Source of the DNA: Runella sp. SP2 | GTDB taxonomy: Bacteria > Bacteroidota > Bacteroidia > Cytophagales > Spirosomataceae | DNA length: 64,000 nt | NCBI RefSeq assembly: GCF_003711225.1 | Contig: NZ_CP031030.1 | Span: 6,003,501 to 6,067,500 of the forward strand | Direction of reading: 5' to 3' | Shown: positions 1 to 64,000 of the stretch, piece by piece | Numbering within the stretch: the first letter of the stretch is position 1 | How the letters are laid out: every line of letters starts with the position of its first letter | Position numbers and translations under genes: made by a program | The notes under the pieces: generated by a model | What the model saw: only the letters and a program-made list of their open reading frames with translations | Database searches by the model: none | Told to the model about the DNA's origin: nothing

Positions 1-887
1 GCCATCATTCTTTGGGCAGCCCCCGTAAAATTCATGTAATCGTCGATGGAAAAACCTTGCTGATTGATGTTGTTGGCCATTCCCAAAAAAGAGAATTGGC
101 GTTTTTTGCTAAATCGGTTGAGGTTGGCCTTCACCGAATAGCGGCTGTCGGGGCCTAAACCCGCCGTAGCCATCCCAAACATTCCTTTTTTCTTCTCTTC
201 TTTGAGCGTCAGATTGATGGTTTTTTCTCGTTGGCCGTCGTCGATGCCTGTAAACTGCGATTGATCCGACTTGCGATCAAATACCTGTACTTTATCCACG
301 GCATCGGCAGGAAGGTTTTTGGTCGCCATTTTGGGGTCGCGCCCAAAAAACTCTTTGCCATCCACCATCACGCGGCGTACTTGCTGTCCTTGGGCTTTTA
401 CCGTTCCGTCGCGCTCTACTTCCACGCCAGGAAGGCGTTTGAGCAAATCTTCCACGACGGCGTTGGGTTGTACCTTAAACGACCCCGCATTGTATTCAAT
501 GGTATCTTGTTTAATCTTTACAGGGTCACGTTCTCCTTTGACCACCACCTCGTTGAGGTCTTTGGGAATGGGTAACATTTTAATAAAACCAAGGTCAAGG
601 ACTTCGCTTGTTTGGGAGGCAATGTTTTGCTGAACGGGCTGTAAGCCAACGTAGGTTATTTTAAGAAAATAGGCTTCGTTGGCCAAGTTTTTAAACTCGA
701 ACGCTCCCGTACTTTGAGAACGAGCAAAAGAAACCAACGACGTGTCTTTCCCGTCGAGGAGCATCACGGTGGCACCGTCCAATGGTCGGTTGGCTGAGTC
801 GCGCAGGGCGCCTTTGATGCTGATTTTTTGGGCAAAAGCAGCACTTGAAATCAGGACAAGTACTAAAACATGTACATAGTTTTTCAT
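1..887 (-). CDS. Outer-membrane beta-barrel / TonB-dependent receptor-like protein, N-terminal part (truncated by window)
   Basis: The minus strand is open from ATG at 887 to the window edge, giving about 295 residues; the stop lies outside. The translation starts MKNYVHVLVLVLISSAAFAQ, a Sec signal peptide. A carboxypeptidase-regulatory-like beta-sandwich follows (about residues 22-105), then a TonB-plug-like region with VEDLLKRLPGVEVERDGTVK and VRRVMVDGKEFFG (about 145-185). This order is typical of the Bacteroidota outer-membrane beta-barrel family related to SusC/FecA. The barrel itself is outside the window, so the substrate cannot be named. It is divergent from the aminotransferase at 1154, with a perfect hairpin between them. 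Confidence 0.85.
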   Translation of the reverse strand, partial: MKNYVHVLVLVLISSAAFAQKISIKGALRDSANRPLDGATVMLLDGKDTSLVSFARSQSTGAFEFKNLANEAYFLKITYVGLQPVQQNIASQTSEVLDLGFIKMLPIPKDLNEVVVKGERDPVKIKQDTIEYNAGSFKVQPNAVVEDLLKRLPGVEVERDGTVKAQGQQVRRVMVDGKEFFGRDPKMATKNLPADAVDKVQVFDRKSDQSQFTGIDDGQREKTINLTLKEEKKKGMFGMATAGLGPDSRYSVKANLNRFSKKRQFSFLGMANNINQQGFSIDDYMNFTGAAQRMM

Positions 888-909
888 ATAAAATAGCTGA
901 TTAAGTGGC

Positions 910-965
910 GAGGGTTGCTCACAACCCGAGTACGCTAGCCGATACTCGGGTTGTGAGCAACCCTC
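910..965. repeat. Perfect 23-bp inverted repeat (nested hairpin) in divergent intergenic region
   Basis: The arms 910-932 and 943-965 are exact reverse complements around a 10-nt loop. Each arm also holds a smaller palindrome (GGGTTG-CTCA-CAACCC), so the element can fold as one long stem or as two small hairpins. It lies just upstream of the minus-strand start at 887, in the 5' leader of a divergent pair, so a simple terminator role is unlikely. It looks like a dispersed REP-type palindrome. Confidence 0.85.
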
Positions 966-1117
966 AGCACAGATTAGAAAAAATAGCTGTTGGGTGAATG
1001 GTAATTGAAAAAATTCATGGCTGTAAGGATTTTGATGGGACAAAACTAGGGCAGCGTGCGGAGGAAGTAGGTTAAAGGCCGTTGAAAGAATGTTAATTAA
1101 GGTTAAAGCCAAATCCC

Positions 1118-1125
1118 TATCTTTG
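1118..1125 (+). promoter_or_regulatory. Bacteroidota -7 promoter box TATCTTTG
   Basis: TATCTTTG matches the Bacteroidota sigma-ABfr -7 consensus TAnnTTTG and lies 28 nt before the aminotransferase ATG at 1154. No clear TTG -33 element is visible at the usual spacing. Confidence 0.55.
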
Positions 1126-1153
1126 TGAATCCTCATCTTATCCTCTCAAAACC

Positions 1154-1978
1154 ATGCATTGTTACTTCAACGGCGCTATTATGCCTGTCGAGCAGGCTTC
1201 TGTCAACATCAACGATTTGGGACTGTTGCGCGGCTACGGCCTTTTTGATTATTTCCGTACCTACAACGGCGTTCCTTTTCAGTGGGACGGATACTGGGCG
1301 CGTTTTGTCCGTTCGGCGGAGGTACTGCATTTGCGCGTACCATTGACCCAAGCCCAAACGGCCGAAATTTTGGCAGAACTCCATCGCTTATCGGGACAAC
1401 CCGACGTTGCGTTTCGTTTTGTGCTGACGGGCGGGTATTCGCCTGATAGTGTGAGTGTTGTCGAGCCTAACTGGTTGATTATTGCCGAAAATTTGCCCAA
1501 AGACAACCCCGAAGGACGTGTGCGGGGCATCAAGGTACTTCCTTTTGAGTTTGTGCGTGATTTGCCCGAGCTTAAAAGCACGAATTACCTGCACATGATT
1601 CGCTTGGCGGCTGAGATGAAGTCACAAGGAGCGGCGGATTTGCTTTACTACAAAGACGGCGAAGTAAGTGAGTTGACGCGCAGTAACTTCTTTATTTTTA
1701 AAGGAGATACGTTGGTAACGGCCGATAAAAATATCTTGCACGGAATCACGCGCAGGGTGGTGTTAGAACTTGCCGAAAAAGAGTTTAAGGTAGAAGTTCG
1801 ACCGTTGTTGGTGTCAGAATTGGAAGAGGCCGACGAAGCCTTCACGACAAGTACCACCAAATGGGTCATGCCTGTGGTGCAAATTGGGCGTCAGATAGTG
1901 GGCGACGGCAAACCTGGGCCACGTACGCTCAAATTACTGGCTCAGTTTGAAGCATTGGTCAACGGCTATGGGAAATAG
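1154..1978 (+). CDS. Class IV PLP aminotransferase (IlvE / PabC / D-amino-acid transaminase fold)
   Basis: 274 residues, the usual size for fold-type IV PLP enzymes. The N-terminus (MHCYFNGAIMP, then NDLGLLRGYGLFDYFRTYNG) is the classical class IV start. The C-terminal half carries VSELTRSNFFIF, ILHGITRRVV and EADEAFTTSTTKWVMPV, the cofactor-phosphate and substrate-loop blocks. Members transfer amino groups to branched-chain keto acids or D-amino acids, or cleave aminodeoxychorismate; the sequence alone does not decide which. It is monocistronic, with a TATCTTTG box just upstream. The ATG at 1154 is the first in frame and gives a family-length N-terminus. Confidence 0.85.
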   Translation: MHCYFNGAIMPVEQASVNINDLGLLRGYGLFDYFRTYNGVPFQWDGYWARFVRSAEVLHLRVPLTQAQTAEILAELHRLSGQPDVAFRFVLTGGYSPDSVSVVEPNWLIIAENLPKDNPEGRVRGIKVLPFEFVRDLPELKSTNYLHMIRLAAEMKSQGAADLLYYKDGEVSELTRSNFFIFKGDTLVTADKNILHGITRRVVLELAEKEFKVEVRPLLVSELEEADEAFTTSTTKWVMPVVQIGRQIVGDGKPGPRTLKLLAQFEALVNGYGK

Positions 1979-2061
1979 TAGTCGCATTACGTTCTTAACC
2001 CAAATCAATCATTTTCTTGTTGGTGGCTTCGACCTTTGTGGTTGAAAAAACGAACAAGAAA

Positions 2062-2472
2062 ATGAACAAGAAAGACGTATTATCAACGATTTGGGTATTT
2101 GTTACCATCAATTACTTCTACTGTGACCTCATTGGCCTCATGGACGCCTCGTTCTTGAAGCAGTACTTGACGGGGCAGGTCGAAGGCATGATTATTTCTA
2201 AAGAATTTTTGTTGTATGCGGGAATTTTGATGGAAATTCCCATTTCTATGATTCTCTTGTCAAAAATCTTACCCAACAAGGCCAATGCCTGGACAAACGT
2301 TGCGGCGTCGTTGGTAAAAACCCTTGTGATGGTGGCAACGCTATTTATGGGAACACCTACGATTTATTACCTCTTTTTTGCGGTAATTGAGATTTTGACC
2401 ACGATTTTTGTTTTTGTCTATGCCCTACAATGGCTCAAAACGCTCAGGGTTTCTTCGCCAATCGCCGCCTAA
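2062..2472 (+). CDS. Small four-helix membrane protein, DUF6326-like
   Basis: 136 residues from ATG 2062 (MNKKDVLSTIWVFVTINYFY). An upstream in-frame non-ATG start at 2017 would add 15 polar residues and was not chosen. Four hydrophobic segments are visible at about residues 8-28, 48-68, 76-97 and 104-124, with DLIGLMD in the first loop. It resembles the Bacteroidota family annotated DUF6326; the function is unknown. Its 3' end overlaps the convergent Crp/Fnr gene by 29 bp. Confidence 0.7.
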   Translation: MNKKDVLSTIWVFVTINYFYCDLIGLMDASFLKQYLTGQVEGMIISKEFLLYAGILMEIPISMILLSKILPNKANAWTNVAASLVKTLVMVATLFMGTPTIYYLFFAVIEILTTIFVFVYALQWLKTLRVSSPIAA

Positions 2473-3022
2473 TTCTGCTCAATGACTCGGGCTTGACGCC
2501 GATGTAACTGGCAAGCTGGTATTGCGGGATGCGTTGGATAAGGCTAGGCCGTGTTTCGAGCAGGCGCAGGTAACGTTGTTCGGGGGTATCGGTAAGGTAG
2601 GTAGTGACGGTCGCTTGAAATTCGGCGAAGGTATTTTCGACAATTTTTCGGGCAATAAATTCAAGACGAGGGTGTATCTTAAATAACGACTGCGCGGCTG
2701 CGTCGTTGCCAATAAGCAAGACACAAGCTTCGTCGCATACCCAATAATGAGGGGAAGGTTTGGGCGTGTCAAAACTACTGAGTGAAATAATCCATTGGCC
2801 TTCGGTGAAAAAAGCGGTCGTTTTTTCTTCACCGTCCACGAGGCTATATTGCCGTACAAGTCCTTGAAATACAAAAAAAGTAGAAGTGGCCGTTTGCCCC
2901 TCTTGGAGCAAAAACGTCCCTTTTTCAAACGTTTTGATGATTGCGCTGTCCGCAATGGCCGCGGCTTCTTCGGGCGAAAGAGGCGAAATCTTGGAAAAAT
3001 ACTCAACCAGTTGGTTTTTCAT
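2444..3022 (-). CDS. Crp/Fnr-family transcriptional regulator (paralogue 1)
   Basis: 192 residues: a cyclic-nucleotide-binding-like beta-roll (about 25-115; FEKGTFLLQEGQTATSTFFV) and a C-terminal winged helix (about 140-190; QYQLASYIGVKPESLSRIRRRL). The sensor lacks a recognisable cAMP phosphate-binding RxS motif, as is common in the short Bacteroidota branch of the family, so the ligand is unknown. A palindrome GACGT-TGT-ACGTC (3032-3044) lies 10 nt upstream of the ATG and may be an autoregulatory site. A close paralogue is at 4698-5273, and the toxin-antitoxin-chaperone cassette sits between them. Confidence 0.9.
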   Translation of the reverse strand: MKNQLVEYFSKISPLSPEEAAAIADSAIIKTFEKGTFLLQEGQTATSTFFVFQGLVRQYSLVDGEEKTTAFFTEGQWIISLSSFDTPKPSPHYWVCDEACVLLIGNDAAAQSLFKIHPRLEFIARKIVENTFAEFQATVTTYLTDTPEQRYLRLLETRPSLIQRIPQYQLASYIGVKPESLSRIRRRLAKKP

Positions 3023-3072
3023 GATTTTATTGACGTTGTACGTCCATTAACAGCCAAAAAAGAGTACGCCCC

Positions 3073-3558
3073 TTACTCCTTTGCATTAGTTTTTATCCTG
3101 CGTTTCTTTTGACTTGCTTTTTCTTTTATTAAATCAAAAATCGCAATGGAAGGTAAAATATACTTGCCCATTGGGGCATTAGAGGTAATATCCATCAAGA
3201 CCCCCCTTAACAACCCAATCGACATGGTTAATGCAGATAAATTTTTTAGATTTTCCACTTCTTTCTCAGGCACTATTTCTTTGTCCAAAATATACCGACC
3301 AACGCCTTCTAAGAAAAGGGAATAACCTGCTAGAGGCTGTTTAATATTATTAATGCCTATTTTCGTGAATACATCAAAAACTTGATTTGTATCTTCTCTG
3401 GAAGAAATAGCTCTTGTGGTGAAATCTATGTCAATGTGGTAATTACCAAAGAGTTGCTCTTGGACGTTTTCCAAAGGTTCTTCTGGTTGGATGAATTTAT
3501 AACGATTCTCTAGGAGAAAAAAAGTATCAAGAACTAACGGTGATTTCGTTGCTTTCAT
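3073..3558 (-). CDS. SecB-like chaperone of a toxin-antitoxin-chaperone (TAC) operon
   Basis: 161 residues, the length of SecB (about 155). There is an N-terminal beta-rich region (YHIDIDFTTRAIS; LAGYSLFLEGVGRYIL) and then the most SecB-like part at about 113-150: SIGLLRGVLMDITSNAPMG followed by KYILPSIAIFDLI. This corresponds to the SecB helix and C-terminal segment (in SecB, ILFPYARE ... LNLAPVNFDALF). It begins 6 nt after the HTH antitoxin stop on the same strand, so the two are probably translationally coupled. In known TAC systems such a SecB-like protein protects the antitoxin from aggregation and proteolysis. The basic tail KKRRIKTNAKE is unusual. The family is inferred from motif and context. 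Confidence 0.72.
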   Translation of the reverse strand: MKATKSPLVLDTFFLLENRYKFIQPEEPLENVQEQLFGNYHIDIDFTTRAISSREDTNQVFDVFTKIGINNIKQPLAGYSLFLEGVGRYILDKEIVPEKEVENLKNLSALTMSIGLLRGVLMDITSNAPMGKYILPSIAIFDLIKEKASQKKRRIKTNAKE

Positions 3559-3564
3559 AAGTGA

Positions 3565-4041
3565 TTAGGCAGCTGTGTAACTTAAAGTATTTTTTTTGGG
3601 CGAAGGCTCTTTCCAAACTTCGTCACCTTGGTCATAGTTTATCTCCCCGCCATACGATAACTCTTTCCAATACCCTTTAAATGGCTGGTTTTTAGAAAGA
3701 GTTTTTACTGGTTCGGGTTCTTGTCCTTGATAGCTTACAGCTACTACTTCATCTTTCGGTTTAATGTCAAATTCTATACTTAAAGCATTTTGCAATTTGA
3801 CAATTGTTTCAAAGTTGGGGATTTTATCGCCTCTGAAAAGTTGGGTTAGCCAACTTGCTGAAGTACCAATCTTGGCCGCTAATTCTTTGCGGTTAATGCC
3901 TTGTATTTTCATCTCAGTTTGAATGGTACTTAAAAACTGGGCAGCCATCCAAAGAGCATCTAATTCTACTTGATCTTCTTCGGCAAAATCGAAAAGATGT
4001 TCGTAACCTTCAGCCACGATATATTTTTCATTGAATTTCAT
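3565..4041 (-). CDS. HTH-type (HigA-like) antitoxin with C-terminal extension, candidate chaperone-addiction domain
   Basis: 158 residues. An acidic N-terminal segment (1-40) precedes an XRE/HTH_3 domain at about 45-95 (RKELAAKIGTSASWLTQLFR, then GDKIPNFETIVKLQNAL). After residue about 100 there is a roughly 58-residue tail of low regularity with aromatic patches (PFKGYWKELSYGGEINY). Simple HigA antitoxins lack such a tail; in TAC systems a tail in this place is the chaperone addiction domain (ChAD). The gene starts 68 nt after the toxin and ends 6 nt before the SecB-like gene, giving toxin-antitoxin-chaperone order. It probably represses its own operon through the HTH. Confidence 0.78.
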   Translation of the reverse strand: MKFNEKYIVAEGYEHLFDFAEEDQVELDALWMAAQFLSTIQTEMKIQGINRKELAAKIGTSASWLTQLFRGDKIPNFETIVKLQNALSIEFDIKPKDEVVAVSYQGQEPEPVKTLSKNQPFKGYWKELSYGGEINYDQGDEVWKEPSPKKNTLSYTAA

Positions 4042-4109
4042 AGTTTGAATAATGGATTGTAGGTTAATTGGTTCGTATTATTTACCATTACCTCAGAAGT
4101 ATGTGTATT

Positions 4110-4538
4110 TTATCGGACAGATACTTTTGGAGGGGGTAGAGTAGGTTTGTACTCATATTGACCTACTTTTTCAATTTCGGTAATTTCTCTGTTTGAATTT
4201 TTCTGCGACTTTTTTCTTTCGTGTAACCGAGCGGCCACTATTACGAAAACACCTTCGTCGGTGCTAATCTCTTTACAATAAATGCGGTCGTTGGAGCCGC
4301 CTTTGAAGAACTTCATTGCCGTCACATCACGACACTTTTCATTAATGTTTTCCTTGTCATATATTTCAGTATTTTTCTTTCCCTCTAGAATATGTTGCAG
4401 AAGGTACTGAAATTTTTTCTTGTGTTTTTCAGAACGAGTTAAGTACTCCATTATCTCAGCTTCGTTTTCAGTATCAATGAAAATAGCTCGCTTTCCTGCT
4501 TGATTACTTGATAAGAATTTACACGCTCTTAGTGCCAC
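4110..4538 (-). CDS. RelE/HigB-like toxin of the TAC operon
   Basis: 142 residues from GTG 4538 (MALRACKFLSS). No upstream ATG is available, and the TATATTTG box at 4574-4567 fits this start with a short leader. The C-terminal half reads MKFFKGGSNDRIYCKEI ... GVFVIVAARLHERKKSQKNS, like the central strands and the KKSQK helix of HigB/RelE-fold mRNA interferases, and ends in a proline-rich tail. Its likely role is ribosome-dependent or free mRNA cleavage when antitoxin is lost. It is the first gene of the operon, as in HigBA-type loci. The exact toxin family is uncertain; the call rests on motif similarity plus context. Confidence 0.65.
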   Translation of the reverse strand: MALRACKFLSSNQAGKRAIFIDTENEAEIMEYLTRSEKHKKKFQYLLQHILEGKKNTEIYDKENINEKCRDVTAMKFFKGGSNDRIYCKEISTDEGVFVIVAARLHERKKSQKNSNREITEIEKVGQYEYKPTLPPPKVSVR

Positions 4539-4566
4539 AAAATTAAGCTATTGATTAATTATTGTG

Positions 4567-4574
4567 CAAATATA
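4567..4574 (-). promoter_or_regulatory. Putative promoter -7 box of the TAC operon (TATATTTG)
   Basis: Read on the minus strand, TATATTTG fits TAnnTTTG and lies 28 nt upstream of the toxin GTG. The surrounding 100 bp are strongly AT-rich. No TTG -33 element is seen at the expected spacing. Confidence 0.45.
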
Positions 4575-4697
4575 ATACCAAATATGTTTTTGTATAATTG
4601 TTTATCCGTTTTGATGAATTATTTCTACAGCTTAGATAGATTGGGTTTTTAACTCACCTCTATTGTGCTTAATCTATCTTTTCGACTTGTATTGATG

Positions 4698-5273
4698 TTA
4701 CTTCTTCGACAGCCGCCGCCTAATTCTACTCAATGATTCGGGGGTGATACCCAAATAACTCGCAATTTGATGCTGAGGAACGCGCTGGAGCAAGTCGGGT
4801 CGATTGGTTTGCAAATTGAGGTACCGTTCTTCGGGCGAAGAGGTAATAAACGTTGCAAAATCTTCTTGGGTTTTACCAAAACCTTGTTCTACCATCATTC
4901 GGGTGAGCGATTCTAACTTTGGGAATTTTTGGTACATTTCCTTTTCCTCACTTGGATTCCCAACAATCGCAGTCACGTCTTCAACGCACATAAAATAATG
5001 CCTCGATGGCTTTTGTTGGAGGTAACTGTCAAACGAGACAACCGCTTGATTCTCTGTGTAAAAGAACGTCGTTTTTTCGGTGCCATCGTCCAATAAATAC
5101 TGTCTGACACATCCCTTGAGAATGAAAAAGCATTTGGAAGAAATTTCGCCTTCCCGCAAAATGTGCGTGCCTTTAGGGAAAGTTTGAATGTCCAATAAAG
5201 CCACAATCGCCTCCATTTCTTGCCGAGGCAATGGCGCGTCTCCGAATAATTGCTGTAGAAGGTCGCTGTTCAT
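4698..5273 (-). CDS. Crp/Fnr-family transcriptional regulator (paralogue 2)
   Basis: 191 residues from ATG 5273 (MNSDLLQQLFGDAPLPRQ). An upstream start at 5396 would add 41 non-family residues and overlap the divergent gene's leader, so it was rejected. Layout is a beta-roll sensor (about 25-115; FPKGTHILREGEISSKCFFI) and a winged helix (140-190; QHQIASYLGITPESLSRIRR). The last 35 residues are nearly the same as in the paralogue at 2444-3022, and the similarity is visible at DNA level at both 3' ends. It is divergent from the lipoprotein hydrolase at 5433 and could regulate it. Confidence 0.9.
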   Translation of the reverse strand: MNSDLLQQLFGDAPLPRQEMEAIVALLDIQTFPKGTHILREGEISSKCFFILKGCVRQYLLDDGTEKTTFFYTENQAVVSFDSYLQQKPSRHYFMCVEDVTAIVGNPSEEKEMYQKFPKLESLTRMMVEQGFGKTQEDFATFITSSPEERYLNLQTNRPDLLQRVPQHQIASYLGITPESLSRIRRRLSKK

Positions 5274-5432
5274 CGTGTTACAAATCTGGGTACAAATGTC
5301 TGAGTTTTGGCTCAATCTTACGGCTGAAAAATGATGTGTGGTTGCTTTCTTAACCAAAGTCAATGGATACTGTTGGAGGGGACAATAGCTTTGCATCGTT
5401 CATTTAAACATTCACTTTATCTATTATCGGCC

Positions 5433-6470
5433 ATGAAAAAAGCGTTTTTAATGATTGCCCTCTTCCATTTATCGTCTTGTGAAGACGACAAACCAACGGT
5501 TGTTCAGCCCATTGCTGAATCATCGTATTTGGACATCAACGGCACCAAACAGTTTGTGATGATTCGGGGCGCCAATCCCCAAAATCCCGTTTTGTTACAC
5601 TTACACGGAGGGCCAGGGGTTTCAGAAATTGGCGGAATGAGAAAATTTAACAAAGAGTTGGAGCAAGACTTTACGGTAGTTTACTGGGATCAACGCAATG
5701 TGGGGAAATCATATACCGAAAATTTTCCTGCCGCTGAAATCAAAGTTTCAAAGTACATAGAAGACGTAAACGTATTGGCTAACTATTTGAAAAACAAGCT
5801 AAAAATTGATAAAATATTTCTAGTGGGGCATTCGTGGGGCTCGCAGTTGGGGATGTTGGCCATTCAAAAATACCCCCACCATTTTTCGGCTTTTGTCAGT
5901 ACGGGTCAGCAGGTTGCGGCAGCCGACGGCGAATTGCAGTCGTATCGTTATACCTTGGCCAAAGCAAAAGAGTTTAAAATCGATTCATTGGTACAGCAAT
6001 TGGAGTTTATTGGTGAACCCAAAGGAGGTGATTTTAGAACTATGTATCCTTTTGCGGAAGCGTTTTCTTTGCAGAAGTACATCCTTTTGGAATTAAACCG
6101 AAAGATTTATGAAGGCTTTACGATTGAAAAACTTTATGCCAATTTTCAAGAATCAGAGGAATATACCCCAAAAGAAAAGGAAACCTATCTAACGGGAGCT
6201 AATTTTGCCAATGAACACATCGTCAACGACCCAGAGTACAACAATTACGATTTGCGAAAACAAGTCCCTGAGGTAAAGGTGCCTGTGTTTTTTATTGCGG
6301 GTAAGTTTGACTACATCAATCCAACACCTTTGGCAAAAGAGTACCACGATGGGCTAAAAGCACCCAAAAAAGAGTTTATTTTGTTTGAAAAGTCGGGCCA
6401 TGACCCTGCGTGGGAAGAAGCCCCGCGTTATCATTCCGAATTACGTAGAATACATCAATTGGTCAAATAA
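5433..6470 (+). CDS. Alpha/beta hydrolase lipoprotein (proline-iminopeptidase-like)
   Basis: 345 residues from ATG 5433. The chosen start gives a lipoprotein signal (MKKAFLMIALFHLSSC), with the lipobox Cys at residue 16; the longer reading from 5331 would bury it. Family marks are the oxyanion block HLHGGPGVSE (about 50-60), YWDQRNVGKS, the nucleophile elbow GHSWGSQLG (Ser about 130), the Asp region IAGKFDYINP (about 290) and the His block KSGHDPAWE (about 325). HGGPG and DQR are typical of S33 prolyl aminopeptidases. It probably acts as an envelope-anchored peptidase or esterase; the substrate is unknown. Confidence 0.85.
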   Translation: MKKAFLMIALFHLSSCEDDKPTVVQPIAESSYLDINGTKQFVMIRGANPQNPVLLHLHGGPGVSEIGGMRKFNKELEQDFTVVYWDQRNVGKSYTENFPAAEIKVSKYIEDVNVLANYLKNKLKIDKIFLVGHSWGSQLGMLAIQKYPHHFSAFVSTGQQVAAADGELQSYRYTLAKAKEFKIDSLVQQLEFIGEPKGGDFRTMYPFAEAFSLQKYILLELNRKIYEGFTIEKLYANFQESEEYTPKEKETYLTGANFANEHIVNDPEYNNYDLRKQVPEVKVPVFFIAGKFDYINPTPLAKEYHDGLKAPKKEFILFEKSGHDPAWEEAPRYHSELRRIHQLVK

Positions 6471-6490
6471 GACACTACAAACTTACATCA

Positions 6491-6991
6491 ATGAAACCAG
6501 CGAATTATTGGGTTGAAAAATACAACATGTTGTCGCATCCCGAAGGTGGTTACTTTGCTGAAACGTACCGTTCAGCGGAAGTGATTCCGCAAAGCGCGTT
6601 GCCTGCCCGTTTTGGGGGCGACCGAAGTTTCAGTACAGGCATTTATTTTTTGCTCGAAAACCACCATTTTTCGACATTACACCGCATTCAGGCCGACGAA
6701 ATGTGGCATTTTTACGCAGGAGGTCCGCTGGATGTGTACGTCATTTATCCCGACGGACGCCTAGAAATCATCCAACTAGGCAATAACCCCGATGCGGGCG
6801 AGGTACTTCAGGCGGTAGTACCTGCAGGAACTTGGTTTGGCTCTAAACCCAAGGCTGAAAGTGCGTATTCGCTGGTGGGATGTACGGTGGCGCCTGGTTT
6901 TGACTTTGCTGATTTTGAGTTGGGCGAACGGGCACAATTGTTGGCGCTTTTTCCCCAACACCAAGACGTGATTCACTTATTGACGCACTAA
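6491..6991 (+). CDS. Cupin_5 (DUF985) family protein
   Basis: 166 residues. The sequence runs YWVEKYNMLSHPEGGYFAET, then FLLENHHFSTLHRIQADEMW, then GGPLDVYVIYPDG and TWFGSKPKAESAYSLVGCTV, ending in GFDFADFELGER. These are the blocks of the DUF985 RmlC-like cupins. No biochemical role is well established for the family. The gene follows the hydrolase by 20 bp, so the two are probably co-transcribed, and its stop overlaps the convergent ABC ATPase stop by 4 bp. Confidence 0.88.
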   Translation: MKPANYWVEKYNMLSHPEGGYFAETYRSAEVIPQSALPARFGGDRSFSTGIYFLLENHHFSTLHRIQADEMWHFYAGGPLDVYVIYPDGRLEIIQLGNNPDAGEVLQAVVPAGTWFGSKPKAESAYSLVGCTVAPGFDFADFELGERAQLLALFPQHQDVIHLLTH

Positions 6992-7662
6992 TGGCGAACG
7001 ATGCGCCCGTCCGACATTTCGATGATGCGGTCGCTGCCGTTGGCAAAGTCAGGGTCGTGGGTGACGGTAATGATGGTTTGTCCGTTTTCGTGAGAAATTT
7101 GGCGAAAAATGTCAAAAACTAGCCCCGAATTGGCTTTGTCGAGGTTGCCAGTCGGTTCGTCGCCCATGATGATGGTGGGGTCGTTGATGAGCGCCCGCGC
7201 GATGGCCACCCGTTGCTGCTGCCCTCCCGAAAGTTTGGAAGACTGTTTGCGGGCGTGTTCGGCCATGTTGACAAGGCGTAATTTTTCGTAGGCTCTTTCT
7301 TCAATCTCTTTGTTGGAATATTTTCCCAATTTCAGCGCGGGCAACATCACGTTTTGCAAGACCGTAAACTCGGGCAGCAAAAAGTGAAATTGAAAAACAA
7401 AGCCCAAATGTTCGTTGCGAAAAGCGGCCAGCGTGTCTTGGGGCAATCCCGTAAGGCGTTGGCCGTTTACTTCGAGCAATCCTTCATAGTCGGTGTCCAT
7501 GGTCGAAAGGATGTACAAAAGGGTGGACTTTCCACAACCCGACTTGCCGATGATGGATAAAAACTCGCCTTTTTTTACTTCAAAATTCACGTCTTGCAAC
7601 ACCTGAAATTTTTCAGGTTCAAAGAAATATTTGTTGATATGGGATGCACTGAGGACGTTCAT
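6988..7662 (-). CDS. ABC transporter ATPase, MacB/LolD type
   Basis: 224 residues, the length of LolD/MacB nucleotide-binding subunits. Walker A is [11 protein letters not shown] (about 38-48), the Q-loop is [14 protein letters not shown] (about 88-100), the ABC signature is [15 protein letters not shown] (about 140-155) and Walker B is [12 protein letters not shown] (about 161-172), followed by the H-loop VTHD. It powers the FtsX-like permease encoded 24 bp upstream in the same operon, giving a MacAB-TolC-like tripartite efflux or envelope-export system. Confidence 0.93.
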
Positions 7663-7686
7663 AGGGTTGTTTTTTTAGGGTCGAGT

Positions 7687-8943
7687 TTAGCCTCTCAATA
7701 TCGCCACGGGGTCGATTTTGGCGGCTTTACGCGAAGGAAAATAACCTGCTAAAATGGTGGTAATGACGCCAAACGCCAGTCCCATGAGGTAATACTGGGC
7801 CTCAAAAAGGACAGGAAAGGTTTTGAGGCTAATCATGTCGCCCGTCTCGAAAGGCGTAATCGAAAGGGCATAACTGATACCAAAACCGATGAGTAATCCT
7901 AAAAATCCCCCCAAAATTCCGATGATAATGGCTTGGAGCAAAAACACGGCGACGACGTCTTTGCTTCCAAATCCTGTGGCTTTCAGAATCGCAATGTCTT
8001 TAAGTTTGTTGATAACGTTCATGTTCATGATGTTATAAATCCCAAATCCTGCCACTACGAGTAAGGTCATCGAAATCACAAAGGTCATTACGTTCCGAAT
8101 CTTCTTCCCAGCCAGAATCGCTTGGTTGGCCGTGCCCCAGTCTTCGGTGTGGATGTCAAACTGTTTTTGAAGGGTTTGGGCAAAATCAAGGGCTAAAAGT
8201 GGGTCGGTCATTTTGATGTGAATGTCGGTGATGTAGCTGGCATCTTTTCCCAAAATCTCCTGCACGGTACTGATGCTGGTGTAGCAGCGGATGTTGTCAA
8301 TGGTGCCAATCCCGAACCCAAAAATCCCCACTACCCGAAGGGTAAGGTTGCCGCCCGTTGGGGTCGTAACACTGACCTTGTCACCGACGTTGACGTTGAG
8401 CTTTTTAGCTAAATTGGCTCCTACCACAATGCCTTTGGGGTTGGTCAACAGCGACTGAAAACTTCCCGATTTGATGCGGCTATCTAGGTTATACAGGCGA
8501 TTTTCGCGCGGGTAATCAATTCCTGCAATGCTACCCGAAATTTGAATAGGGCCGTTGTTGAAAAAGGCTTGTGAGCTTACTTCGGGTGAGACGCCTAAGA
8601 CGCCTTTCATTTTTTCGATAAGTCGCACCATTTGCAACCCATTTTTGATGCGAGGAAGTTGCTGCTTGGGTTTTTGGTGATAAACGACATTGACGCTGCT
8701 GTCGGAGGTGCGATTTTGGTCTAAAATACTGGGACGCTGAGTGTTGACTTCGTTGTAAATCCGAACGTGCGGGCTGGCGTCAAGCGCCGAATCTTCCAAA
8801 AATTGGTTGACACCCTGCATAAAACTAATCATGACGATAAACATCGCAATCCCAAACGTCACGCCGAGCATGGCTACGAGGGTTTGGCGTTTTTTTGCCA
8901 AAAGGTGGGTTTGGGCTATTTGGAAAGAGAGCTTGAGGTTCAT
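7687..8943 (-). CDS. ABC transporter permease, MacB/FtsX type
   Basis: 418 residues. A transmembrane helix at about 23-45 is followed by a periplasmic MacB_PCD domain (about 46-285) and three C-terminal helices (about 290-315, 340-368, 380-405) of the FtsX fold, ending in the typical GYFPSRKAAKIDPVAILRG. Its start codon overlaps the stop of the adaptor gene by 4 bp (ATGA), so the two are translationally coupled. It acts as a mechanotransmission permease with the ATPase at 6988 and the adaptor at 8940. Confidence 0.93.
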   Translation of the reverse strand: MNLKLSFQIAQTHLLAKKRQTLVAMLGVTFGIAMFIVMISFMQGVNQFLEDSALDASPHVRIYNEVNTQRPSILDQNRTSDSSVNVVYHQKPKQQLPRIKNGLQMVRLIEKMKGVLGVSPEVSSQAFFNNGPIQISGSIAGIDYPRENRLYNLDSRIKSGSFQSLLTNPKGIVVGANLAKKLNVNVGDKVSVTTPTGGNLTLRVVGIFGFGIGTIDNIRCYTSISTVQEILGKDASYITDIHIKMTDPLLALDFAQTLQKQFDIHTEDWGTANQAILAGKKIRNVMTFVISMTLLVVAGFGIYNIMNMNVINKLKDIAILKATGFGSKDVVAVFLLQAIIIGILGGFLGLLIGFGISYALSITPFETGDMISLKTFPVLFEAQYYLMGLAFGVITTILAGYFPSRKAAKIDPVAILRG

Positions 8944-10040
8944 GGTTTTACAATGACGCTTTTGTCGGTGAGGCCATTTTTGATTTCTACAAGTTCAAAA
9001 TTCTCCGCGCCTTTGGTGATTTTTATCTTTTGCTTGTCTTTGTCGGCACGTACCCAAACGCTGTCTTGGCCTACTAAATAAGCTTTGGGAATTGTCAGGG
9101 CTTTGGGATTGTTCGAAATCACAATGTTAGCCTCGACCGTCAGGCCATAATAGGCTTGCGGAACTTCGCCGACAAAATCAGCATCGACTCGAAACGACTG
9201 ATCTACCTTATTGAGTTTGGGATAAATCTTCGTGATTTGGGCGTTAAATACTTTGTCGCCATAGGCATCCATTTTTACCACAATGGCTTGCCCGGCGCGG
9301 AGTTTTGAAAAATCAGTTTCGTCCACTGCCAATTGAAGATAAACGTCTTGAGGGTTTCCCAACAAAGCCACGGCTTCCCCTCGGCGCACCAGTTCTCCTA
9401 CTTTTTTATACACTTCATACACCCGAGCCGCTTCGATGCTCTTGATGCGGTAGTTGTCGCCTTCACGAGCATTGACCCGAAAGTTGGAGCGGGAATTTTG
9501 GAGATCAACGTACAATTGATTTTTGGTACGTTGCCACGTTTTTTGGCGGGCTGCTACGTCATTTTTGGACGTGCGATAGGCCAATTCTGCCCGTTCTACC
9601 TCGACTTTGGCCGTGGCGTTTTGGTCGTAGAGGGCTTTGAACCGAAAATAATTGACCGAATCGTTTTCCAGTTTGGTGCGGGCATTGCGAAGGGCAACTT
9701 CCAACTCAGCCAACACGGGCGAGCTGTCCGAAAAATTGGCTTCAGATTGGCGGTAAATATTAGCAGCGGCTTCGGCGCGGGCATCTTGCGACAGGCTTTC
9801 CAGCGAAAACAACAATTGCCCTCCTTTTACCACATCGCCTTCGGTTACCAGTTGTTGTTGGAGGTAGCCGTCGGCATTGGCTACAACCTTGTACTCATTT
9901 TTGGGAAAAACGTTGCCTGAGGCATACACGGCTTCGGTGAGGTCTTTATAGACGGGAGAGGTGGTTTCGGATTTGGAAGAACAGGCCGCAACAAGCATCG
10001 AAAGGCTCAAAGCGACGGCAGAAGGGATATAGCGTTTCAT
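8940..10040 (-). CDS. Periplasmic adaptor (membrane-fusion) lipoprotein of the efflux operon
   Basis: 366 residues. The N-terminus MKRYIPSAVALSLSMLVAAC is a lipoprotein signal with the Cys at residue 20. A lipoyl-like half-motif (NADGYLQQQLVTEGDVVKGG), a long coiled-coil hairpin (about 90-195, rich in A/E/R/K), and beta-barrel segments (YRIKSIEAARVYEVYKKVG; VDETDFSKLRAGQAIVVKMD) follow. This is the HlyD/MacA architecture. It links the permease encoded downstream to the TolC-like duct encoded 30 bp upstream. Confidence 0.9.
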   Translation of the reverse strand: MKRYIPSAVALSLSMLVAACSSKSETTSPVYKDLTEAVYASGNVFPKNEYKVVANADGYLQQQLVTEGDVVKGGQLLFSLESLSQDARAEAAANIYRQSEANFSDSSPVLAELEVALRNARTKLENDSVNYFRFKALYDQNATAKVEVERAELAYRTSKNDVAARQKTWQRTKNQLYVDLQNSRSNFRVNAREGDNYRIKSIEAARVYEVYKKVGELVRRGEAVALLGNPQDVYLQLAVDETDFSKLRAGQAIVVKMDAYGDKVFNAQITKIYPKLNKVDQSFRVDADFVGEVPQAYYGLTVEANIVISNNPKALTIPKAYLVGQDSVWVRADKDKQKIKITKGAENFELVEIKNGLTDKSVIVKP

Positions 10041-10069
10041 GGTAAAAATCGGTGTTAATGGGGCAGTGG

Positions 10070-11368
10070 TTAGTTTCTCAACTCTAGCAATTTTGCGTTA
10101 ATCATCACATCGGCCAAGGTGCGCAGGTACTTGTTTTGGGCGTTTAAGGCTTCGTTAAATACGTTGAGGTACTGGTCGTAGCTCAAAATTCCGCCTCGGT
10201 ATTTGATAAGCACCAATTGCAAATTTTCTTGGCTCAATTGATACGCTTCTTCGTTGGTTTTCAGTGAACTAACCGCTTGGCGGTAGTTGAGTAAAAGCTC
10301 ATCGGTTTCGGTCTGAAACTTTCGTTTTTCGTTGTCAAGTTGAAGTTGGGCGATGTCTGCATTCACCTGCGCGCGTCCGATGGCGCTCTCGCGAAGGCGA
10401 GCCGTATAGATGGGCACTTCAAAGCGAAGACCCGTGACGCCGATGCCGTACCATTTTTCGTTGAAATTCAGGAAATTAAACGCAGAACGTTGTGCTTGTT
10501 CTTGGTAGCGAGCAAAGGCCGATAAAGTGGGCAGGCGGAGTAATTTTTCTTTTTTGAGTTGGGCTTGGGCTACCACGAGTTGCTGGGCACGAAGCTGCAA
10601 TTTGGGGTGACTTTCTCCTACGCTTTCTTTGACTGTCGGTAATGAAGCAGGAAGAATATACGGAGCCAACGTCAAGTCTTGGGTATGGAGCAGCAACCGC
10701 AGTTGGTTGAGATTTTTGGCATACGCCAATTCATTTTGCTTTAACACATCTTCCACACTGAGGCGTGTGGCTCGGCTGCGGTTGTATTCGAGCTGGTCGA
10801 TGAGTCCTTTGTCTTTGCGTTCTCGCGCAATCGCCACGATGCTGTCGGCATTGGCTAAGTTCCGTTGGAGCAGGCCGAGGTATTGTTGGGTAAACACCGT
10901 AGCAAAGTACAAACGAGCGACTTGCGTGCTGAGGTCGTCGGTGAGTACAAGCGTTTGTAAATCAGTTAGTTTTTGGTTTTGTTGGGCAAGCTGAATATCT
11001 TGTTTTAATCCTGCATTCCAAAGCGGGGCGCTGGCTTCGAGCCCAGCGGTGAGGTTAAACGGAACCCCAAATTGAACGCCGCGAAACTCTCCCTCCTTTC
11101 CTCCAAAAAACTGCGCAGGAATAAGCTGAGTAGGCAACACAAAGTTGTAATCCAATGCGGTTGTAAATTTAAGTTGGGGAATACGCGCACTCTGGGCAGC
11201 GGTGACGTTCCAAGACTGGATGCGGGCATTTTGTTGGGAAATCAGAAGGTCGGCGTTTTGCTTTTTGGCCAGCTCGATGGCTTCGTTGACCGTCGAAATG
11301 ACCGTTTGGCTGAAGCCATGAGGAGACCCTAACAACAACGAAATACAGGCAAGAATGAGCTTTTTCAT
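10070..11368 (-). CDS. TolC-family outer-membrane efflux protein
   Basis: 432 residues with signal peptide MKKLILACISLLLGSPHGFS. Two helical OEP repeats are visible (about 30-220 and 230-425): long amphipathic helices such as VNEAIELAKKQNADLLISQQ and NEEAYQLSQENLQLVLIKYR, with the family block YRGGILSYDQYLNVFNEALN near the end. It is the first gene of the four-gene minus-strand operon. TACTTTTG on the minus strand at 11439-11432 is a candidate promoter box. Confidence 0.92.
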   Translation of the reverse strand: MKKLILACISLLLGSPHGFSQTVISTVNEAIELAKKQNADLLISQQNARIQSWNVTAAQSARIPQLKFTTALDYNFVLPTQLIPAQFFGGKEGEFRGVQFGVPFNLTAGLEASAPLWNAGLKQDIQLAQQNQKLTDLQTLVLTDDLSTQVARLYFATVFTQQYLGLLQRNLANADSIVAIARERKDKGLIDQLEYNRSRATRLSVEDVLKQNELAYAKNLNQLRLLLHTQDLTLAPYILPASLPTVKESVGESHPKLQLRAQQLVVAQAQLKKEKLLRLPTLSAFARYQEQAQRSAFNFLNFNEKWYGIGVTGLRFEVPIYTARLRESAIGRAQVNADIAQLQLDNEKRKFQTETDELLLNYRQAVSSLKTNEEAYQLSQENLQLVLIKYRGGILSYDQYLNVFNEALNAQNKYLRTLADVMINAKLLELRN

Positions 11369-11403
11369 ACGGCTCTAAGTTTCAGTATCTGAGGTGTAGT
11401 GAT

Positions 11404-11439
11404 TACATTTGGTAAAAATCACGGAACAAAGCAAAAGTA
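11404..11439. promoter_or_regulatory. Divergent promoter boxes between tolC-like and DUF819 genes
   Basis: In this 161-bp divergent gap, TACTTTTG on the minus strand (11439-11432) fits the TAnnTTTG box for the efflux operon. TACATTTG on the plus strand (11404-11411) could serve the DUF819 gene, 119 nt before its ATG. No matching -33 TTG is clear for either. Confidence 0.35.
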
Positions 11440-11529
11440 TCCATGACGAATGTCACCTACGAAGGTGAATGAAGCGGAAGAAAAGCTGCTGAAAACGGAA
11501 AATTTGAAAGCAAAACCCTTTAACTCGTA

Positions 11530-12666
11530 ATGAATTCTCTCTACATCTTGACGATGCTCTGTGCCAATGTGGTACTGGCCGAATGGCTGACCAAATTCCC
11601 TTACCTGCGCTCAATGGGAGCGGCGTTGCTGGTGATTATCACCACGGCTATCACCGCCAATCTGGGCCTGATTCCATCGTCGAGTGAGGAAGTGCCCGTT
11701 TATGATGGTATTTTTTCGTACCTAGCGCCCCTATCTATTTTCTTTTTGATGCTCAAAGCCAACTTGCGCAGCCTCCGAAAAGCGGGAGGTGTTATGCTTT
11801 CGTTGTTTTTATTGGGGTCAATTGGGACAATTTTAGGCGTTATTGTAAGCCTACAACTTTTTGATGCTCCCCGCTCCTTGGGCGAGCTTCATTATGCCAT
11901 TGCGGGCATGTTTACGGGGACTTACATCGGGGGAAGTGTCAATTTCAACGCCGTTGCGCTGCATTATGGAGTTTCCAAAGCTGGAACATTATACGCAGCA
12001 ACTACGGCGGCTGATAATATCATTACGGCTATTTGGATGGTAGGAACACTGGCCATCCCCCAATTTTTGAATCGCCTTTATCCGCGTAAAAAAGCCCAAG
12101 AAACTCTAAAGTCGGCCGATTTGGACGAACAATTGAGTGAAAACGAAACTGTAGGCCCCAAAGACGTGGCGTTGTTGGTCGGGTTAGGGGTTCTGAGCAT
12201 TTACCTGTCCCAGCAAATCGCCCAGTGGATTCCTTCTATCCCTGTGGTGTTGATTCAAACGACCTTGGCGTTAGGTTTGGCCCAAATTCCCGCCATTCAT
12301 CAGTTGGCAGGCTCGCGGATGTTAGGGTTGTTGTGCGTCTATTTATTTTTGGCAGTTATTGGCGCTTATTGCGACATTCCTGCGCTGGTAAAAGACGGGA
12401 AATTGGCGTTTACTTTGTTGGGCATTATTACCGTTTTGGTGTTGATTCACGGAAGCATTGTTTTTGGCATAGGTGCGTTGTTAAAACAAGATTGGGACAT
12501 GTTAGGCATTGCTTCTCAGGCCAATATCGGAGGCGCAAGTTCGGCGTTAGCCTTGGCCAAAAGCCTGCATCGCCCCGATTTACAGCTTCCTGCAGTACTC
12601 ATTGGCGTGCTAGGAAATGCCATTGGAACGTATTTCGGGATTTGGATTGCTGAATGGATGAAGTAA
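11530..12666 (+). CDS. DUF819 family integral membrane protein
   Basis: 378 residues, about ten hydrophobic segments. Diagnostic stretches are AIAGMFTGTYIGGSVNFNAV (about 122-141), TAADNIITAIWM and the C-terminal GIASQANIGGASSALALAKS. The GGS/GGASSA re-entrant-like loops recur in both halves, as expected for DUF819 (YjcL-like) proteins, which are predicted transporters with an inverted-repeat fold. The substrate is unknown. Its stop overlaps the next gene's ATG by 13 bp. Confidence 0.88.
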   Translation: MNSLYILTMLCANVVLAEWLTKFPYLRSMGAALLVIITTAITANLGLIPSSSEEVPVYDGIFSYLAPLSIFFLMLKANLRSLRKAGGVMLSLFLLGSIGTILGVIVSLQLFDAPRSLGELHYAIAGMFTGTYIGGSVNFNAVALHYGVSKAGTLYAATTAADNIITAIWMVGTLAIPQFLNRLYPRKKAQETLKSADLDEQLSENETVGPKDVALLVGLGVLSIYLSQQIAQWIPSIPVVLIQTTLALGLAQIPAIHQLAGSRMLGLLCVYLFLAVIGAYCDIPALVKDGKLAFTLLGIITVLVLIHGSIVFGIGALLKQDWDMLGIASQANIGGASSALALAKSLHRPDLQLPAVLIGVLGNAIGTYFGIWIAEWMK

Positions 12667-13310
12667 AACAAAATGTAACAGTGAAGACATTCGTAAAGCA
12701 CGTATTTACCAAACAGTACGGAAAAAAATTCTTAATCTGGGCAGGCATCTGTGTGGCATTCTGTGTATTGGTTATTATTAGCCCTGAGCTTGTCCCCATT
12801 TTAGTATTATGCGGAATTGCATCATTTTTTACCGTTCCTCTGGGAATCCTTCTATTATTCATTGTACCCATTTGGTACTTACTAGCACCCAATAAACATC
12901 TAGTCACGGCATTACAACTTGCTCTCCTAATGATAGGACTACCCGCCGTATCTTGGACTACCTACTTGGTGGGCGATGAAAAGGCATTAGATATTCGAGC
13001 AGAATGGCGTTACCAAGCAGCCGAGGAATTGATTGCTGAATTAGAAGAATACAAACGCAAGCATCAGACCTATCCAGTATCGACGGGAGGAGTTCCTCTT
13101 GAATTCAAATCAAGAGAAGAGTGTCGGAAGAATAACATTCGCTATACCAGTCAAGGACAGTTTTTTAGGGTTTATTTTGACTTGTCTTCTCATTCGTTTA
13201 TCGTTTACAACTATACCTATTGTTCTGATTGGTCGAAAGTACCTCAAGAATCAATCGTAGGCCAACCGACTGAGCGAGCAAACTGGCGACTAATCAGTAG
13301 AGCCGATTAA
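12654..13310 (+). CDS. Hypothetical membrane protein
   Basis: 218 residues, not assigned to a family. Three or four hydrophobic helices lie at about 22-42, 45-62, 62-80 and 87-105. A soluble C-terminal half (about 115-218) begins with a helix (EWRYQAAEELIAELEEYKRK) and contains two Cys (REECRK, YTYCSDW). The segment LEEYKRKHQTYPVSTGGVP resembles the region after the N-terminal helix of pseudopilin-like proteins, but the N-terminal methylation motif is absent. Start overlap with the DUF819 gene implies co-transcription. Confidence 0.7.
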   Translation: MDEVKQNVTVKTFVKHVFTKQYGKKFLIWAGICVAFCVLVIISPELVPILVLCGIASFFTVPLGILLLFIVPIWYLLAPNKHLVTALQLALLMIGLPAVSWTTYLVGDEKALDIRAEWRYQAAEELIAELEEYKRKHQTYPVSTGGVPLEFKSREECRKNNIRYTSQGQFFRVYFDLSSHSFIVYNYTYCSDWSKVPQESIVGQPTERANWRLISRAD

Positions 13311-13359
13311 TTCTGGGGAGATTATATCAATGAATGGGCAAAACAGCGGCGATAAATCG

Positions 13360-13367
13360 TAAATTTG
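13360..13367 (+). promoter_or_regulatory. Promoter -7 box TAAATTTG
   Basis: Fits TAnnTTTG and lies 22 nt before the glycosyltransferase ATG at 13390. No -33 TTG is seen. Confidence 0.4.
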
Positions 13368-13389
13368 ACCCAAAAATTAGACCGAAATA

Positions 13390-14262
13390 ATGCACGTTAC
13401 GGGTTTTACCTTTATTCGCAATGCCGTCAAGTTCGACTTCCCGATTGTGGAAGCCATCACCTCTATTCTACCCATTTGTGATGAGTTTGTGGTGGCTGTA
13501 GGAAAAGGAGAAGATGAAACGCTGGAACTCGTGCGGCAGATTGACCCCCAGAAAATCCGTATCATCGAAACCGTATGGGACGAATCGCTCAAAGACGGGG
13601 GAGTAGTGTATGCCAAAGAAACGGACAAAGCCTTTCGGGCGATTTCGGCTCAAAGTGACTGGGCATTTTACATTCAGGGCGATGAGGTGGTACATGAAAA
13701 TGATTTGCCCAAAATCAAGGCCGCCATGGAACGCTGGAAGGACGACAAAAACGTGGACGGGCTGTTGTTTCACTATACCCATTTTTACGGCTCGTACGAC
13801 TATATCGGCGATTCGCCCACCTGGTACCGTCACGAAATCAGGGTGGTGCGCAACGACAAACGCATTTATTCGTACCGCGATGCCCAAGGATTTCGGAAAA
13901 ACAACAACGAGAAGCTACGAGTGAAGCTAGTAGATGCCCGTATTTACCACTACGGTTGGGTCAAAGACCCGCGCGTGATGCAAGAAAAATACGTGCACAT
14001 TCACCAATATTGGCACGGCGGAGACGTAGAAGGCCACGTGAATGTATCGGCGGAAGGTTTTGATTATTCACAAATTGACTCGTTGGCTAAGTTTACGGGA
14101 AGCCATCCGCGCGTGATGCTGCCCCGCATTCAGCGCCAAAATTGGCAGTTTAGCCACGATATTTCGCACAAAAACCTCCGTTTTAAGTACCGTCTCAAAA
14201 TGTGGTTAGCACGCCTAACGGGCTGGTATATTGGTGAATACAAAAACTATAAGCTGCTCTAA
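13390..14262 (+). CDS. Family 2-like glycosyltransferase
   Basis: 290 residues. The N-terminal half has the GT-A layout: FTFIRNAVKFDFPIVEAITS (nucleotide-binding start), CDEFVVAVGKGEDET, and the metal-site region WAFYIQGDEVVHENDL (about 95-110), where the usual DxD appears as GDE. The C-terminal half has YHYGWVKDPRVMQEKYVH and a basic tail. Homologues of this short type are often annotated as GT2 proteins of unknown acceptor. It has its own promoter box and no neighbour in the main polysaccharide locus. Confidence 0.8.
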   Translation: MHVTGFTFIRNAVKFDFPIVEAITSILPICDEFVVAVGKGEDETLELVRQIDPQKIRIIETVWDESLKDGGVVYAKETDKAFRAISAQSDWAFYIQGDEVVHENDLPKIKAAMERWKDDKNVDGLLFHYTHFYGSYDYIGDSPTWYRHEIRVVRNDKRIYSYRDAQGFRKNNNEKLRVKLVDARIYHYGWVKDPRVMQEKYVHIHQYWHGGDVEGHVNVSAEGFDYSQIDSLAKFTGSHPRVMLPRIQRQNWQFSHDISHKNLRFKYRLKMWLARLTGWYIGEYKNYKLL

Positions 14263-14308
14263 AAGGAATCCATTTGACACTCTCCCCTCCTAAACTCGAC
14301 ACTCAAAA

Positions 14309-14725
14309 ATGGTGGAATACGCCGATGCTGATGATTTTTTGGCCAGTCAAACCCCCGAAATTCGGCAGTTGTTGTCGTACGTTCGGCAGTTGGTGATGGT
14401 GGCGCACCCCAAAATGAGAGAGCGGTTTATGTACAACAATACCCTCTTTTTTATGTGCCTAGATTACGTTTGTTATTTTGGCAAAATTCAAAAAACCAAA
14501 GGTGTTGAGATTGCCTTCGTAAAAGGATTTTTACTCAAAGATGAAGCGGGGGTATTGGAGTCTAAAGGCCGAAAAATCATTCGTGGCATGACGTTTCAGA
14601 ACCTGAAAGACTTTCAGGCGCGGGAGGAAGCGTTTTTAGAAGTGTTGCAAGAAGCCATTTTATTGAACGAAACCCAGCCCCAAAAAACCTTCGCAAAGAT
14701 TATGTTTGAGCGTCGCAAAAAATAA
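14309..14725 (+). CDS. DUF1801 domain-containing protein
   Basis: 138 residues. ADDFLASQTPEIRQLLSYVRQ, then HPKMRERFMYNNTLFFM, then VCYFGKIQKTKGVEIAFVKG and KGRKIIRGMTFQNLKD are the blocks of the small YdhG/DUF1801 fold. The function is not known; the fold is related to iron-chaperone frataxin-like proteins, which does not prove that role here. It is followed directly by a bidirectional hairpin. Confidence 0.85.
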   Translation: MVEYADADDFLASQTPEIRQLLSYVRQLVMVAHPKMRERFMYNNTLFFMCLDYVCYFGKIQKTKGVEIAFVKGFLLKDEAGVLESKGRKIIRGMTFQNLKDFQAREEAFLEVLQEAILLNETQPQKTFAKIMFERRKK

Positions 14726-14759
14726 GGGCTGCCCAAAAGCCTTTGCTTTCAGACAGCCC
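14726..14759. terminator. Bidirectional hairpin between convergent genes
   Basis: GGGCTG (14726-14731) pairs with CAGCCC (14754-14759), with an inner AAAGC/GCTTT stem. It lies between the stop of the DUF1801 gene and the stop of the convergent M16 protease. No long U-run follows on either strand. Confidence 0.55.
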
Positions 14760-14781
14760 CCAAAAGAGAAGGACTCCGTTG

Positions 14782-17586
14782 TTATTTTTTCTCAGGAAGC
14801 AACACTACTTTGATAAAGTTGGCGTCGTTGAGGTACTTGTTGGCAGCAGCTTTGGTACTCTCTACGGTTACTTTGTTCAATTGTTTTTCCCAACCCAAAA
14901 TATCCGTAGGGTTTTCGCCAATGCTGTACGCTCCAATCAATTGGTTTTGCCAGAATCCATTTTCTTTCATCTGAACCTCCATTGAGCGGCGAGTTTCGGC
15001 TTTAAACTTGTCAATGTCCACTTGAGTTGCGCCGTTTTTCTTGATTTCGTCCAAAACAGCCAGTGTCTTAGTCGCCAATTCTTCTACGCGCTCAGGGCCT
15101 GTACCGTATCCGATACGAACTGAAAAGCGAGGGGCAGGAGTTTTGCTGTAAGAAGCACGTGCACCAATACCGTACACACCGCTTTCTTTTTCACGAATCA
15201 CCTCGATAAGCTTGATATTCAAGATTTCTTCGAGGGCGTCGAGTTGCCAGTTGTTGTCTTCGTTGTAAACATAGTCACCGCTGAAAATCAACGAAGCTTG
15301 GCTTTTTTGCTCAATTCCTTTATAGACTTTCTTGTCAAGACGTCCCGATGGAGTGCGAATGCCCAAGTCGCGGAAGCTTTCTTTTTTGTTTTGTGACGGA
15401 AGCGCACCCAAGTATTTTTCCAACAAAGGCTTCACTTCGTCCACTTTGAAACTTCCCGTGAAGAAGAACGTAAAGTCAGACGCATCAGCAAAACGCTCTT
15501 TGTAGATTTGGTACGCGCGGTCAGGATTAATCATGTCCCAACGCTCTACCGAAATAGGCTGACGGCGGAAGTTGTTGTTGCCCAAAATACGACTCAACGA
15601 ATCTTGGAACACCACTTCGGGGGCAGGAGAAGCGTTGCGGTTTTGGATGGCAGAGCGCTGCGACGTCAAGAAACCTTTGATGATGTCGTCGTCTTTGCGA
15701 GGTTTAGTGAAGTATCCATACACCAATTGTAAAGCTGTTTCGAGGTCTTTAGGGCTACAGTTTCCGCTAAATCCTTCTTCGTTTTCCCCCACAAACGGGC
15801 TAACGTTGGCAACTTTACCCGTAAGGTATTTTTTCAACGCAGGCGTATTGAACTCGCCAATTCCACTTTCTTCTACCACCGCATCGGCCATGCCTGCGCT
15901 CATATAGTCTTTTTCGTCGTAAAGTGACGTACCGCCTTGGCTGCGAGCGCCAATCAAGATTTCGTCGTTTTTGAAGTCAGTAGGCTTCAATACTACTTTC
16001 ACGCCGTTGCTCAAGGTCAATTCCGTCACGCCGATTTCTGGGATTTGCTTGGTAGAAACCGTACGACCAGCAGCAGGAAGGTTCTCGATAAGTGGTTTGT
16101 TGACCACCTTGTCTTCATAGGCCGTAACGTCTTTGCCTGCACCATTAATCCATTCCAAAATGGTGGCTTCGGTTGGTAATTTTGCTTTGTCTTTTTCAGA
16201 AGCAAGTACCAAAACCGTGCGATTATCAGGAATCAAGTATTTGTTGGCAAGAGCATTGATTTCTGCAATGGTGATGCCGTCTAGCTGTCCTTGCACAAAT
16301 TCAAATTGAAATTCAATACCTGGAATAGGGGAATCTTCAAGAAAATTTCCCATGTATTCGTTGACGTAAGAAGCTGACTTGGTTTTGTCTTTTTCCTTGA
16401 AACGTTTTTCGGTAGCAGTGAGCAATTGCTTTTTTGTACGGTCTAATTCCGTAGCTGTAAAACCAAATTTCTTCACGCGAGCGCCTTCGTCTAACACCGC
16501 CTTAACGGCGCGTTCTAGGTTGCCATCTTTTGCCACGGCGATATTGATAAACGAATCATAATCACCAATGAAACCGCCGTAACCCGCACCCCCAAATAAG
16601 AAAGGAGGGTTGGCTTGCTGCGTTTGTTCCTGCAAACGTGCTTGGAGCATTTGGTTAAACAAATTACGCTTGATGCTTTCGCGAGAATCACCGAGCGTTT
16701 TTTCTTCCGCTTTTGGCAACTTCGTGATTATCTGCGCCATCATGTAAGGTTGTTCTGGGTCAGTTACGATGGCCACACGGGTTCCTTTAAAATCAGCTAC
16801 GGGGAATTTGCCCAATGGACGAGGCTTGGTAGCCTTTGGAATCGCACCGAAACGCCCTTTAATCATTTTTTCTACTTGGTCGATGTCAAAATCCCCCACG
16901 GCAGCAATTGCTTGCAAGTCGGGACGATACCACGTTTTGTAGAAGTTACGGATGGTCTCATGGCTAAAGTTTTTCAAAATATCTTCAGTACCAATGATGT
17001 TACGCTTACCGTATTTTGAATCTCCCACCAAGATAGGAAGCCACTTGTCGCGCATCCGCTGTTGTGCCCCTTTACCACCACGGAGTTCTTCCAAAATAAC
17101 GCCGCGTTCTTTGTCGATTTCAGCACCTTCAAACGTAATGTTGTGTGCCCAGTCTTCCAATACGACAAACGCTTTGTTGAAAATATCGGCTGAGTCGGTA
17201 GGGACTGGCAACTGATACACCGTTTGGTCTTGACCTGTGAAGGCGTTAAGGTCATCACCAAACTTCACCCCTGCGCGTTGGAGGTAGCTTACTAGCTCGT
17301 TTTTGGGGAAGTTTTTGGTACCGTTAAACGCCATGTGCTCGGTAAAGTGGGCGAGTCCGTTTTCTTTGTCTTCTTCTTGAATCGCCCCCACTTTGTTGAT
17401 GAGGTACAATTCAGCACGTTTTTTGGGTTCTTCGTTTTTACGGATGTAATAGGTCATACCGTTGGGAAGTTTGCCGTAGCGAACTTTGGGATCCATCGGA
17501 ATCGGTTTCTTGAGGTCGGTTTGGGCATTGGCTGCGGTTGCCCAGCCGAAAGCTACAGTAAGAAAGAGTAGTTTGGCTTGTTTCAT
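14782..17586 (-). CDS. M16 family zinc metallopeptidase (pitrilysin/insulinase type), exported
   Basis: 934 residues from ATG 17586 (MKQAKLLFLTVAFGWATAANAQ, signal peptide). The longer reading from 17652 hides this signal. The zinc motif is HFTEH (HxxEH, about residues 75-79) in LAHFTEHMAFNGTKNFP, with the distal glutamate in ERGVILEELRGG (about 150). Two tandem M16 halves are present: the N-terminal half is catalytic, and the second (from about 480) lacks HxxEH, as usual. The R/Y motif region near the C-terminus (EKESGVYGIGARASYSKTPA) closes the chamber. A periplasmic or envelope peptidase for short peptides is likely. Confidence 0.93.
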   Translation of the reverse strand: MKQAKLLFLTVAFGWATAANAQTDLKKPIPMDPKVRYGKLPNGMTYYIRKNEEPKKRAELYLINKVGAIQEEDKENGLAHFTEHMAFNGTKNFPKNELVSYLQRAGVKFGDDLNAFTGQDQTVYQLPVPTDSADIFNKAFVVLEDWAHNITFEGAEIDKERGVILEELRGGKGAQQRMRDKWLPILVGDSKYGKRNIIGTEDILKNFSHETIRNFYKTWYRPDLQAIAAVGDFDIDQVEKMIKGRFGAIPKATKPRPLGKFPVADFKGTRVAIVTDPEQPYMMAQIITKLPKAEEKTLGDSRESIKRNLFNQMLQARLQEQTQQANPPFLFGGAGYGGFIGDYDSFINIAVAKDGNLERAVKAVLDEGARVKKFGFTATELDRTKKQLLTATEKRFKEKDKTKSASYVNEYMGNFLEDSPIPGIEFQFEFVQGQLDGITIAEINALANKYLIPDNRTVLVLASEKDKAKLPTEATILEWINGAGKDVTAYEDKVVNKPLIENLPAAGRTVSTKQIPEIGVTELTLSNGVKVVLKPTDFKNDEILIGARSQGGTSLYDEKDYMSAGMADAVVEESGIGEFNTPALKKYLTGKVANVSPFVGENEEGFSGNCSPKDLETALQLVYGYFTKPRKDDDIIKGFLTSQRSAIQNRNASPAPEVVFQDSLSRILGNNNFRRQPISVERWDMINPDRAYQIYKERFADASDFTFFFTGSFKVDEVKPLLEKYLGALPSQNKKESFRDLGIRTPSGRLDKKVYKGIEQKSQASLIFSGDYVYNEDNNWQLDALEEILNIKLIEVIREKESGVYGIGARASYSKTPAPRFSVRIGYGTGPERVEELATKTLAVLDEIKKNGATQVDIDKFKAETRRSMEVQMKENGFWQNQLIGAYSIGENPTDILGWEKQLNKVTVESTKAAANKYLNDANFIKVVLLPEKK

Positions 17587-17699
17587 AGATGTTTGAAGTC
17601 TATTTGAGAGATTGATTTGGAGGTAAAACAACTTATTTACGGAAGTGTTCATAAATTATTGTGATAAACGGTCTGAAACGAGGTTTAGAGATAATGTCC

Positions 17700-17707
17700 T
17701 ACTTTTG
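17700..17707 (+). promoter_or_regulatory. Promoter -7 box TACTTTTG
   Basis: Fits TAnnTTTG and lies 58 nt upstream of the YigZ-like ATG at 17766, in the divergent gap with the M16 protease. Confidence 0.4.
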
Positions 17708-17765
17708 AATGTTTTTTAAAGGAACGAATGTATTAGTTTTTTTTCTAAAAAGAAATAATTCTGAA

Positions 17766-18380
17766 ATGTTATTTGACGATAGTTATAAAACCATTGAGAC
17801 TCCTTCGGAAGGATTTTTTCGCGACCGAGGTAGCAAATTTTTGGCCTACGCATACCCCATCAAGACCGAAGACGACGCCAAAAGTCACCTCAACGAACTG
17901 TACGAACTACATCCCAAGGCGGTGCATCATTGTTACGCCTACCGACTAGGGCTAGACCGTACCCAATTTAGGGCTAACGACGACGGCGAACCGTCGGGGT
18001 CGGCGGGAAAACCGATTTTGAATACTATTTATGCGCACGATCTCACCAACGTATTGGTCGTAGTGGTGCGGTATTTTGGGGGAACCCTGCTGGGAGTCCC
18101 TGGCCTTATCAATGCCTACAAAGTTGCCACCGACGACGCCCTCAAAGTAGCAAAGGTGGTGACTTTGCACGTGCGTGATGTTTATACCTTGGTCTATCCT
18201 TATGAGCAAATGAACGATGTTATGAAAGTCATCAAGGCGTTTGAGCTAGTGCCCCAACACCAGCAATTTGACAACGAATGTAGCCTTCAACTCGAAATCC
18301 GAAAAACGATGCTCAACCAAGTGCTTGGCAAACTAGAAAAAATCGATTCGTTGAGATTGGAGTTTGAAGGGACTATTTAG
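17766..18380 (+). CDS. YigZ/IMPACT family protein
   Basis: 204 residues from ATG 17766 (MLFDDSYKTIETPSEG); the open frame extends upstream but without family sequence. The N-terminal UPF0029 domain shows FRDRGSKFLAYAYPI, HHCYAYRLG, RANDDGEPSGSAGKPIL and VVVVRYFGGTLLGVPGLINAYK. A C-terminal ferredoxin-like DUF1949 domain covers about 135-204. The family is linked to translation regulation (IMPACT) in eukaryotes; the bacterial role is unclear. Its last 8 bp overlap the convergent small membrane ORF. Confidence 0.92.
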   Translation: MLFDDSYKTIETPSEGFFRDRGSKFLAYAYPIKTEDDAKSHLNELYELHPKAVHHCYAYRLGLDRTQFRANDDGEPSGSAGKPILNTIYAHDLTNVLVVVVRYFGGTLLGVPGLINAYKVATDDALKVAKVVTLHVRDVYTLVYPYEQMNDVMKVIKAFELVPQHQQFDNECSLQLEIRKTMLNQVLGKLEKIDSLRLEFEGTI

Positions 18381-18549
18381 AAAGCCATTTTTTTGGCGCT
18401 ATAGCATAAAAAACAGCACCCACTTCAATAAATATTCCCATACTCAGCAGAACCCTGCCAAGTATATCGGCCGTTCCTGAGATGAAGAAATAACAACCTG
18501 CTAAAACAATGGCTATGCCAATTAAAAGAAATTTGAATCTAGTAGGCAT
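18373..18549 (-). CDS. Small (58-residue) two-helix membrane protein
   Basis: An ATG at 18549 opens 58 codons ending at 18373. The protein starts MPTRFKFLLIGIAIVLAGCY and has two hydrophobic segments (about 7-24 and 30-52, GRVLLSMGIFIEVGAVFYAI) with a basic C-terminal end (APKKWLSK). Positive residues before helix 1 and after helix 2 give a consistent hairpin topology. LAGC resembles a lipobox but sits inside the first helix. No family was recognised. Coding is supported by amino-acid composition and by the absence of another gene here; it overlaps the YigZ-like stop by 8 bp. Confidence 0.55.
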   Translation of the reverse strand: MPTRFKFLLIGIAIVLAGCYFFISGTADILGRVLLSMGIFIEVGAVFYAIAPKKWLSK

Positions 18550-18864
18550 TATTCTATTTGTTTAAAAAGTACAATTAATGGTTAGGTACAATCAACCACA
18601 TTGTTATGATGAATTTCAATAGAAAATCACGTAAAAACCAAATTGTAACATTAGTTTTTTGGTAAAAAACCGTGAAACCTACATTTTAGCCCGTGAAATC
18701 TACACAGAATCGCATTTTATCAAATGTTTCACGGAGAGGTAAAAATGAAGAGAAGTACTATTTATATACTATTGGTATAGTGTATAAGTATATTTAATAA
18801 AACGACTAGAAGAAAGAACTACTGGAAAAATACAAAATTTGAAGCTTGTTGATATGTAAGATAA
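18550..18864. other. AT-rich intergenic region with three CCGTGAAA half-sites
   Basis: No gene is seen in these 315 bp. CCGTGAAA occurs at 18670 and again at 18691, a 21-bp direct spacing (both extended as CCGTGAAAyCTACA). The inverse TTTCACGG is at 18727-18734. The block is 120-185 bp upstream of the small membrane ORF start at 18549 and could be its operator region. Confidence 0.4.
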
Positions 18865-18910
18865 AATACACCGATAACGCAAGCTAATATCAACGCGCTA
18901 TCGGTGTATT
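18865..18910 (-). terminator. Hairpin terminator of the S9 peptidase gene
   Basis: Arms 18865-18880 and 18895-18910 pair at 15 of 16 positions around a 14-nt loop. On the minus strand it follows the peptidase stop (18917) and is trailed by a T-rich stretch (TTTTATCTTA). Confidence 0.65.
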
Positions 18911-18916
18911 GTGTTT

Positions 18917-21172
18917 TTACAAATTCTTCAAAACCCAATCGGTCATCATTTGGTAGCGGTGAATGAGGGTATTTCCGCCGCCTATGCCGTGGTTGCGGTT
19001 GGGATAATAAAACGAATCAAACTGCTTCCCTGCTTTGATGAGGGCGTTGACAAAATCAACGGAGTTCTGGAAATGCACGTTGTCGTCGCCCGTGCCGTGA
19101 ATGAGGAAAAACTTGCCCTTGAGTTTATCCACGTGCTGAATCGGCGAGTTGTCGTCGTAGCCCGCAGCGTTGTCTTGGGGGCGTTTGAGGTAGCGTTCGG
19201 TATAAATGGTATCGTAGTAGCGCCAAGTCGTGACGGGTGCGCCCGCAATTCCCGCTTTGAAATAATTGGCCCCAATCGTCATGCAAAGCGAGGTCATGTA
19301 GCCACCGTAGCTGTGGCCGTGAATCCCGATGCGGCTCGCGTCCACGTACGGGAGGGTTGCCAAGTATTTCGCCCCTTCGATTTGGTCTTCCGTTTCTAGT
19401 TTCCCAAGTTGGGCGTACGTGCACGTACGGAAAGCGTTCCCGCGCGCGCCCGTTCCGCGCCCGTCCACCGACACAATCAAGTAGCCTTTGGTTGCCAGCA
19501 CTTTAAACCAGCCGATGAAGGCATTGGTCCAGGTGTCGGTGACGGTCTGCGAGCCTGGCCCACCGTAAACGTACATCAGTACAGGGTATTTTTTAGCAGC
19601 GTCGAAATTCAACGGTTTAATCATCCAACCATTTAGCTCGGAACCTTGGGTGGTGGTAAACTTGAAAAAGTTTTGGGTGGGAAGGTCGTACTCGGCCAAA
19701 CGCTCGCGGAGTTTTTGGTTGTTTTCGAGCACTCGCACGGCTTGTGTGGCAGTGCTTTGGTGTAAACTCACCGTCAGAGGCTCTTGTGCCGATTGATTAT
19801 ATACCAAATAGTAGCTACAATCAGGGCTCATGTTGATGGCGTTATTGCCCGCTTTTTCGGTGAGTTTGACGGGTTGAGGCGCAGCCACTGGCGCGGCTTT
19901 TTTTGATTTTTTGGCCACAGGCGCCGCAAAACTCAAACTGTACAAATGGCGCTCCATGGGCGACACCATCGACGAAGTAAAATAAATCACTTGTTTTTTC
20001 TCGTCAATGCCCACAATATCAGTCACTTCCCAGTTGCCCGAAGTCAGTTGTTTGACCAGCGTGCCATTGATGTCGTACAAATACAAGTGCTTGTATCCGC
20101 TTCGCTCTGAAGTTTGGATAAACGATTTGCCGTCGGCCAAGTAGGTAAGGTCGTCAGTAAACTCCAAATCCACGTACGTTTTACTTTCTTCACTCCACAC
20201 GGTTTGCGACTGCCCCGTGGTGGCATCGGCGTGCAAAATATCCAAGCGGTTTTGAAGGCGATTCATGCGCTTGAGCGACAACACATTGGCATTTTGTGTC
20301 CACTTGATGCGGGCAATGTACTGGTCGGTTTCGGGGCCAACGTCGATTTTGGCTTTTTGGTTAGTAGCCAAATGGTGTACCCAAATCTGGACTACGGAGT
20401 TGGCTTCACCCGCTTTAGGGTATTTATAGCGGTAATCTTTGGGATACAAATCACCCCAAATTTGCATGTTGTATTCAGGAACGCGGCTTTCGTCGAAACG
20501 ATAATAGGCGAGTTTGGTACCATCGGGCGACCACTCAAAGGCTTTGGCAAAGCTAAATTCTTCTTCATAGACCCAATCGCAGGCACCGTTGATGATTTCG
20601 TTGCGGCGTCCATCGGTCGTAATGGCGCGCTCGGTCATGGTGGTTAGGTCGGTAATGAAAAGATTGTTATCGCGCACAAATGCTACTTTCGAGCCATCAG
20701 GCGAAAGGGTCGCGAGCATTTGTTTGCCGTTTTTAGAGAGCTGAACCAGCTTTTTGGTTTGTAGGTCGTACACGTAAAAATCGGCTTTGAACGAGCGGCG
20801 ATAGATACGCTCAATGCCCGTGGTGAGCACCAGTTTTTGTTCGTTGGCGCTCAACTCGTAGCTATCAAACTGAATACTTTGGTTCGTGCCTTCGACCTTC
20901 ACGGCCGTTTGGTCAAACAACGTTTCGACGGCTTCACCCGTGGCAATGCTGTATTTGACCACTTTACCTGCTTGCTGAGCAGTATAAAACCCTCCTGCTT
21001 GCATCCAATTAACACCCGTAACTGTGCGGGGAGTGAAAACAGAACCTTGTGGGCCATAAATTTCATTGAGGGTGAGGGTTTTCTTTTGGGCTTGTGATGG
21101 GCCTGCTAGGGTAGCGAGTAACAAAGCTAGCGAAACACCCCAGTTTTTAAGGGAAATAGTGGTTTTTCTCAT
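18917..21172 (-). CDS. S9 family peptidase (dipeptidyl-peptidase IV type), exported
   Basis: 751 residues from ATG 21172 (MRKTTISLKNWGVSLALLLA, signal peptide); the 50 extra residues from 21322 overlap the divergent gene's leader and were rejected. An N-terminal eight-bladed propeller covers about 40-470 (TLSPDGSKVAFVRDNNL; EWSPDGTKLAYYRFDES). The C-terminal alpha/beta-hydrolase has the nucleophile GHSYGGYMTS (about 615), the Asp in HGTGDDNVHF (about 690) and the His in NRNHGIGGG (about 722). A DPP-IV Glu motif is visible as DWVYEEEFSFAKAF. It likely releases X-Pro or similar dipeptides in the periplasm. A lysine/alanine/proline-rich insertion (KKSKKAAPVAAPQP) interrupts the propeller. Confidence 0.93.
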   Translation of the reverse strand: MRKTTISLKNWGVSLALLLATLAGPSQAQKKTLTLNEIYGPQGSVFTPRTVTGVNWMQAGGFYTAQQAGKVVKYSIATGEAVETLFDQTAVKVEGTNQSIQFDSYELSANEQKLVLTTGIERIYRRSFKADFYVYDLQTKKLVQLSKNGKQMLATLSPDGSKVAFVRDNNLFITDLTTMTERAITTDGRRNEIINGACDWVYEEEFSFAKAFEWSPDGTKLAYYRFDESRVPEYNMQIWGDLYPKDYRYKYPKAGEANSVVQIWVHHLATNQKAKIDVGPETDQYIARIKWTQNANVLSLKRMNRLQNRLDILHADATTGQSQTVWSEESKTYVDLEFTDDLTYLADGKSFIQTSERSGYKHLYLYDINGTLVKQLTSGNWEVTDIVGIDEKKQVIYFTSSMVSPMERHLYSLSFAAPVAKKSKKAAPVAAPQPVKLTEKAGNNAINMSPDCSYYLVYNQSAQEPLTVSLHQSTATQAVRVLENNQKLRERLAEYDLPTQNFFKFTTTQGSELNGWMIKPLNFDAAKKYPVLMYVYGGPGSQTVTDTWTNAFIGWFKVLATKGYLIVSVDGRGTGARGNAFRTCTYAQLGKLETEDQIEGAKYLATLPYVDASRIGIHGHSYGGYMTSLCMTIGANYFKAGIAGAPVTTWRYYDTIYTERYLKRPQDNAAGYDDNSPIQHVDKLKGKFFLIHGTGDDNVHFQNSVDFVNALIKAGKQFDSFYYPNRNHGIGGGNTLIHRYQMMTDWVLKNL

Positions 21173-21208
21173 GTACGATTGATGAATAGGTGAACTGATA
21201 AAACTCGA

Positions 21209-21271
21209 CAAAGATAGCCAAATCTTATCCATGAACGACATCACCCATATTGAGGGAAAAAAGTATCTTTG
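21209..21271. promoter_or_regulatory. Divergent promoter boxes for S9 peptidase and nth
   Basis: TATCTTTG occurs on the minus strand (21216-21209), 36 nt upstream of the peptidase ATG, and on the plus strand (21264-21271), 57 nt upstream of the nth ATG. Both fit the TAnnTTTG box exactly. Confidence 0.5.
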
Positions 21272-21328
21272 GGGGCTGTTTTGGAAACATACAACCACCA
21301 ACGGATAACCGTGCGAAAGCACTCAGAT

Positions 21329-21988
21329 ATGCTAAAGAAAGAACGTTACCGCCAATTAATCGAACATTTCTCGCAAAAATTCCCGCAAGCCGAAACCGAA
21401 TTGCACTACACCAATCCCTATGAATTGTTGGTGGCGGTTATTATGTCGGCACAATGTACCGACAAGCGGGTAAACATGGTGACGCCAGCGTTGTTTGAGC
21501 GTTATCCAGATCCGCAAGCATTGGCCGATAGCACCTCTGATGAAGTTTTTCAGTACATTCGAAGTATTTCGTATCCCAATAATAAAGCCAAACATTTGGT
21601 AGGAATGGCGCGAATGCTGTTAGATAAATTTGGCGGGGAAGTGCCCAGTTCGATTGAAGAACTTCAGCAAATGCCAGGCGTGGGGCGAAAGACCGCCAAC
21701 GTCATTGCTTCCGTCATTTATAATCAACCAGCCATGGCCGTTGATACGCACGTTTTTCGGGTATCGCACCGATTGGGCTTGGTTCCCAAAACCGCCACAA
21801 CGCCGCTGGCCGTTGAGAAAGAACTCATCAAATACATTCCTGATTCGGTGATTCCTGTGGCGCACCATTGGCTCATTTTGCACGGACGCTACGTGTGTCT
21901 TGCCCGCAGCCCGCAGTGCGACAAATGCGATTTGACGCATTTATGCAAGTATTTTGAAAGCCAACAGAAGAAAAATAGTCCGAAGTAG
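21329..21988 (+). CDS. nth: Endonuclease III (DNA glycosylase / AP lyase)
   Basis: 219 residues from ATG 21329 (MLKKERYRQLIEHF); the in-frame extension to 21269 is outside family length. The helix-hairpin-helix is LQQMPGVGRKTANVIAS (about 110-127), containing the catalytic Lys, and the catalytic Asp follows in MAVDTHVFRVSHRLG (about 138). A [4Fe-4S] loop C-x6-C-x2-C-x5-C is intact near the end (CLARSPQCDKCDLTHLC). It removes oxidised pyrimidines in base-excision repair. Confidence 0.96.
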   Translation: MLKKERYRQLIEHFSQKFPQAETELHYTNPYELLVAVIMSAQCTDKRVNMVTPALFERYPDPQALADSTSDEVFQYIRSISYPNNKAKHLVGMARMLLDKFGGEVPSSIEELQQMPGVGRKTANVIASVIYNQPAMAVDTHVFRVSHRLGLVPKTATTPLAVEKELIKYIPDSVIPVAHHWLILHGRYVCLARSPQCDKCDLTHLCKYFESQQKKNSPK

Positions 21989-22043
21989 TCAGCAATTTCG
22001 CGTATTTTTGTAGCCTACTTTCATTTTGACCACCTACTTACCG

Positions 22044-23129
22044 ATGAAACAAGTGTATTTTACGGCAGGACCCGCAGAGATGTATCCTACCTTCGAGCAA
22101 CATTTACGTACGGCTGTCGAAAACCAACTTGGCTCCATTTCGCACCGAAGCCAGAAATTCAGAGACATTTACAAGTTCACGGTCGAGCAACTCCGCGCAT
22201 TGATGAACATTCCCGAATCTCACGCGATTTTCTTTACGGGGTCGGCATCGGAAGTGTGGGAGCGGATACTGCTTAATTGCGTAGAGCACGAAAGTTTTCA
22301 CTTGGTCAATGGCTCGTTTTCCAAGAAATTCTACGAGTATGGAGTTTCCTTGCGGAAATTTGCCCACAAACAAGAAAAGCCGTTTGGTGAGGGGTTTGAT
22401 TATGGCGAAGTAGAAGTTCCCGAATACGCCGAGGTGATTTGTGTGACTCAAAATGAAACGAGTTCGGGTGTTCAGATGCGCGAACCTGATATTCATAAAT
22501 TGAAGCGGAGCAATTCTAAGAAATTGATTGCGGTTGACATGGTTTCGTCGGCGCCTTATCCCGAATTGGACTTTGGGGTGATTGATACGGCTTTCTTCTC
22601 GGTACAAAAAGCCTTTGGCTTGCCTGCGGGGCTAGGGGTATGGATTGCCAACGACAAATGTCTTACCAAGTCGGAGCGGTTGAATAAGTACGATGACATC
22701 ACGATTGGGGCACACCATAACCTTCCTGCGCTTTGGAAAAATTTCAAAACCTACGAAACCCCCGCTACCCCCAACGTATTAGGCATTTATCTGTTAGGTA
22801 AAATAGCCGAAGACCTCAACGCCATCGGAGCGGATGTGGTTCGTAAGCAGACCGAAGAAAAATACAAGGTTCTTAATAAATACGTAGAAACAAGCAATGT
22901 GTTTAGCCCAGCCGTAGCTGAGGAAAGACACCGTTCTCGGACGGTTGTGGTAGCCAATACCAGCAAGTCATCGGCAGAAGTAATTGCGGAAGTGAAAAAG
23001 GCTAATATGGTGGTTGGAAGTGGCTACGGGCCTTTCAAAGATAGCCAGATTCGCATTGCTAATTTTCCAGCGGTTTCGCTTGAGCAAGTGGAATTGCTGA
23101 TTGAAGAATTGAAAAAATTAAAGAATTAA
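22044..23129 (+). CDS. Class V aminotransferase (phosphoserine-aminotransferase-like)
   Basis: 361 residues from ATG 22044 (MKQVYFTAGPAEMYPTFEQ); a TTG six codons upstream is the only alternative. PLP-fold I marks are FFTGSASEVWERIL (phosphate cup), CVTQNETSSGVQM, VDMVSSAPYPELDFGVIDTA and the Schiff-base lysine in FFSVQKAFGLPAGLGVW (about 190). The opening FTAGPAEMYP is shared by SerC and serine/alanine-glyoxylate enzymes, so either phosphoserine or a related amino acid could be the substrate. TATTTTTG (22003-22010) is a candidate promoter box. Confidence 0.82.
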   Translation: MKQVYFTAGPAEMYPTFEQHLRTAVENQLGSISHRSQKFRDIYKFTVEQLRALMNIPESHAIFFTGSASEVWERILLNCVEHESFHLVNGSFSKKFYEYGVSLRKFAHKQEKPFGEGFDYGEVEVPEYAEVICVTQNETSSGVQMREPDIHKLKRSNSKKLIAVDMVSSAPYPELDFGVIDTAFFSVQKAFGLPAGLGVWIANDKCLTKSERLNKYDDITIGAHHNLPALWKNFKTYETPATPNVLGIYLLGKIAEDLNAIGADVVRKQTEEKYKVLNKYVETSNVFSPAVAEERHRSRTVVVANTSKSSAEVIAEVKKANMVVGSGYGPFKDSQIRIANFPAVSLEQVELLIEELKKLKN

Positions 23130-23140
23130 CCCGTCTTCCG

Positions 23141-23261
23141 CCGTCAGACGATAGTCAGACGGCGGGTTCGGCGATAGTCTGACGGCAAAAGTAGTCGATA
23201 GTCAAACGACAGAGGTAGGCGATACTCAGAAGGAGGGTAGTCAGACGATAGTCTGACTACC
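23141..23261. repeat. Cluster of GTCAGAC/GATAGTC palindromic repeats
   Basis: A perfect hairpin with 11-bp arms and a GATA loop (23236-23246 / 23251-23261) is preceded by several degenerate copies of the same unit (GTCAGACGATAGTC around 23143, GATAGTCTGAC around 23173, GATAGTCAAAC around 23198). GCCGTCAGAC and GTCTGACGGC also pair across the first copies. The cluster fills the gap after the class V aminotransferase and could terminate its transcript. Confidence 0.7.
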
Positions 23262-23342
23262 GTTTCATCGTCTGACTTTTATTTTGTCACAACAAAAAAA
23301 CGCCCTGCCAATGCGATAAAGCTTCGTTGTTCGTTTTTGGTG

Positions 23343-23350
23343 TATCTTTG
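23343..23350 (+). promoter_or_regulatory. Promoter -7 box TATCTTTG of gldG
   Basis: Exact TAnnTTTG box 17 nt before the chosen gldG ATG at 23368. The transcript leader would be very short (about 10 nt). Confidence 0.5.
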
Positions 23351-23367
23351 GCCGAAAATTGGGACGT

Positions 23368-24999
23368 ATGAAGTCGAACCTTGCACGCATTGCTCTTTTT
23401 ATTGGGATTTTAGTCGGGATAAATGCCATCGCAGCATTTGTTTTTTTTCGTTGGGATTTGACCCAAGAAAAACGTTACACTATCTCGGACGCTACTAAAA
23501 AACTCCTCCAAAACTTGGATCACCAAGTGGTGATTAAGGTTTATCTGACGGGCGACTTTCCCGCAGGTTTTGAACGTTTGGAACGCGCCATTCAAGAAAC
23601 CCTAGAATCATTTGCTGATTATGGCGGAGGCAATGTGGCCTATCGTTTTATTGAACCTACTGATCCCAAACTTCAGGAAGAACTCATTGGTAAAGGCTTG
23701 ATTCCGACCAATTTGTTTGCCAACGAAGAAGGAAAACGTACCGAACGCTTGGTGTTTCCAGGGGCTGTTTTGGTATATGAAGGCAAGGAATATCCCGTCC
23801 AACTACTCAAAGGGAATAAGTCAGCTACGTCGGAAGAACAACTCAATCAATCGTACGAAGGGGTAGAGTTTGAGTTGGCATCGGCGATACGCCGATTGGC
23901 GCAAAAAGACCGCAAGCGAATCGGGGTTTTGGTAGGTCATACCAAGGTTCCGCCTCCACGTTTTTCAGATTTTTTGGCCAACCTCCAGCAGAATTACGAC
24001 CTTTACTTTGATATTCAAAACCCCGACAATTGGGACAAAGGTGACTTGTTGGTAATTCCCAAACCTGATAGCCCTTTTAGCGAAGATGAAAAGTACCGCC
24101 TCGACCAGTTTGTCATGCGTGGAGGAAAACTACTACTATTTGCCGACGGCGCGCGGGTTGATAGTGTAAGTTTGGAGGGGACGTTTGCGCAGCCCTTGGA
24201 CGTCAATCTCGATGATTTGTTGTTCAAATACGGGTGTCGAATCAATCAGAATTTAATCAAAGATTTGAGCTGTGCCATGATTCCCCTCAACGTGGGTAAC
24301 ATGGGAGACAAACCGCAGATTCAGCCCATGCCATGGCGCTTTTTTCCCTTAATCAATAACTTTGGAAAACACCCGATTGTCCGCAATCTGGATGCTCTTT
24401 ATGCGCGTTTTCCCAGCAGTATCGATACCATTCAGGTGGACGGTATCAAGAAAACGCCACTGCTTCTAACCTCGCGCTATACCCAGCTACGCAAAGCGCC
24501 TGTGTTGGTAGGTTATAACGAAGCTCGTCAGCAACCCGACCCGCGTGAGTACAACGCAGGTGAAAAGCCGATTGCGGTGTTATTGGAAGGCTCGTTTTCG
24601 TCGTTGTACAATAATCGTTTGTTGCCCAACGACCCACGTACAAAATCGTTTTTGGGAAAAAGCAAGCTGACCCAAATGATTGTAGTATCTGATGGTGATT
24701 TGATTGTGAATGACATTGATTACAAACGCAATGCCCCTTTGCCTTTGGGTTACGATCGCCTTTCAGGAAATACGTTTGCTAACCGTGATTTTGCGTTGTA
24801 CGCGGTAGATTACTTGGCTGATTCTGAAGGGTTAATCACGGCAAGAAACAAACAAGTAACGCTGCGACCGTTGGATAAACTGCGCCTTAAAGAAGAGCGT
24901 ACGCAGTGGCAATTGTTAAATTTGCTAGGCCCTTTGGTATTGATTGGTGTCGTGGGTTTGGTGTGGCAATGGAATCGTAAACGCCAATACGGAAGCTAA
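23368..24999 (+). CDS. gldG: Gliding motility ABC-type protein GldG
   Basis: 543 residues from ATG 23368 (MKSNLARIALFIGILVGINA). N-terminal transmembrane helix (about 7-28), then WDLTQEKRYTISDATKKLLQ, the hallmark of GldG/ABC_transp_aux proteins. A long extracytoplasmic region follows (KVYLTGDFPAGFERLERAI; RRLAQKDRKRIGVLVGHTKV; DGARVDSVSLEG), with a C-terminal helix (LLGPLVLIGVVGLVWQW) and a short basic end. In Flavobacterium GldG works with the ATPase GldA and the permease GldF. No gldF lies beside it here: the previous gene is an aminotransferase and the next is parE on the other strand. Confidence 0.88.
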   Translation: MKSNLARIALFIGILVGINAIAAFVFFRWDLTQEKRYTISDATKKLLQNLDHQVVIKVYLTGDFPAGFERLERAIQETLESFADYGGGNVAYRFIEPTDPKLQEELIGKGLIPTNLFANEEGKRTERLVFPGAVLVYEGKEYPVQLLKGNKSATSEEQLNQSYEGVEFELASAIRRLAQKDRKRIGVLVGHTKVPPPRFSDFLANLQQNYDLYFDIQNPDNWDKGDLLVIPKPDSPFSEDEKYRLDQFVMRGGKLLLFADGARVDSVSLEGTFAQPLDVNLDDLLFKYGCRINQNLIKDLSCAMIPLNVGNMGDKPQIQPMPWRFFPLINNFGKHPIVRNLDALYARFPSSIDTIQVDGIKKTPLLLTSRYTQLRKAPVLVGYNEARQQPDPREYNAGEKPIAVLLEGSFSSLYNNRLLPNDPRTKSFLGKSKLTQMIVVSDGDLIVNDIDYKRNAPLPLGYDRLSGNTFANRDFALYAVDYLADSEGLITARNKQVTLRPLDKLRLKEERTQWQLLNLLGPLVLIGVVGLVWQWNRKRQYGS

Positions 25000-25007
25000 A
25001 ATCAAAG

Positions 25008-25044
25008 TTCCCTGCGTACCGTGTTTGCAACGGCACGCAGGGAA
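25008..25044. terminator. Bidirectional terminator between gldG and parE
   Basis: TTCCCTGCGT (25008-25017) pairs perfectly with ACGCAGGGAA (25035-25044), with further pairing inside the loop. It sits between convergent stop codons; the minus-strand side is followed by a T-rich stretch. Confidence 0.7.
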
Positions 25045-25051
25045 AAATAAG

Positions 25052-26938
25052 CTAAGCAGCGAGGGTGGGGTCTTCAACCACGTCTTTTTCGACCCGCAAA
25101 TTATCAATGATAAACCGCTGACGTTCGGGGGTGTTTTTGCCCATGTAATACGTCAACAATTTGGGGATAGTCGTTTCTTTTTCCAAAATCACGGGTTCGA
25201 GGCGAATGTTTTCACCAATAAACTTTCCAAACTCTTCGGGAGAGATTTCCCCAAGCCCTTTGAATCGCGTGATTTCTACCTTTTTGTTACCTCCTAGTTT
25301 TTTGAGTGCCTTTTGGCGTTCTTCTTCGCTGTAACAATAAATGGTCTCTTTGTGATTTCGGGGATTTCGGACGCGGAAAAGTGGCGTCTGTAAAATGTAC
25401 AAATGCCCGTTTCGGACTAAATCAGGGAAAAATTGCAAGAAAAACGTCAACATCAACAAACGAATGTGCATCCCGTCCACGTCAGCATCGGTCGCAATCA
25501 CAATGCGATTGAAACGTAAATTTTCCAGCCCCTCTTCGATATCTAAAGCGTGTTGAAGGAGGTTGAATTCTTCGTTTTCATATACCACTTTTTTGGTTAA
25601 ACCAAAGCAGTTCAGTGGTTTACCTCGTAAGCTGAAGACCCCTTGGGTTTGTACGTTACGCGATTTGGTAATCGAACCACTCGCCGAGTCTCCTTCGGTG
25701 ATAAACAAGGTCGTTTCGTAACGGTCGTCCGATTTTACGTCTGGCAGGTGAATGCGGCAATCACGTAGTTTTTTGTTGTGCAAACTGGCTTTTTTGGCCC
25801 GTTCGTTCGCCAATTTTTTGATACCCGCTAATTCTTTCCGCTCGCGTTCTGATTGCTCAATCCGTTTTTTCAATGCTTCCTTAACCGCTGGATTCATGTG
25901 AAGGAAATTGTCGAGCTTTGCTTTGAGAAAGTCGTTAACAAATGTCCGTACGGTAGGGCTATTGGGATCGGGAGAGATATTGCTTGAGCCTAGTTTAGTT
26001 TTGGTTTGGGATTCAAAAACAGGTTCTTGTACCCGAACGCTAACGGCGGCTATGATAGATGCCCGAATGTCTTCTACGGCATAGTCTTTGCCGAAGTGGT
26101 CGCGGACGGTATCGACCAGCGATTGCCTAAATGCCATTAAGTGAGTGCCGCCTTGGGTGGTATATTGACCATTTACGAACGAGTAATACTCTTCTCCGTA
26201 TTGGTTGCCGTGCGTCATCGCAATCTCAATGTCCGAGCCTTTGAGGTGGATAATAGGGTAGCGAATCGAATCTTCGTCGGTTTTATTACGGAGCAAGTCG
26301 AGCAAACCGTTCTGAGAAACGAACTTTTGCCCGTTATAGTTGATGGTGAGGCCAGCGTTGAGATAACAATAGTTCCAAATCATGTTATCTAAAAACTGCG
26401 GGATGTAGTGGTAATTTTTGAAAATGGTATTGTCAGGCTCAAAAATCATCAAGGTGCCGTTGCGTTGGTTGGTATCTTCTTCGCCCGATTCTGTTACAAT
26501 TTCACCTTTGCGAAATTCGACCCATTTGGTTTTTCCTTCGCGGAAAGACTGCACTTTGAAATAAGACGAAAGGGCATTGACAGCCTTTGTCCCAACTCCG
26601 TTGAGCCCTACCGATTTTTGAAAAGCACCCGAATCATACTTTCCTCCCGTATTGATTTTAGAAACGCAATCCACCACTTTTCCAAGCGGAATCCCCCGTC
26701 CGTAGTCACGAACTTCAACGCGGTGCTCTGAAATTTTTATATCAATCGTCTTTCCGAAACCCATCGTATGTTCGTCAATGGAGTTATCAGCAATCTCCTT
26801 GACCAAGACATAGATGCCATCATCGGCGGCTGAGCCATCGCCGAGCTTGCCAATGTACATTCCAGGACGTAATCGGATATGTTCTTTCCAATCGAGCGAA
26901 CGAATACTGCTTTCGTCGTACTTTACTTGTTCTGCCAT
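25052..26938 (-). CDS. parE: DNA topoisomerase IV subunit B
   Basis: 628 residues. GHKL ATPase: [67 protein letters not shown] (about 10-125). Transducer domain about 225-395; TOPRIM domain with [17 protein letters not shown] (about 415) and [14 protein letters not shown] (about 505). The C-terminal half lacks the long insertion of some GyrB proteins, and the short N-terminus favours ParE. It decatenates chromosomes with ParC, whose gene is not in the window. Confidence 0.92.
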
Positions 26939-26994
26939 TAATAGTTCAAAGATTATTTGTAGCAGGCTTGTAGATAGCCTTTGGTATGATTTTA

Positions 26995-27025
26995 CAAACT
27001 TACAATTTTAAGTCTTGAAGCACAA
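26995..27025 (-). promoter_or_regulatory. parE promoter: TTG, 20-nt spacer, TAAGTTTG
   Basis: On the minus strand TTG at 27025-27023 is followed after 20 nt by TAAGTTTG (27002-26995). This matches the Bacteroidota arrangement TTG-N17-23-TAnnTTTG in both element and spacing, 57 nt upstream of the parE ATG. Confidence 0.6.
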
Positions 27026-27087
27026 GTGTAACCTTATCTCAAAATATTTCTGACCAAACGCTTGTCATATTAAGGGTTAAAGTATTT

Positions 27088-27104
27088 ACTTTGTAAAACA
27101 AAGT
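27088..27104. promoter_or_regulatory. Operator-like palindrome ACTTTGT-AAA-ACAAAGT upstream of the polysaccharide locus
   Basis: A perfect 7+3+7 palindrome, 240 nt before the SLBB export gene. The same ACTTTGT-N3-ACAAAGT sequence recurs at 47043-47059 and as ACTTTG-N5-CAAAGT at 47013-47035. A further ACAAAGT half-site is near 27143. The rest of 27026-27344 is AT-rich and holds no gene that I can see; it is the probable leader of the export locus. Confidence 0.55.
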
Positions 27105-27344
27105 TCTTTTTATTTGTTTTTATTTAAAGCTCTACGAAAAAAACAAAGTAGTAACAAAACCATGAAAATATCGGAAAAATCATACAATAAGCCCAGAAAA
27201 TGGCCGTAAAAAAGAAAAAAGTTTAAAAAACTAAAAAAGTTACGTTACTTTGTCGGCCAATTTGATTCTGTATAAATATTGGCTTGTCTATCGTGTTAAT
27301 TTATTGTTAATCAGAATCTACCTTTTTTCTCTGAAACACATTTC

Positions 27345-29831
27345 ATGAAGAAGTTTTTTAAAGATTTTAGCGCAGGACGCGCAGTCTTACACCTATTTTC
27401 GATTAGTTTATTAACAGCCACTTTAGTAAACGCCCAAACTCCTGCTAGTACAGGAAGTAGTAGCTCAAGTTCAAGTTCGGCGCCTGCGCAGGGTCAAGCC
27501 CCTGCCTCTACAACGCCAGGCTCAACAGCTCCTACCACGACAACGTCGTCTACCACTACTACGGCCGACAAAGGAACAGATGCAAAGAAAAGCGCTGATC
27601 CTAAAGCCCTTATCAATCAGGTAGAAAAAGCAAATGACAAAGAAACGACAGCTGCTGATGCTCAGTCAAATGAAGATACAGAAGAAGCGTATCGTCAGGC
27701 AGAGTTGAATAAGATGCGTCGCAAGATTTTTGGATACCAGCTTTTTAATAATGCAAATGTATCCTTTGCTCCCTCTGATAATATTGCCACCCCCCGTGAC
27801 TATACCATTGGGCCAGGAGATGAGTTAATGGCGTACATCTACGGTTACTCACAGTCGATGCTAGAACTGCCCGTCAACTCCGATGGATTTGCCTTTGTAA
27901 AGGCGGTTGGCCCAGTTCAATTAAGCGGCCGCTCGATTGAGCAGGCACAAAAAGAATTAATCACTCGCCTTTCGCCTTATTATAATAATCTTGGAGCCCC
28001 AGGAAGTAGTGCAAGTACTTTTCTTCAATTGCGTTTGGGGCGGATTCGTACCATTCGGGTAACGGTATTGGGTGAAGTTACTACGCCAGGGACCTACAAT
28101 GTTTCGTCGCTTTCGACAGCCTTGAATGCGCTCTATCTTACGGGTGGTCCTAATGAACTGGGCTCGTTCCGTCAGATTCAGGTGGTGCGTAAGAACAAAA
28201 TCGTGGCAACCCTCGATTTATACGAATTGTTGATGAACGGAACGTTGAACTCAGACATTCGTTTGCAAGATAATGACATCATTCAAGTGGGTGTTTACAA
28301 AAAACGGGTAGAAGTAAAAGGCAATGTAAAACGTCCAGGCTTGTATGAGCTACTTGAAAATGAAACAATGAGTAATGTCTTAAACTACGCAGGTGGTTTT
28401 ACGGACAATGCTTATACGGATCGTTTGAAGTTATTAGGACTTACGGCCAAAGAGCGCCGCATTGTGGATGTACGTTCAACAGAATATAGTACATATATTC
28501 CTAAAAACGGAGACGAGATTACGGCTGATATGTTGTTGGCGCGTTTTGAAAACATGGTCGTTATATCAGGGCCTGTGTTTCGTCCAGGACAATATTCATT
28601 GGATCAAAATAAAACCTTGCTTCAGTTAATTAAGAGTGCAGAAGGTCTGACAGGTGAAGCTTTTACGGGGCGTGTGAATGTGATCCGTACACGGGAAGAT
28701 TTGTCGGTAGAAAATATTTCGTTGAATCTAGCGGATATGCTTAACGGCAAAACCCAAGATTTGATTCTTCAACGCGAAGATCAAGTGATTATTCCTTCTA
28801 AGTTTGAGCTTCGTGAAGGAGCGTTCATTAAAGTAGTTGGAGAAGTAAACCAAGGCCCAGAAGTTAATCTCCCTTATAGTGCTAACTTTACGTTAGAAGA
28901 TGCGATTATTCGTTCGGGTGGTTTTAAAGAATCCGCATCTACGGCTCAAATCGAAGTGGTGCGCCGCAAGCGTGATGTGAACGTACAGTCTGCCACTGCA
29001 CAAGTAGCCGATATATTCTTGTTTGACGTTAATCGTGATCTTACACTAGATGGTAATGACAGCCGTTTTGTGCTTGAACCGTATGACGAAGTATTGGTAC
29101 GCCCGTCTTCAAACTACCAGCCCCAGACATTCGTGACTTTCAAAGGAGAAATCGTAAGTCCAGGTATATACGGGATTAAATCTAAAGACGAAAAACTGTC
29201 AGATCTGCTCAAACGTGCGGGAGGATTGACAGCGCAGGCGTATGTAAACGGAGCAACTTTGTTGCGTAAGATTACACTTTCAGACGAAGAAATCGCACAA
29301 CGCAACCGTGCAGTCTCTGAAATCTCGGACGATGCTAAAAAAGGCCGTTTTGACGACGAGGGAGTTGTAAAAGATAAGCAAGAAGCCATTGGTATTGATT
29401 TGGGCCGTATTCTTCGTAACCCTGGAGGTCGCGAGGATATCATTCTCCAAGATGGTGACGTGATTGACATTCCTAAGCGTCTCGAAACGGTACGTTTGCA
29501 AGGAGAGCTTCTTTTCCCAACCACCGTAAAATACCGGAATGGTAATTCGTTTATGGATTATGTTTCGCAAGGAGGCGGCTTTACGCGGATGTCGCTCAAA
29601 CGTAAGTCATACGTGATTTATCCTAATGGTTCGATTGATCGCACACGCAAGTTTTTGTTCTTCAATGTGTATCCAAAAGTAGAACCGGGCTCCGAAATCC
29701 ACGTACCACAGCGTACCCAATCAGACCTTGCAGAGGCTCAAAGAGCACTACAATCAGTGATTGGTATTTCATCAACGGTGATGACACTCATCACCACTGT
29801 GTTGGCTTTCAGAGTATTAGGCGCAAACTAA
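27345..29831 (+). CDS. Wza-like polysaccharide export protein with multiple SLBB domains
   Basis: 828 residues. A signal peptide (about 1-30) is followed by a Ser/Thr/Pro/Ala linker (35-75) and an acidic helical stretch. The polysaccharide export (Poly_export) domain at about 150-230 shows YTIGPGDELMAYIYGYSQSM and VKAVGPVQLSGRSIEQAQKE. About six SLBB-type repeats follow, each starting with a GEVxxPGxY-like block: GEVTTPGTYNVSS, GNVKRPGLYELLE, GPVFRPGQYSLDQ, GEVNQGPEVNLPY, GEIVSPGIYGIKS, GELLFPTTVKYRN. A hydrophobic end (GISSTVMTLITTVLAFRVLG) could cross the outer membrane. It probably forms the export channel for the polysaccharide built by the genes downstream; the Wzz-like gene follows by 24 bp. 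Confidence 0.92.
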   Translation: MKKFFKDFSAGRAVLHLFSISLLTATLVNAQTPASTGSSSSSSSSAPAQGQAPASTTPGSTAPTTTTSSTTTTADKGTDAKKSADPKALINQVEKANDKETTAADAQSNEDTEEAYRQAELNKMRRKIFGYQLFNNANVSFAPSDNIATPRDYTIGPGDELMAYIYGYSQSMLELPVNSDGFAFVKAVGPVQLSGRSIEQAQKELITRLSPYYNNLGAPGSSASTFLQLRLGRIRTIRVTVLGEVTTPGTYNVSSLSTALNALYLTGGPNELGSFRQIQVVRKNKIVATLDLYELLMNGTLNSDIRLQDNDIIQVGVYKKRVEVKGNVKRPGLYELLENETMSNVLNYAGGFTDNAYTDRLKLLGLTAKERRIVDVRSTEYSTYIPKNGDEITADMLLARFENMVVISGPVFRPGQYSLDQNKTLLQLIKSAEGLTGEAFTGRVNVIRTREDLSVENISLNLADMLNGKTQDLILQREDQVIIPSKFELREGAFIKVVGEVNQGPEVNLPYSANFTLEDAIIRSGGFKESASTAQIEVVRRKRDVNVQSATAQVADIFLFDVNRDLTLDGNDSRFVLEPYDEVLVRPSSNYQPQTFVTFKGEIVSPGIYGIKSKDEKLSDLLKRAGGLTAQAYVNGATLLRKITLSDEEIAQRNRAVSEISDDAKKGRFDDEGVVKDKQEAIGIDLGRILRNPGGREDIILQDGDVIDIPKRLETVRLQGELLFPTTVKYRNGNSFMDYVSQGGGFTRMSLKRKSYVIYPNGSIDRTRKFLFFNVYPKVEPGSEIHVPQRTQSDLAEAQRALQSVIGISSTVMTLITTVLAFRVLGAN

Positions 29832-29855
29832 AAAAGAATTAACTAAGAAGCTTTT

Positions 29856-30935
29856 ATGGAACAACAAGAGCAAGTAACCCTCACGCCCAAGCTGATTTTT
29901 CAAAAGATAATCGCTACCAAGAACCTAGTTCTAAAAAACTGGTGGATTATTTTATTAATTACGGCGATTGGTACGGGAATAGGATACTACATAGATGCGG
30001 AAAAAAATAAACGTCTTCAATACTTAGCTAAAATTGTTTTTAGCATCAGCGGCGCGTCTGGCGGACAAGACATGGGAGGTTTTGGGAGCTTACTAGGAAT
30101 GTCAGGTGGTGGACAAGGTGGCGATGCAGGATTATTTAGAGGAGAAAACTTGTTTTATGTCATCAAAACGCGCCCTGTGTTGGAAAGAGCGTTGCTGTCA
30201 ACGGTGACTTTGAGTAATGGAAAAAAAGAGAAGTTTGTCAATTACTATCTCGATTCGACCTACTTGCGTCAAGACGAGTGGGCGAGCTTTTTGCCCGAAT
30301 GGATGAATGTGCGCATTACGCACAATCGCCGTGACTCCATGACCAAAGTAGAGCGCCAAGTGTTTGATGGGGTACTTTATCGGGTGAAAGATAGAGAAAT
30401 TAAAATTTTGCAACCTGACATCAAGACGGCTTTTTATGACCTGACGGTGTCGATGGAAAATGAGCAAGTGTCAAAAACATTTGCGGAGTTGTTGTTGACC
30501 ACCATCGAAAGAGTTTATCAAGAAACCCAGACGCGCAAGTCGCGCGAGATGATGGGTATCATGCAGCGTCGGGTCGATTCGTTAGGAAGAGTACTGAACC
30601 GTACAGAGAGCAGTTTAGCACGGACTGTAGTCATCAATACCGACGCGGTTGCTCCTACAGCGAAAGTGGAAGAAGGACGCTTAACTCGAAGTAATACTTT
30701 TGTTTCTTCGCTCTATTTGGAGGCTTCGCGTAGTTTGGAAAACTTACGGATGTCGATTGTCAAAGAGGCCCCGTTATTTACCATCATCGAACCCGCCGTG
30801 TTACCGCTCGAAACGAGACTTTTCACGCGTGAGAACACCAAGTTTGGAGCGATGTTAGGACTTATTGTGGCAATTATCTTTGTGCTCGCCAAACAAACAT
30901 ACGGCGAAGCACTAAGAGATATGAAAAAGAACTAA
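29856..30935 (+). CDS. Wzz-like polysaccharide chain-length / co-polymerase protein
   Basis: 359 residues. Cytosolic start, transmembrane helix 1 at about 30-50 (NWWIILLITAIGTGIGYYID), a Gly-rich insertion (GASGGQDMGGFGSLLGMSGG) about 65-90, a large periplasmic helical region (about 200-290, REMMGIMQRRVDSLGRVLNR) and helix 2 near the end (FGAMLGLIVAIIFVLAKQ) after EPAVLPLETRLFTRENTK. No Wzc tyrosine-kinase domain is fused. It probably pairs with the SLBB protein to control export or chain length. A terminator follows. Confidence 0.88.
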   Translation: MEQQEQVTLTPKLIFQKIIATKNLVLKNWWIILLITAIGTGIGYYIDAEKNKRLQYLAKIVFSISGASGGQDMGGFGSLLGMSGGGQGGDAGLFRGENLFYVIKTRPVLERALLSTVTLSNGKKEKFVNYYLDSTYLRQDEWASFLPEWMNVRITHNRRDSMTKVERQVFDGVLYRVKDREIKILQPDIKTAFYDLTVSMENEQVSKTFAELLLTTIERVYQETQTRKSREMMGIMQRRVDSLGRVLNRTESSLARTVVINTDAVAPTAKVEEGRLTRSNTFVSSLYLEASRSLENLRMSIVKEAPLFTIIEPAVLPLETRLFTRENTKFGAMLGLIVAIIFVLAKQTYGEALRDMKKN

Positions 30936-30953
30936 ACATAAGACAAGAAAATG

Positions 30954-30994
30954 AAGCTTTGGGCGGGAGAAATCCTGTTCAAAGCTTTATTTTT
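30954..30994 (+). terminator. Rho-independent terminator after the wza/wzz-like pair
   Basis: AAGCTTTG (30954-30961) pairs with CAAAGCTT (30980-30987), followed by TATTTTT. It separates the two export genes from the ABC-exporter operon that starts at 31206. Confidence 0.7.
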
Positions 30995-31205
30995 GGCATT
31001 AAGTAATTGTGCAAAATAGACTTTACGGTTTGCTGCCGCGGTAAGTTTTAGGTATAAACATTTGATAATCAAAGGTACTACAAACTTGGAAGGTCTCAAT
31101 TAATTGACAATAAACTTGATAATAAGTAACTGGTAATCAATACTGTTAACAGTTAACAAATAACGATTAACCGTGCGTAAGCACTTAAATCTGAACGTAA
31201 AAATA

Positions 31206-32048
31206 ATGGCGCACTCAGAACAAGTAATTATAGAAGCAGGCCATGGCGCAAAAAACTACTGGCGCGATTTATGGAAAAACCGTGAATTGTTGTTGATTCT
31301 TTCCCGCCGCGATTTATCAGTTCGCTACAAACAAACGGTAGTTGGGGCTGGCTGGGCGGTCATTCGACCTTTTGCAACCATGCTCGTCATGGTTTTTGTG
31401 TTTGATAAAGTAGCCAAATTCAAAGGAGACGAAGGAATCCCTTACCCGTTAATGGTATTAGCGGGAATAACCATTTGGAATTTCTTCTCGACGACTTTTA
31501 CCCAAATTAGCCACAGTATTTTGCTGAATTCTAACTTGGTGACTAAAACCTATTTTCCGCGCTTAATTATGCCATTGAGCTCGGTGGTCGTGGGTTTTGT
31601 TGATTTTATCATTTCTATCGTTCTCTACGTACTTATCGCCATTTGGTACCAACATTTTCCAAGTTGGCAACTTTTGCTTTTCCCCGCTTTTGTACTTTTG
31701 ACATTGGCGGCGTCGCTGGCTTTTGGGTTATTTTTTGCCGTGATGAATGTGCGCTTTAGAGACATTGCTCAGTTGATTCCTTTTATTGTGCAAATCGGGT
31801 TTTATGCTTGCCCTATCGCCTACAGTAGCAGTATGGTCGAAGCTAACCAAGGAGCTTGGTGGTATGACTTGTATTATCTTAATCCGATGGTGAGTATTAT
31901 TGATGGTTTTAAGTGGTGTCTTTTGGGCGACGGTGCCTTCTTTAAAGTGAGTAGTTTGTACAGCACAATAGGTTTCACAGTAGCCGTATTAGGAATTTCG
32001 ATTTACTATTTTCGTAAAGAAGAAAATTCGTTTGTTGACTACATTTGA
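31206..32048 (+). CDS. wzm: Polysaccharide ABC exporter permease (Wzm-like)
   Basis: 280 residues from ATG 31206 (MAHSEQVIIEAGHGAKNYWR); a GTG 11 codons upstream is possible but unsupported. ABC-2 type permease: ELLLILSRRDLSVRYKQTVV on the cytosolic side, then six helices at about 40-65, 70-90, 115-140, 145-175, 180-200 and 240-265. GAGWAVIRPFATMLVMVFVF is typical of the O-antigen/teichoic-acid exporter subfamily. It moves undecaprenyl-linked glycan across the inner membrane with the ATPase whose start follows 35 nt after its stop. Confidence 0.93.
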   Translation: MAHSEQVIIEAGHGAKNYWRDLWKNRELLLILSRRDLSVRYKQTVVGAGWAVIRPFATMLVMVFVFDKVAKFKGDEGIPYPLMVLAGITIWNFFSTTFTQISHSILLNSNLVTKTYFPRLIMPLSSVVVGFVDFIISIVLYVLIAIWYQHFPSWQLLLFPAFVLLTLAASLAFGLFFAVMNVRFRDIAQLIPFIVQIGFYACPIAYSSSMVEANQGAWWYDLYYLNPMVSIIDGFKWCLLGDGAFFKVSSLYSTIGFTVAVLGISIYYFRKEENSFVDYI

Positions 32049-32083
32049 TTACTTTTGAAACTAGAACAATACCTATACGACCA

Positions 32084-33334
32084 ATGGAGGTTATCGTTGC
32101 GGAAGATATTAGCAAAAAATATATCATAGATCACCAAAAAAAGGCTCGTAAGAATTATACACTACGAGATACTTTTTCGGAGAAGTTTAAGCATTTTTTT
32201 GGCAAGGGAGAAGAGGACGAAGTCGAGCATGAGGAGTTTTGGGCCTTGCGTGATGTGAATTTTAGCGTGAACCAAGGCGACCGCGTTGGTATCATTGGTC
32301 ACAACGGTGCAGGTAAATCGACTTTGCTGAAAATTTTGAGTAAAATCACGGAGCCTACCAACGGTCGAGTGACCATCAAAGGACGAGTCGCTAGTTTGCT
32401 TGAAGTAGGAACTGGGTTTCACCCCGAACTTACTGGCCGCGAAAATATCTTCTTAAACGGGGCTATTTTGGGCATGAAGCGCCACGAAATCAAAGCTGCG
32501 TTTGATAGCATTGTCGATTTTGCGGGAGTCGATAAGTTTTTGGATACGCCCGTAAAACGTTACTCTTCTGGAATGTACGTTCGTTTGGGCTTTGCCATTT
32601 CAGCGCACTTGAGCCCTGAGATTCTTATCATCGACGAAGTATTGGCCGTAGGGGATGCTGATTTTCAGAAAAAATGCCTCGGTAAAATGCGTGATGTCTC
32701 GGAAAGTGGTCGTACCATCTTGTTTGTGAGCCATAACCTTGCCGCCGTGCAGTCGTTGTGTAACCGCGCTTTCTATTTTGAACACGGCCGTCTCAAACTA
32801 CAAGGAGATACGACACACGTAGTTAACAACTACTTGAGCCACGTTGCCAAAACTACCCTTGAGCACACTTGGGAAACTCCCGAAGAAGGCCCAGGCACCG
32901 ATGATGTGCGTTTCCGTAGTATTCGGGTGAAGCCTGCGTATGCCAGTGGAAAATTGTACATCGACGTAACGACCCCCATAAAAGTACACATTGAGTTTTG
33001 GAACATGGCCGAGCGCGCCGACCTTAACTTGAGCCTGCACCTTTATGCCTTTACTGGTGAGTGTATTTTTAACGTTGGGACGACCTCTCAGTCTTTTGAC
33101 AAAGGTTTGGTGTCGGCGACGCTTGATATTCCTGGAAACTTCCTAAATGATGGTTCCTACGTAATATCAGTGATGGTGGTCAAAGATACCTCTACCGTTT
33201 TATACCAATTGGCCGAAGCGGTTTCGTTTGAAGTAGAAGACCACCGCGAAGGTGTGACGTGGTATGGCAAATGGCCTGGTTATGTACGCCCTCAGTTTAA
33301 CTTTCAAATTAGCCAATCAGAAGTATTGGTTTAA
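32084..33334 (+). CDS. wzt: Polysaccharide ABC exporter ATPase with carbohydrate-binding-like C-terminus (Wzt-like)
   Basis: 416 residues from ATG 32084 (MEVIVAEDISKKYIID); a non-ATG frame opens at 32045. Walker A GHNGAGKSTLLKIL (about 78-92), signature YSSGMYVRLGFAISA (about 160), Walker B ILIIDEVLAVGDADF (about 183). After residue about 260 a second beta-rich domain (about 275-410; GPGTDDVRFRSIRV; DLNLSLHLYAFTGECIFN; VTWYGKWPGYVRPQFNF) corresponds to the C-terminal domain that, in long Wzt proteins, recognises the finished glycan end. That domain suggests export of a modified or terminated polymer. Confidence 0.94.
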   Translation: MEVIVAEDISKKYIIDHQKKARKNYTLRDTFSEKFKHFFGKGEEDEVEHEEFWALRDVNFSVNQGDRVGIIGHNGAGKSTLLKILSKITEPTNGRVTIKGRVASLLEVGTGFHPELTGRENIFLNGAILGMKRHEIKAAFDSIVDFAGVDKFLDTPVKRYSSGMYVRLGFAISAHLSPEILIIDEVLAVGDADFQKKCLGKMRDVSESGRTILFVSHNLAAVQSLCNRAFYFEHGRLKLQGDTTHVVNNYLSHVAKTTLEHTWETPEEGPGTDDVRFRSIRVKPAYASGKLYIDVTTPIKVHIEFWNMAERADLNLSLHLYAFTGECIFNVGTTSQSFDKGLVSATLDIPGNFLNDGSYVISVMVVKDTSTVLYQLAEAVSFEVEDHREGVTWYGKWPGYVRPQFNFQISQSEVLV

Positions 33335-33355
33335 ACGGCTGGATTGTCCAAGCGA

Positions 33356-34429
33356 ATGATTAACGTTACTAAAACATACCTTCCCGATTTTGATGAATAT
33401 GTTTCTTATTTAAAACAAATCTGGGACAATTCACAGCTGACCAACAATGGCCCCTTGGCCCAGCAGTTGGAAAAAGGACTTAAAGAATACCTTGGAGTCG
33501 AGTATTTGTCTTTTTGTGGCAATGGCACCATCGTGCTCCAAATGGCATTGAAGTTACTCGAACCCGCTGGGGAGATTATTACGACGCCTTTTTCGTACGT
33601 AGCGACTACCAACGTTATTTTGTGGGAAAACCTCAAACCCGTTTTTGTTGACATCGACCCTGCGACCTATTGTATTAATCCAAATCTCATTGAGGCGGCT
33701 ATCACCGAAAATACACGGGCGATTTTGGCCACCCACGTCTATGGCAATGCTTGTGACGTGGAAGCCATTGAAAAAATAGCCCAAAAATATAACCTCGTTG
33801 TCATTTACGATGGCGCTCATGCCTTTGGGGCTAATTATTTGGGGAAATCACTGCTATCTTACGGTGATTTTGCCACGTGTAGTTTCCACGCCACCAAATT
33901 GTTCCATACCGTAGAAGGGGGAGCAATTGTGACCAATACTCCTGAACGCCATGAGAAAATGCACTTGATGCGCGCTTTTGGACACCGAGGAGATGACTAT
34001 TTCTTTATGGGGGTCAATGGGAAAAACTCGGAAGTACACGCTGCAATGGGGCTTTGTAACTTGCCAATGGTGCCTCAATTGATTCAGGCACGGAAAGCTG
34101 TTTGTGATATATACACGGAGCTTCTCGACTGGAGCCGCTTGTCGGCACCTCAGTGGGCCGATGGACTAGAGCGTAACTACTCCTACTACCCAATCGTTTT
34201 TGAGTCAGAAGAAAAACTACTTCAGGTAAGAGACGTTTTGGCGCAACACGAGATTGTACCACGTCGTTATTTTTATCCTTCGCTCAATCAGCTTCCGTTT
34301 TTAAAGGAAGCCGAAGCTTGTCCCGTGTCAGAAGACATTTCGTTGCGGGTGGTGTGTTTGCCGCTTCACGCGGAACTGCCTCATGAAGATGCTAGACGAA
34401 TTGCTACGTTGATAAACCAACATCTATAA
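33356..34429 (+). CDS. DegT/DnrJ/EryC1/StrS sugar aminotransferase
   Basis: 357 residues from ATG 33356 (MINVTKTYLPDFDEYV). PLP-dependent fold type I: LTNNGPLAQQLEKGLKEYLG, FCGNGTIVLQMAL, TTPFSYVATTNVILWENLKP, HVYGNACDVEAIEKIAQKYN, the Asp-rich VIYDGAHAFG (about 158) and the Schiff-base Lys in CSFHATKLFHTVEGG (about 183). It aminates a 4-keto (or 3-keto) nucleotide sugar. With the NeuD/PglD-like acyltransferase at 37295 it suggests an N-acylated amino sugar; no nucleotide-sugar dehydratase gene is visible in the window. Confidence 0.93.
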   Translation: MINVTKTYLPDFDEYVSYLKQIWDNSQLTNNGPLAQQLEKGLKEYLGVEYLSFCGNGTIVLQMALKLLEPAGEIITTPFSYVATTNVILWENLKPVFVDIDPATYCINPNLIEAAITENTRAILATHVYGNACDVEAIEKIAQKYNLVVIYDGAHAFGANYLGKSLLSYGDFATCSFHATKLFHTVEGGAIVTNTPERHEKMHLMRAFGHRGDDYFFMGVNGKNSEVHAAMGLCNLPMVPQLIQARKAVCDIYTELLDWSRLSAPQWADGLERNYSYYPIVFESEEKLLQVRDVLAQHEIVPRRYFYPSLNQLPFLKEAEACPVSEDISLRVVCLPLHAELPHEDARRIATLINQHL

Positions 34430-34431
34430 CT

Positions 34432-36501
34432 ATGGCATTGCTTAGTTTAGTATGTTTCGGGGTATTCGTTGGATACATCGGACGGACAGCCGCTCAAATT
34501 TGTCGCCCGTCGCTTATCGATTGGCTCTTAACTTCGTTTCTGCTTTTTGCGAGTAGTATTATTCTCACGGGTTTTTGTCTATCCCCTTTACACCTTACCA
34601 GTGCTACGTGGGCTTGGGCATTGGGAGTATTTGTGCCCCCTACGTTGATTTGGGGTGTTTTCTCAAAAATAGCTCCTCAAAGAACACCCTTTGCCCCGCT
34701 AACAATGCTGGTGCATCGGTGGCACGCGGCGCAACGCTGGTACGTGAGCGGTGGTGCTTACCTTCGTTTCTTGTTTGGAGTAATGATCCTGACCCTAGCG
34801 GTCATTGGCATCACCAACCTAATCCTTGTCTTGTTTACCGTTCCCAACGAATGGGATAGTATGACAGGTCACCTCAATCGGGCTGTACAATACATCCAAC
34901 GGGGGACGATGGCGCATTTTGGTGGCACCAACTGGAACATGGATACCTACCCTAAAAGTGTGACTACCATTCAAATTTATTCCTATTTGATAACGGGGGG
35001 CTTTGAAAATGCTTTTAAACTCATCCACCATTTATCGTACTGGATGACCATCGTGGCCGTGTTTGGTATTGCTCAACGCGTTGGGAAAAACCGCTTGAAT
35101 GCGAGTTTCTTTGCTGCGTTTGCTTTTGCCATGTTCTTGGATTTTTTAATGCAAGCCATCACCACCGAAACGGACATCGTTCTGACGGCTTACTTTAGTA
35201 CGCTTTTGTATTTTTTGTTCACTTACCGCATCACGCGAGAAGACCGTTATTTATACTTGGCGGCATTAGCGTTTGGGGTAGTGTATGGCCATAAAGTAAC
35301 GTTTACGCTGTTGCTACCTTCGGTATTTGTGGTGATGATTTATACCGTATTTTTACAAAATGCGTGGGGAGAAAAAAAGGGGCTAAAAAAAGGCTTTTTT
35401 AACTGGTCGGCTATAGCAAAATTGGCGATTGCAATTCCACTCTGTTTTTGTATTTGGACATTACCAACGGGCTATTTAAAAAACATTGAAGTATTTGGCC
35501 ACCCCATTGGCCCACCTACTTCTCTCAAACACCAGTCTATCGAGCGAGCGACTTCTAACGGAGGCTTTCGGAATTTATTTGAACAAGGTTCGCGCAATGC
35601 GGTGCGCTATGCGTACGATTTTGTCAATTTAGATGGTATTCGCAATGTGGAAATAGGCCAAAAAGCCAACCGCGTTATGCGTAAGCCACTCGTTTATTTG
35701 GAAGATAAACTGAAGATGCGTTTGGACGAAACGACAGAGTTTTCGATTGTTCCTTTTACGTTTGAACGCCGTTTTGAGTTTATTAACGGAAATCCTTACT
35801 GGGGAATTTTCGGTTTTGCATTGGTGTTCCCTTTGCTGTTTTTGGTACTGATTGGCCTAGTGCGCTCACCTGTGCATTGGTTCTTAGGCATCGCGTTGCT
35901 GTTGCACTTTGCGGCCTTATCCTATTCTGCCCCTTACGACCCCTGGAAAGGACGTTATTTTCAGGAAACGGGAGTACTGGGCGTGCTATTTTTGACGCTA
36001 CTGTTTAGCCACAAATATAGCCTCGAAAAATCGGGATACTCGTGGGCGCTTAAAACGTATGTTGGTATTGTAACCGTATTGGGCTGTATTTCGGCCTTGT
36101 TAGCGGTGTTTTTGAACGTGCGCTGTTTGCCCTTTGATGCACTTGGTCACAAGTCAGCGTTTAAGACCGAACGAATTGAATTGATGACCTTTGCCCGTCC
36201 TGATATTACCAAAGCCTACCAAAAATTTGACCAAATGGTGCCCGACTCCGCCACGGTGGCCTTGGGTACTATCAACGATGACTTTGAATATCCGCTGTAC
36301 GGTAAACACCTTTCGCGGCGCCTAATTACTATTAATCCTTTTGAAAAAGGCGTTCAGCCCATTCCTAAGGAGGCTGATTATCTGTTTTTCTCAAAAAATG
36401 TCATTCCTCCACTTCCAACCGATATTCGTTTGGGGACTGATACCACTATGAAAGACCTGATTGTGCCAGGGGAAGATTATTATCTAAGAAAATTGAAATA
36501 A
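34432..36501 (+). CDS. Large multi-spanning membrane protein, GT-C-like
   Basis: 689 residues with about 12-13 hydrophobic helices. The first large extracytoplasmic loop holds VPNEWDSMTGHLNRAVQYIQ and FGGTNWNMDTYPKSVTTIQI, an acidic/aromatic loop after helix 4 as found in GT-C glycosyltransferases and in ArnT/PMT relatives; the acidic residue in NEWDSM could be the catalytic base. A hydrophilic C-terminal region (about 570-689) follows the last helix. No exact family was recognised. It begins 2 nt after the aminotransferase stop, so it is probably in the same operon. Confidence 0.7.
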   Translation: MALLSLVCFGVFVGYIGRTAAQICRPSLIDWLLTSFLLFASSIILTGFCLSPLHLTSATWAWALGVFVPPTLIWGVFSKIAPQRTPFAPLTMLVHRWHAAQRWYVSGGAYLRFLFGVMILTLAVIGITNLILVLFTVPNEWDSMTGHLNRAVQYIQRGTMAHFGGTNWNMDTYPKSVTTIQIYSYLITGGFENAFKLIHHLSYWMTIVAVFGIAQRVGKNRLNASFFAAFAFAMFLDFLMQAITTETDIVLTAYFSTLLYFLFTYRITREDRYLYLAALAFGVVYGHKVTFTLLLPSVFVVMIYTVFLQNAWGEKKGLKKGFFNWSAIAKLAIAIPLCFCIWTLPTGYLKNIEVFGHPIGPPTSLKHQSIERATSNGGFRNLFEQGSRNAVRYAYDFVNLDGIRNVEIGQKANRVMRKPLVYLEDKLKMRLDETTEFSIVPFTFERRFEFINGNPYWGIFGFALVFPLLFLVLIGLVRSPVHWFLGIALLLHFAALSYSAPYDPWKGRYFQETGVLGVLFLTLLFSHKYSLEKSGYSWALKTYVGIVTVLGCISALLAVFLNVRCLPFDALGHKSAFKTERIELMTFARPDITKAYQKFDQMVPDSATVALGTINDDFEYPLYGKHLSRRLITINPFEKGVQPIPKEADYLFFSKNVIPPLPTDIRLGTDTTMKDLIVPGEDYYLRKLK

Positions 36502-36504
36502 ATG

Positions 36505-36537
36505 AACTTCTCGAAAGTTTTGAACTTTCGAGAAGTT
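36505..36537. repeat. Dispersed palindrome, copy A
   Basis: AACTTCTCGAAAGTT (36505-36519), loop TTG, AACTTTCGAGAAGTT (36523-36537): 15-bp perfect arms. It starts 3 nt after the stop of the GT-C-like gene. Same family as the elements at 40168, 42497 and 42558. Confidence 0.9.
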
Positions 36538-36591
36538 AGCTCTCTACACCTGCGTACTTCTTTTATTCATCATTCTAAAAACGATTACTTT

Positions 36592-37290
36592 ATGCGTCTT
36601 GCCATTATGCAACCTTATTTTATGCCGTACATCGGGTACTTACAACTGATGAATGCCGTAGATAAGTTTGTGCTGTACGATGACGTCAATTACATTAATA
36701 AAGGCTGGATAAATCGGAACCGTATCTTGGTCAACGGGCAAGAGTATTTGTTCACGATTCCGCTTAAAGATGCCAGCCAAAACAAGCTCATCAATGAAAT
36801 TTACCTCTCAAATGACCCAAAATGGAAAGGTAAATTGTTGAAAACTATCGAACAAGGGTATAAAAAAGCGCCATTTTATTTAACGGCCTTTGAGGTAACG
36901 GAAAAAATTATCAATTTCGATGCCGAGAAATTGAGTGACTGGATTGCGGCGAGTTTTGGGGTTTTGGCAGACCACTTGTCGATTAAAACGAAAATTGTAC
37001 CTAGTTCGGCCATTTACCAAAATACGCACCTAAAAGCACAAGAACGAATCTTGGATATTTGTTTGCAGGAAAAAGCGCAGCATTACATCAATCCGATTGG
37101 TGGCATGGAGCTTTACGACAAAACGGTGTTTGAAGAAAAAGGAATTCGGCTCAATTTTATCAAATCGAAACCTGTGGCGTATGCTCAATTTAAAAATGAG
37201 TTTGTCCCTTGGTTATCGGTCATTGATATTTTAATGTTCAATGAAGTAGTTGACATTCAGCAGTTTTTAAACGAATACGAATTGGTATAA
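36592..37290 (+). CDS. WbqC-family protein
   Basis: 232 residues from ATG 36592. MRLAIMQPYFMPYIGYLQLM, DKFVLYDDVNYINKGWINRN and FTIPLKDASQNKLINEI are the diagnostic WbqC blocks; HYINPIGGMELYDKTVFEEK lies near the C-terminus. WbqC proteins occur in O-antigen and glycolipid clusters and are thought to act on amino-sugar precursors, though the reaction is not settled. The upstream in-frame extension to 36502 would translate palindrome A and was rejected. Confidence 0.9.
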   Translation: MRLAIMQPYFMPYIGYLQLMNAVDKFVLYDDVNYINKGWINRNRILVNGQEYLFTIPLKDASQNKLINEIYLSNDPKWKGKLLKTIEQGYKKAPFYLTAFEVTEKIINFDAEKLSDWIAASFGVLADHLSIKTKIVPSSAIYQNTHLKAQERILDICLQEKAQHYINPIGGMELYDKTVFEEKGIRLNFIKSKPVAYAQFKNEFVPWLSVIDILMFNEVVDIQQFLNEYELV

Positions 37291-37294
37291 TCTT

Positions 37295-37948
37295 ATGGCA
37301 AAAGTGGTCATCTTTGGGGTCCTTGACACCGCAGAACTAGCTCATTTTTATTTGACGCACGATTCCGACCACGAAGTGGTGGCATTTACGGTCAATCAAG
37401 AATACCTGAAAGAAACTGAATTCAAAGGTCTCCCAGTAGTGCCATTTGAAGAGGTAGAAACGTTTTACGCGCCGTCGGAGTTTAAGTTTTTTGCACCTAT
37501 GACGGGCCGAAAAATGAACAAAAACCGAGAAAAAGTCTATCTCGAAGCCAAAGCAAAAGGCTATGAGTTTATTAGCTATATCAGCTCAAAAGCAACGTTG
37601 TTTGGCAACGAAATCGGCGAAAACTGCTTTATCTTGGAAGATAATACCATTCAGCCTTTTACCAAAATAGGCAATAATTGTGTGCTTTGGAGTGGCAACC
37701 ACATTGGCCACCACGGAATTATCAAAGACCACGTATTTTTTACTTCGCACGTCGTGCTCTCGGGGCACTGTGTGGTAGAATCGTACTCGTTTTTCGGAGT
37801 AAACGCGACCATCCGCGACTACACGACCATTGCCGAAGGCACACTAGTCGCTATGTCGGCATCTATCACCAAAAATACCGAGGCTTGGGGCGTTTATATG
37901 GGCAGTCCCGCCGAAAAAAGACCTATTCCAAGCTATAAAGTATATTAA
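37295..37948 (+). CDS. NeuD/PglD-like sugar O- or N-acyltransferase
   Basis: 217 residues. A short Rossmann-like N-terminal domain (AKVVIFGVLDTAELAHFYLT; about 1-85) is followed by hexapeptide left-handed beta-helix turns (about 95-205; LFGNEIGENCFILEDNTIQP, CVLWSGNHIGHHGIIKDHVF). The His pair in GHHG is in the place of the catalytic base. The end, GVYMGSPAEKRPI, is typical. It starts 5 nt after the WbqC gene, so both and the DegT enzyme probably make one acylated amino sugar. Confidence 0.9.
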   Translation: MAKVVIFGVLDTAELAHFYLTHDSDHEVVAFTVNQEYLKETEFKGLPVVPFEEVETFYAPSEFKFFAPMTGRKMNKNREKVYLEAKAKGYEFISYISSKATLFGNEIGENCFILEDNTIQPFTKIGNNCVLWSGNHIGHHGIIKDHVFFTSHVVLSGHCVVESYSFFGVNATIRDYTTIAEGTLVAMSASITKNTEAWGVYMGSPAEKRPIPSYKVY

Positions 37949-37951
37949 AAG

Positions 37952-38039
37952 AGCAGTCAGCGGTTAGCAGACAGTGGCAGTCAGTCAGAAATACTGATTG
38001 CTGTATGCCAACTGCTAATAGCTGACTACTGACCGCTGA
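37952..38039. repeat. Imperfect long inverted repeat of CAGTCAGC-type units
   Basis: TCAGCGGT (37957-37964) pairs with ACCGCTGA (38032-38039); TAGCAG (37965-37970) with CTGCTA (38012-38017); GGCA (37976-37979) with TGCC (38006-38009). The stem has bulges and contains several CAGTCAG copies. It fills the 93-bp gap between two plus-strand genes. Confidence 0.55.
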
Positions 38040-38041
38040 AT

Positions 38042-39034
38042 ATGGACGTTTCGATAATCATTATTCATTATAAAACGCTCAAACTAACCACCGACTGCAT
38101 TCGGTCGATTTATACGCATACAAAGGGGGTTAGTTTTGAAGTGATTGTGGTTGATAACGACTCCCAAGACGGGGCCGACGCCATCATTACCAAAGAATTT
38201 CCTGATGTTCAGTGGCTGCAAATGGGCTACAATGCAGGTTTTTCAAGGGCTAATAATAAAGGCATAAGAGCCTCCAAAGGTCGTTATTACCTACTTCTGA
38301 ACTCCGATACTGAGTTTTTGGATGATATTCTGACCAAGTGTGTTACGCGCCTCGATAGCCAGCCCGAAACGGCCGCTTGTGGGGGAGTTCAGATGTTTTC
38401 AGACGGTACGCCACGCCCTTTTTACCGTAGTTTAGCCATATTTAAGCGGACTTTATACGTGATGCCTCCTGGGCGTATTTTTCAACGTATTCTCGAAAAA
38501 CTCATCCCCGAAACGCATTACGACGACCCCGACCAAGTGGATTGGGTACCTGCAGCTTTTTTGTTGGTAAAACGCGAGGTGGTCGCCAAGGCGGGTTTGT
38601 TGGATGAAGATTTCTTTTTATACGGCGAAGATGTCGAATGGAACTGCCGTTTGGGGCGCGTCGGGAAGCTGAAAGTGTTTGAAGACTGTGGGTATATTCA
38701 CCACGAATGGGGAAGTAACCCGAAACGAAAAGAGGTCTTGATTACGATTATCAATCGTTTTTATCCCCAAATCCAACTTTCTAACTTGGTATGGATACGT
38801 AAAGAGTTCGGAATTGGCCGTTTTTTGGGGTTAATGCTCAATTATTACTTGATGATTCCCATTTATTTTGGTTGGAAAATAGCCCTCAACGTCTCTAAGT
38901 TTCGCAATCCGTTTGGAGAGTTAGAGCAACAAAAAGACTTTACCCGTAAAGTGTGGTTGTTTTCTACCTATTTTTGGAAAATCATTCGTAACAAACCCTA
39001 TTTCTACAAGCTCGACCCAAAGAGCCACGTCTAA
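38042..39034 (+). CDS. Family 2 glycosyltransferase (rhamnosyltransferase-like)
   Basis: 330 residues. GT-A domain: MDVSIIIIHYKTLKLTTDCI, SFEVIVVDNDSQDGADAII, NAGFSRANNKGIRASKGRYY and the metal motif LLLNSDTEF (DxD region as SDT, about 95). ETAACGGVQMFSDGTPRPFY and FFLYGEDVEWNCRLG (about 190-205) are typical of the WcaA/rhamnosyltransferase GT2 group. An amphipathic C-terminal segment may attach it to the membrane. It starts 93 bp after the acyltransferase and ends 3 nt before the next gene. Confidence 0.9.
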   Translation: MDVSIIIIHYKTLKLTTDCIRSIYTHTKGVSFEVIVVDNDSQDGADAIITKEFPDVQWLQMGYNAGFSRANNKGIRASKGRYYLLLNSDTEFLDDILTKCVTRLDSQPETAACGGVQMFSDGTPRPFYRSLAIFKRTLYVMPPGRIFQRILEKLIPETHYDDPDQVDWVPAAFLLVKREVVAKAGLLDEDFFLYGEDVEWNCRLGRVGKLKVFEDCGYIHHEWGSNPKRKEVLITIINRFYPQIQLSNLVWIRKEFGIGRFLGLMLNYYLMIPIYFGWKIALNVSKFRNPFGELEQQKDFTRKVWLFSTYFWKIIRNKPYFYKLDPKSHV

Positions 39035-39037
39035 GGC

Positions 39038-40141
39038 ATGAAGATTTTATTTTTTACACCGACAGGAGCGCGGACGGGTTCAGAGATGGTTCTTTGGTAC
39101 ATGATTAAACACCTTTCGGGGAGTGACATCAAAACCGCTGTTTACTCGCGCCAAGCGGGGGAATTGTTTGCCAAACACTCTCCTGCCGATGCTACCTATC
39201 TCCATAAATTTCACCGTGGGCTTCCGTACTATTCCGTAGAGGCAGTCTATCACAAAATCGTTGGACTTACGCCCGAGGAGAGTTATATCAAACGGATTCA
39301 TAACGAGTTTAAGCCTGATTTGTGGTATTTTAACACCATGACCATGCCGCAGTTTGCCAAGCTTGCGCGCAAACTCAACGTACCGTACGTGGTGCATGTG
39401 CACGAGTTATGGGAAACGTACGATATGGTGCGCGCTGATTCGTTTTCGGAGATGCTTACCCATGCCAAAGCGTCGATTGGGTGTTCTAGCGTGGTGGCAG
39501 AGCAACTAGAGCGAATGGGCACGCCCAACGTAAAATTGCTGCATTCATTTATTGATACCGAAAAAATCACCCTCAAAAAAGACCCCGCCGTACTGAGAAA
39601 AGAACTTGGTTTGCCAAGCGATGCCTTTGTGTGGTTGATGTCAGGGACGATGTGTATGCGCAAGGGATACGACATGATTCCTGATATTTTGGCACAATTG
39701 CCCAAAAATGCCTACATCGTGTGGCTGGGAAGCAAAAGCGACTACGGCATTTCATACTACCTCGAACAGCGCGTGCAGCGTGAGGGTTTAAATTTTCTGG
39801 CATTAGGCTCAAAAGGAGGGCAAGATTATTACGATTACCTTAATATCTGCGATGGCTTTGTGCTTACGTCCCGCGAAGACCCCTTTCCATTAGTGATGAT
39901 AGAGTCGGCGTACTTGCAAAAACCCGTCGTTGGATTTAACTCAGGAGGAATTAGTGAGTTTGTGCAAAAAGGAATGGGGGAAGTAGCACCCGCTTTTGAC
40001 ATTCCCAAACTGGCTCAAATCATGAAAGACGTGATGAGTGGTCAACTTTCGATTGACAAAGAAACTCTGCGTAATCGAGCGATGGAGTTTGATATTCATA
40101 ACCAACTGGATAACTGGAAACAATTTTTTGCGACACTTTAA
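39038..40141 (+). CDS. Family 4 glycosyltransferase
   Basis: 367 residues, GT-B fold. N-terminal FFTPTGARTGSEMVLWYMIK (acceptor domain), a linker near 165, and a donor domain with WLMSGTMCMRKGYDMIPDIL (about 203), IVWLGSKSDYG and FVLTSREDPFPLVMIESAYL (about 285-305). In the usual EX7E motif the first Glu is Asp here (DPFPLVMIE), as also in the next gene. Donor and acceptor are unknown. Confidence 0.9.
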   Translation: MKILFFTPTGARTGSEMVLWYMIKHLSGSDIKTAVYSRQAGELFAKHSPADATYLHKFHRGLPYYSVEAVYHKIVGLTPEESYIKRIHNEFKPDLWYFNTMTMPQFAKLARKLNVPYVVHVHELWETYDMVRADSFSEMLTHAKASIGCSSVVAEQLERMGTPNVKLLHSFIDTEKITLKKDPAVLRKELGLPSDAFVWLMSGTMCMRKGYDMIPDILAQLPKNAYIVWLGSKSDYGISYYLEQRVQREGLNFLALGSKGGQDYYDYLNICDGFVLTSREDPFPLVMIESAYLQKPVVGFNSGGISEFVQKGMGEVAPAFDIPKLAQIMKDVMSGQLSIDKETLRNRAMEFDIHNQLDNWKQFFATL

Positions 40142-40167
40142 ACGATGTGCTTTTGACCTTCCTTGAA

Positions 40168-40215
40168 CTTCCCGAAAGTTTAAAACTTTCGGGAAGATAA
40201 AAACTTTCGGGAAGG
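40168..40215. repeat. Dispersed palindrome, copy B (with an extra half)
   Basis: CTTCCCGAAAGTT (40168-40180), loop TAA, AACTTTCGGGAAG (40184-40196), then a second right arm AACTTTCGGGAAGG (40202-40215). Compared with copy A the stem has C-G in place of T-A on both sides, so pairing is kept. It lies between two family 4 glycosyltransferase genes. Confidence 0.9.
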
Positions 40216-40234
40216 TGTTAGTTAGCTTTAACCG

Positions 40235-41419
40235 ATGAAAAAAAATCTCTTCATAAGCCACGATGCAAACCGAGCAGGGGGGCAGATTGTCTTGTTGCAG
40301 TTGCTACGACAATTGAAGCAACAGGGGCTTACCATGCACTTATTGCTTTGTAGCGATGGCCCATTGGAAGAGGAGTTTCGGGAAGTCGTTCCCACTACGC
40401 GCTTGCCTCGTTTGGGAGACATTCATTTTTCCCCTTTCGTAACGAAAGTATTACGCTTGGTTGGTTGGGAAGAACGTATTAAACACCGAGTATTGGTCAA
40501 GCGTTGGGCGCAGTTTCGGGCTGAGATGGAAGCTCAAGACTTCGGTTTGATTTTTGCCAATACCATTGCGGCGGCCGCAGCTTATCGGCACCTGAGTTTT
40601 TTACCCGTGCCTACTGTCTTGTTTGCACACGAATTGGAAATGTCCATCAAAAAATTCAGCCATCCCGACGATATGGCGTATTTGATGACCAATACTAATC
40701 ACCTCATTGTCGTGTCGAAAGCCGTTGCTAATTATTTCAAGGCTACCTATCAATACCCTGACGCTCAGATTAGTACGTTTCAAATTATAGACATTCCATT
40801 AATTCTTCAAAGAATAGAAGAAGGCCGAAAAACGGACATTCGGAAAGTGCTGGGAGTTCCTGCCGAGGCGGTTCTTATAGGCGGGTGTGGCCATGCCGAA
40901 TGGCGAAAAGGCAACGACATCTTTATGATGGTAGCCCAGCAAGTCATTCAGCATTTTGGTGAAGGCCCCGTGTATTTTGTGTGGGTAGGGATGCGCGAAG
41001 ACTCGGAATGGTACGAGGTTCAGCGCTTTGATGCCGAACGCATGGGGTTATCGGAACGCATCATTCACGTGGGGCTTACGTCGGAAGTATTCCAGTATTT
41101 AAGCCAATTTGATGTATTTACGCTCACCTCCCGTGAAGACCCTTACCCATTGGTGGTGTTAGAAACGGCTTTAGCCGAACGCCCCATTGTGTGTTTTGAA
41201 AAAAGTGGTGGAGCGCCCGAATTGGTTGAAGAAGATGCAGGTTCTGTGGTGCCTTATTTAGACGTAGCTGCGATGAGCAAAGCCGTTATTACGCTAATTG
41301 AGAACCCCGATTTACGCCGTCAGCAAGGGAAGCGGGGTAAAGAAAAGGTATTGGAACGGCACGCAACCGACGCCAGCGTTGCCAAAGTAGTAGAAACCAT
41401 TCGCCGTTTAAACCCCTAA
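40235..41419 (+). CDS. Family 4 glycosyltransferase
   Basis: 394 residues, GT-B fold. N-terminus NLFISHDANRAGGQIVLLQL, then VLFAHELEMSIKKFSHPDDM and HLIVVSKAVANYFKATY at the acceptor side. The donor side has LIGGCGHAEWRKGNDIFMMV (about 208), FVWVGMREDSEWYEV and FTLTSREDPYPLVVLETALA (about 288-308). It shares the D-X7-E variant with the gene before it, so the two are probably from an old duplication. ATG 40235 lies 19 nt after the palindrome B. Confidence 0.9.
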   Translation: MKKNLFISHDANRAGGQIVLLQLLRQLKQQGLTMHLLLCSDGPLEEEFREVVPTTRLPRLGDIHFSPFVTKVLRLVGWEERIKHRVLVKRWAQFRAEMEAQDFGLIFANTIAAAAAYRHLSFLPVPTVLFAHELEMSIKKFSHPDDMAYLMTNTNHLIVVSKAVANYFKATYQYPDAQISTFQIIDIPLILQRIEEGRKTDIRKVLGVPAEAVLIGGCGHAEWRKGNDIFMMVAQQVIQHFGEGPVYFVWVGMREDSEWYEVQRFDAERMGLSERIIHVGLTSEVFQYLSQFDVFTLTSREDPYPLVVLETALAERPIVCFEKSGGAPELVEEDAGSVVPYLDVAAMSKAVITLIENPDLRRQQGKRGKEKVLERHATDASVAKVVETIRRLNP

Positions 41420-41506
41420 AGTTTGTCGATTAGATAACGGAATAGTTGGCATTTACCCGTGTAGGTCAGATATTTGTACATTGATTAGCACGATAGCACC
41501 CAAACA

Positions 41507-42484
41507 ATGACATTAGCTTTTACGCTGTGTTCGATTAACTACTTGGCTCAGGCACGTACCTTGGGCGATTCGTTAAAAAGAACCAACCCTCATATTCGTT
41601 TTATCATCGGATTGGTCGATCGCTTGGACGTGGCCCAAGTACCAGAAGATAAACTCCCTGATTTTGAGCTTTTAGAATTGCACCGCATAGGCGTTGATGG
41701 CCTAGATCAGATGTGTGAACATTATAACATCACTGAACTCAATACGGCCGTCAAGCCTTATTTTATCCGCTATTTTTTTGAAAAAGTACCGCAGGTGCGA
41801 AATGTGATTTATTTCGACCCCGATATTATTGTTTACCAGCCGTTGACGCAGCTCGAAAATTTGCTCGAAACCAACGATATTGTGGTAACTCCACATCTTG
41901 CCACTCCTATCGATGACCAATTGACGCCAAACGAACTTCACCACCTCAATACAGGTGTGTATAATCTTGGTTTTATCGCCTTGCACAAAAGCGTTGAAGC
42001 CATGGAGTTTGTGAAATGGTGGGAGGACAAGCTTTTTGATGAATGTAAAATAGACCTTTGCGATGGATTGTTTGTGGATCAAAATTGGGTCAACTTCGCT
42101 CCTATTTTTTGGAATAATATCCACGTCGAAAAGCACCCAGGATGGAATGCTGCCTACTGGAATATGCACGAACGGCGCTTCTCCCAGCACGAAGGCCAGC
42201 ATTGGGTCAATGATAATCAGCCCGTTGTGTTTTTTCATTACAGTGGCTATGACCCTGCCAAGCCAAGTGTGGTATCAAAATACCAAGACCGTTTTGATTT
42301 TGAAAAACGCCCCGATTTGAATCCTTTGTTTGACTATTATCGGGAAGAATTGCTCCGAAATCACAATGCCTATTACCGACAGTTTCCTTGTTTTTATATC
42401 AAAAAAGAACCTGTCTATAAATACCAGCGCGTTCGTCAGCTGTTGATTAAACCGTTGGAAGCCGCTTTGCGTTTGTTGAGCTAA
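41507..42484 (+). CDS. GT-A-type glycosyltransferase with DxD (FDPDI) motif
   Basis: 325 residues. MTLAFTLCSINYLAQARTLG opens a GT8-like nucleotide-binding fold. VIYFDPDIIVYQPLTQLENL (about 101-120) has an intact DxD (DPD), which holds the metal and donor phosphate. HHLNTGVYNLGFIALHKSVE, LFVDQNWVNFAPIFWNNIHV and HPGWNAAYWNMHER follow. Not assignable to a numbered family by eye. The next gene is a paralogue with a changed DxD. Confidence 0.8.
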   Translation: MTLAFTLCSINYLAQARTLGDSLKRTNPHIRFIIGLVDRLDVAQVPEDKLPDFELLELHRIGVDGLDQMCEHYNITELNTAVKPYFIRYFFEKVPQVRNVIYFDPDIIVYQPLTQLENLLETNDIVVTPHLATPIDDQLTPNELHHLNTGVYNLGFIALHKSVEAMEFVKWWEDKLFDECKIDLCDGLFVDQNWVNFAPIFWNNIHVEKHPGWNAAYWNMHERRFSQHEGQHWVNDNQPVVFFHYSGYDPAKPSVVSKYQDRFDFEKRPDLNPLFDYYREELLRNHNAYYRQFPCFYIKKEPVYKYQRVRQLLIKPLEAALRLLS

Positions 42485-42496
42485 GAAGTGACCTTT

Positions 42497-42590
42497 CCGA
42501 AAGTTCAAAACTTTCGGGACGATTCCGAAAAGGAACTGGCTACGTCTCAAAAAAGCGACCTTCTCGAAAGTTCAAAACTTTCGAGAAGGT
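42497..42590. repeat. Dispersed palindromes, copies C and D
   Basis: Copy C: CCGAAAGTT (42497-42505), loop CAA, AACTTTCGG (42509-42517). Copy D: ACCTTCTCGAAAGTT (42558-42572), loop CAA, AACTTTCGAGAAGGT (42576-42590), 15-bp perfect arms. Both lie in the open frame upstream of the next glycosyltransferase. They are probably untranslated leader. Confidence 0.88.
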
Positions 42591-42631
42591 TCTGTAAAAA
42601 ATACCTGTTGAATCAAAATTCCTCTGTCCGA

Positions 42632-43555
42632 TTGAAAACGATTGTTTTTACTGTTTGTACGCCCGACCAATATCCTTTTGTGAAAGTATTGGCCGAAAGT
42701 CTGCCTGCTAGTGTTTCTTTTAAAATTGGAACCGTCGCAGGAACGTTGGAAAAGGGAGTTTCATTCGCAGACTTGGGCCATAGCGAAGTAGCATCGATGC
42801 AGCAACGCTACGATGCTACGGCACTTGCCGCAGCGAGCAAACCTTTTTTTGCCGACTATTTTTTGCAAAAAGAGCAAGCAGACGCAATTGTTTATTTTGA
42901 CCCAACCATTTGGTGGTTAGGGGATTGGGCAGAGTTAGAAGCCCAGCTTCAAAACAATGAGGTAGTGTTGACACCGCGCTTGACGCGTACTTTCGGCCAA
43001 TCGTCGTACGGAGATGAAAAACTATTTTTGAATACAGGCATGTACGATGCAGGTTTTTGGGCCATGAAAGCGACGGACAACACGCGGAAATTGTTAAAAT
43101 GGTGGCAAGAACGCCTGACCGACCGCGCCTATTTCGACGTGTGCAACGGCATGAACCACGACCAGCTTTGGCTTAATTACATCCCCATTTATTTTGATAA
43201 GGTTACGCTAAACAAAAATCTAGGCTGGAACGTCGCTTTGCACAACCTGCACGAACGCATCATCACTTCGACGTCCAACGGCTGGCGAGTTAATCAAGAA
43301 ACACCGTTGACATTTTTTAATTTTAGAGAAAGCCTTTCCAATAAGATTATAAGCCAGTATGCGGGAGCACTGGCGCTGCAAAAAGCTTATCTCCAGCGCG
43401 TTCAGTCGCACGGAGAGGTGCCAGTTTCACCTTTTTCGCTGCGGACTCAACTTCGCCCAACGGTGCCTGCGTGGAAACAATCGCTCCGACAAAGTATTCA
43501 ATCTATGATTGATTCAATTCGGTACTTTCCACTTTACCATAAAATCGACCAGTAA
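42632..43555 (+). CDS. GT-A-like glycosyltransferase paralogue with degenerate DxD (DPT)
   Basis: About 307 residues if translation starts at TTG 42632, which gives MKTIVFTVCTPDQYPF, aligned with the start of the previous gene. No ATG exists at the expected place: alternatives are TTG 42608 and GTG 42488, the last of which would translate two palindromes. The metal motif is FDPTIWWLGDW, not FDPDI, so the second Asp is lost. NTGMYDAGFWAMKA, GMNHDQLWLNYIPIYF and LGWNVALHNLHER keep the family layout. It may be inactive or use another acidic residue. Confidence 0.72.
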   Translation: MKTIVFTVCTPDQYPFVKVLAESLPASVSFKIGTVAGTLEKGVSFADLGHSEVASMQQRYDATALAAASKPFFADYFLQKEQADAIVYFDPTIWWLGDWAELEAQLQNNEVVLTPRLTRTFGQSSYGDEKLFLNTGMYDAGFWAMKATDNTRKLLKWWQERLTDRAYFDVCNGMNHDQLWLNYIPIYFDKVTLNKNLGWNVALHNLHERIITSTSNGWRVNQETPLTFFNFRESLSNKIISQYAGALALQKAYLQRVQSHGEVPVSPFSLRTQLRPTVPAWKQSLRQSIQSMIDSIRYFPLYHKIDQ

Positions 43556-43579
43556 CTCAAACTGTTAACCCTTTTTTTG

Positions 43580-43587
43580 TACTTTTG
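43580..43587 (+). promoter_or_regulatory. Promoter -7 box TACTTTTG
   Basis: Fits TAnnTTTG and lies 51 nt before the glycosyltransferase ATG at 43639; suggests a second transcript start inside the polysaccharide locus. Confidence 0.4.
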
Positions 43588-43638
43588 CGGGAAATCTCCG
43601 CAAAATGCGGTTCGTTTTTTATCGGTAATGCGTACTGC

Positions 43639-44748
43639 ATGAAAATTTTATATGACCACCAAACCTTTACTGGTTCCCAGTACGGAGGTATTTCGCGGTA
43701 TTTTTTTGAGTTAATGAACGCTTTTTGGGAACGAAAAGATGTTGATTTTGAGCTCTCTTTGAAGTTTTCTAACAACGAATACTTACGTAATGTGCCCTAT
43801 GCTCACCCTTGGGGCTACGCACGTTTGGCAAATAATTTCAGGGCCAATCAAGCCTTCTCGCTGGTTAATCGCCTTTGCAGTTCTACCAAGCTAAGTGCGG
43901 GTGATTTTGATATTTTTCACCCTACCTACTACCACTCTTATTTTTTGGATAAAATAGGGAAAAAGCCCCTTGTTATAACATTTCACGATGCACTAAGTGA
44001 AAAATACGGAAAACAATTCCCTGTGCTTGGTGAAGGTCTGACCGAACTAAAACAACGCCTGCTGACGCGTGCGGATGTGGTTATTTCCGTTTCGGAGGCT
44101 ACTAAACGCAGTATTTTAGAGTATTTCAAGATTGAAGAATCCAAAGTTAAGGTCGTACCGTTGGGGAATTATTTTGAACGACCCACGGCCAATCATTCAT
44201 TGGCACTGACCTTGCCCGATCGCTTTGTACTTTTTGTAGGTAAACGCGATTTTTACAAAAACTTCGACCGTTTTTTTGAGTCGGTGGCGCCATTGTTAAA
44301 AAACGACAAAGACTTACACCTCATTTGTGCGGGAGGAAGAGGGTTTTCCCCCGAAGAAAAACAAGCGATTGCAGCACAAGGGCTTCAAAATCGGGTAATA
44401 TATCAACCGATTATCGACGACATGACCCTGATTCAGTTGTACGAAGAAGCGCAAGTATTTGTGTTTCCGTCGTTGATGGAAGGTTTTGGGCTTCCCATTT
44501 TGGAAGCGATGAGCTGCGGTTGTCCCGTGGCTGCTACCACAGGGACATCATTTGATGAAATTGCCCAAGATGCGGCGGTTTACTTTGAAGCTGAAAACAA
44601 GGAGTCGATTCGTGCAGCGGTAGAAAAGGTGGTTTATGATGAAGCCCTCCAGCAAACCATGCGTCAGCGAGGCTATGAGCGTGTGCCATTGTTCAGGGCC
44701 GAAACCACTGCCCAAAAAACATTAGAAGTATATAAAGCATTGGTATAA
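43639..44748 (+). CDS. Family 4 glycosyltransferase
   Basis: 369 residues from ATG 43639 (MKILYDHQTFTGSQYGGISR); the upstream frame to 43585 covers the promoter box. The opening YGGISRYFFELMNA is the glycine-rich acceptor loop. DVVISVSEATKRSILEYF marks the interdomain part; the donor domain shows FVLFVGKRDFYKNFDRFFES (about 195-215) and a canonical EX7E (EGFGLPILE, about 288) in VFPSLMEGFGLPILEAMSCG. Similar to mannosyltransferase-type GT4 enzymes, but the donor is not proved. Confidence 0.92.
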   Translation: MKILYDHQTFTGSQYGGISRYFFELMNAFWERKDVDFELSLKFSNNEYLRNVPYAHPWGYARLANNFRANQAFSLVNRLCSSTKLSAGDFDIFHPTYYHSYFLDKIGKKPLVITFHDALSEKYGKQFPVLGEGLTELKQRLLTRADVVISVSEATKRSILEYFKIEESKVKVVPLGNYFERPTANHSLALTLPDRFVLFVGKRDFYKNFDRFFESVAPLLKNDKDLHLICAGGRGFSPEEKQAIAAQGLQNRVIYQPIIDDMTLIQLYEEAQVFVFPSLMEGFGLPILEAMSCGCPVAATTGTSFDEIAQDAAVYFEAENKESIRAAVEKVVYDEALQQTMRQRGYERVPLFRAETTAQKTLEVYKALV

Positions 44749-44751
44749 CGC

Positions 44752-45948
44752 ATGATGAGAATTCCCGAACGTACGCTTATTTACGACCGAGACATCAGCG
44801 GGCACCATTTGGACTATTTACAGTTTTTGGTAGAATACCTCAAAAAAATGCCCGAAACGGTTCGTAGCCAATTTGTTTTTGTGCTCCACGAAGGAGCAAA
44901 AGCGCGATTTGGTAAAGACGAGAAGTACGTCCAGTTTCGTTATATTCCAGGGAAACAATTAGAGGCATTCATGGCGCTAACGAGCGTTCTGCGTCGTGCT
45001 TCTGCCGAAATGGATTACCTGACAAGTTTGGTTAACGAGTACAATGCCAATCGCATTATCTTTATGCACATCGACGCCTTTCAGTATGAGGTTGGGCGTG
45101 GGGCAATTCGGCGATTAGGGGTTAAGTTGTCAGGCTTGTTGTTTTTACCTTTTCGCAAGTACTACGAGGATGGCTCTACCTTCAAAGCAAAAGTGCGTCG
45201 TGACTTGCGTGGACTACGGAAAGGATTGCAGCTTACTTGGATGTTGCGAAACCCAAACTTGGAAAAAATTTTTTTCCTCAACGACAAACAAGGGGTAAAA
45301 GAATACAACCAACGTTTTGGACAACGTTTCGATTTTTTGCCTGACCCCATCGAAGTGGGTCAGATGGCGGAGCAATCGGTCGAAATCCTTAAAGACGAGT
45401 ACGGAGTGGAGGCTACCCGTCGCGTGTTTTTAATCTATGGGCATTTATCGGCCCGAAAAAACGTCTCCAACATTCTTGAAGGACTAAAGCAAATTTCTGC
45501 CGAAGAGCGTCAAAAAATGTGTTTTTTGATATGCGGTGAGCCCGAAAAAGGGTATGAGAATACCTTGTTTTCGGCCATCCAAGAAGCCGAAAAAAATTAC
45601 CCCGAAATTCAATTTGTAAAGCATTTTCGGTTTTTTGACCCGCATAGTACCAACGAAGTGTTTAAAATCGTTGATGTGGTCCTGGTACCTTACATCAATT
45701 TTTATAGTTCGAGTAATATTTTAGGATTAGCAGCTAAGTACAGTAAGCCTTTGATTGCCTCCAATTTGGGGGTGATGGAAGGTTTGGTGACACACTATAA
45801 ATTGGGGGTAACAGTCCCTCCGAACCGCCCCGAAGCCATAGGGGAAGCGATGCAGCGTTATTTACACCTAAATCAGATTGACATAGACGGTAAGCCTTAT
45901 CTGCAAGACCATTCTGCGGAGGTTTTCTGTCAGAAGTTATTATTCTAA
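44752..45948 (+). CDS. GT-B glycosyltransferase (family 4-like)
   Basis: 398 residues, starting 3 nt after the previous stop. The N-terminal domain has TLIYDRDISGHHLDYLQFLV. The C-terminal donor-domain signs are RRVFLIYGHLSARKNVSNIL (about 220), VDVVLVPYINFYSSSNILGL (about 305) and KPLIASNLGVMEGLVTHYKL. The EX7E Glu pair is replaced by a YSSSN loop, so it is a divergent member. Its stop overlaps the next ATG (TAATG). Confidence 0.78.
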   Translation: MMRIPERTLIYDRDISGHHLDYLQFLVEYLKKMPETVRSQFVFVLHEGAKARFGKDEKYVQFRYIPGKQLEAFMALTSVLRRASAEMDYLTSLVNEYNANRIIFMHIDAFQYEVGRGAIRRLGVKLSGLLFLPFRKYYEDGSTFKAKVRRDLRGLRKGLQLTWMLRNPNLEKIFFLNDKQGVKEYNQRFGQRFDFLPDPIEVGQMAEQSVEILKDEYGVEATRRVFLIYGHLSARKNVSNILEGLKQISAEERQKMCFLICGEPEKGYENTLFSAIQEAEKNYPEIQFVKHFRFFDPHSTNEVFKIVDVVLVPYINFYSSSNILGLAAKYSKPLIASNLGVMEGLVTHYKLGVTVPPNRPEAIGEAMQRYLHLNQIDIDGKPYLQDHSAEVFCQKLLF

Positions 45949-46997
45949 TGAAAACAAAAAGGAATGTTTTCCTTCTGGCAACGGCCTCGCTGGTGTTGCT
46001 GTGGGTTGTGTTGGAGTTGATGGGCCGCGTCGCCCTCACCGTGGTGATGAAGTATCCTTTCTGGAAACCAGCTGATAAGTTCTATCCCGAACTGGTCAAG
46101 ATTCAGAAAGAAAACATTTCGCAACAAGACGACACATTCGACTTGTTGATTTTGGGTGGTTCGGCGGTGAGTTTGGAGTTTGGACTACCGATTAATAAAA
46201 CGCTGGATTCGTTGTTGAAACAGACTGCAAACGGTCGGAAAGTTCGCATTTTCAATGCCGCGACACCAGCACATACCTCGTTGGATAACCTTAATAAGTA
46301 CCGAATGTTGGGGAAACAACGGTTCGATTTGGTGATTTACTACGAGGCCATCAATGAGACGCGTGCCAACAATATTCCGAGCGAACTTTTTTCGGACGAT
46401 TATCGGCACGTAATGTGGTATTATGACTTGGCAATCATCAAACAACACCCCGAGGTCAACTGGACGGTGTTGCCGTTTATTACCCATAAAGGGTTTAACT
46501 TGTTGATGGATAAGTTAAAAGGGAAGAAATTTTTAGAACTGAATACGGTTAATCCCGATTTTGTTCAATACGGGAAAGAGGTAAAAACAGGAAAGCCTTA
46601 TCAAGCCAATATTGAACAAATTATATTGGAGGCCCGCAAAAGAAGCGAAAAACTGGTGTTGATGACCTATGCTTTGTACGTGCCACCAAGCGTGATTGGG
46701 AACGGTGGATACACCGATTACCGCGATTTTGCCAAGTGCCCTTACCCATCGCCTTTGTGGCTTTGGGGCGACCCTGTCAATGTTGATACGGGAGTCAAAG
46801 CGCACAATGCCATTTTGCGAAAGTTGGCAGCCCAGTATGGTACCTATTTTGTGGATATGGATCAGCTTTTACCCCGTCAAAAGGACTATTACTGTGATTT
46901 GTGCCATTTGACTGAAAAAGGAGGAAGTGAGTTTGCGATGTTGGTCGTTCAGTATTTGTTCAAAGAGCAGTTGATTCCAATGACGGAGAATCAATGA
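45948..46997 (+). CDS. SGNH-like hydrolase/acyltransferase, membrane-anchored
   Basis: 349 residues. An N-terminal helix (about 6-28; VFLLATASLVLLWVVLELMG) is followed by an exported domain. FDLLILGGSAVSLEF (about 63-77) is a block I with GGSA in place of GDSL. IFNAATPAHTSLDNLNKYRM (block II-like), VIYYEAINETRANN, and DLCHLTEKGGSEFAMLV (about 321), where Asp and His take the D-x2-H catalytic positions, complete the fold. It may edit or add acyl groups on the exported glycan. It is coupled to the preceding gene by TAATG overlap. Confidence 0.72.
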   Translation: MKTKRNVFLLATASLVLLWVVLELMGRVALTVVMKYPFWKPADKFYPELVKIQKENISQQDDTFDLLILGGSAVSLEFGLPINKTLDSLLKQTANGRKVRIFNAATPAHTSLDNLNKYRMLGKQRFDLVIYYEAINETRANNIPSELFSDDYRHVMWYYDLAIIKQHPEVNWTVLPFITHKGFNLLMDKLKGKKFLELNTVNPDFVQYGKEVKTGKPYQANIEQIILEARKRSEKLVLMTYALYVPPSVIGNGGYTDYRDFAKCPYPSPLWLWGDPVNVDTGVKAHNAILRKLAAQYGTYFVDMDQLLPRQKDYYCDLCHLTEKGGSEFAMLVVQYLFKEQLIPMTENQ

Positions 46998-47012
46998 TAT
47001 TAAAAAGAAAAT

Positions 47013-47059
47013 TTCACTTTGAAATACAAAGTGAATGATTTTACTTTGTAACACAAAGT
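47013..47059. promoter_or_regulatory. Tandem operator-like palindromes ACTTTG-N5-CAAAGT
   Basis: TTCACTTTG-AAATA-CAAAGTGAA (47013-47035) and ACTTTGT-AAC-ACAAAGT (47043-47059), with centres 27 bp apart, just before the acyltransferase ATG at 47082. The second is the same 7+3+7 palindrome as at 27088-27104. Position and symmetry suggest binding of a dimeric regulator. Confidence 0.6.
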
Positions 47060-47081
47060 GAAAAAGAACGATATTGAAAGT

Positions 47082-48116
47082 ATGCATCAACGACTAGAAA
47101 CACTGGATACATTTAGGGGAGTGGCAGCACTGGCAGTGGTGCTTTTTCACCTTACTTTGCACCAGTACGATGCTCCTTTTCATTTGAATTGGGGGGCAAC
47201 AGGCGTTGATTTGTTCTTTATTATCAGTGGTTTTGTCATTTTTTTGACCCTAAATAAAACCCAAAGTGTACTTGACTTTGTTGTGGCTCGGTTTTCACGA
47301 TTGTACCCTGTGTATTGGGCGGCAGTAACCCTCACGGCCTTGTTTATGGCCATTGGGAGTTGGCTAGGATACAGCCAAATCAGCTTGGGGGAGTACATTG
47401 CCAACATGACTATGTTTCAGTATTACTTCGGAATCAGGGACTTAGACGGGTCGTATTGGACATTGATTGTCGAAATGCTTTTTTATGGCGTCATGCTTTT
47501 AGGGCTTTGGCTCAATCAGCTAGGACGATTGGAGTGGTATGGATTGGGGCTGGTGATGGTTCAAATTATCCTCCACGGATGGGTGCGGGTGGCAGCTCCC
47601 AGTGTTTATGAAGTTATACTGAAAGGGTTTCCATTGATGAATCATTTTCAGCTTTTCTGGGCGGGTATCTTGTTTTACAAAATGTTCACCCAAGGATATG
47701 ACAAATGGAGATTAGTTGGAATAGCAATTGCCTATGGAGTTACCTTATATTTGTACGATAAAACGGGACGTAGTAACCTGTTTTTGAGTTTTGGAGAGTA
47801 CGGCATTACCACAACGGTTTATTTTGTGCTCTTTTTCTTGTTTGTGAGTCATAAGTTAGAGTGGATTAATAACCGCGTTACGCTTTACTTAGGAACAATT
47901 TCATACAGTCTATACGTGATTCATCATTATTTTACGGTAGGGGTAATCACGGTACTAAAGGATAAATTTGGGTGGTCGTTTGTGCAAGCGAGCACCGTCG
48001 CTTTGGCCGCAGCGTTCGTGTTGGCTACGGCCATTACTTATTTTATTGAAAAGCCTTCGTTGCAGTACTTACGTGTGTGGTACAAAAACAAAAAGGCATC
48101 GTATCAAACACTTTAA
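47082..48116 (+). CDS. Acyltransferase family 3 (OafA-like) membrane protein
   Basis: 344 residues from ATG 47082 (MHQRLETLDTFRGVAALAVV). A GTG at 47058 lies inside an operator palindrome and was not chosen. LDTFRGVAALAVVLFHL with its His (about 23) is the AT3 signature; FFIISGFVIFLTLNKTQSVL, RFSRLYPVYWAAV and YWTLIVEMLFYGVMLL follow. About ten helices span the length. It O-acylates sugar residues at the inner membrane. No SGNH domain is fused; two separate SGNH-type genes flank it. Confidence 0.93.
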   Translation: MHQRLETLDTFRGVAALAVVLFHLTLHQYDAPFHLNWGATGVDLFFIISGFVIFLTLNKTQSVLDFVVARFSRLYPVYWAAVTLTALFMAIGSWLGYSQISLGEYIANMTMFQYYFGIRDLDGSYWTLIVEMLFYGVMLLGLWLNQLGRLEWYGLGLVMVQIILHGWVRVAAPSVYEVILKGFPLMNHFQLFWAGILFYKMFTQGYDKWRLVGIAIAYGVTLYLYDKTGRSNLFLSFGEYGITTTVYFVLFFLFVSHKLEWINNRVTLYLGTISYSLYVIHHYFTVGVITVLKDKFGWSFVQASTVALAAAFVLATAITYFIEKPSLQYLRVWYKNKKASYQTL

Positions 48117-48128
48117 TAGTAGTTACTT

Positions 48129-48845
48129 GTGAATCAAAAGCTTAGTGTCGTCATTCCAGCCTACAACGAAGAAAAAACGATTCAAACGGTATTGAAAGCC
48201 GTGGCGTCGGTGCAGTTGATTGGTGGTTTTGAAAAAGAAATAATTGTGGTCAATGACTGTTCAAGAGACGGTACAGAAGCCCAAATTTTGGCGTTTAAGG
48301 CCAATAATCCGCAGGTTGAATTGGCCTACTTCAAACACGAAGTAAACCAAGGAAAAGGAGCTGCGCTACACACGGGAATTCGCCGTGCCACAGGAACGTA
48401 TTTAGTCATTCAAGATGCAGACTTAGAATACGACCCCCAAGAGTTTAATATTTTGCTTCAACCCATCGTGGACGGCCACGCTGATGTGGTGTTTGGATCA
48501 CGTTTTATGGGGGGAAAAGCGCACCGAATTTTGTTTTTCTGGCATTCAATCGGCAACAAAATTCTGACGTTTGGAAGCAATATGTTTAGTAACCTCAACC
48601 TGACCGATATGGAAACCTGCTACAAGCTGTTTCGTGCCGATATGATTCAGGGGCTTGAATTGAAGGAAAAACGTTTTGGTTTTGAACCAGAAGTCACGGC
48701 CAAAATCTCACGTATTCCCAATATCCGTATTTATGAAGTGGGAGTTTCGTATTACGGAAGAACGTATGCCGAAGGCAAAAAAATTAACTGGAAAGACGGC
48801 TTTAGGGCGATTTACTGTATTTTGAGATACGGCTTGTTTAAATAA
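48129..48845 (+). CDS. Family 2 glycosyltransferase (polyprenyl-phosphate type)
   Basis: 238 residues with GTG start at 48129 (MNQKLSVVIPAYNEEKTIQT); no ATG is closer to the family start. IPAYNEE, IIVVNDCSRDGTE, NQGKGAALHTGIRRATGTYL and the metal motif IQDADLEYDPQEF (DAD, about 93) mark the DPM1/GtrB group. VFGSRFMGG and KRFGFEPEVTAKISRI are conserved further on. No C-terminal helices. It probably charges a polyprenyl-phosphate carrier with a sugar, serving the GT-C-like membrane proteins in this locus. Confidence 0.92.
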   Translation: MNQKLSVVIPAYNEEKTIQTVLKAVASVQLIGGFEKEIIVVNDCSRDGTEAQILAFKANNPQVELAYFKHEVNQGKGAALHTGIRRATGTYLVIQDADLEYDPQEFNILLQPIVDGHADVVFGSRFMGGKAHRILFFWHSIGNKILTFGSNMFSNLNLTDMETCYKLFRADMIQGLELKEKRFGFEPEVTAKISRIPNIRIYEVGVSYYGRTYAEGKKINWKDGFRAIYCILRYGLFK

Positions 48846-48853
48846 CAACAGCT

Positions 48854-50152
48854 ATGTTAGACGATTTTAAATACTACCGTCAGGCACTAGGAGTAAACAT
48901 GCTCTGGAATTCTTATCCCATCGTATTCATCCTTCGTGATGGGTTTGGGGTAGGGCCAAGTGGGAGTACCTTTACCATTTTATATTGGGGGTTGGGCTTA
49001 TTGCTACTGATGCCTATCAATATCTTTCGTACTATTTACCTCCCAAACCGAATGTTATTTGCATGTTGGTTTGGGTTTATTGTATTGGGGTGGTTGTATT
49101 GGAAATACTATCCAAGTATCAATGGCGAGCCCGAACGACTTCGCGAAACATTGACGTACATTATCCCGCTGCTTTTTTTGTTTGCCTCGATGTACTATCC
49201 CAATAATAAAGTCCATATCATTCTGATTGTCATGGTCTTTTATTCGTTGCTGGCAAGTACGGGGCTTTTGTACAGCCTCACGCGTGACCCGCACTGGACT
49301 TTTGGAGAACGGGCCGCGATTAAGTTTGCCGCAAATACCCAAAATAGTAACCCGCACGCTTATGCCAACAACGCCCTTTGCGGGATTCTGGCATCGTTTA
49401 TTGTGGCTGCTCGTATGAAGAGTGTCTTGGTTAAAATATTCTATTATTTGGTCGCTATTTTTTCGGTGGGTGTATTGATTTTGGCTCGTACGAATACCAG
49501 TTTGATTGCCCTTGGTGTGATGGCCGTTATTTATTTGACCTTTCACGGGAAAAGCGTGGTAAAATCGATATTTCAGGTGCGAACGCTGGGTTTAGTCGCG
49601 GCCGTTTACGGGATTGTGGCGTTTTTGCTATCTCAGTTTGCCTTTGCTTCCTATGCCCTAGAGGTATATTTACAGGCGTTTATTACGCGTTTTGGGAAAG
49701 TGATTTATACCGTTACGGGGGTTGAAGTAGATCAGAAATCGGCAGAGATTGACTACTCGTCCGTCAATCGTGTGTATAGTTTTAGATATGTATTTGAAGA
49801 GTTTTTGGGCGAAGGCTCTCTTGGTCTTATTTTATTTGGCGAAGGTTATAAATCTCAATTCTTTGATGTACCAGCGCTCGAAGCCCTCGTAAATCAAGGT
49901 GTTTTAGGATTTATTCTTTTCAATAGCTTTTTCTTTGTAATGGGAATTATTGCGGTGCAGCAATTCTTTAAGCCCGCCAATGATCTTTCGTTGTTCATGG
50001 CCTATTTTTCCATCATCGTGCTCATTGCGTTGTTCTCGGGTGCGCGCCCCATCGACTTGAGTATGTGGTTGGTCTATGTATTTTACATTCGATTCTTCGG
50101 AATTTATTCAAGCGATTCTTCCACCAAACCCCTTCAACCCCAACCTGCCTAA
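48854..50152 (+). CDS. O-antigen polymerase/ligase-like membrane protein
   Basis: 432 residues, about ten or eleven hydrophobic helices. The mid region contains TQNSNPHAYANNALCGILAS (about 165-180), and the loop FRYVFEEFLGEGSLGLILFG (about 310) before FFDVPALEALVNQGVLGFIL is the Wzy_C/WaaL-like periplasmic loop with its G-x-G and the H/N-rich neighbourhood. It probably joins repeat units or ligates the polymer to an acceptor. It is followed after 18 nt by another membrane protein. Confidence 0.78.
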   Translation: MLDDFKYYRQALGVNMLWNSYPIVFILRDGFGVGPSGSTFTILYWGLGLLLLMPINIFRTIYLPNRMLFACWFGFIVLGWLYWKYYPSINGEPERLRETLTYIIPLLFLFASMYYPNNKVHIILIVMVFYSLLASTGLLYSLTRDPHWTFGERAAIKFAANTQNSNPHAYANNALCGILASFIVAARMKSVLVKIFYYLVAIFSVGVLILARTNTSLIALGVMAVIYLTFHGKSVVKSIFQVRTLGLVAAVYGIVAFLLSQFAFASYALEVYLQAFITRFGKVIYTVTGVEVDQKSAEIDYSSVNRVYSFRYVFEEFLGEGSLGLILFGEGYKSQFFDVPALEALVNQGVLGFILFNSFFFVMGIIAVQQFFKPANDLSLFMAYFSIIVLIALFSGARPIDLSMWLVYVFYIRFFGIYSSDSSTKPLQPQPA

Positions 50153-50170
50153 GGTAGCGTTTTGTTTTAC

Positions 50171-51739
50171 ATGGTTCTTTTCAACAAAATATTGGCCAGT
50201 CGATGGTTGCTTGGGGTACTGCTGATTGCATTTACGATAAGTAGTTTTGGAGTAGCATTGGTATTGGGAGAAGACCCAGGGTTTGGCTTATCGGTATGGA
50301 ACGACATGGCCAATGGCGGGCCATTGAACCAATTGGCGATTCCTTCGCCTACTGACATTGTACAGAATAAAGAGTTATTCCTAACTTGGTGGAGTCCAGG
50401 GCAATACGCTGTTCCAGGTGTAGTGAGTCACTTGTTGGGTATTTCTACGGGCACAGCCAGTATTTGGGTGACGCTCTTGTTTTCAGTGGTAGGATTGGGG
50501 GGCTGGTATTTTGTCTATCGGGAGTTGGGCTTCGACGAACTTGTGATTGGACTCTGCTTGTTTTTGATGGCAACTTCTCGCTTGTTTACCATCAATTTTC
50601 TGAATTATACTGGCGGCGAATTGCTGCTGTTTGGGAGTCAGTCCTGGACCATTTGGTATTATCTTAAATACCGCTCTGCTCCGCTGAAACTTTTTGCGGG
50701 GCTTTTGTTGCTTTCGTTGGTTAGCTTTTTCTTAAAGTCAGCCTATACCATTGGCTTTGCCGCACTGGGCGGGTGCGCAGGGCTAGCTTTTTTGTCAGAC
50801 CTTGCAAAAACCCGAAAATTACTTAGCCCGAGTTTGGTGACTGTGCTAGTCATAGGGCTGTGCATCGCTTGCTATTTAGGAATTACGCAGTTTGGTTTTG
50901 TCGCTTTAGGCACTAGCCCGATTACAAGTACAAGCCAGCCGTTTAAAATGGTTTGGGCTTCTTTTGAAACGCTTACCTATCCGCTGACGCACTGGTTTAG
51001 CATTGCCGAAATCTATCCTCAATTACTTCAGCGAACGAGTTTTTCGATTTGGGGGCATGGACTATATTATGTGCTGCTATTGGTAGGTTTTGTGGCAATG
51101 ATTCGAATTGCCTTGGAGACGCGCTATGTGGCTGCTAGAGCGGTATTTGTGGGGTTTTATGTCGTGTATTGTGGTGTTTTTTTATTGTTGTACAACAAAG
51201 GTGCCGATATATCTATCGAATACCGCCATACCAAAGTCGTAGCTTATCTATTTTTGCCTTTGCTCGTGGCAGCACTCCAACAACCAATTGCTACTGCATA
51301 CCGAACTGGCATTTTATGGTTATTATTGATTCTGAATACGGGCTACGGCCTCAGTACGTTTGTATTGAAGAAAATAGAAATTACGCATGAATCGGCGACG
51401 GGAACGTCAGGGTTTGCTTTACGCCACGCCTCCGACGAAGACCTTGCCTTTATTCATTCGGTCGATAAACCAGCGAATATTCTGTATTTTACTTCGGGCT
51501 CGATGAATGTCGATGCGATTCATGCCCGCAAACTGGTGGGAAGTATTGATTACAAATTTGCGCGGGGATGTGGTTTTATTTTTGACAAATACGAAGGCAA
51601 AGCGGGCAATATTTACGCGTTTGTCCACGAAGCATACGAACAGCTTCCCACCAACCCGTCGCTGAAAGCCCAGTTTCCTGGTTATACATTCCGTTTGGTG
51701 AAACAAACGAAGCGATTTAAGATTTACGAAGGGCTATAA
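50171..51739 (+). CDS. Multi-spanning membrane protein, GT-C-like
   Basis: 522 residues from ATG 50171 (MVLFNKILASRWLLGVLLIA); a TTG three codons upstream is the only alternative. About eleven hydrophobic helices, with an extracytoplasmic first loop (VWNDMANGGPLNQLAIPSPT; FLTWWSPGQYAVPGVVSHLL). The soluble C-terminus (about 400-522) contains SVDKPANILYFTSGSMNVDA. It resembles GT-C transferases in loop placement, but no family was recognised and no catalytic Asp can be fixed. Confidence 0.65.
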   Translation: MVLFNKILASRWLLGVLLIAFTISSFGVALVLGEDPGFGLSVWNDMANGGPLNQLAIPSPTDIVQNKELFLTWWSPGQYAVPGVVSHLLGISTGTASIWVTLLFSVVGLGGWYFVYRELGFDELVIGLCLFLMATSRLFTINFLNYTGGELLLFGSQSWTIWYYLKYRSAPLKLFAGLLLLSLVSFFLKSAYTIGFAALGGCAGLAFLSDLAKTRKLLSPSLVTVLVIGLCIACYLGITQFGFVALGTSPITSTSQPFKMVWASFETLTYPLTHWFSIAEIYPQLLQRTSFSIWGHGLYYVLLLVGFVAMIRIALETRYVAARAVFVGFYVVYCGVFLLLYNKGADISIEYRHTKVVAYLFLPLLVAALQQPIATAYRTGILWLLLILNTGYGLSTFVLKKIEITHESATGTSGFALRHASDEDLAFIHSVDKPANILYFTSGSMNVDAIHARKLVGSIDYKFARGCGFIFDKYEGKAGNIYAFVHEAYEQLPTNPSLKAQFPGYTFRLVKQTKRFKIYEGL

Positions 51740-51762
51740 GAGGCTCACTTAAATACACAACA

Positions 51763-52755
51763 ATGAAGAAGAATTGGCGCAAGTATGGATTGATTTTGGG
51801 AGCTTTGTTAGGGCTGTCTGAGTTGATTTTGCGCTTTGGCTTTGGCTTTTGTAATGCGCCACTTTACATCGAAGATCCTGATTTTGAGTATGTTTTTGCC
51901 CCAAATCAGTACCGATTTCGTTTCCGAAACGTGGTAAAAACAAACGAACTTTCGATGCGAAGTGAGCCAATCAATCCTACCGATACAACGGTCGTGTTGC
52001 TGATTGGCGACTCAGTTATCAATGGTGGGAATCCCACCAGTCACGATGAGTTGGCTTCGACTTTGTTAGAAAAACAATTTACGGAACATTACCACCAGCC
52101 CGTTCGCGTACTGAACGTTTCGGCGGGGTCGTGGGGGCCTGACAATGCTTTTGCGTTTTTGAAAAAGAACGGATTCTTTGGCGCAGATGTCATCGGTTTG
52201 GTGACAAGTAGCCACGATGCCTACGACAACATGAGCCACCATAAGTTGGTGGGCGAAAACCCGAATTATCCCAATAAGCAATACAAAGTAGCCTTGTATG
52301 AGTTTTGGCACCGCTATATTTACACGTTGTTTATTTATCATTACATCGAAGCACCGTTGAAAGAATGGTTGGCGCCTGCTACCCAACACGCGCCCAACGA
52401 CGTAATTCATAAATTTGGAACGACCTTTAATACGGGTTATCAACAATTGGCCGATACGACCAAAGCCATGGGGATTCCGTTTTTTATGTACCTGCATCCT
52501 GAATTACCCGAAATTACTCAAAATCGTTACGATAGCCAAGGGGAAGAGATTTTGGCGTTTGCCCGAAAAAATCACATTCCTGTGATTGATGAGCTTAAAC
52601 TGCATCCGCCCAAAGAACTTTTCCGTAATCCTGATTTTGATAGTATTCACTATAATGCCAAGGGACAAGCGTTTATGGCCAAACATTTGTATCCTGTTTT
52701 GAAACAATACCTCGACGCTTATTTTGCCCGTCATGCGCGTTCTCATCGTCCATAA
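51763..52755 (+). CDS. SGNH/GDSL hydrolase, membrane-anchored
   Basis: 330 residues. N-terminal helix (about 8-28; YGLILGALLGLSELILRFGF). Block I VVLLIGDSVINGG (about 84-96) has the nucleophile Ser. Block II is VLNVSAGSWGPDNAFAF; block III is LVTSSHDAYDNMSHH, in a diverged form; block V is DFDSIHYNAKGQAFMAKHL (about 296-314), with Asp and His. It probably de-acylates or transfers acyl groups on the exported glycan. The next gene starts inside its end. Confidence 0.9.
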   Translation: MKKNWRKYGLILGALLGLSELILRFGFGFCNAPLYIEDPDFEYVFAPNQYRFRFRNVVKTNELSMRSEPINPTDTTVVLLIGDSVINGGNPTSHDELASTLLEKQFTEHYHQPVRVLNVSAGSWGPDNAFAFLKKNGFFGADVIGLVTSSHDAYDNMSHHKLVGENPNYPNKQYKVALYEFWHRYIYTLFIYHYIEAPLKEWLAPATQHAPNDVIHKFGTTFNTGYQQLADTTKAMGIPFFMYLHPELPEITQNRYDSQGEEILAFARKNHIPVIDELKLHPPKELFRNPDFDSIHYNAKGQAFMAKHLYPVLKQYLDAYFARHARSHRP

Positions 52756-53872
52756 TCAACTTTGGGCACACTACAAGTCCAAGTTATTCAGTGAATTACA
52801 CCGTTTTGCTCCCCAATACGGGCTTGAAATTAAGGTGGTGCAAATTGCACTTTCTGAAAAAAGTCGGGCCAATATGGGTGAGGCAGAGGCTTTTCGGTAC
52901 GATTACGACTACGAAGTACTTTTTAAAACATCCCTCGACCAAGTGAGCCTTTGGGCGCGAACCAAAGCCCTACTGGCTAAAATTCATGCCTATCGTCCTG
53001 ATGTGCTGAATCTCACGGGCTGGTACGATCCTGCGCAGTGGGTATTGCTTTTTTATGCCAAACTGCGGGGTATTAAAGTAGTGATTTCTAATGAATCGAA
53101 CGTGCGCGACCACGTTCGGATGGGACTCAAAGAGCGATTTAAGCAGTTTTTGTTGAGCCAAGCCGATGTCTTTTTCTGTTTTGGGAAATCTTCGGCTGCG
53201 TACTTGGAAAAACTGGGCGTAAAATCTGCTCAGATAGTGACGCAAAGAGCCGCTATTGTGGATAATGACGTCATTTTAGAACATTACCACCGTGCGTTTG
53301 CCCAACGAGAAAGCCGTAAAAACGCTAGAAATTGGGCATCTTATAACTTCATTTTTGTAGGCCGATTGATTCCTCCCAAAAACCTGCCACTGCTGCTTCA
53401 AGCTTTTGCCGAAGTACAGAAAAGTGCGCCCGATTGGGGGCTAGTACTTTTGGGAGAAGGTGAACAAAAAGCGGAACTACAAACGATGGCCGCGTCTATT
53501 CCCAACGTTCGATTTGAGGCGGGCGTACCTTGGTACGAAGTAGCCGAATTCCTAGCTTTAGCCGATGTGTTGGTCTTGCCAAGTGAGTCGGAGCCTTGGG
53601 GGCTGGTGGTCAATGAAGCCATGATATGCGGGCTGCCTGTATTGGTATCGGAACCTTCGGGTTGTGTGGACGATTTGGTACAAGTGGGCAAAAATGGTTG
53701 GGTATTTGACCCACATCTGTTGCCTGATTTTGTGCGTAAGTTGTGCCTTTTTGTGGATAACGCTGAAAATTTGACCCAAATGGGAGAAAAATCAAGGCAA
53801 ATCGTTGCGGATTTTGAACCCCAAAAAGTTGCCCATGAAATGCTTCGAGGTATAAAAAGTTTAGTACACTAG
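52733..53872 (+). CDS. Family 4 glycosyltransferase
   Basis: 379 residues from ATG 52733 (MRVLIVHNQLWAHYKSKLFS), overlapping the SGNH gene by 23 bp. Acceptor domain: LNLTGWYDPAQWVLLFYAKL, VISNESNVRDHVRMG, DVFFCFGKSSAAYLEKLG. Donor domain: FIFVGRLIPPKNLPLLLQAF (about 203) and a canonical EX7E (EPWGLVVNE, about 288) in LPSESEPWGLVVNEAMICG. It is the last gene of the polysaccharide locus. Confidence 0.92.
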   Translation: MRVLIVHNQLWAHYKSKLFSELHRFAPQYGLEIKVVQIALSEKSRANMGEAEAFRYDYDYEVLFKTSLDQVSLWARTKALLAKIHAYRPDVLNLTGWYDPAQWVLLFYAKLRGIKVVISNESNVRDHVRMGLKERFKQFLLSQADVFFCFGKSSAAYLEKLGVKSAQIVTQRAAIVDNDVILEHYHRAFAQRESRKNARNWASYNFIFVGRLIPPKNLPLLLQAFAEVQKSAPDWGLVLLGEGEQKAELQTMAASIPNVRFEAGVPWYEVAEFLALADVLVLPSESEPWGLVVNEAMICGLPVLVSEPSGCVDDLVQVGKNGWVFDPHLLPDFVRKLCLFVDNAENLTQMGEKSRQIVADFEPQKVAHEMLRGIKSLVH

Positions 53873-53920
53873 CCCCTCCAAGTTTGGTTAGCGGTGAAGT
53901 AAAAACTTGGAGGGGCTAGT
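53868..53920. terminator. Perfect 18-bp inverted repeat between convergent stops
   Basis: Arms 53868-53885 and 53903-53920 are exact reverse complements (CCTCCAAGTTT type) with a 17-nt loop. The left arm contains the TAG of the glycosyltransferase; the right arm ends one base before the CTA of the convergent gene. It fills the gap entirely and can act as a terminator for both. Confidence 0.75.
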
Positions 53921-55084
53921 CTATTTTGAAATGCGCTGATTCCAATATACCAAGACGTTGAGCGTAGAACGACCCGACGCAATGAGGTCTAAATCGCCGT
54001 CATTGTCGAGGTCGGCGGCTTGTAGGTCTTCGCAGGCCATCATGACACTTTCGTCCAACGTAAACTCTTCCCAATCTTCGCCATTGGCATCTTTGGGAAC
54101 AAACAACCGCACGCCCAATTTTTTATCGGCGTTCGGATTGCGCCACCCTACCGCGATTTGTGAAGAACCCGTTCCCAAAAAATCTTCACAAACCAGAGCG
54201 TGGCCTTGATTGAGGCGGGTGGTCAGTACCTTTTTGGTGTTGGTGTGAGTATCTAGAACAACGAGCTGATTGCCATGCCAAGGACTAACGGCAGCCACAA
54301 AAGGCTTTTTGTTGGGCAAATATCCGCGACGCACTTCACCCACACCCGTTCCTGCACCTACCCATTGCTGCGTGGGCATCCACTGTGCTTTTTGATAACT
54401 TACAACCTTGCCACCTTCTTTGCTACCAATCAGAAGGCGGGTCAGGTCTTTGTCTTCCCAAATTTCAAAATTGTGTGTGATGTGCAGCGTTGAATCAATC
54501 AGGTGATAAGGCCAAGCTTGTTTGGGGTTTTTAGGAACATCGTACCCCAATAGTTTTACGCCTACTCCCTCGCCATTGGAATTTCCTAGTCCGTGAAGCG
54601 GCGCAACGATGAGTTGGTATTTATTTTTATCAACTTTTGCCCAACGCATTCGGTGGGTTGTGATTTCGTGGTGAAGGCGTACGGGTTCCCAAAGTTGAGT
54701 AGGGTCTTTGGGGCGAATCAAATAAAAAACTGCTCCCGATTGTGTGATGTCTTTGGTTTCGGCGGGGTTCCACATTGCCCCTACGGCTACCTCTACGCGA
54801 CCGTCGCCGTCGATGTCGCGGGCGGCGATACAGACGTTGTCTTTAGTAGTAAGATTTGCTGCCATGACAAAGCGTTTCCAATCGCCATTTCTATACCAAA
54901 CAATCTCTTTTTGGTCGGCGAGTAAAATATCTTTTCGTTGGTCGCCATCTACGTCGCCAATGGCTAGTCCATACCCAATACTAATTTGATTATCAATGAC
55001 TTGAATTTTAAAGTTGGGGGTAGGGGATTGGGCAAAAAGTGAGGCCGTGGATAGTTGGATAAGGATAAAAAGTAGCTTTTTCAT
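53921..55084 (-). CDS. Exported VCBS/FG-GAP repeat protein
   Basis: 387 residues from ATG 55084 (MKKLLFILIQLSTASLFAQ, signal peptide); an ATG two codons upstream is equally possible. Calcium-loop-like repeats D-x-D-x-D-G typical of VCBS/FG-GAP propellers are visible: IGDVDGDQRKDILLAD (about 43-58), ARDIDGDGRVEVAVGA (about 90-105), CEDFLGTGSSQIAVGW (about 295) and AADLDNDGDLDLIASGR (about 358-374). Four or more blades likely form a beta-propeller. Extracytoplasmic; the partner is unknown. Confidence 0.85.
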   Translation of the reverse strand: MKKLLFILIQLSTASLFAQSPTPNFKIQVIDNQISIGYGLAIGDVDGDQRKDILLADQKEIVWYRNGDWKRFVMAANLTTKDNVCIAARDIDGDGRVEVAVGAMWNPAETKDITQSGAVFYLIRPKDPTQLWEPVRLHHEITTHRMRWAKVDKNKYQLIVAPLHGLGNSNGEGVGVKLLGYDVPKNPKQAWPYHLIDSTLHITHNFEIWEDKDLTRLLIGSKEGGKVVSYQKAQWMPTQQWVGAGTGVGEVRRGYLPNKKPFVAAVSPWHGNQLVVLDTHTNTKKVLTTRLNQGHALVCEDFLGTGSSQIAVGWRNPNADKKLGVRLFVPKDANGEDWEEFTLDESVMMACEDLQAADLDNDGDLDLIASGRSTLNVLVYWNQRISK

Positions 55085-55189
55085 TGGCATAGAAATTAGA
55101 AAGTGTGACGATGAGAAACGCGCGGGCGTCTAATGATTTAAAAAGCAATTAAAAAGCACAATCTTTTCTTAAATTGTGAAAAATTGCAA

Positions 55190-55197
55190 TACATTTG
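55190..55197 (+). promoter_or_regulatory. Promoter -7 box TACATTTG
   Basis: Fits TAnnTTTG, 43 nt before the ATG of the lysine-rich protein at 55241. A TTG is present at 55174-55176, with a spacer shorter (13 nt) than usual. Confidence 0.45.
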
Positions 55198-55240
55198 ACC
55201 AAACCAATAAAACCACTATTTAAACTCAATCTTACACAAA

Positions 55241-55810
55241 ATGAAAAAGTTACTCGCCCTGTTAATTACCCTTTTGTGCTTTGGCGTAACGCTAGATAGC
55301 GTGGCACAAACCGAAACAAAACCGAAAAAGGAAAAGAAAGAAAAAGCGAAAGATAAAGCTGAGGATAAGAAAGACAAAAAGGAGGACAAAAAGGATAAGA
55401 AAGAAGATAAAAAAGACAAGAAGGAAGACAAGAAAGATAAAAAAGAGGACAAGAAAGATGCCAAAACTGACAAGGGCAAAAAAGACAAGTTAGAAGACAA
55501 GGCTGATAAGAAAGAAGATAAGAAGGATAAGAAAGAAGACAAAAAAGACAAGAAGGAGGACAAGGCTGATAAGAAAGAAGACAAAGCCGACAAGGCCGAT
55601 AAAAAGAGCCAAGCTAAAGTAAAGCCCGCGGCTAAAACCGATGATGGCAAAGAAGCTGACGGAAACACGCGCAAAAAAGTAGCAGGTGCTGATAAAACAG
55701 TAGGAAAAGACGACAAAGGCCGCACGATTTACCAAGGTCCTCGCGGTGGTCAATACTACATCAATTCAAACGGTAATAAAACGTATTTGAAGGCCGACGA
55801 TAAATTGTAA
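55241..55810 (+). CDS. Exported lysine-rich repeat protein with PBCV-type basic adaptor motif
   Basis: 189 residues. Signal peptide (MKKLLALLITLLCFG, then DSVAQ; cleavage near residue 23). About residues 27-130 are made of KKDKKEDK/KADKKEDK units, almost only Lys, Asp, Glu and Ala. The C-terminal segment (about 150-189) has GRTIYQGPRGGQYYINSNG and ends with NKTYLKADDKL, which resembles the PBCV-specific basic adaptor domain (GPRGGxY...GNKxYL) found at the ends of various viral and bacterial proteins. The repeat may be a charged spacer or polyanion binder, with the adaptor fixing it to a partner; this is inference. Terminator and promoter are both clear, so it is its own transcript. Confidence 0.8.
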   Translation: MKKLLALLITLLCFGVTLDSVAQTETKPKKEKKEKAKDKAEDKKDKKEDKKDKKEDKKDKKEDKKDKKEDKKDAKTDKGKKDKLEDKADKKEDKKDKKEDKKDKKEDKADKKEDKADKADKKSQAKVKPAAKTDDGKEADGNTRKKVAGADKTVGKDDKGRTIYQGPRGGQYYINSNGNKTYLKADDKL

Positions 55811-55830
55811 TCGTTGGAACGAAGAAGACT

Positions 55831-55864
55831 AAAAAAGGCGACCTGTTCACGGGTCGCCTTTTTT
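55831..55864. terminator. Strong bidirectional rho-independent terminator
   Basis: A6GGCGACC (55831-55843) pairs perfectly with GGTCGCCT6 (55852-55864); the T-run follows on the plus strand and the A-run gives a T-run on the minus strand. It lies between the lysine-rich gene and the convergent SOD gene. Confidence 0.92.
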
Positions 55865-55887
55865 ATGAGCTAAAATTAGTTGGGAGC

Positions 55888-56565
55888 TTACTTCGACGCT
55901 GCTGCGTAAAGCTCAGCTACTTTGTCCCAGTTAACAACGTTCCAAAACGCATCGAGGTAGTCAGGGCGTTTGTTTTGATATTTCAAGTAGTAAGCGTGTT
56001 CCCACACGTCAATCCCTAGAATAGGTGCGCCTTGTACGTCGGCTACGGGCATGAGTGGATTGTCTTGGTTTGGCGTAGAAGTGATGACAAGTTTTTTGTC
56101 TTTTACAATCAACCAAGCCCAACCAGAGCCAAAACGACCCGCGCCAGCAGCTTTGAATTTGTTTTTAAATTCGTCGAATGAACCAAATTCTTTGGTAATC
56201 GCTGCGGCTAATTCTCCCGAAGGCATGCCTCCTTTGCCAGGTGCCATGATGTTCCAGAAGAACGTATGGTTCCAGTGACCGCCGCCATTGTTACGAATGG
56301 CAGGAGTTGTTTCTTTCGTAATTCCTTTTACCAAAGCATCAATGCTCAATTTTTCTTCGGGCTTTCCTGCCACTGCCGTATTGAGGTTGGTGATGTATGC
56401 TTTGTGGTGACGGCCATAGTGAATTTCCATCGTTGCTTTGTCGATGCTAGGCTCAAGCGCTTCTGGAGCATACGGAAGTGGAGCTTGCGTGAATTGGGCG
56501 ATTGCCTGCAACGACCCTGCTGTAAGAACCACTACAAGTGCGTTTCTAAGAAAATTAGTTGTCAT
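55888..56565 (-). CDS. Exported Fe/Mn superoxide dismutase
   Basis: 225 residues. A signal peptide ([20 protein letters not shown], then AIAQ) precedes a normal-length SOD. Metal ligands: His in [13 protein letters not shown] (about 52), His in [10 protein letters not shown] (about 105), Asp and His in [19 protein letters not shown] (about 189/193). [17 protein letters not shown] N-terminus is present as [15 protein letters not shown]. Fe versus Mn cannot be told by eye. The signal suggests detoxification of superoxide outside the cytoplasm. Confidence 0.95.
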
Positions 56566-56663
56566 TGTGGTATAAAAGAATGGTTGAAACGTGAATGAGG
56601 TGCAATATTACGCAGAATAGAACGCAAGAAAAGCGAACAAAGTTGTTTTTAATCAAAAATAAA

Positions 56664-56691
56664 AGACCTTCTGCCCGAAGTCAGAAGGTCT
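56664..56691 (-). terminator. Terminator of the glutamine-synthetase-family gene
   Basis: AGACCTTCTG (56664-56673) pairs perfectly with CAGAAGGTCT (56682-56691). On the minus strand it is followed by TTTATTTTTGATT. It is about 120 nt after the gene's stop at 56815; the rest of 56566-56814 shows nothing else. Confidence 0.65.
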
Positions 56692-56814
56692 CTTATAAGT
56701 ATAAATGTCTGGAAGGGTTTAGGAATAACTCCTACAAAGGTACAGGATTATTTTAATAAATGAACTATTTCAAGAAAAAATTTGAAAATAGTATCTTTTT
56801 GCCTCACTTTACCC

Positions 56815-58188
56815 CTAGATTTGTTCAAAATAGCGTTTACGTTCCCAATCAGTCACCGATGAATTAAAAGCAGCTTGCTCGGTGCGATAAAAATGGGTGT
56901 AATGTTCTACAACGCTCTCCCCAAATGTTTCTTTTGCAAAAGGGCTATGGCTAAAAATGTCGATTGCTTCGGCCAATGTGTAAGGAACGCGTGGCAAATG
57001 TGCTGCCGCATAAATGTCGCCATCAAAAAGAGCTGGTGGTTCAATCTTGTTTTTGACTCCTTCCATTCCTGACGCCAAAAGAGCCGCAAATGCTAAGTAA
57101 GGGTTACAGTCAGCCCCTGGAATGCGACATTCGATGCGCAAGCTTTTTCCTTGGCCTACTACCCGATAGCCCGCCGTGCGGTTGTCATAACTCCAGGCTA
57201 AGCGCGTGGGTGCCCAAGAACCGTCCACGTAGCGTTTGTAGGAGTTGATGGTAGGAGCATAAAATACCATTACATCAGGCGTGTATTTGATACAGCCTCC
57301 CAAAAACCAGCGAAATACATCGGATCCTTTTACGGGGCCAAGTTGGGTATCGCCGTCAAACGCATTTTGGTCTTCTTGCCATAAACTAATATGAATGTGA
57401 CAGCTTGAGCCTGCGCGGTCGGCGGCAAATTTAGCCATGAAAGTCACGCTCCAGCCCATGGCTTCGGCAATTTCTTTGAGGCATTGTTTATAGACAACGT
57501 GGCGGTCGCCCATGTCCAAAATATCCGAATAACGGACGTTGAGTTCGTGCTGACCCAATCCCCATTCTCCTTTAGAGGTTTCAACGGGTACACCCGACTG
57601 TTTCAAATAACGTCGTGCGGCGGCATTGAAAGCTTCGGTGCGCGTGCCTTGTAAAATATGATAATCTTCGATGTACCAGCCTACGGGTTTGAGGTTGTGG
57701 TAAGCTTGGTTATGGGCGTCGCGGAAGGTGTTCTCGAACAAATAGTATTCTAATTCGGACGCAGCAAAAACGGTATAATCACTGGCTTTTTCGAGTTGGG
57801 CTCTAAGGATAGAACGAGGTGCAATATCGACGTATTCGTGCGTTTTCTCATTTTTGACGTCACAAATAACCATTGCCGTGCGGTCGAGCCAAGCAGCAAT
57901 CCGAAGCGTTGATAAATCGGGTACTAAATGGAAATCGCCGTAACCCAATTCCCAGTTGGCAAAAGAATACCCTGGAACGGGCTCCATGGCCATATCGGTC
58001 GTGAGGAGATAGTTGCACCCGTGGGTTCCGCTTTCAAAAACGTCGTTGACGAAATATTCGGCATCAAACCGCTTCCCGACGAGGCGTCCGTAGTGGTCGG
58101 TAAAGGCAACAATGATGGTTTCAATGGTTTGTTGTTGGACAGCATCTCGTAGCTGTTCGATGGATAAAAGGCCCTGAGGTTTAGACAT
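56815..58188 (-). CDS. Glutamine synthetase family enzyme (gamma-glutamylpolyamine-synthetase-like)
   Basis: 457 residues. N-terminal beta-grasp (VAFTDHYGRLVGKRFDAEYF, about 27-45) and catalytic domain. Active-site blocks: ASELEYYLFEN (about 143), WGLGQHELNVRYSD (about 209), GSSCHIHISLW (about 264, metal/ATP His), NSYKRYVDGSWAPTRLAWSY (about 318) and ECRIPGADCNPYLAFAALLA (about 358). The N-terminus and the DNRTAGYRVVG block look more like the PuuA/GlnT branch than the housekeeping GlnA. No polyamine-catabolism gene is next to it. It glutamylates an amine or makes glutamine; which is open. Confidence 0.88.
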   Translation of the reverse strand: MSKPQGLLSIEQLRDAVQQQTIETIIVAFTDHYGRLVGKRFDAEYFVNDVFESGTHGCNYLLTTDMAMEPVPGYSFANWELGYGDFHLVPDLSTLRIAAWLDRTAMVICDVKNEKTHEYVDIAPRSILRAQLEKASDYTVFAASELEYYLFENTFRDAHNQAYHNLKPVGWYIEDYHILQGTRTEAFNAAARRYLKQSGVPVETSKGEWGLGQHELNVRYSDILDMGDRHVVYKQCLKEIAEAMGWSVTFMAKFAADRAGSSCHIHISLWQEDQNAFDGDTQLGPVKGSDVFRWFLGGCIKYTPDVMVFYAPTINSYKRYVDGSWAPTRLAWSYDNRTAGYRVVGQGKSLRIECRIPGADCNPYLAFAALLASGMEGVKNKIEPPALFDGDIYAAAHLPRVPYTLAEAIDIFSHSPFAKETFGESVVEHYTHFYRTEQAAFNSSVTDWERKRYFEQI

Positions 58189-58230
58189 GGTGTTATTTTT
58201 TGCCCCAAGTTAGGCAAAAACCTCAAAAGG

Positions 58231-61200
58231 TTATTTCCCTTTTTTCTTCATTTTCATTTGAAGAGGCAAACAATTTTGTTTGTCGCAACTACAATCATTG
58301 TGCGTAGTTTGGATGGTGACGTCGTAGAAAAGCCCGCAACGATTAAAAATTCTAACGGTATAGTATTGGTTAACATTGGATAGCCCGCCTATAATTCCGT
58401 CAGTAGGAAGCGGTTGCGCTGTTTCGTATGTCGCTCCTCCTCGGTAGGATGTTCCTAGCGAATAATCGAACCGCTCGCCGTCTTTTAGGTTTTCAATTAT
58501 AATCTGCCCATCGCTCAGAACCGTATCGCCAATGCAAGTAGCGGGGCGTGTAGTCAAGGTAAAAGTAGGCTGCCCGATTTTCACCCCCACGGCTTTGGTA
58601 CGAGCGCTACTCACGCAACCTGCTACCACGAGCGAGCGCCCTTCGGCATAAAATTCGCCAAAGAAGTTAGGCTGGTAGGTAAGCGAATTGGCTTTAAGTA
58701 AGTTGCCATCTTTGTCGTACCAATCGACGGTTATGTCTGTCCCGACGGCGCCCACTAAAATGGGGAAAGGTTCGCCTTCGCAAATCGTAAAGCTGGATGG
58801 CACTACCGAAACGGTTGCAGGATTACAGTTACAATCTACGCTTGTGATAGTGACGGTCGTATCGGTGAAGCAATTAGGTTCTCCAAAAATACGGATGGTG
58901 TAGCTCTGGGACGAAACTGGATTAGGAATATCACGAACCAAAATACTATCCCTTGGAATATCAAGAGCGGTGTCAAAGGTTCTACTACCTGTGTAAGAGG
59001 TTCCTACGGAGAAATCATATTTGGTCGCATTTTTGAGACGAGCCAAAGAAATCTTACCATTGTTCTGAGCCGCCGAATTGTTACAAGTCGAGCGGCTGGT
59101 TGCCACCTGAAACGATGGCAGTTCGTTGATAAAGGCATACGACGGTGCGCGGGAAGTTGACTTACAGTTGGTGAGCGTATCGCGGGCTTCGGCGTAGTAA
59201 ATGCCAGCTTGGGTAGGTTTGAACAGAATCGAACCTCTCAATAGGAGATTTCCACCCGTTGGGGCATCATACCAATCGACAGTCACGCCCGAATCGACAA
59301 ACCCTGTGACGGTTCTGAGGGTATCACCTTCGCAGACGGCTTGGCTTTCAGGGACAACGAAAACGGGTTTAGGACATTCACAAATGCGTGGTTCAAAAGC
59401 GACAGTGGAGTCGGTATAGCAACCCGTACTATCAAAGAGTCTTACGGTATAAAACTCAGTAGAAGCTGGATTTGGCAAATTGCTGAGGAACACACCGTTG
59501 GCAGGGATGTCGGTGGCGTTGTCGTAGGTTTTGTTACCTGTATATGTTTTGGCTTTAGAAAAATCGTAACGTTTCGCACGTTTTACATCGACGATGGTGA
59601 TTTTGGCGTCGGGTCTTACGGTAGTTCCGTCGCAGCTACCTCGGGTGACGACGAGGTCGAACGATGGCAATTCATTGATAAAGGCATACGACGGTGCGCG
59701 CGAGGTTGACTTACAGTTGGTGAGCGTATCGCGGGCTTCGGCGTAGTAAATACCAGCTTGGGTAGGTTTGAACAGAATCGAACCTCTCAATAGGAGATTT
59801 CCACCCGTTGGGGCATCATACCAATCGACAGTCACGCCCGAATCGACAAACCCTGTGACGGTTCTGAGGGTATCACCTTCGCAGACGGCTTGGCTTTCAG
59901 GGACAACGAAAACGGGTTTAGGACATTCACAAATGCGTGGTTCAAAAGCGACAGTGGAGTCGGTATAGCAACCCGTACTATCAAAGAGTCTTACGGTATA
60001 AAACTCGGTGGTGGCAGGGTTGGCTAAATTGCTGAGGAACACACCGTCGGCAGGGATGTCGGTAGCGTTGTCGTAGGTTTTGTTACCTGTGTATGTTTTA
60101 GCTTTAGAAAAATCGTAACGTTTCGCACGTTTTACATCGACGATGGTGATTTTGGCGTCGGGTCTTACGGTAGTTCCGTCACAGCTACCTCTGGTGACGA
60201 CGAGGTCGAACGACGGCAATTCATTGATAAAGGCATACGATGGTGCGCGCGAGGTTGACTTACAGTTGGTGAGCGTATCGCGAGCTTCGGCGTAGTAAAT
60301 ACCAGCTTGGGTAGGTTTGAACAGAATCGAACCTCTCAATAGGAGATTTCCACCCGTTGGCGCATCGTACCAATCGACAGTCACGCCCGAATCGACAAAC
60401 CCTGTGACGGTTCTGAGGGTGTCACCTTCGCAGACGGCTTGGCTTTCAGGGACCACGAACACGGGTTTAGGACATTCACAAATGCGTGGTTCAAAAGCGA
60501 CGGTCGAGTCGGTGTAGCAACCCGTGCTATCAAAGAGTCTTACGGTATAAAACTCGGTGGTGGCAGGGTTGGCTAAATTGCTGAGGAACACGCCGTCGGC
60601 AGGGATGTCGGTAGCGTTGTCGTAGGTTTTGTTACCTGTGTATGTTTTGGCTTTAGAAAAATCGTAACGTTTCGCGCGTTTCACATCGACGATGGTGATT
60701 TTGGCGTCGGGTCTTACGGTAGTTCCGTCGCAGCTACCTCGGGTAACGACGAGGTCGAACGACGGTGGATTACAACCACAATCGGTGCGAGAAATGGTTA
60801 CAGTTTTGTCTGTAAAGCAATTCGGTTCACCAAAAATACGAATTGTAAAGGTTTGGGAAGTGGCAGGATTGGCAATATTCTGAACAAGAACACTGTCGGT
60901 GGGGATGTCGAAGGCATCATCGTACGTACGTTTTCCAACGTAAACAGATCCTACTGAAAAATCGAAACGACTGCCATTTTTGAGATTTTTGAGTACAATT
61001 TTGGCATCATTTTGGGCAACAAAGTCTTTACAAGACGCTTTCTGAGCATCAAGGTCAAAAGATGGTAATTCATTCACAAAAGCATACGACGGGGAGCGCA
61101 CCAAACCTTTGCAGTTGGTGAGTGTATCGCGGGCTTCCGCATAATAAATACCCGACTGCGTAGGCTTGAAGAAAATCGAACCACGCAAGAGAAGGTTTCC

Positions 61201-64000
61201 GCCCGTTGGCGCATCGTACCAATCGACGGTCACGCCCGAATCTACAAAGCCTTGTACCGTCCGTAGCGTGTCACCTTCACAAACAGCTTGACTTTCGGGA
61301 ACGACAAATGGTGGTTTGGGGCACTCACAAATGCGCGGCTCAAAAGCCACAGTAAAGTCGGTGTAGCAGCCTGTGCTATCGAAAACGCGGAAGCTGTAAA
61401 ATTCGGTAGTGGGCGGATTAGCTAGGTTTTTTAACGCAATTCCGTCGGCAGGAATGTCCGTGGCGTTATCGTAAGTTTTATTTCCAGCATAAACTGTCCC
61501 TTTGGTATAATCGTAGCGTTTGCCATTTTTTACGTCAACGATGGTGATTTTGGCATCAGGGCGTACATCGGTACCATCGCAGGTACCTCTGGTAACGACA
61601 ATGTCAAACGACGGCATTGGATTGATAAAAGCATACGAAGCAACTCGCCCCAAACTTTTGCAACCCGACAAAGTATCACGTGCTTCGGCGTAATAGATTC
61701 CTGCTTTGGTAGGTTTAAAGAAAATAGACCCTTTTTTTAGCAAATTACCTTGCTCGTCGTACCAATCAACCGTAATTCCTGGCTCTACAAAACCACGAAT
61801 GGTGCGTAATGTGTCATTTTCACAAACGCTTTGGCTTTCAGGAACAACAAACGGAGGCGTAGGGCAGATACAATCACGGCGAGCTAACGTAGCTACTCGG
61901 TCAGTGTAACATCCCGTCGCGTCAAAAACCCGAACTGTGTAAGTGCGCGGCGTCATTGGGTTAGACAATGTATCTGCCAAAACCCCATCCGTAGGTATTG
62001 TCCGAGCAGTAGCAAAAGTTTGAGTTCCAGTGTAGGTACTTCCGACCGAAAAATCATAACGGAGTCCGTTGGTAATCTCCTTGATGACCAATTGTCCGTC
62101 TTTTCGAGCATCTAAGCCGTCGCATGAAGTTGAAATTGTCTGGGCCGTAAAAGAAGGTGTTGGGTGAATAATCACTTCGGCCGAGGCCCTTGAGTTGCTT
62201 AAACAGCCAGATAGTTCGGCGCGAGCTTCGGCATAGACTTTCCCCGCCATAGAAGGCTTAAAGGTAAGCGTTCCAGAAGCAATTAAATTTCCTCCAGTAG
62301 GTGCATCGTACCAGTCGGCTGTGACGCCCGCACTCACAAGTGCGTGAATGGTTTGAAGCGTATCTCCACCACAAATCGTTTGGCTAATAGGTGTCACGGC
62401 AATGGCGACGGTGGGACAAGGGCAAACGGGTGACGAAACGGTAAACGTGGTATCGCAGCCATTTTTACTAAAAACGAGCGAAGTGTTAGTGCCTACGGAA
62501 AGCTCGCTGACGGTAAAACGCCCGTCGCTTACTTGTAATAACGTTCCTGAAGGAGTGGCAACAGTTCCGTTTGTTTTTCCGTAAATGGTATAAACTTTCA
62601 ATGATGGTGCACAAACAACCGAATCGACCGTAAAAGCAGGTTTAGGTTTAATCGTTACGGCTACGGTATCACTGGCTACGCAGCCATCCAACGTAACCGT
62701 TACTGTATATTTTCCACTTTGTTGGGGCTGCATTCCGTTGATGGTCACTTGCGGTGACGTTCCAATCGCTGCACCATTAGGGTCTTGCCAAGAATAAGAG
62801 GCATTGTTGACGGCGGTTGTGGTCAACTGCAATTGTTGACCTTCACAGACGGGGCTATTTGAGAGAGCATTGACCGATGGGCGGGCTTTAACGGTGACTC
62901 GAATCGAGTCTGTAACGCTACAACTGCCGAGGGTTGTTGTCATCAAATACACCCCGCTCATGTCGAGACTAGCATTGGCACGAACCACTGCCGAGTCAAT
63001 CGCTAAAAATTGTTTTGATCCCGACCAAGCAAAGGTTGTTCCTTGCGGTGCGCCTTGAACAAACAGTCGAAGGCTATCGCCTTCGCAAATGGGAGAGTTG
63101 AAACTGAGGGTGAAAACGGGACGTTTTTTTACCAAAACATCTACTGTATCGTAGTTGACACAGCCGTTGAGACTCACTTTGAGTAGGTACTTTCCAGCGT
63201 CAGCGAGTTGGGCAAGGGGTTGGGAAAAAGTGGCTTGGGTACTGATGACATTTCCGCCCAATTTCCGCCATTCGTAAGTAGCGCCGATTCCTGCATTTTG
63301 AGCCGTAAGACGAAGGGTATCGTTTTCGCAAATAGGGCTGTTGCTGATGGCATTGGCCACTGGTAGCGGGAAAACAGTGTAGGTCAAGGTGTCGGTTTTA
63401 ACGCAACCGTTAACTTTCACCGTGACTTGGTACAAACCACTCAAATTAGGGCGGGCAGGAGTGATGATGGGGTTTTGTTGAAAACTTACATACTCGTTGG
63501 GGCCAGACCACTCAAAGGTTGCGCCGATTGGTGGGGCGTTGGTAAACAACTTGATGGTATCGCCGTGGCAAATGGGGCTATTGCTGCTGATGGCAAAGGT
63601 TGGCAATGGTTTGACAAGCACATCAATGGTGTCTTTGTTTTCACAACCATTCTGACTCACCGTAAGTACGTATTTGCCCGAATCGTTTGTTTGGGCATTG
63701 GGGATGTTGAATAAACGTTGGTTGCCAACAACGGTGCCAGTGGCTAATTTTTGCCATGCGTAGGTAGCACCCGAACCTGCATTTGCGGCGGATAAAAATA
63801 GCGTATCTCCTGCACAAATGGGAGCGTTAGAAAGAGCTTGGGTTAATGGCAAAGGCGTGACCGTAACCTGGGCAGTATCTTGCTGAACGCAGCCGTCCAA
63901 AGTTACTTTTACTCGATACGTTCCCGTTTGGCTTAGAGATGCGTGTGTTACGGAGTACAAAGAATCAATTGAAACCACTTGGTTGGTAGGGCTAAGCCAT
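58231..64000 (-). CDS. Giant exported Ig-like repeat protein, C-terminal part (5' end outside window)
   Basis: About 1,923 residues are readable, open to the window edge, so the true start is beyond 64000; the GTG at 63978 lies inside a domain. From the window edge: about six Ig-like units of roughly 80 residues (pattern NSPICxGDTLxL ... TYEW ... GKYxVTVxxNGC), then a series of about 183-residue units with VPESQAVCEGDTLRTV, GVTVDWYDAPTGGNLL and FYTVRLFDSTGCYTDS. Cys pairs recur at fixed places and may form disulfides. Three units (59116-60762) are nearly identical. The tail ends CDKQNCLPLQMKMKKKGK. No obvious type IX secretion domain was recognised. It is likely an adhesin or surface structural protein. 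Confidence 0.9.
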   Translation of the reverse strand, partial: WLSPTNQVVSIDSLYSVTHASLSQTGTYRVKVTLDGCVQQDTAQVTVTPLPLTQALSNAPICAGDTLFLSAANAGSGATYAWQKLATGTVVGNQRLFNIPNAQTNDSGKYVLTVSQNGCENKDTIDVLVKPLPTFAISSNSPICHGDTIKLFTNAPPIGATFEWSGPNEYVSFQQNPIITPARPNLSGLYQVTVKVNGCVKTDTLTYTVFPLPVANAISNSPICENDTLRLTAQNAGIGATYEWRKLGGNVISTQATFSQPLAQLADAGKYLLKVSLNGCVNYDTVDVLVKKRPVFTLSFNSPICEGDSLRLFVQGAPQGTTFAWSGSKQFLAIDSAVVRANASLDMSGVYLMTTTLGSCSVTDSIRVTVKARPSVNALSNSPVCEGQQLQLTTTAVNNASYSWQDPNGAAIGTSPQVTINGMQPQQSGKYTVTVTLDGCVASDTVAVTIKPKPAFTVDSVVCAPSLKVYTIYGKTNGTVATPSGTLLQVSDGRFTVSELSVGTNTSLVFSKNGCDTTFTVSSPVCPCPTVAIAVTPISQTICGGDTLQTIHALVSAGVTADWYDAPTGGNLIASGTLTFKPSMAGKVYAEARAELSGCLSNSRASAEVIIHPTPSFTAQTISTSCDGLDARKDGQLVIKEITNGLRYDFSVGSTYTGTQTFATARTIPTDGVLADTLSNPMTPRTYTVRVFDATGCYTDRVATLARRDCICPTPPFVVPESQSVCENDTLRTIRGFVEPGITVDWYDEQGNLLKKGSIFFKPTKAGIYYAEARDTLSGCKSLGRVASYAFINPMPSFDIVVTRGTCDGTDVRPDAKITIVDVKNGKRYDYTKGTVYAGNKTYDNATDIPADGIALKNLANPPTTEFYSFRVFDSTGCYTDFTVAFEPRICECPKPPFVVPESQAVCEGDTLRTVQGFVDSGVTVDWYDAPTGGNLLLRGSIFFKPTQSGIYYAEARDTLTNCKGLVRSPSYAFVNELPSFDLDAQKASCKDFVAQNDAKIVLKNLKNGSRFDFSVGSVYVGKRTYDDAFDIPTDSVLVQNIANPATSQTFTIRIFGEPNCFTDKTVTISRTDCGCNPPSFDLVVTRGSCDGTTVRPDAKITIVDVKRAKRYDFSKAKTYTGNKTYDNATDIPADGVFLSNLANPATTEFYTVRLFDSTGCYTDSTVAFEPRICECPKPVFVVPESQAVCEGDTLRTVTGFVDSGVTVDWYDAPTGGNLLLRGSILFKPTQAGIYYAEARDTLTNCKSTSRAPSYAFINELPSFDLVVTRGSCDGTTVRPDAKITIVDVKRAKRYDFSKAKTYTGNKTYDNATDIPADGVFLSNLANPATTEFYTVRLFDSTGCYTDSTVAFEPRICECPKPVFVVPESQAVCEGDTLRTVTGFVDSGVTVDWYDAPTGGNLLLRGSILFKPTQAGIYYAEARDTLTNCKSTSRAPSYAFINELPSFDLVVTRGSCDGTTVRPDAKITIVDVKRAKRYDFSKAKTYTGNKTYDNATDIPANGVFLSNLPNPASTEFYTVRLFDSTGCYTDSTVAFEPRICECPKPVFVVPESQAVCEGDTLRTVTGFVDSGVTVDWYDAPTGGNLLLRGSILFKPTQAGIYYAEARDTLTNCKSTSRAPSYAFINELPSFQVATSRSTCNNSAAQNNGKISLARLKNATKYDFSVGTSYTGSRTFDTALDIPRDSILVRDIPNPVSSQSYTIRIFGEPNCFTDTTVTITSVDCNCNPATVSVVPSSFTICEGEPFPILVGAVGTDITVDWYDKDGNLLKANSLTYQPNFFGEFYAEGRSLVVAGCVSSARTKAVGVKIGQPTFTLTTRPATCIGDTVLSDGQIIIENLKDGERFDYSLGTSYRGGATYETAQPLPTDGIIGGLSNVNQYYTVRIFNRCGLFYDVTIQTTHNDCSCDKQNCLPLQMKMKKKGK
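59116..60762 (-). repeat. Three near-identical tandem 549-bp (183-codon) units
   Basis: Unit boundaries (Ser codon of the SFDLVVTRG block) fall at 60762, 60213 and 59664, with the next related Ser codon at 59115, so the period is exactly 549 bp. Units differ by a few bases (PADG versus PANG; ANPATTEF versus PNPASTEF). The reading frame is kept throughout. Confidence 0.95.

Follow-up and report, generated by a model that had tools for sequence, protein, structure and literature searches.

In the 64-kb window, that is, the whole stretch of DNA analysed, three ORFs followed one another on the minus strand in the order toxin, HTH antitoxin and SecB-like chaperone. The last two genes were 6 nt apart (3559-3564), as the first-pass annotation had described, and the GTG start and proline-rich tail that it had noticed in the toxin were both found. 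The features of the locus were as follows:

2444..3022, minus strand: flanking Crp/Fnr-family gene, outside the system, marking one edge
3040..4695, minus strand: insert, GC 35.6%, with only a 23-bp spacer in its place in congeners G554 and G555
3073..3558, minus strand: SecB-like chaperone gene, 161 aa
3565..4041, minus strand: antitoxin gene, 158 aa, with HTH_3 at residues 45-92 followed by an 85-residue tail
3568..3582, minus strand: last five antitoxin codons, SYTAA, an Ala-type C terminus resembling an ssrA-type ClpX degron (putative function)
4110..4538, minus strand: toxin gene, 142 aa, GTG start, tail PTLPPPKVSVR, predicted RelE/HigB fold
4567..4574, minus strand: box TATATTTG, candidate operon promoter, matching TAnnTTTG, 28 nt upstream of the GTG
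4698..5396, minus strand: flanking Crp/Fnr-family paralogue, outside the system, marking the other edge; the alignment with its relatives starts only near residue 40

The toxin-antitoxin gap of 68 nt in the window was unusual; the downstream ORF overlapped the toxin ORF in 45 of the 48 genome loci with a listable downstream ORF, an overlap exaggerated by the choice of the first start. The single box that had been proposed over the operon was present at 4574-4567, but its motif was common. TAnnTTTG, the -7 box of Bacteroidota, occurred 33 times on the minus strand of the 64-kb window, with another copy overlapping the toxin GTG (4545), and because of these copies the TATATTTG box by itself is feeble evidence of a promoter. 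Promoter and terminator scans gave nothing above chance level.

Identity of the three proteins

AlphaFold models of the toxin and of the SecB-like chaperone had pLDDT of 91 and 93, respectively. The toxin had a predicted RelE/HigB fold, as had been anticipated for the 142-residue protein, with Foldseek alone being weak (best E 0.011, TM 0.42). It had no significant match in Pfam, NCBIfam or PHROGs, and the RelE/HigB models that the first-pass annotation had put forward as a check left it unmatched. The Gp49 model matched 2/52 toxin relatives (best E 0.0033), a value equalled or bettered by unrelated models by chance, and the toxin profile found no relevant PDB sequence. Toxin relatives numbered 418 at E ≤ 0.01 (best 120 of 418 listed). 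Near-invariant toxin positions were D22, K62-E63, K76-F78-K79, N83, R85, C88, K109-K110 and Y130, with R85 present in 52/52 and K109 in 51/52 relatives. The spacing of K109-x-x-Q112-K113 was the same as that reported for K95, Q98 and K99 of a TAC HigB (sequence spacing only; PMC9098466). By analogy, the toxin is probably a diverged HigB-type, ribosome-dependent mRNA endonuclease.

The 161-residue chaperone had a predicted SecB fold, in agreement with the earlier claim, and the profiles of its relatives also linked it to SecB. The window chaperone itself had no significant match in Pfam (SecB PF02556), NCBIfam or PHROGs, and the proposed check against the SecB profile gave no match for it; in the chaperone family alignment (A5, 32 sequences), PF02556 matched 9/32 members (best 5.7e-9). 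Searched against the PDB, the family alignment reached E. coli SecB (E 0.013), and PADLOC CmdC models (PD-T4-9_C) matched 12/32 members, the window protein not being among them. A single-sequence search returned six relatives, one of them the cluster containing the window protein, and a profile search returned 223 (best 120 of 223 listed), several of which carry SecB names from their sources. A single-sequence scan of genome and viral contigs gave no chaperone relative, and the remaining matches to possible other copies in the host genome were at chance level. A jumbo-phage paper mentioning SecB and an antitoxin was considered and found to be unrelated.

The antitoxin was the only cassette protein recognised by Pfam/NCBIfam, through HTH_3 (4.1e-8), and here the suggested profile check succeeded. 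The three-gene set is far beyond chance, because of the 418 toxin relatives, the chaperone relatives and the repetition of the gene order in 23/52 genome loci. Folds, relatives and gene order upheld the initial description of a Bacteroidota toxin-antitoxin-chaperone (TAC) system with a toxin diverged from common HigB.

The C-terminal end of the window antitoxin was LSYTAA. The host tmRNA tag was GNYSYAMAA (L109, 1503-1875, minus strand), and the antitoxin of L009, from the same order as the host, ended in DEYAMAG; both antitoxin ends resembled the end of the tag. The host had a ClpX above its cut-off and one ClpP-like gene at 285.6 bits, under the curated cut-off of 308.6. Based on these resemblances and on the host ClpX and ClpP-like gene, the antitoxin end would be a copy of the host degradation signal, masked by the chaperone. 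Ala-type C-terminal ends are reported for HigA1 (Val-Ala) and CmdA (LAA; PMC8165232, PMC11618068), and the tail is described as what makes the antitoxin chaperone-dependent in studied TACs (PMC5105189, PMC6377645).

Antitoxin tail and end across the family

A genome scan with the toxin alignment, using one genome per species, gave 52 loci. Tree-placed loci with a phylum named in their record belonged to Bacteroidota or Balneolota, and L039, labelled Omnitrophota, was dropped. The toxin alignment matched no viral contig, and no match was found among plasmid proteins searched with toxin and chaperone, or among phage proteins searched with the toxin only. A SecB-like ORF directly followed the antitoxin, in the same three-gene order, in 23/52 genome loci. 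Decayed chaperones were sought in 21 chaperone-free loci and no remnant was found (best E 0.5 or worse).

The curated table comprised 48 loci, 26 with and 22 without a chaperone: 44 of the 52 loci from the scan, the window, and L007, L009 and L010. Loci cut by contig ends (L036, L038, L039, L048, L060 and L062) or whose toxin frame was disrupted or irregular (L055 and L059) were left out, and L006 and L008 were repeats of L046 and L052. At L055 (3995-4584, from a Balneolaceae MAG), the toxin frame was interrupted and the antitoxin was intact.

In the 48 curated loci, the tail after the HTH motif was 69-89 residues long with a chaperone and 38-80 without, and reached 65 residues or more in 26/26 versus 4/22 loci; the window antitoxin carried a putative addiction extension of 85 residues. 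The last residue was Ala in 21/26 loci with a chaperone versus 2/22 without. An Ala-type hydrophobic last pair (ClpX-like), a rule formed after seeing the data, was present in 26/26 versus 0/22. With the rule as worded in publications (two hydrophobic last residues, here AVLIF), the counts were 16/26 versus 1/21, and the window end TAA satisfied it. Of 161 further long ORFs on these contigs, 4 ended in Ala and 8 satisfied the Ala-type rule.

A later set of 14 loci contained 5 repeats of known loci, 1 cut locus (L106) and 8 that were counted. In these, the Ala-type rule held in 2/2 loci with a chaperone versus 0/6 without, the latter six including L101 (with another SecB-like gene) and L102 (with a toxin ORF of 69 aa). 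Counting L032 and L101 among the loci with a chaperone changes the totals for this rule to 28/30 versus 0/26. These two loci were exceptions, with long antitoxin tails, no Ala end and a different SecB-like third gene:

L032, 4857-5417, plus strand: different SecB-like third gene, PADLOC PDC-M64C 9.8e-13, no Pfam SecB match
L101, 540-1019, minus strand: different SecB-like third gene, PADLOC PDC-M64C 4e-10, no Pfam SecB match

The L032 and L101 chaperones may be a second branch, workable without an Ala end. Antitoxins of L037 and L041, which lacked a chaperone, had long, Lys/Arg-rich tails, and tail length alone is therefore no marker of chaperone dependence. At L100 (2257-2643, plus strand) and L103 (2308-2697, plus strand), relatives of the toxin and antitoxin were followed by a DUF6941-type gene where a chaperone gene would otherwise stand (E 5.6e-4 and 8.9e-5, both short of the curated cut-off).

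Insertion and inheritance of the operon

The operon is a low-GC insert of about 1.66 kb between two Crp/Fnr genes. Against G554, window positions 5273-4696 and 3039-1802 aligned at 94%, and the intervening 1656 bp were replaced by 23 bp; the replacement was similar against G555, with flanks at 89-91%. The GC content of the insert was the lowest in the window (35.6%, where stretches of equal size had a median of 45.2%). There was no clear target-site duplication at the insert. Of the other 12 genomes in the genus, four (G554, G555, G556 and G190) had the Crp/Fnr paralogues next to each other by coordinates, and two (G563 and G564) had another ORF between them. That ORF was a different one, of 229 aa (716-1405, minus strand, in both L069 and L070). 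The Crp/Fnr gap (window 2444-5396) may be repeatedly receptive to inserts. The toxin profile found nothing in any of the 12 other congeners; across 222 genomes of the host's family, the toxin was present in two more, the Dyadobacter toxins of L011 and L017, and the chaperone in one.

The toxin tree contained 47 loci, L031 being dropped as a near-copy of L030 and L032 being labelled as without chaperone. Chaperone state required 10 changes on this tree, 7 of them on well-supported branches, and the closest relatives of the window toxin were two Dyadobacter toxins without a chaperone (support 98/97). Of seven independent pairs on well-supported branches, about six showed the same direction for the Ala end, and likewise for the long tail (sign test, Ala end: median p 0.031, range 0.016-0.22; long tail: median p 0.031, range 0.016-0.063; two-hydrophobic rule in the same pairs: p = 0.0625). 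Chaperone and toxin trees agreed (Mantel r 0.72, falling to 0.70 once two long branches were removed; p 0.001), the antitoxin and chaperone trees agreed less (0.54 and 0.44), and there was conflict at some deeper nodes (L014). The match between the chaperone tree and the toxin tree speaks more for an ancient association that was lost repeatedly than for new chaperones having been captured again and again, although a cassette transferred as one piece would leave a similar pattern.

It is conceivable, at somewhat below even odds, that chaperone addiction is a removable package made up of the SecB-like gene, roughly 30 additional residues of antitoxin and an ssrA-imitating end, whose parts would have been gained and lost together at least seven times in Bacteroidota and Balneolota. 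In that case, whether a module has two genes or is a phage-sensing one of three would be decided by the degron, and by neither the toxin nor the HTH core. If so, the sister pairs L014/L019, L049/L053 and window/Dyadobacter would allow a direct test of the package. The family offers close modules with and without chaperone, between which the tail and the final residues of the antitoxin vary in parallel, a natural series for the gain and loss of chaperone addiction; the origin of the SecB dependence of toxin-antitoxin systems is called an open issue in a review (PMC4257090).

Proposed mechanism, alternatives and known systems

With gene order, folds, family links, tail and end pattern and insertion established computationally, the cassette is best read, with a probability of about 0.83, as a horizontally acquired TAC operon of a diverged HigB-type toxin, an HTH antitoxin with a chaperone-addiction tail and a SecB-like chaperone, with ClpXP-dependent release. 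The RNase activity, the binding of the chaperone to the tail, the degradation by ClpXP and the trigger are modelled on studied TACs. The HTH antitoxin would bind the toxin and repress the operon, and its C-terminal addiction tail, ending in the ssrA-like SYTAA, would be held by the SecB-like chaperone, which would keep the antitoxin stable. If the chaperone were taken up by another client, such as a newly made phage structural protein, the tail would be left unprotected, host ClpXP would remove the antitoxin, and the toxin would halt translation. The operon would have been acquired as a unit by horizontal transfer.

An unlikely alternative is that the chaperone guards the antitoxin against aggregation only, the Ala end being no degron and ClpXP being uninvolved. 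Aggregation was the first effect shown for the addiction tail (PMC5105189), but the end pattern separated the two classes more cleanly than any other feature (26/26 versus 0/22), Ala-type ends were rare in other ORFs (8/161), and the window end resembles the host tmRNA tag and equals those reported for HigA1 (Val-Ala) and CmdA (LAA). It is very improbable that the locus combines an ordinary two-gene HigBA module with an unrelated SecB homologue acting in protein export and not on the antitoxin. The family does include two-gene modules (22/48 curated loci without a SecB-like gene), and the Pfam SecB model found no other SecB in the host genome, which leaves an export role open; the same search misses the window chaperone, so that this absence is uninformative. 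Against an unrelated homologue, the chaperone gene directly followed the antitoxin in 23/52 genome loci, its tree tracked the toxin tree, and its presence went with the antitoxin tail and end. Least probable is a decayed or silent, inactive insert: the narrow distribution (chaperone in 1/222 family genomes, toxin in 0/12 other congeners) and the recent acquisition would fit it, but none of the three frames is interrupted, the toxin retains its key columns, and clusters of proteins drawn from other sequence sources contain an 82% identical toxin (P0008) and 82-86% identical chaperones (P0002 and P0003).

As a TAC operon, the cassette is a real system of a diverged HigB type, and TACs with HigB toxins are already known. 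Its lineage was unrecognised by the family models tried and no description was found in the literature searched, although one may be in print elsewhere. HigB-type TACs of Bacteroidota escape the family models, so TACs are likely undercounted in this phylum. Compared with the HigB-HigA-SecB(TA) TAC of M. tuberculosis (Rv1955-Rv1956-Rv1957), the window proteins were about 11% identical over structural alignments, the tail sequence was different, the host was a member of Bacteroidota and not Actinomycetota, and the toxin, in contrast, was unrecognised by HigB family models. CmdTAC (PD-T4-9, E. coli ECOR22), reported as a proven phage sensor (PMC11618068), shares with the window the SecB-like third protein and the Ala-type antitoxin end (LAA), but its toxin CmdT is an ADP-ribosyltransferase, whereas the window toxin has a RelE/HigB fold. 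HigBAC (E. coli C496) is described as a HigB-type TAC, like the window system, and is reported to be triggered by the phage lambda major tail protein (PMC11980606). On the model of CmdTAC and HigBAC, the window cassette is a candidate for phage defence, and the family supplies concrete phage-sensor candidates for Bacteroidota.

No model of the PADLOC candidate PDC-M64 matched the window toxin. Its models matched the window antitoxin weakly (PDLC04760, E 4.5e-4; PDLC04758, E 0.0017), and its SecB-like model PDLC04763 (PDC-M64C) matched 10/32 chaperone family members, with the window chaperone at E 0.018.
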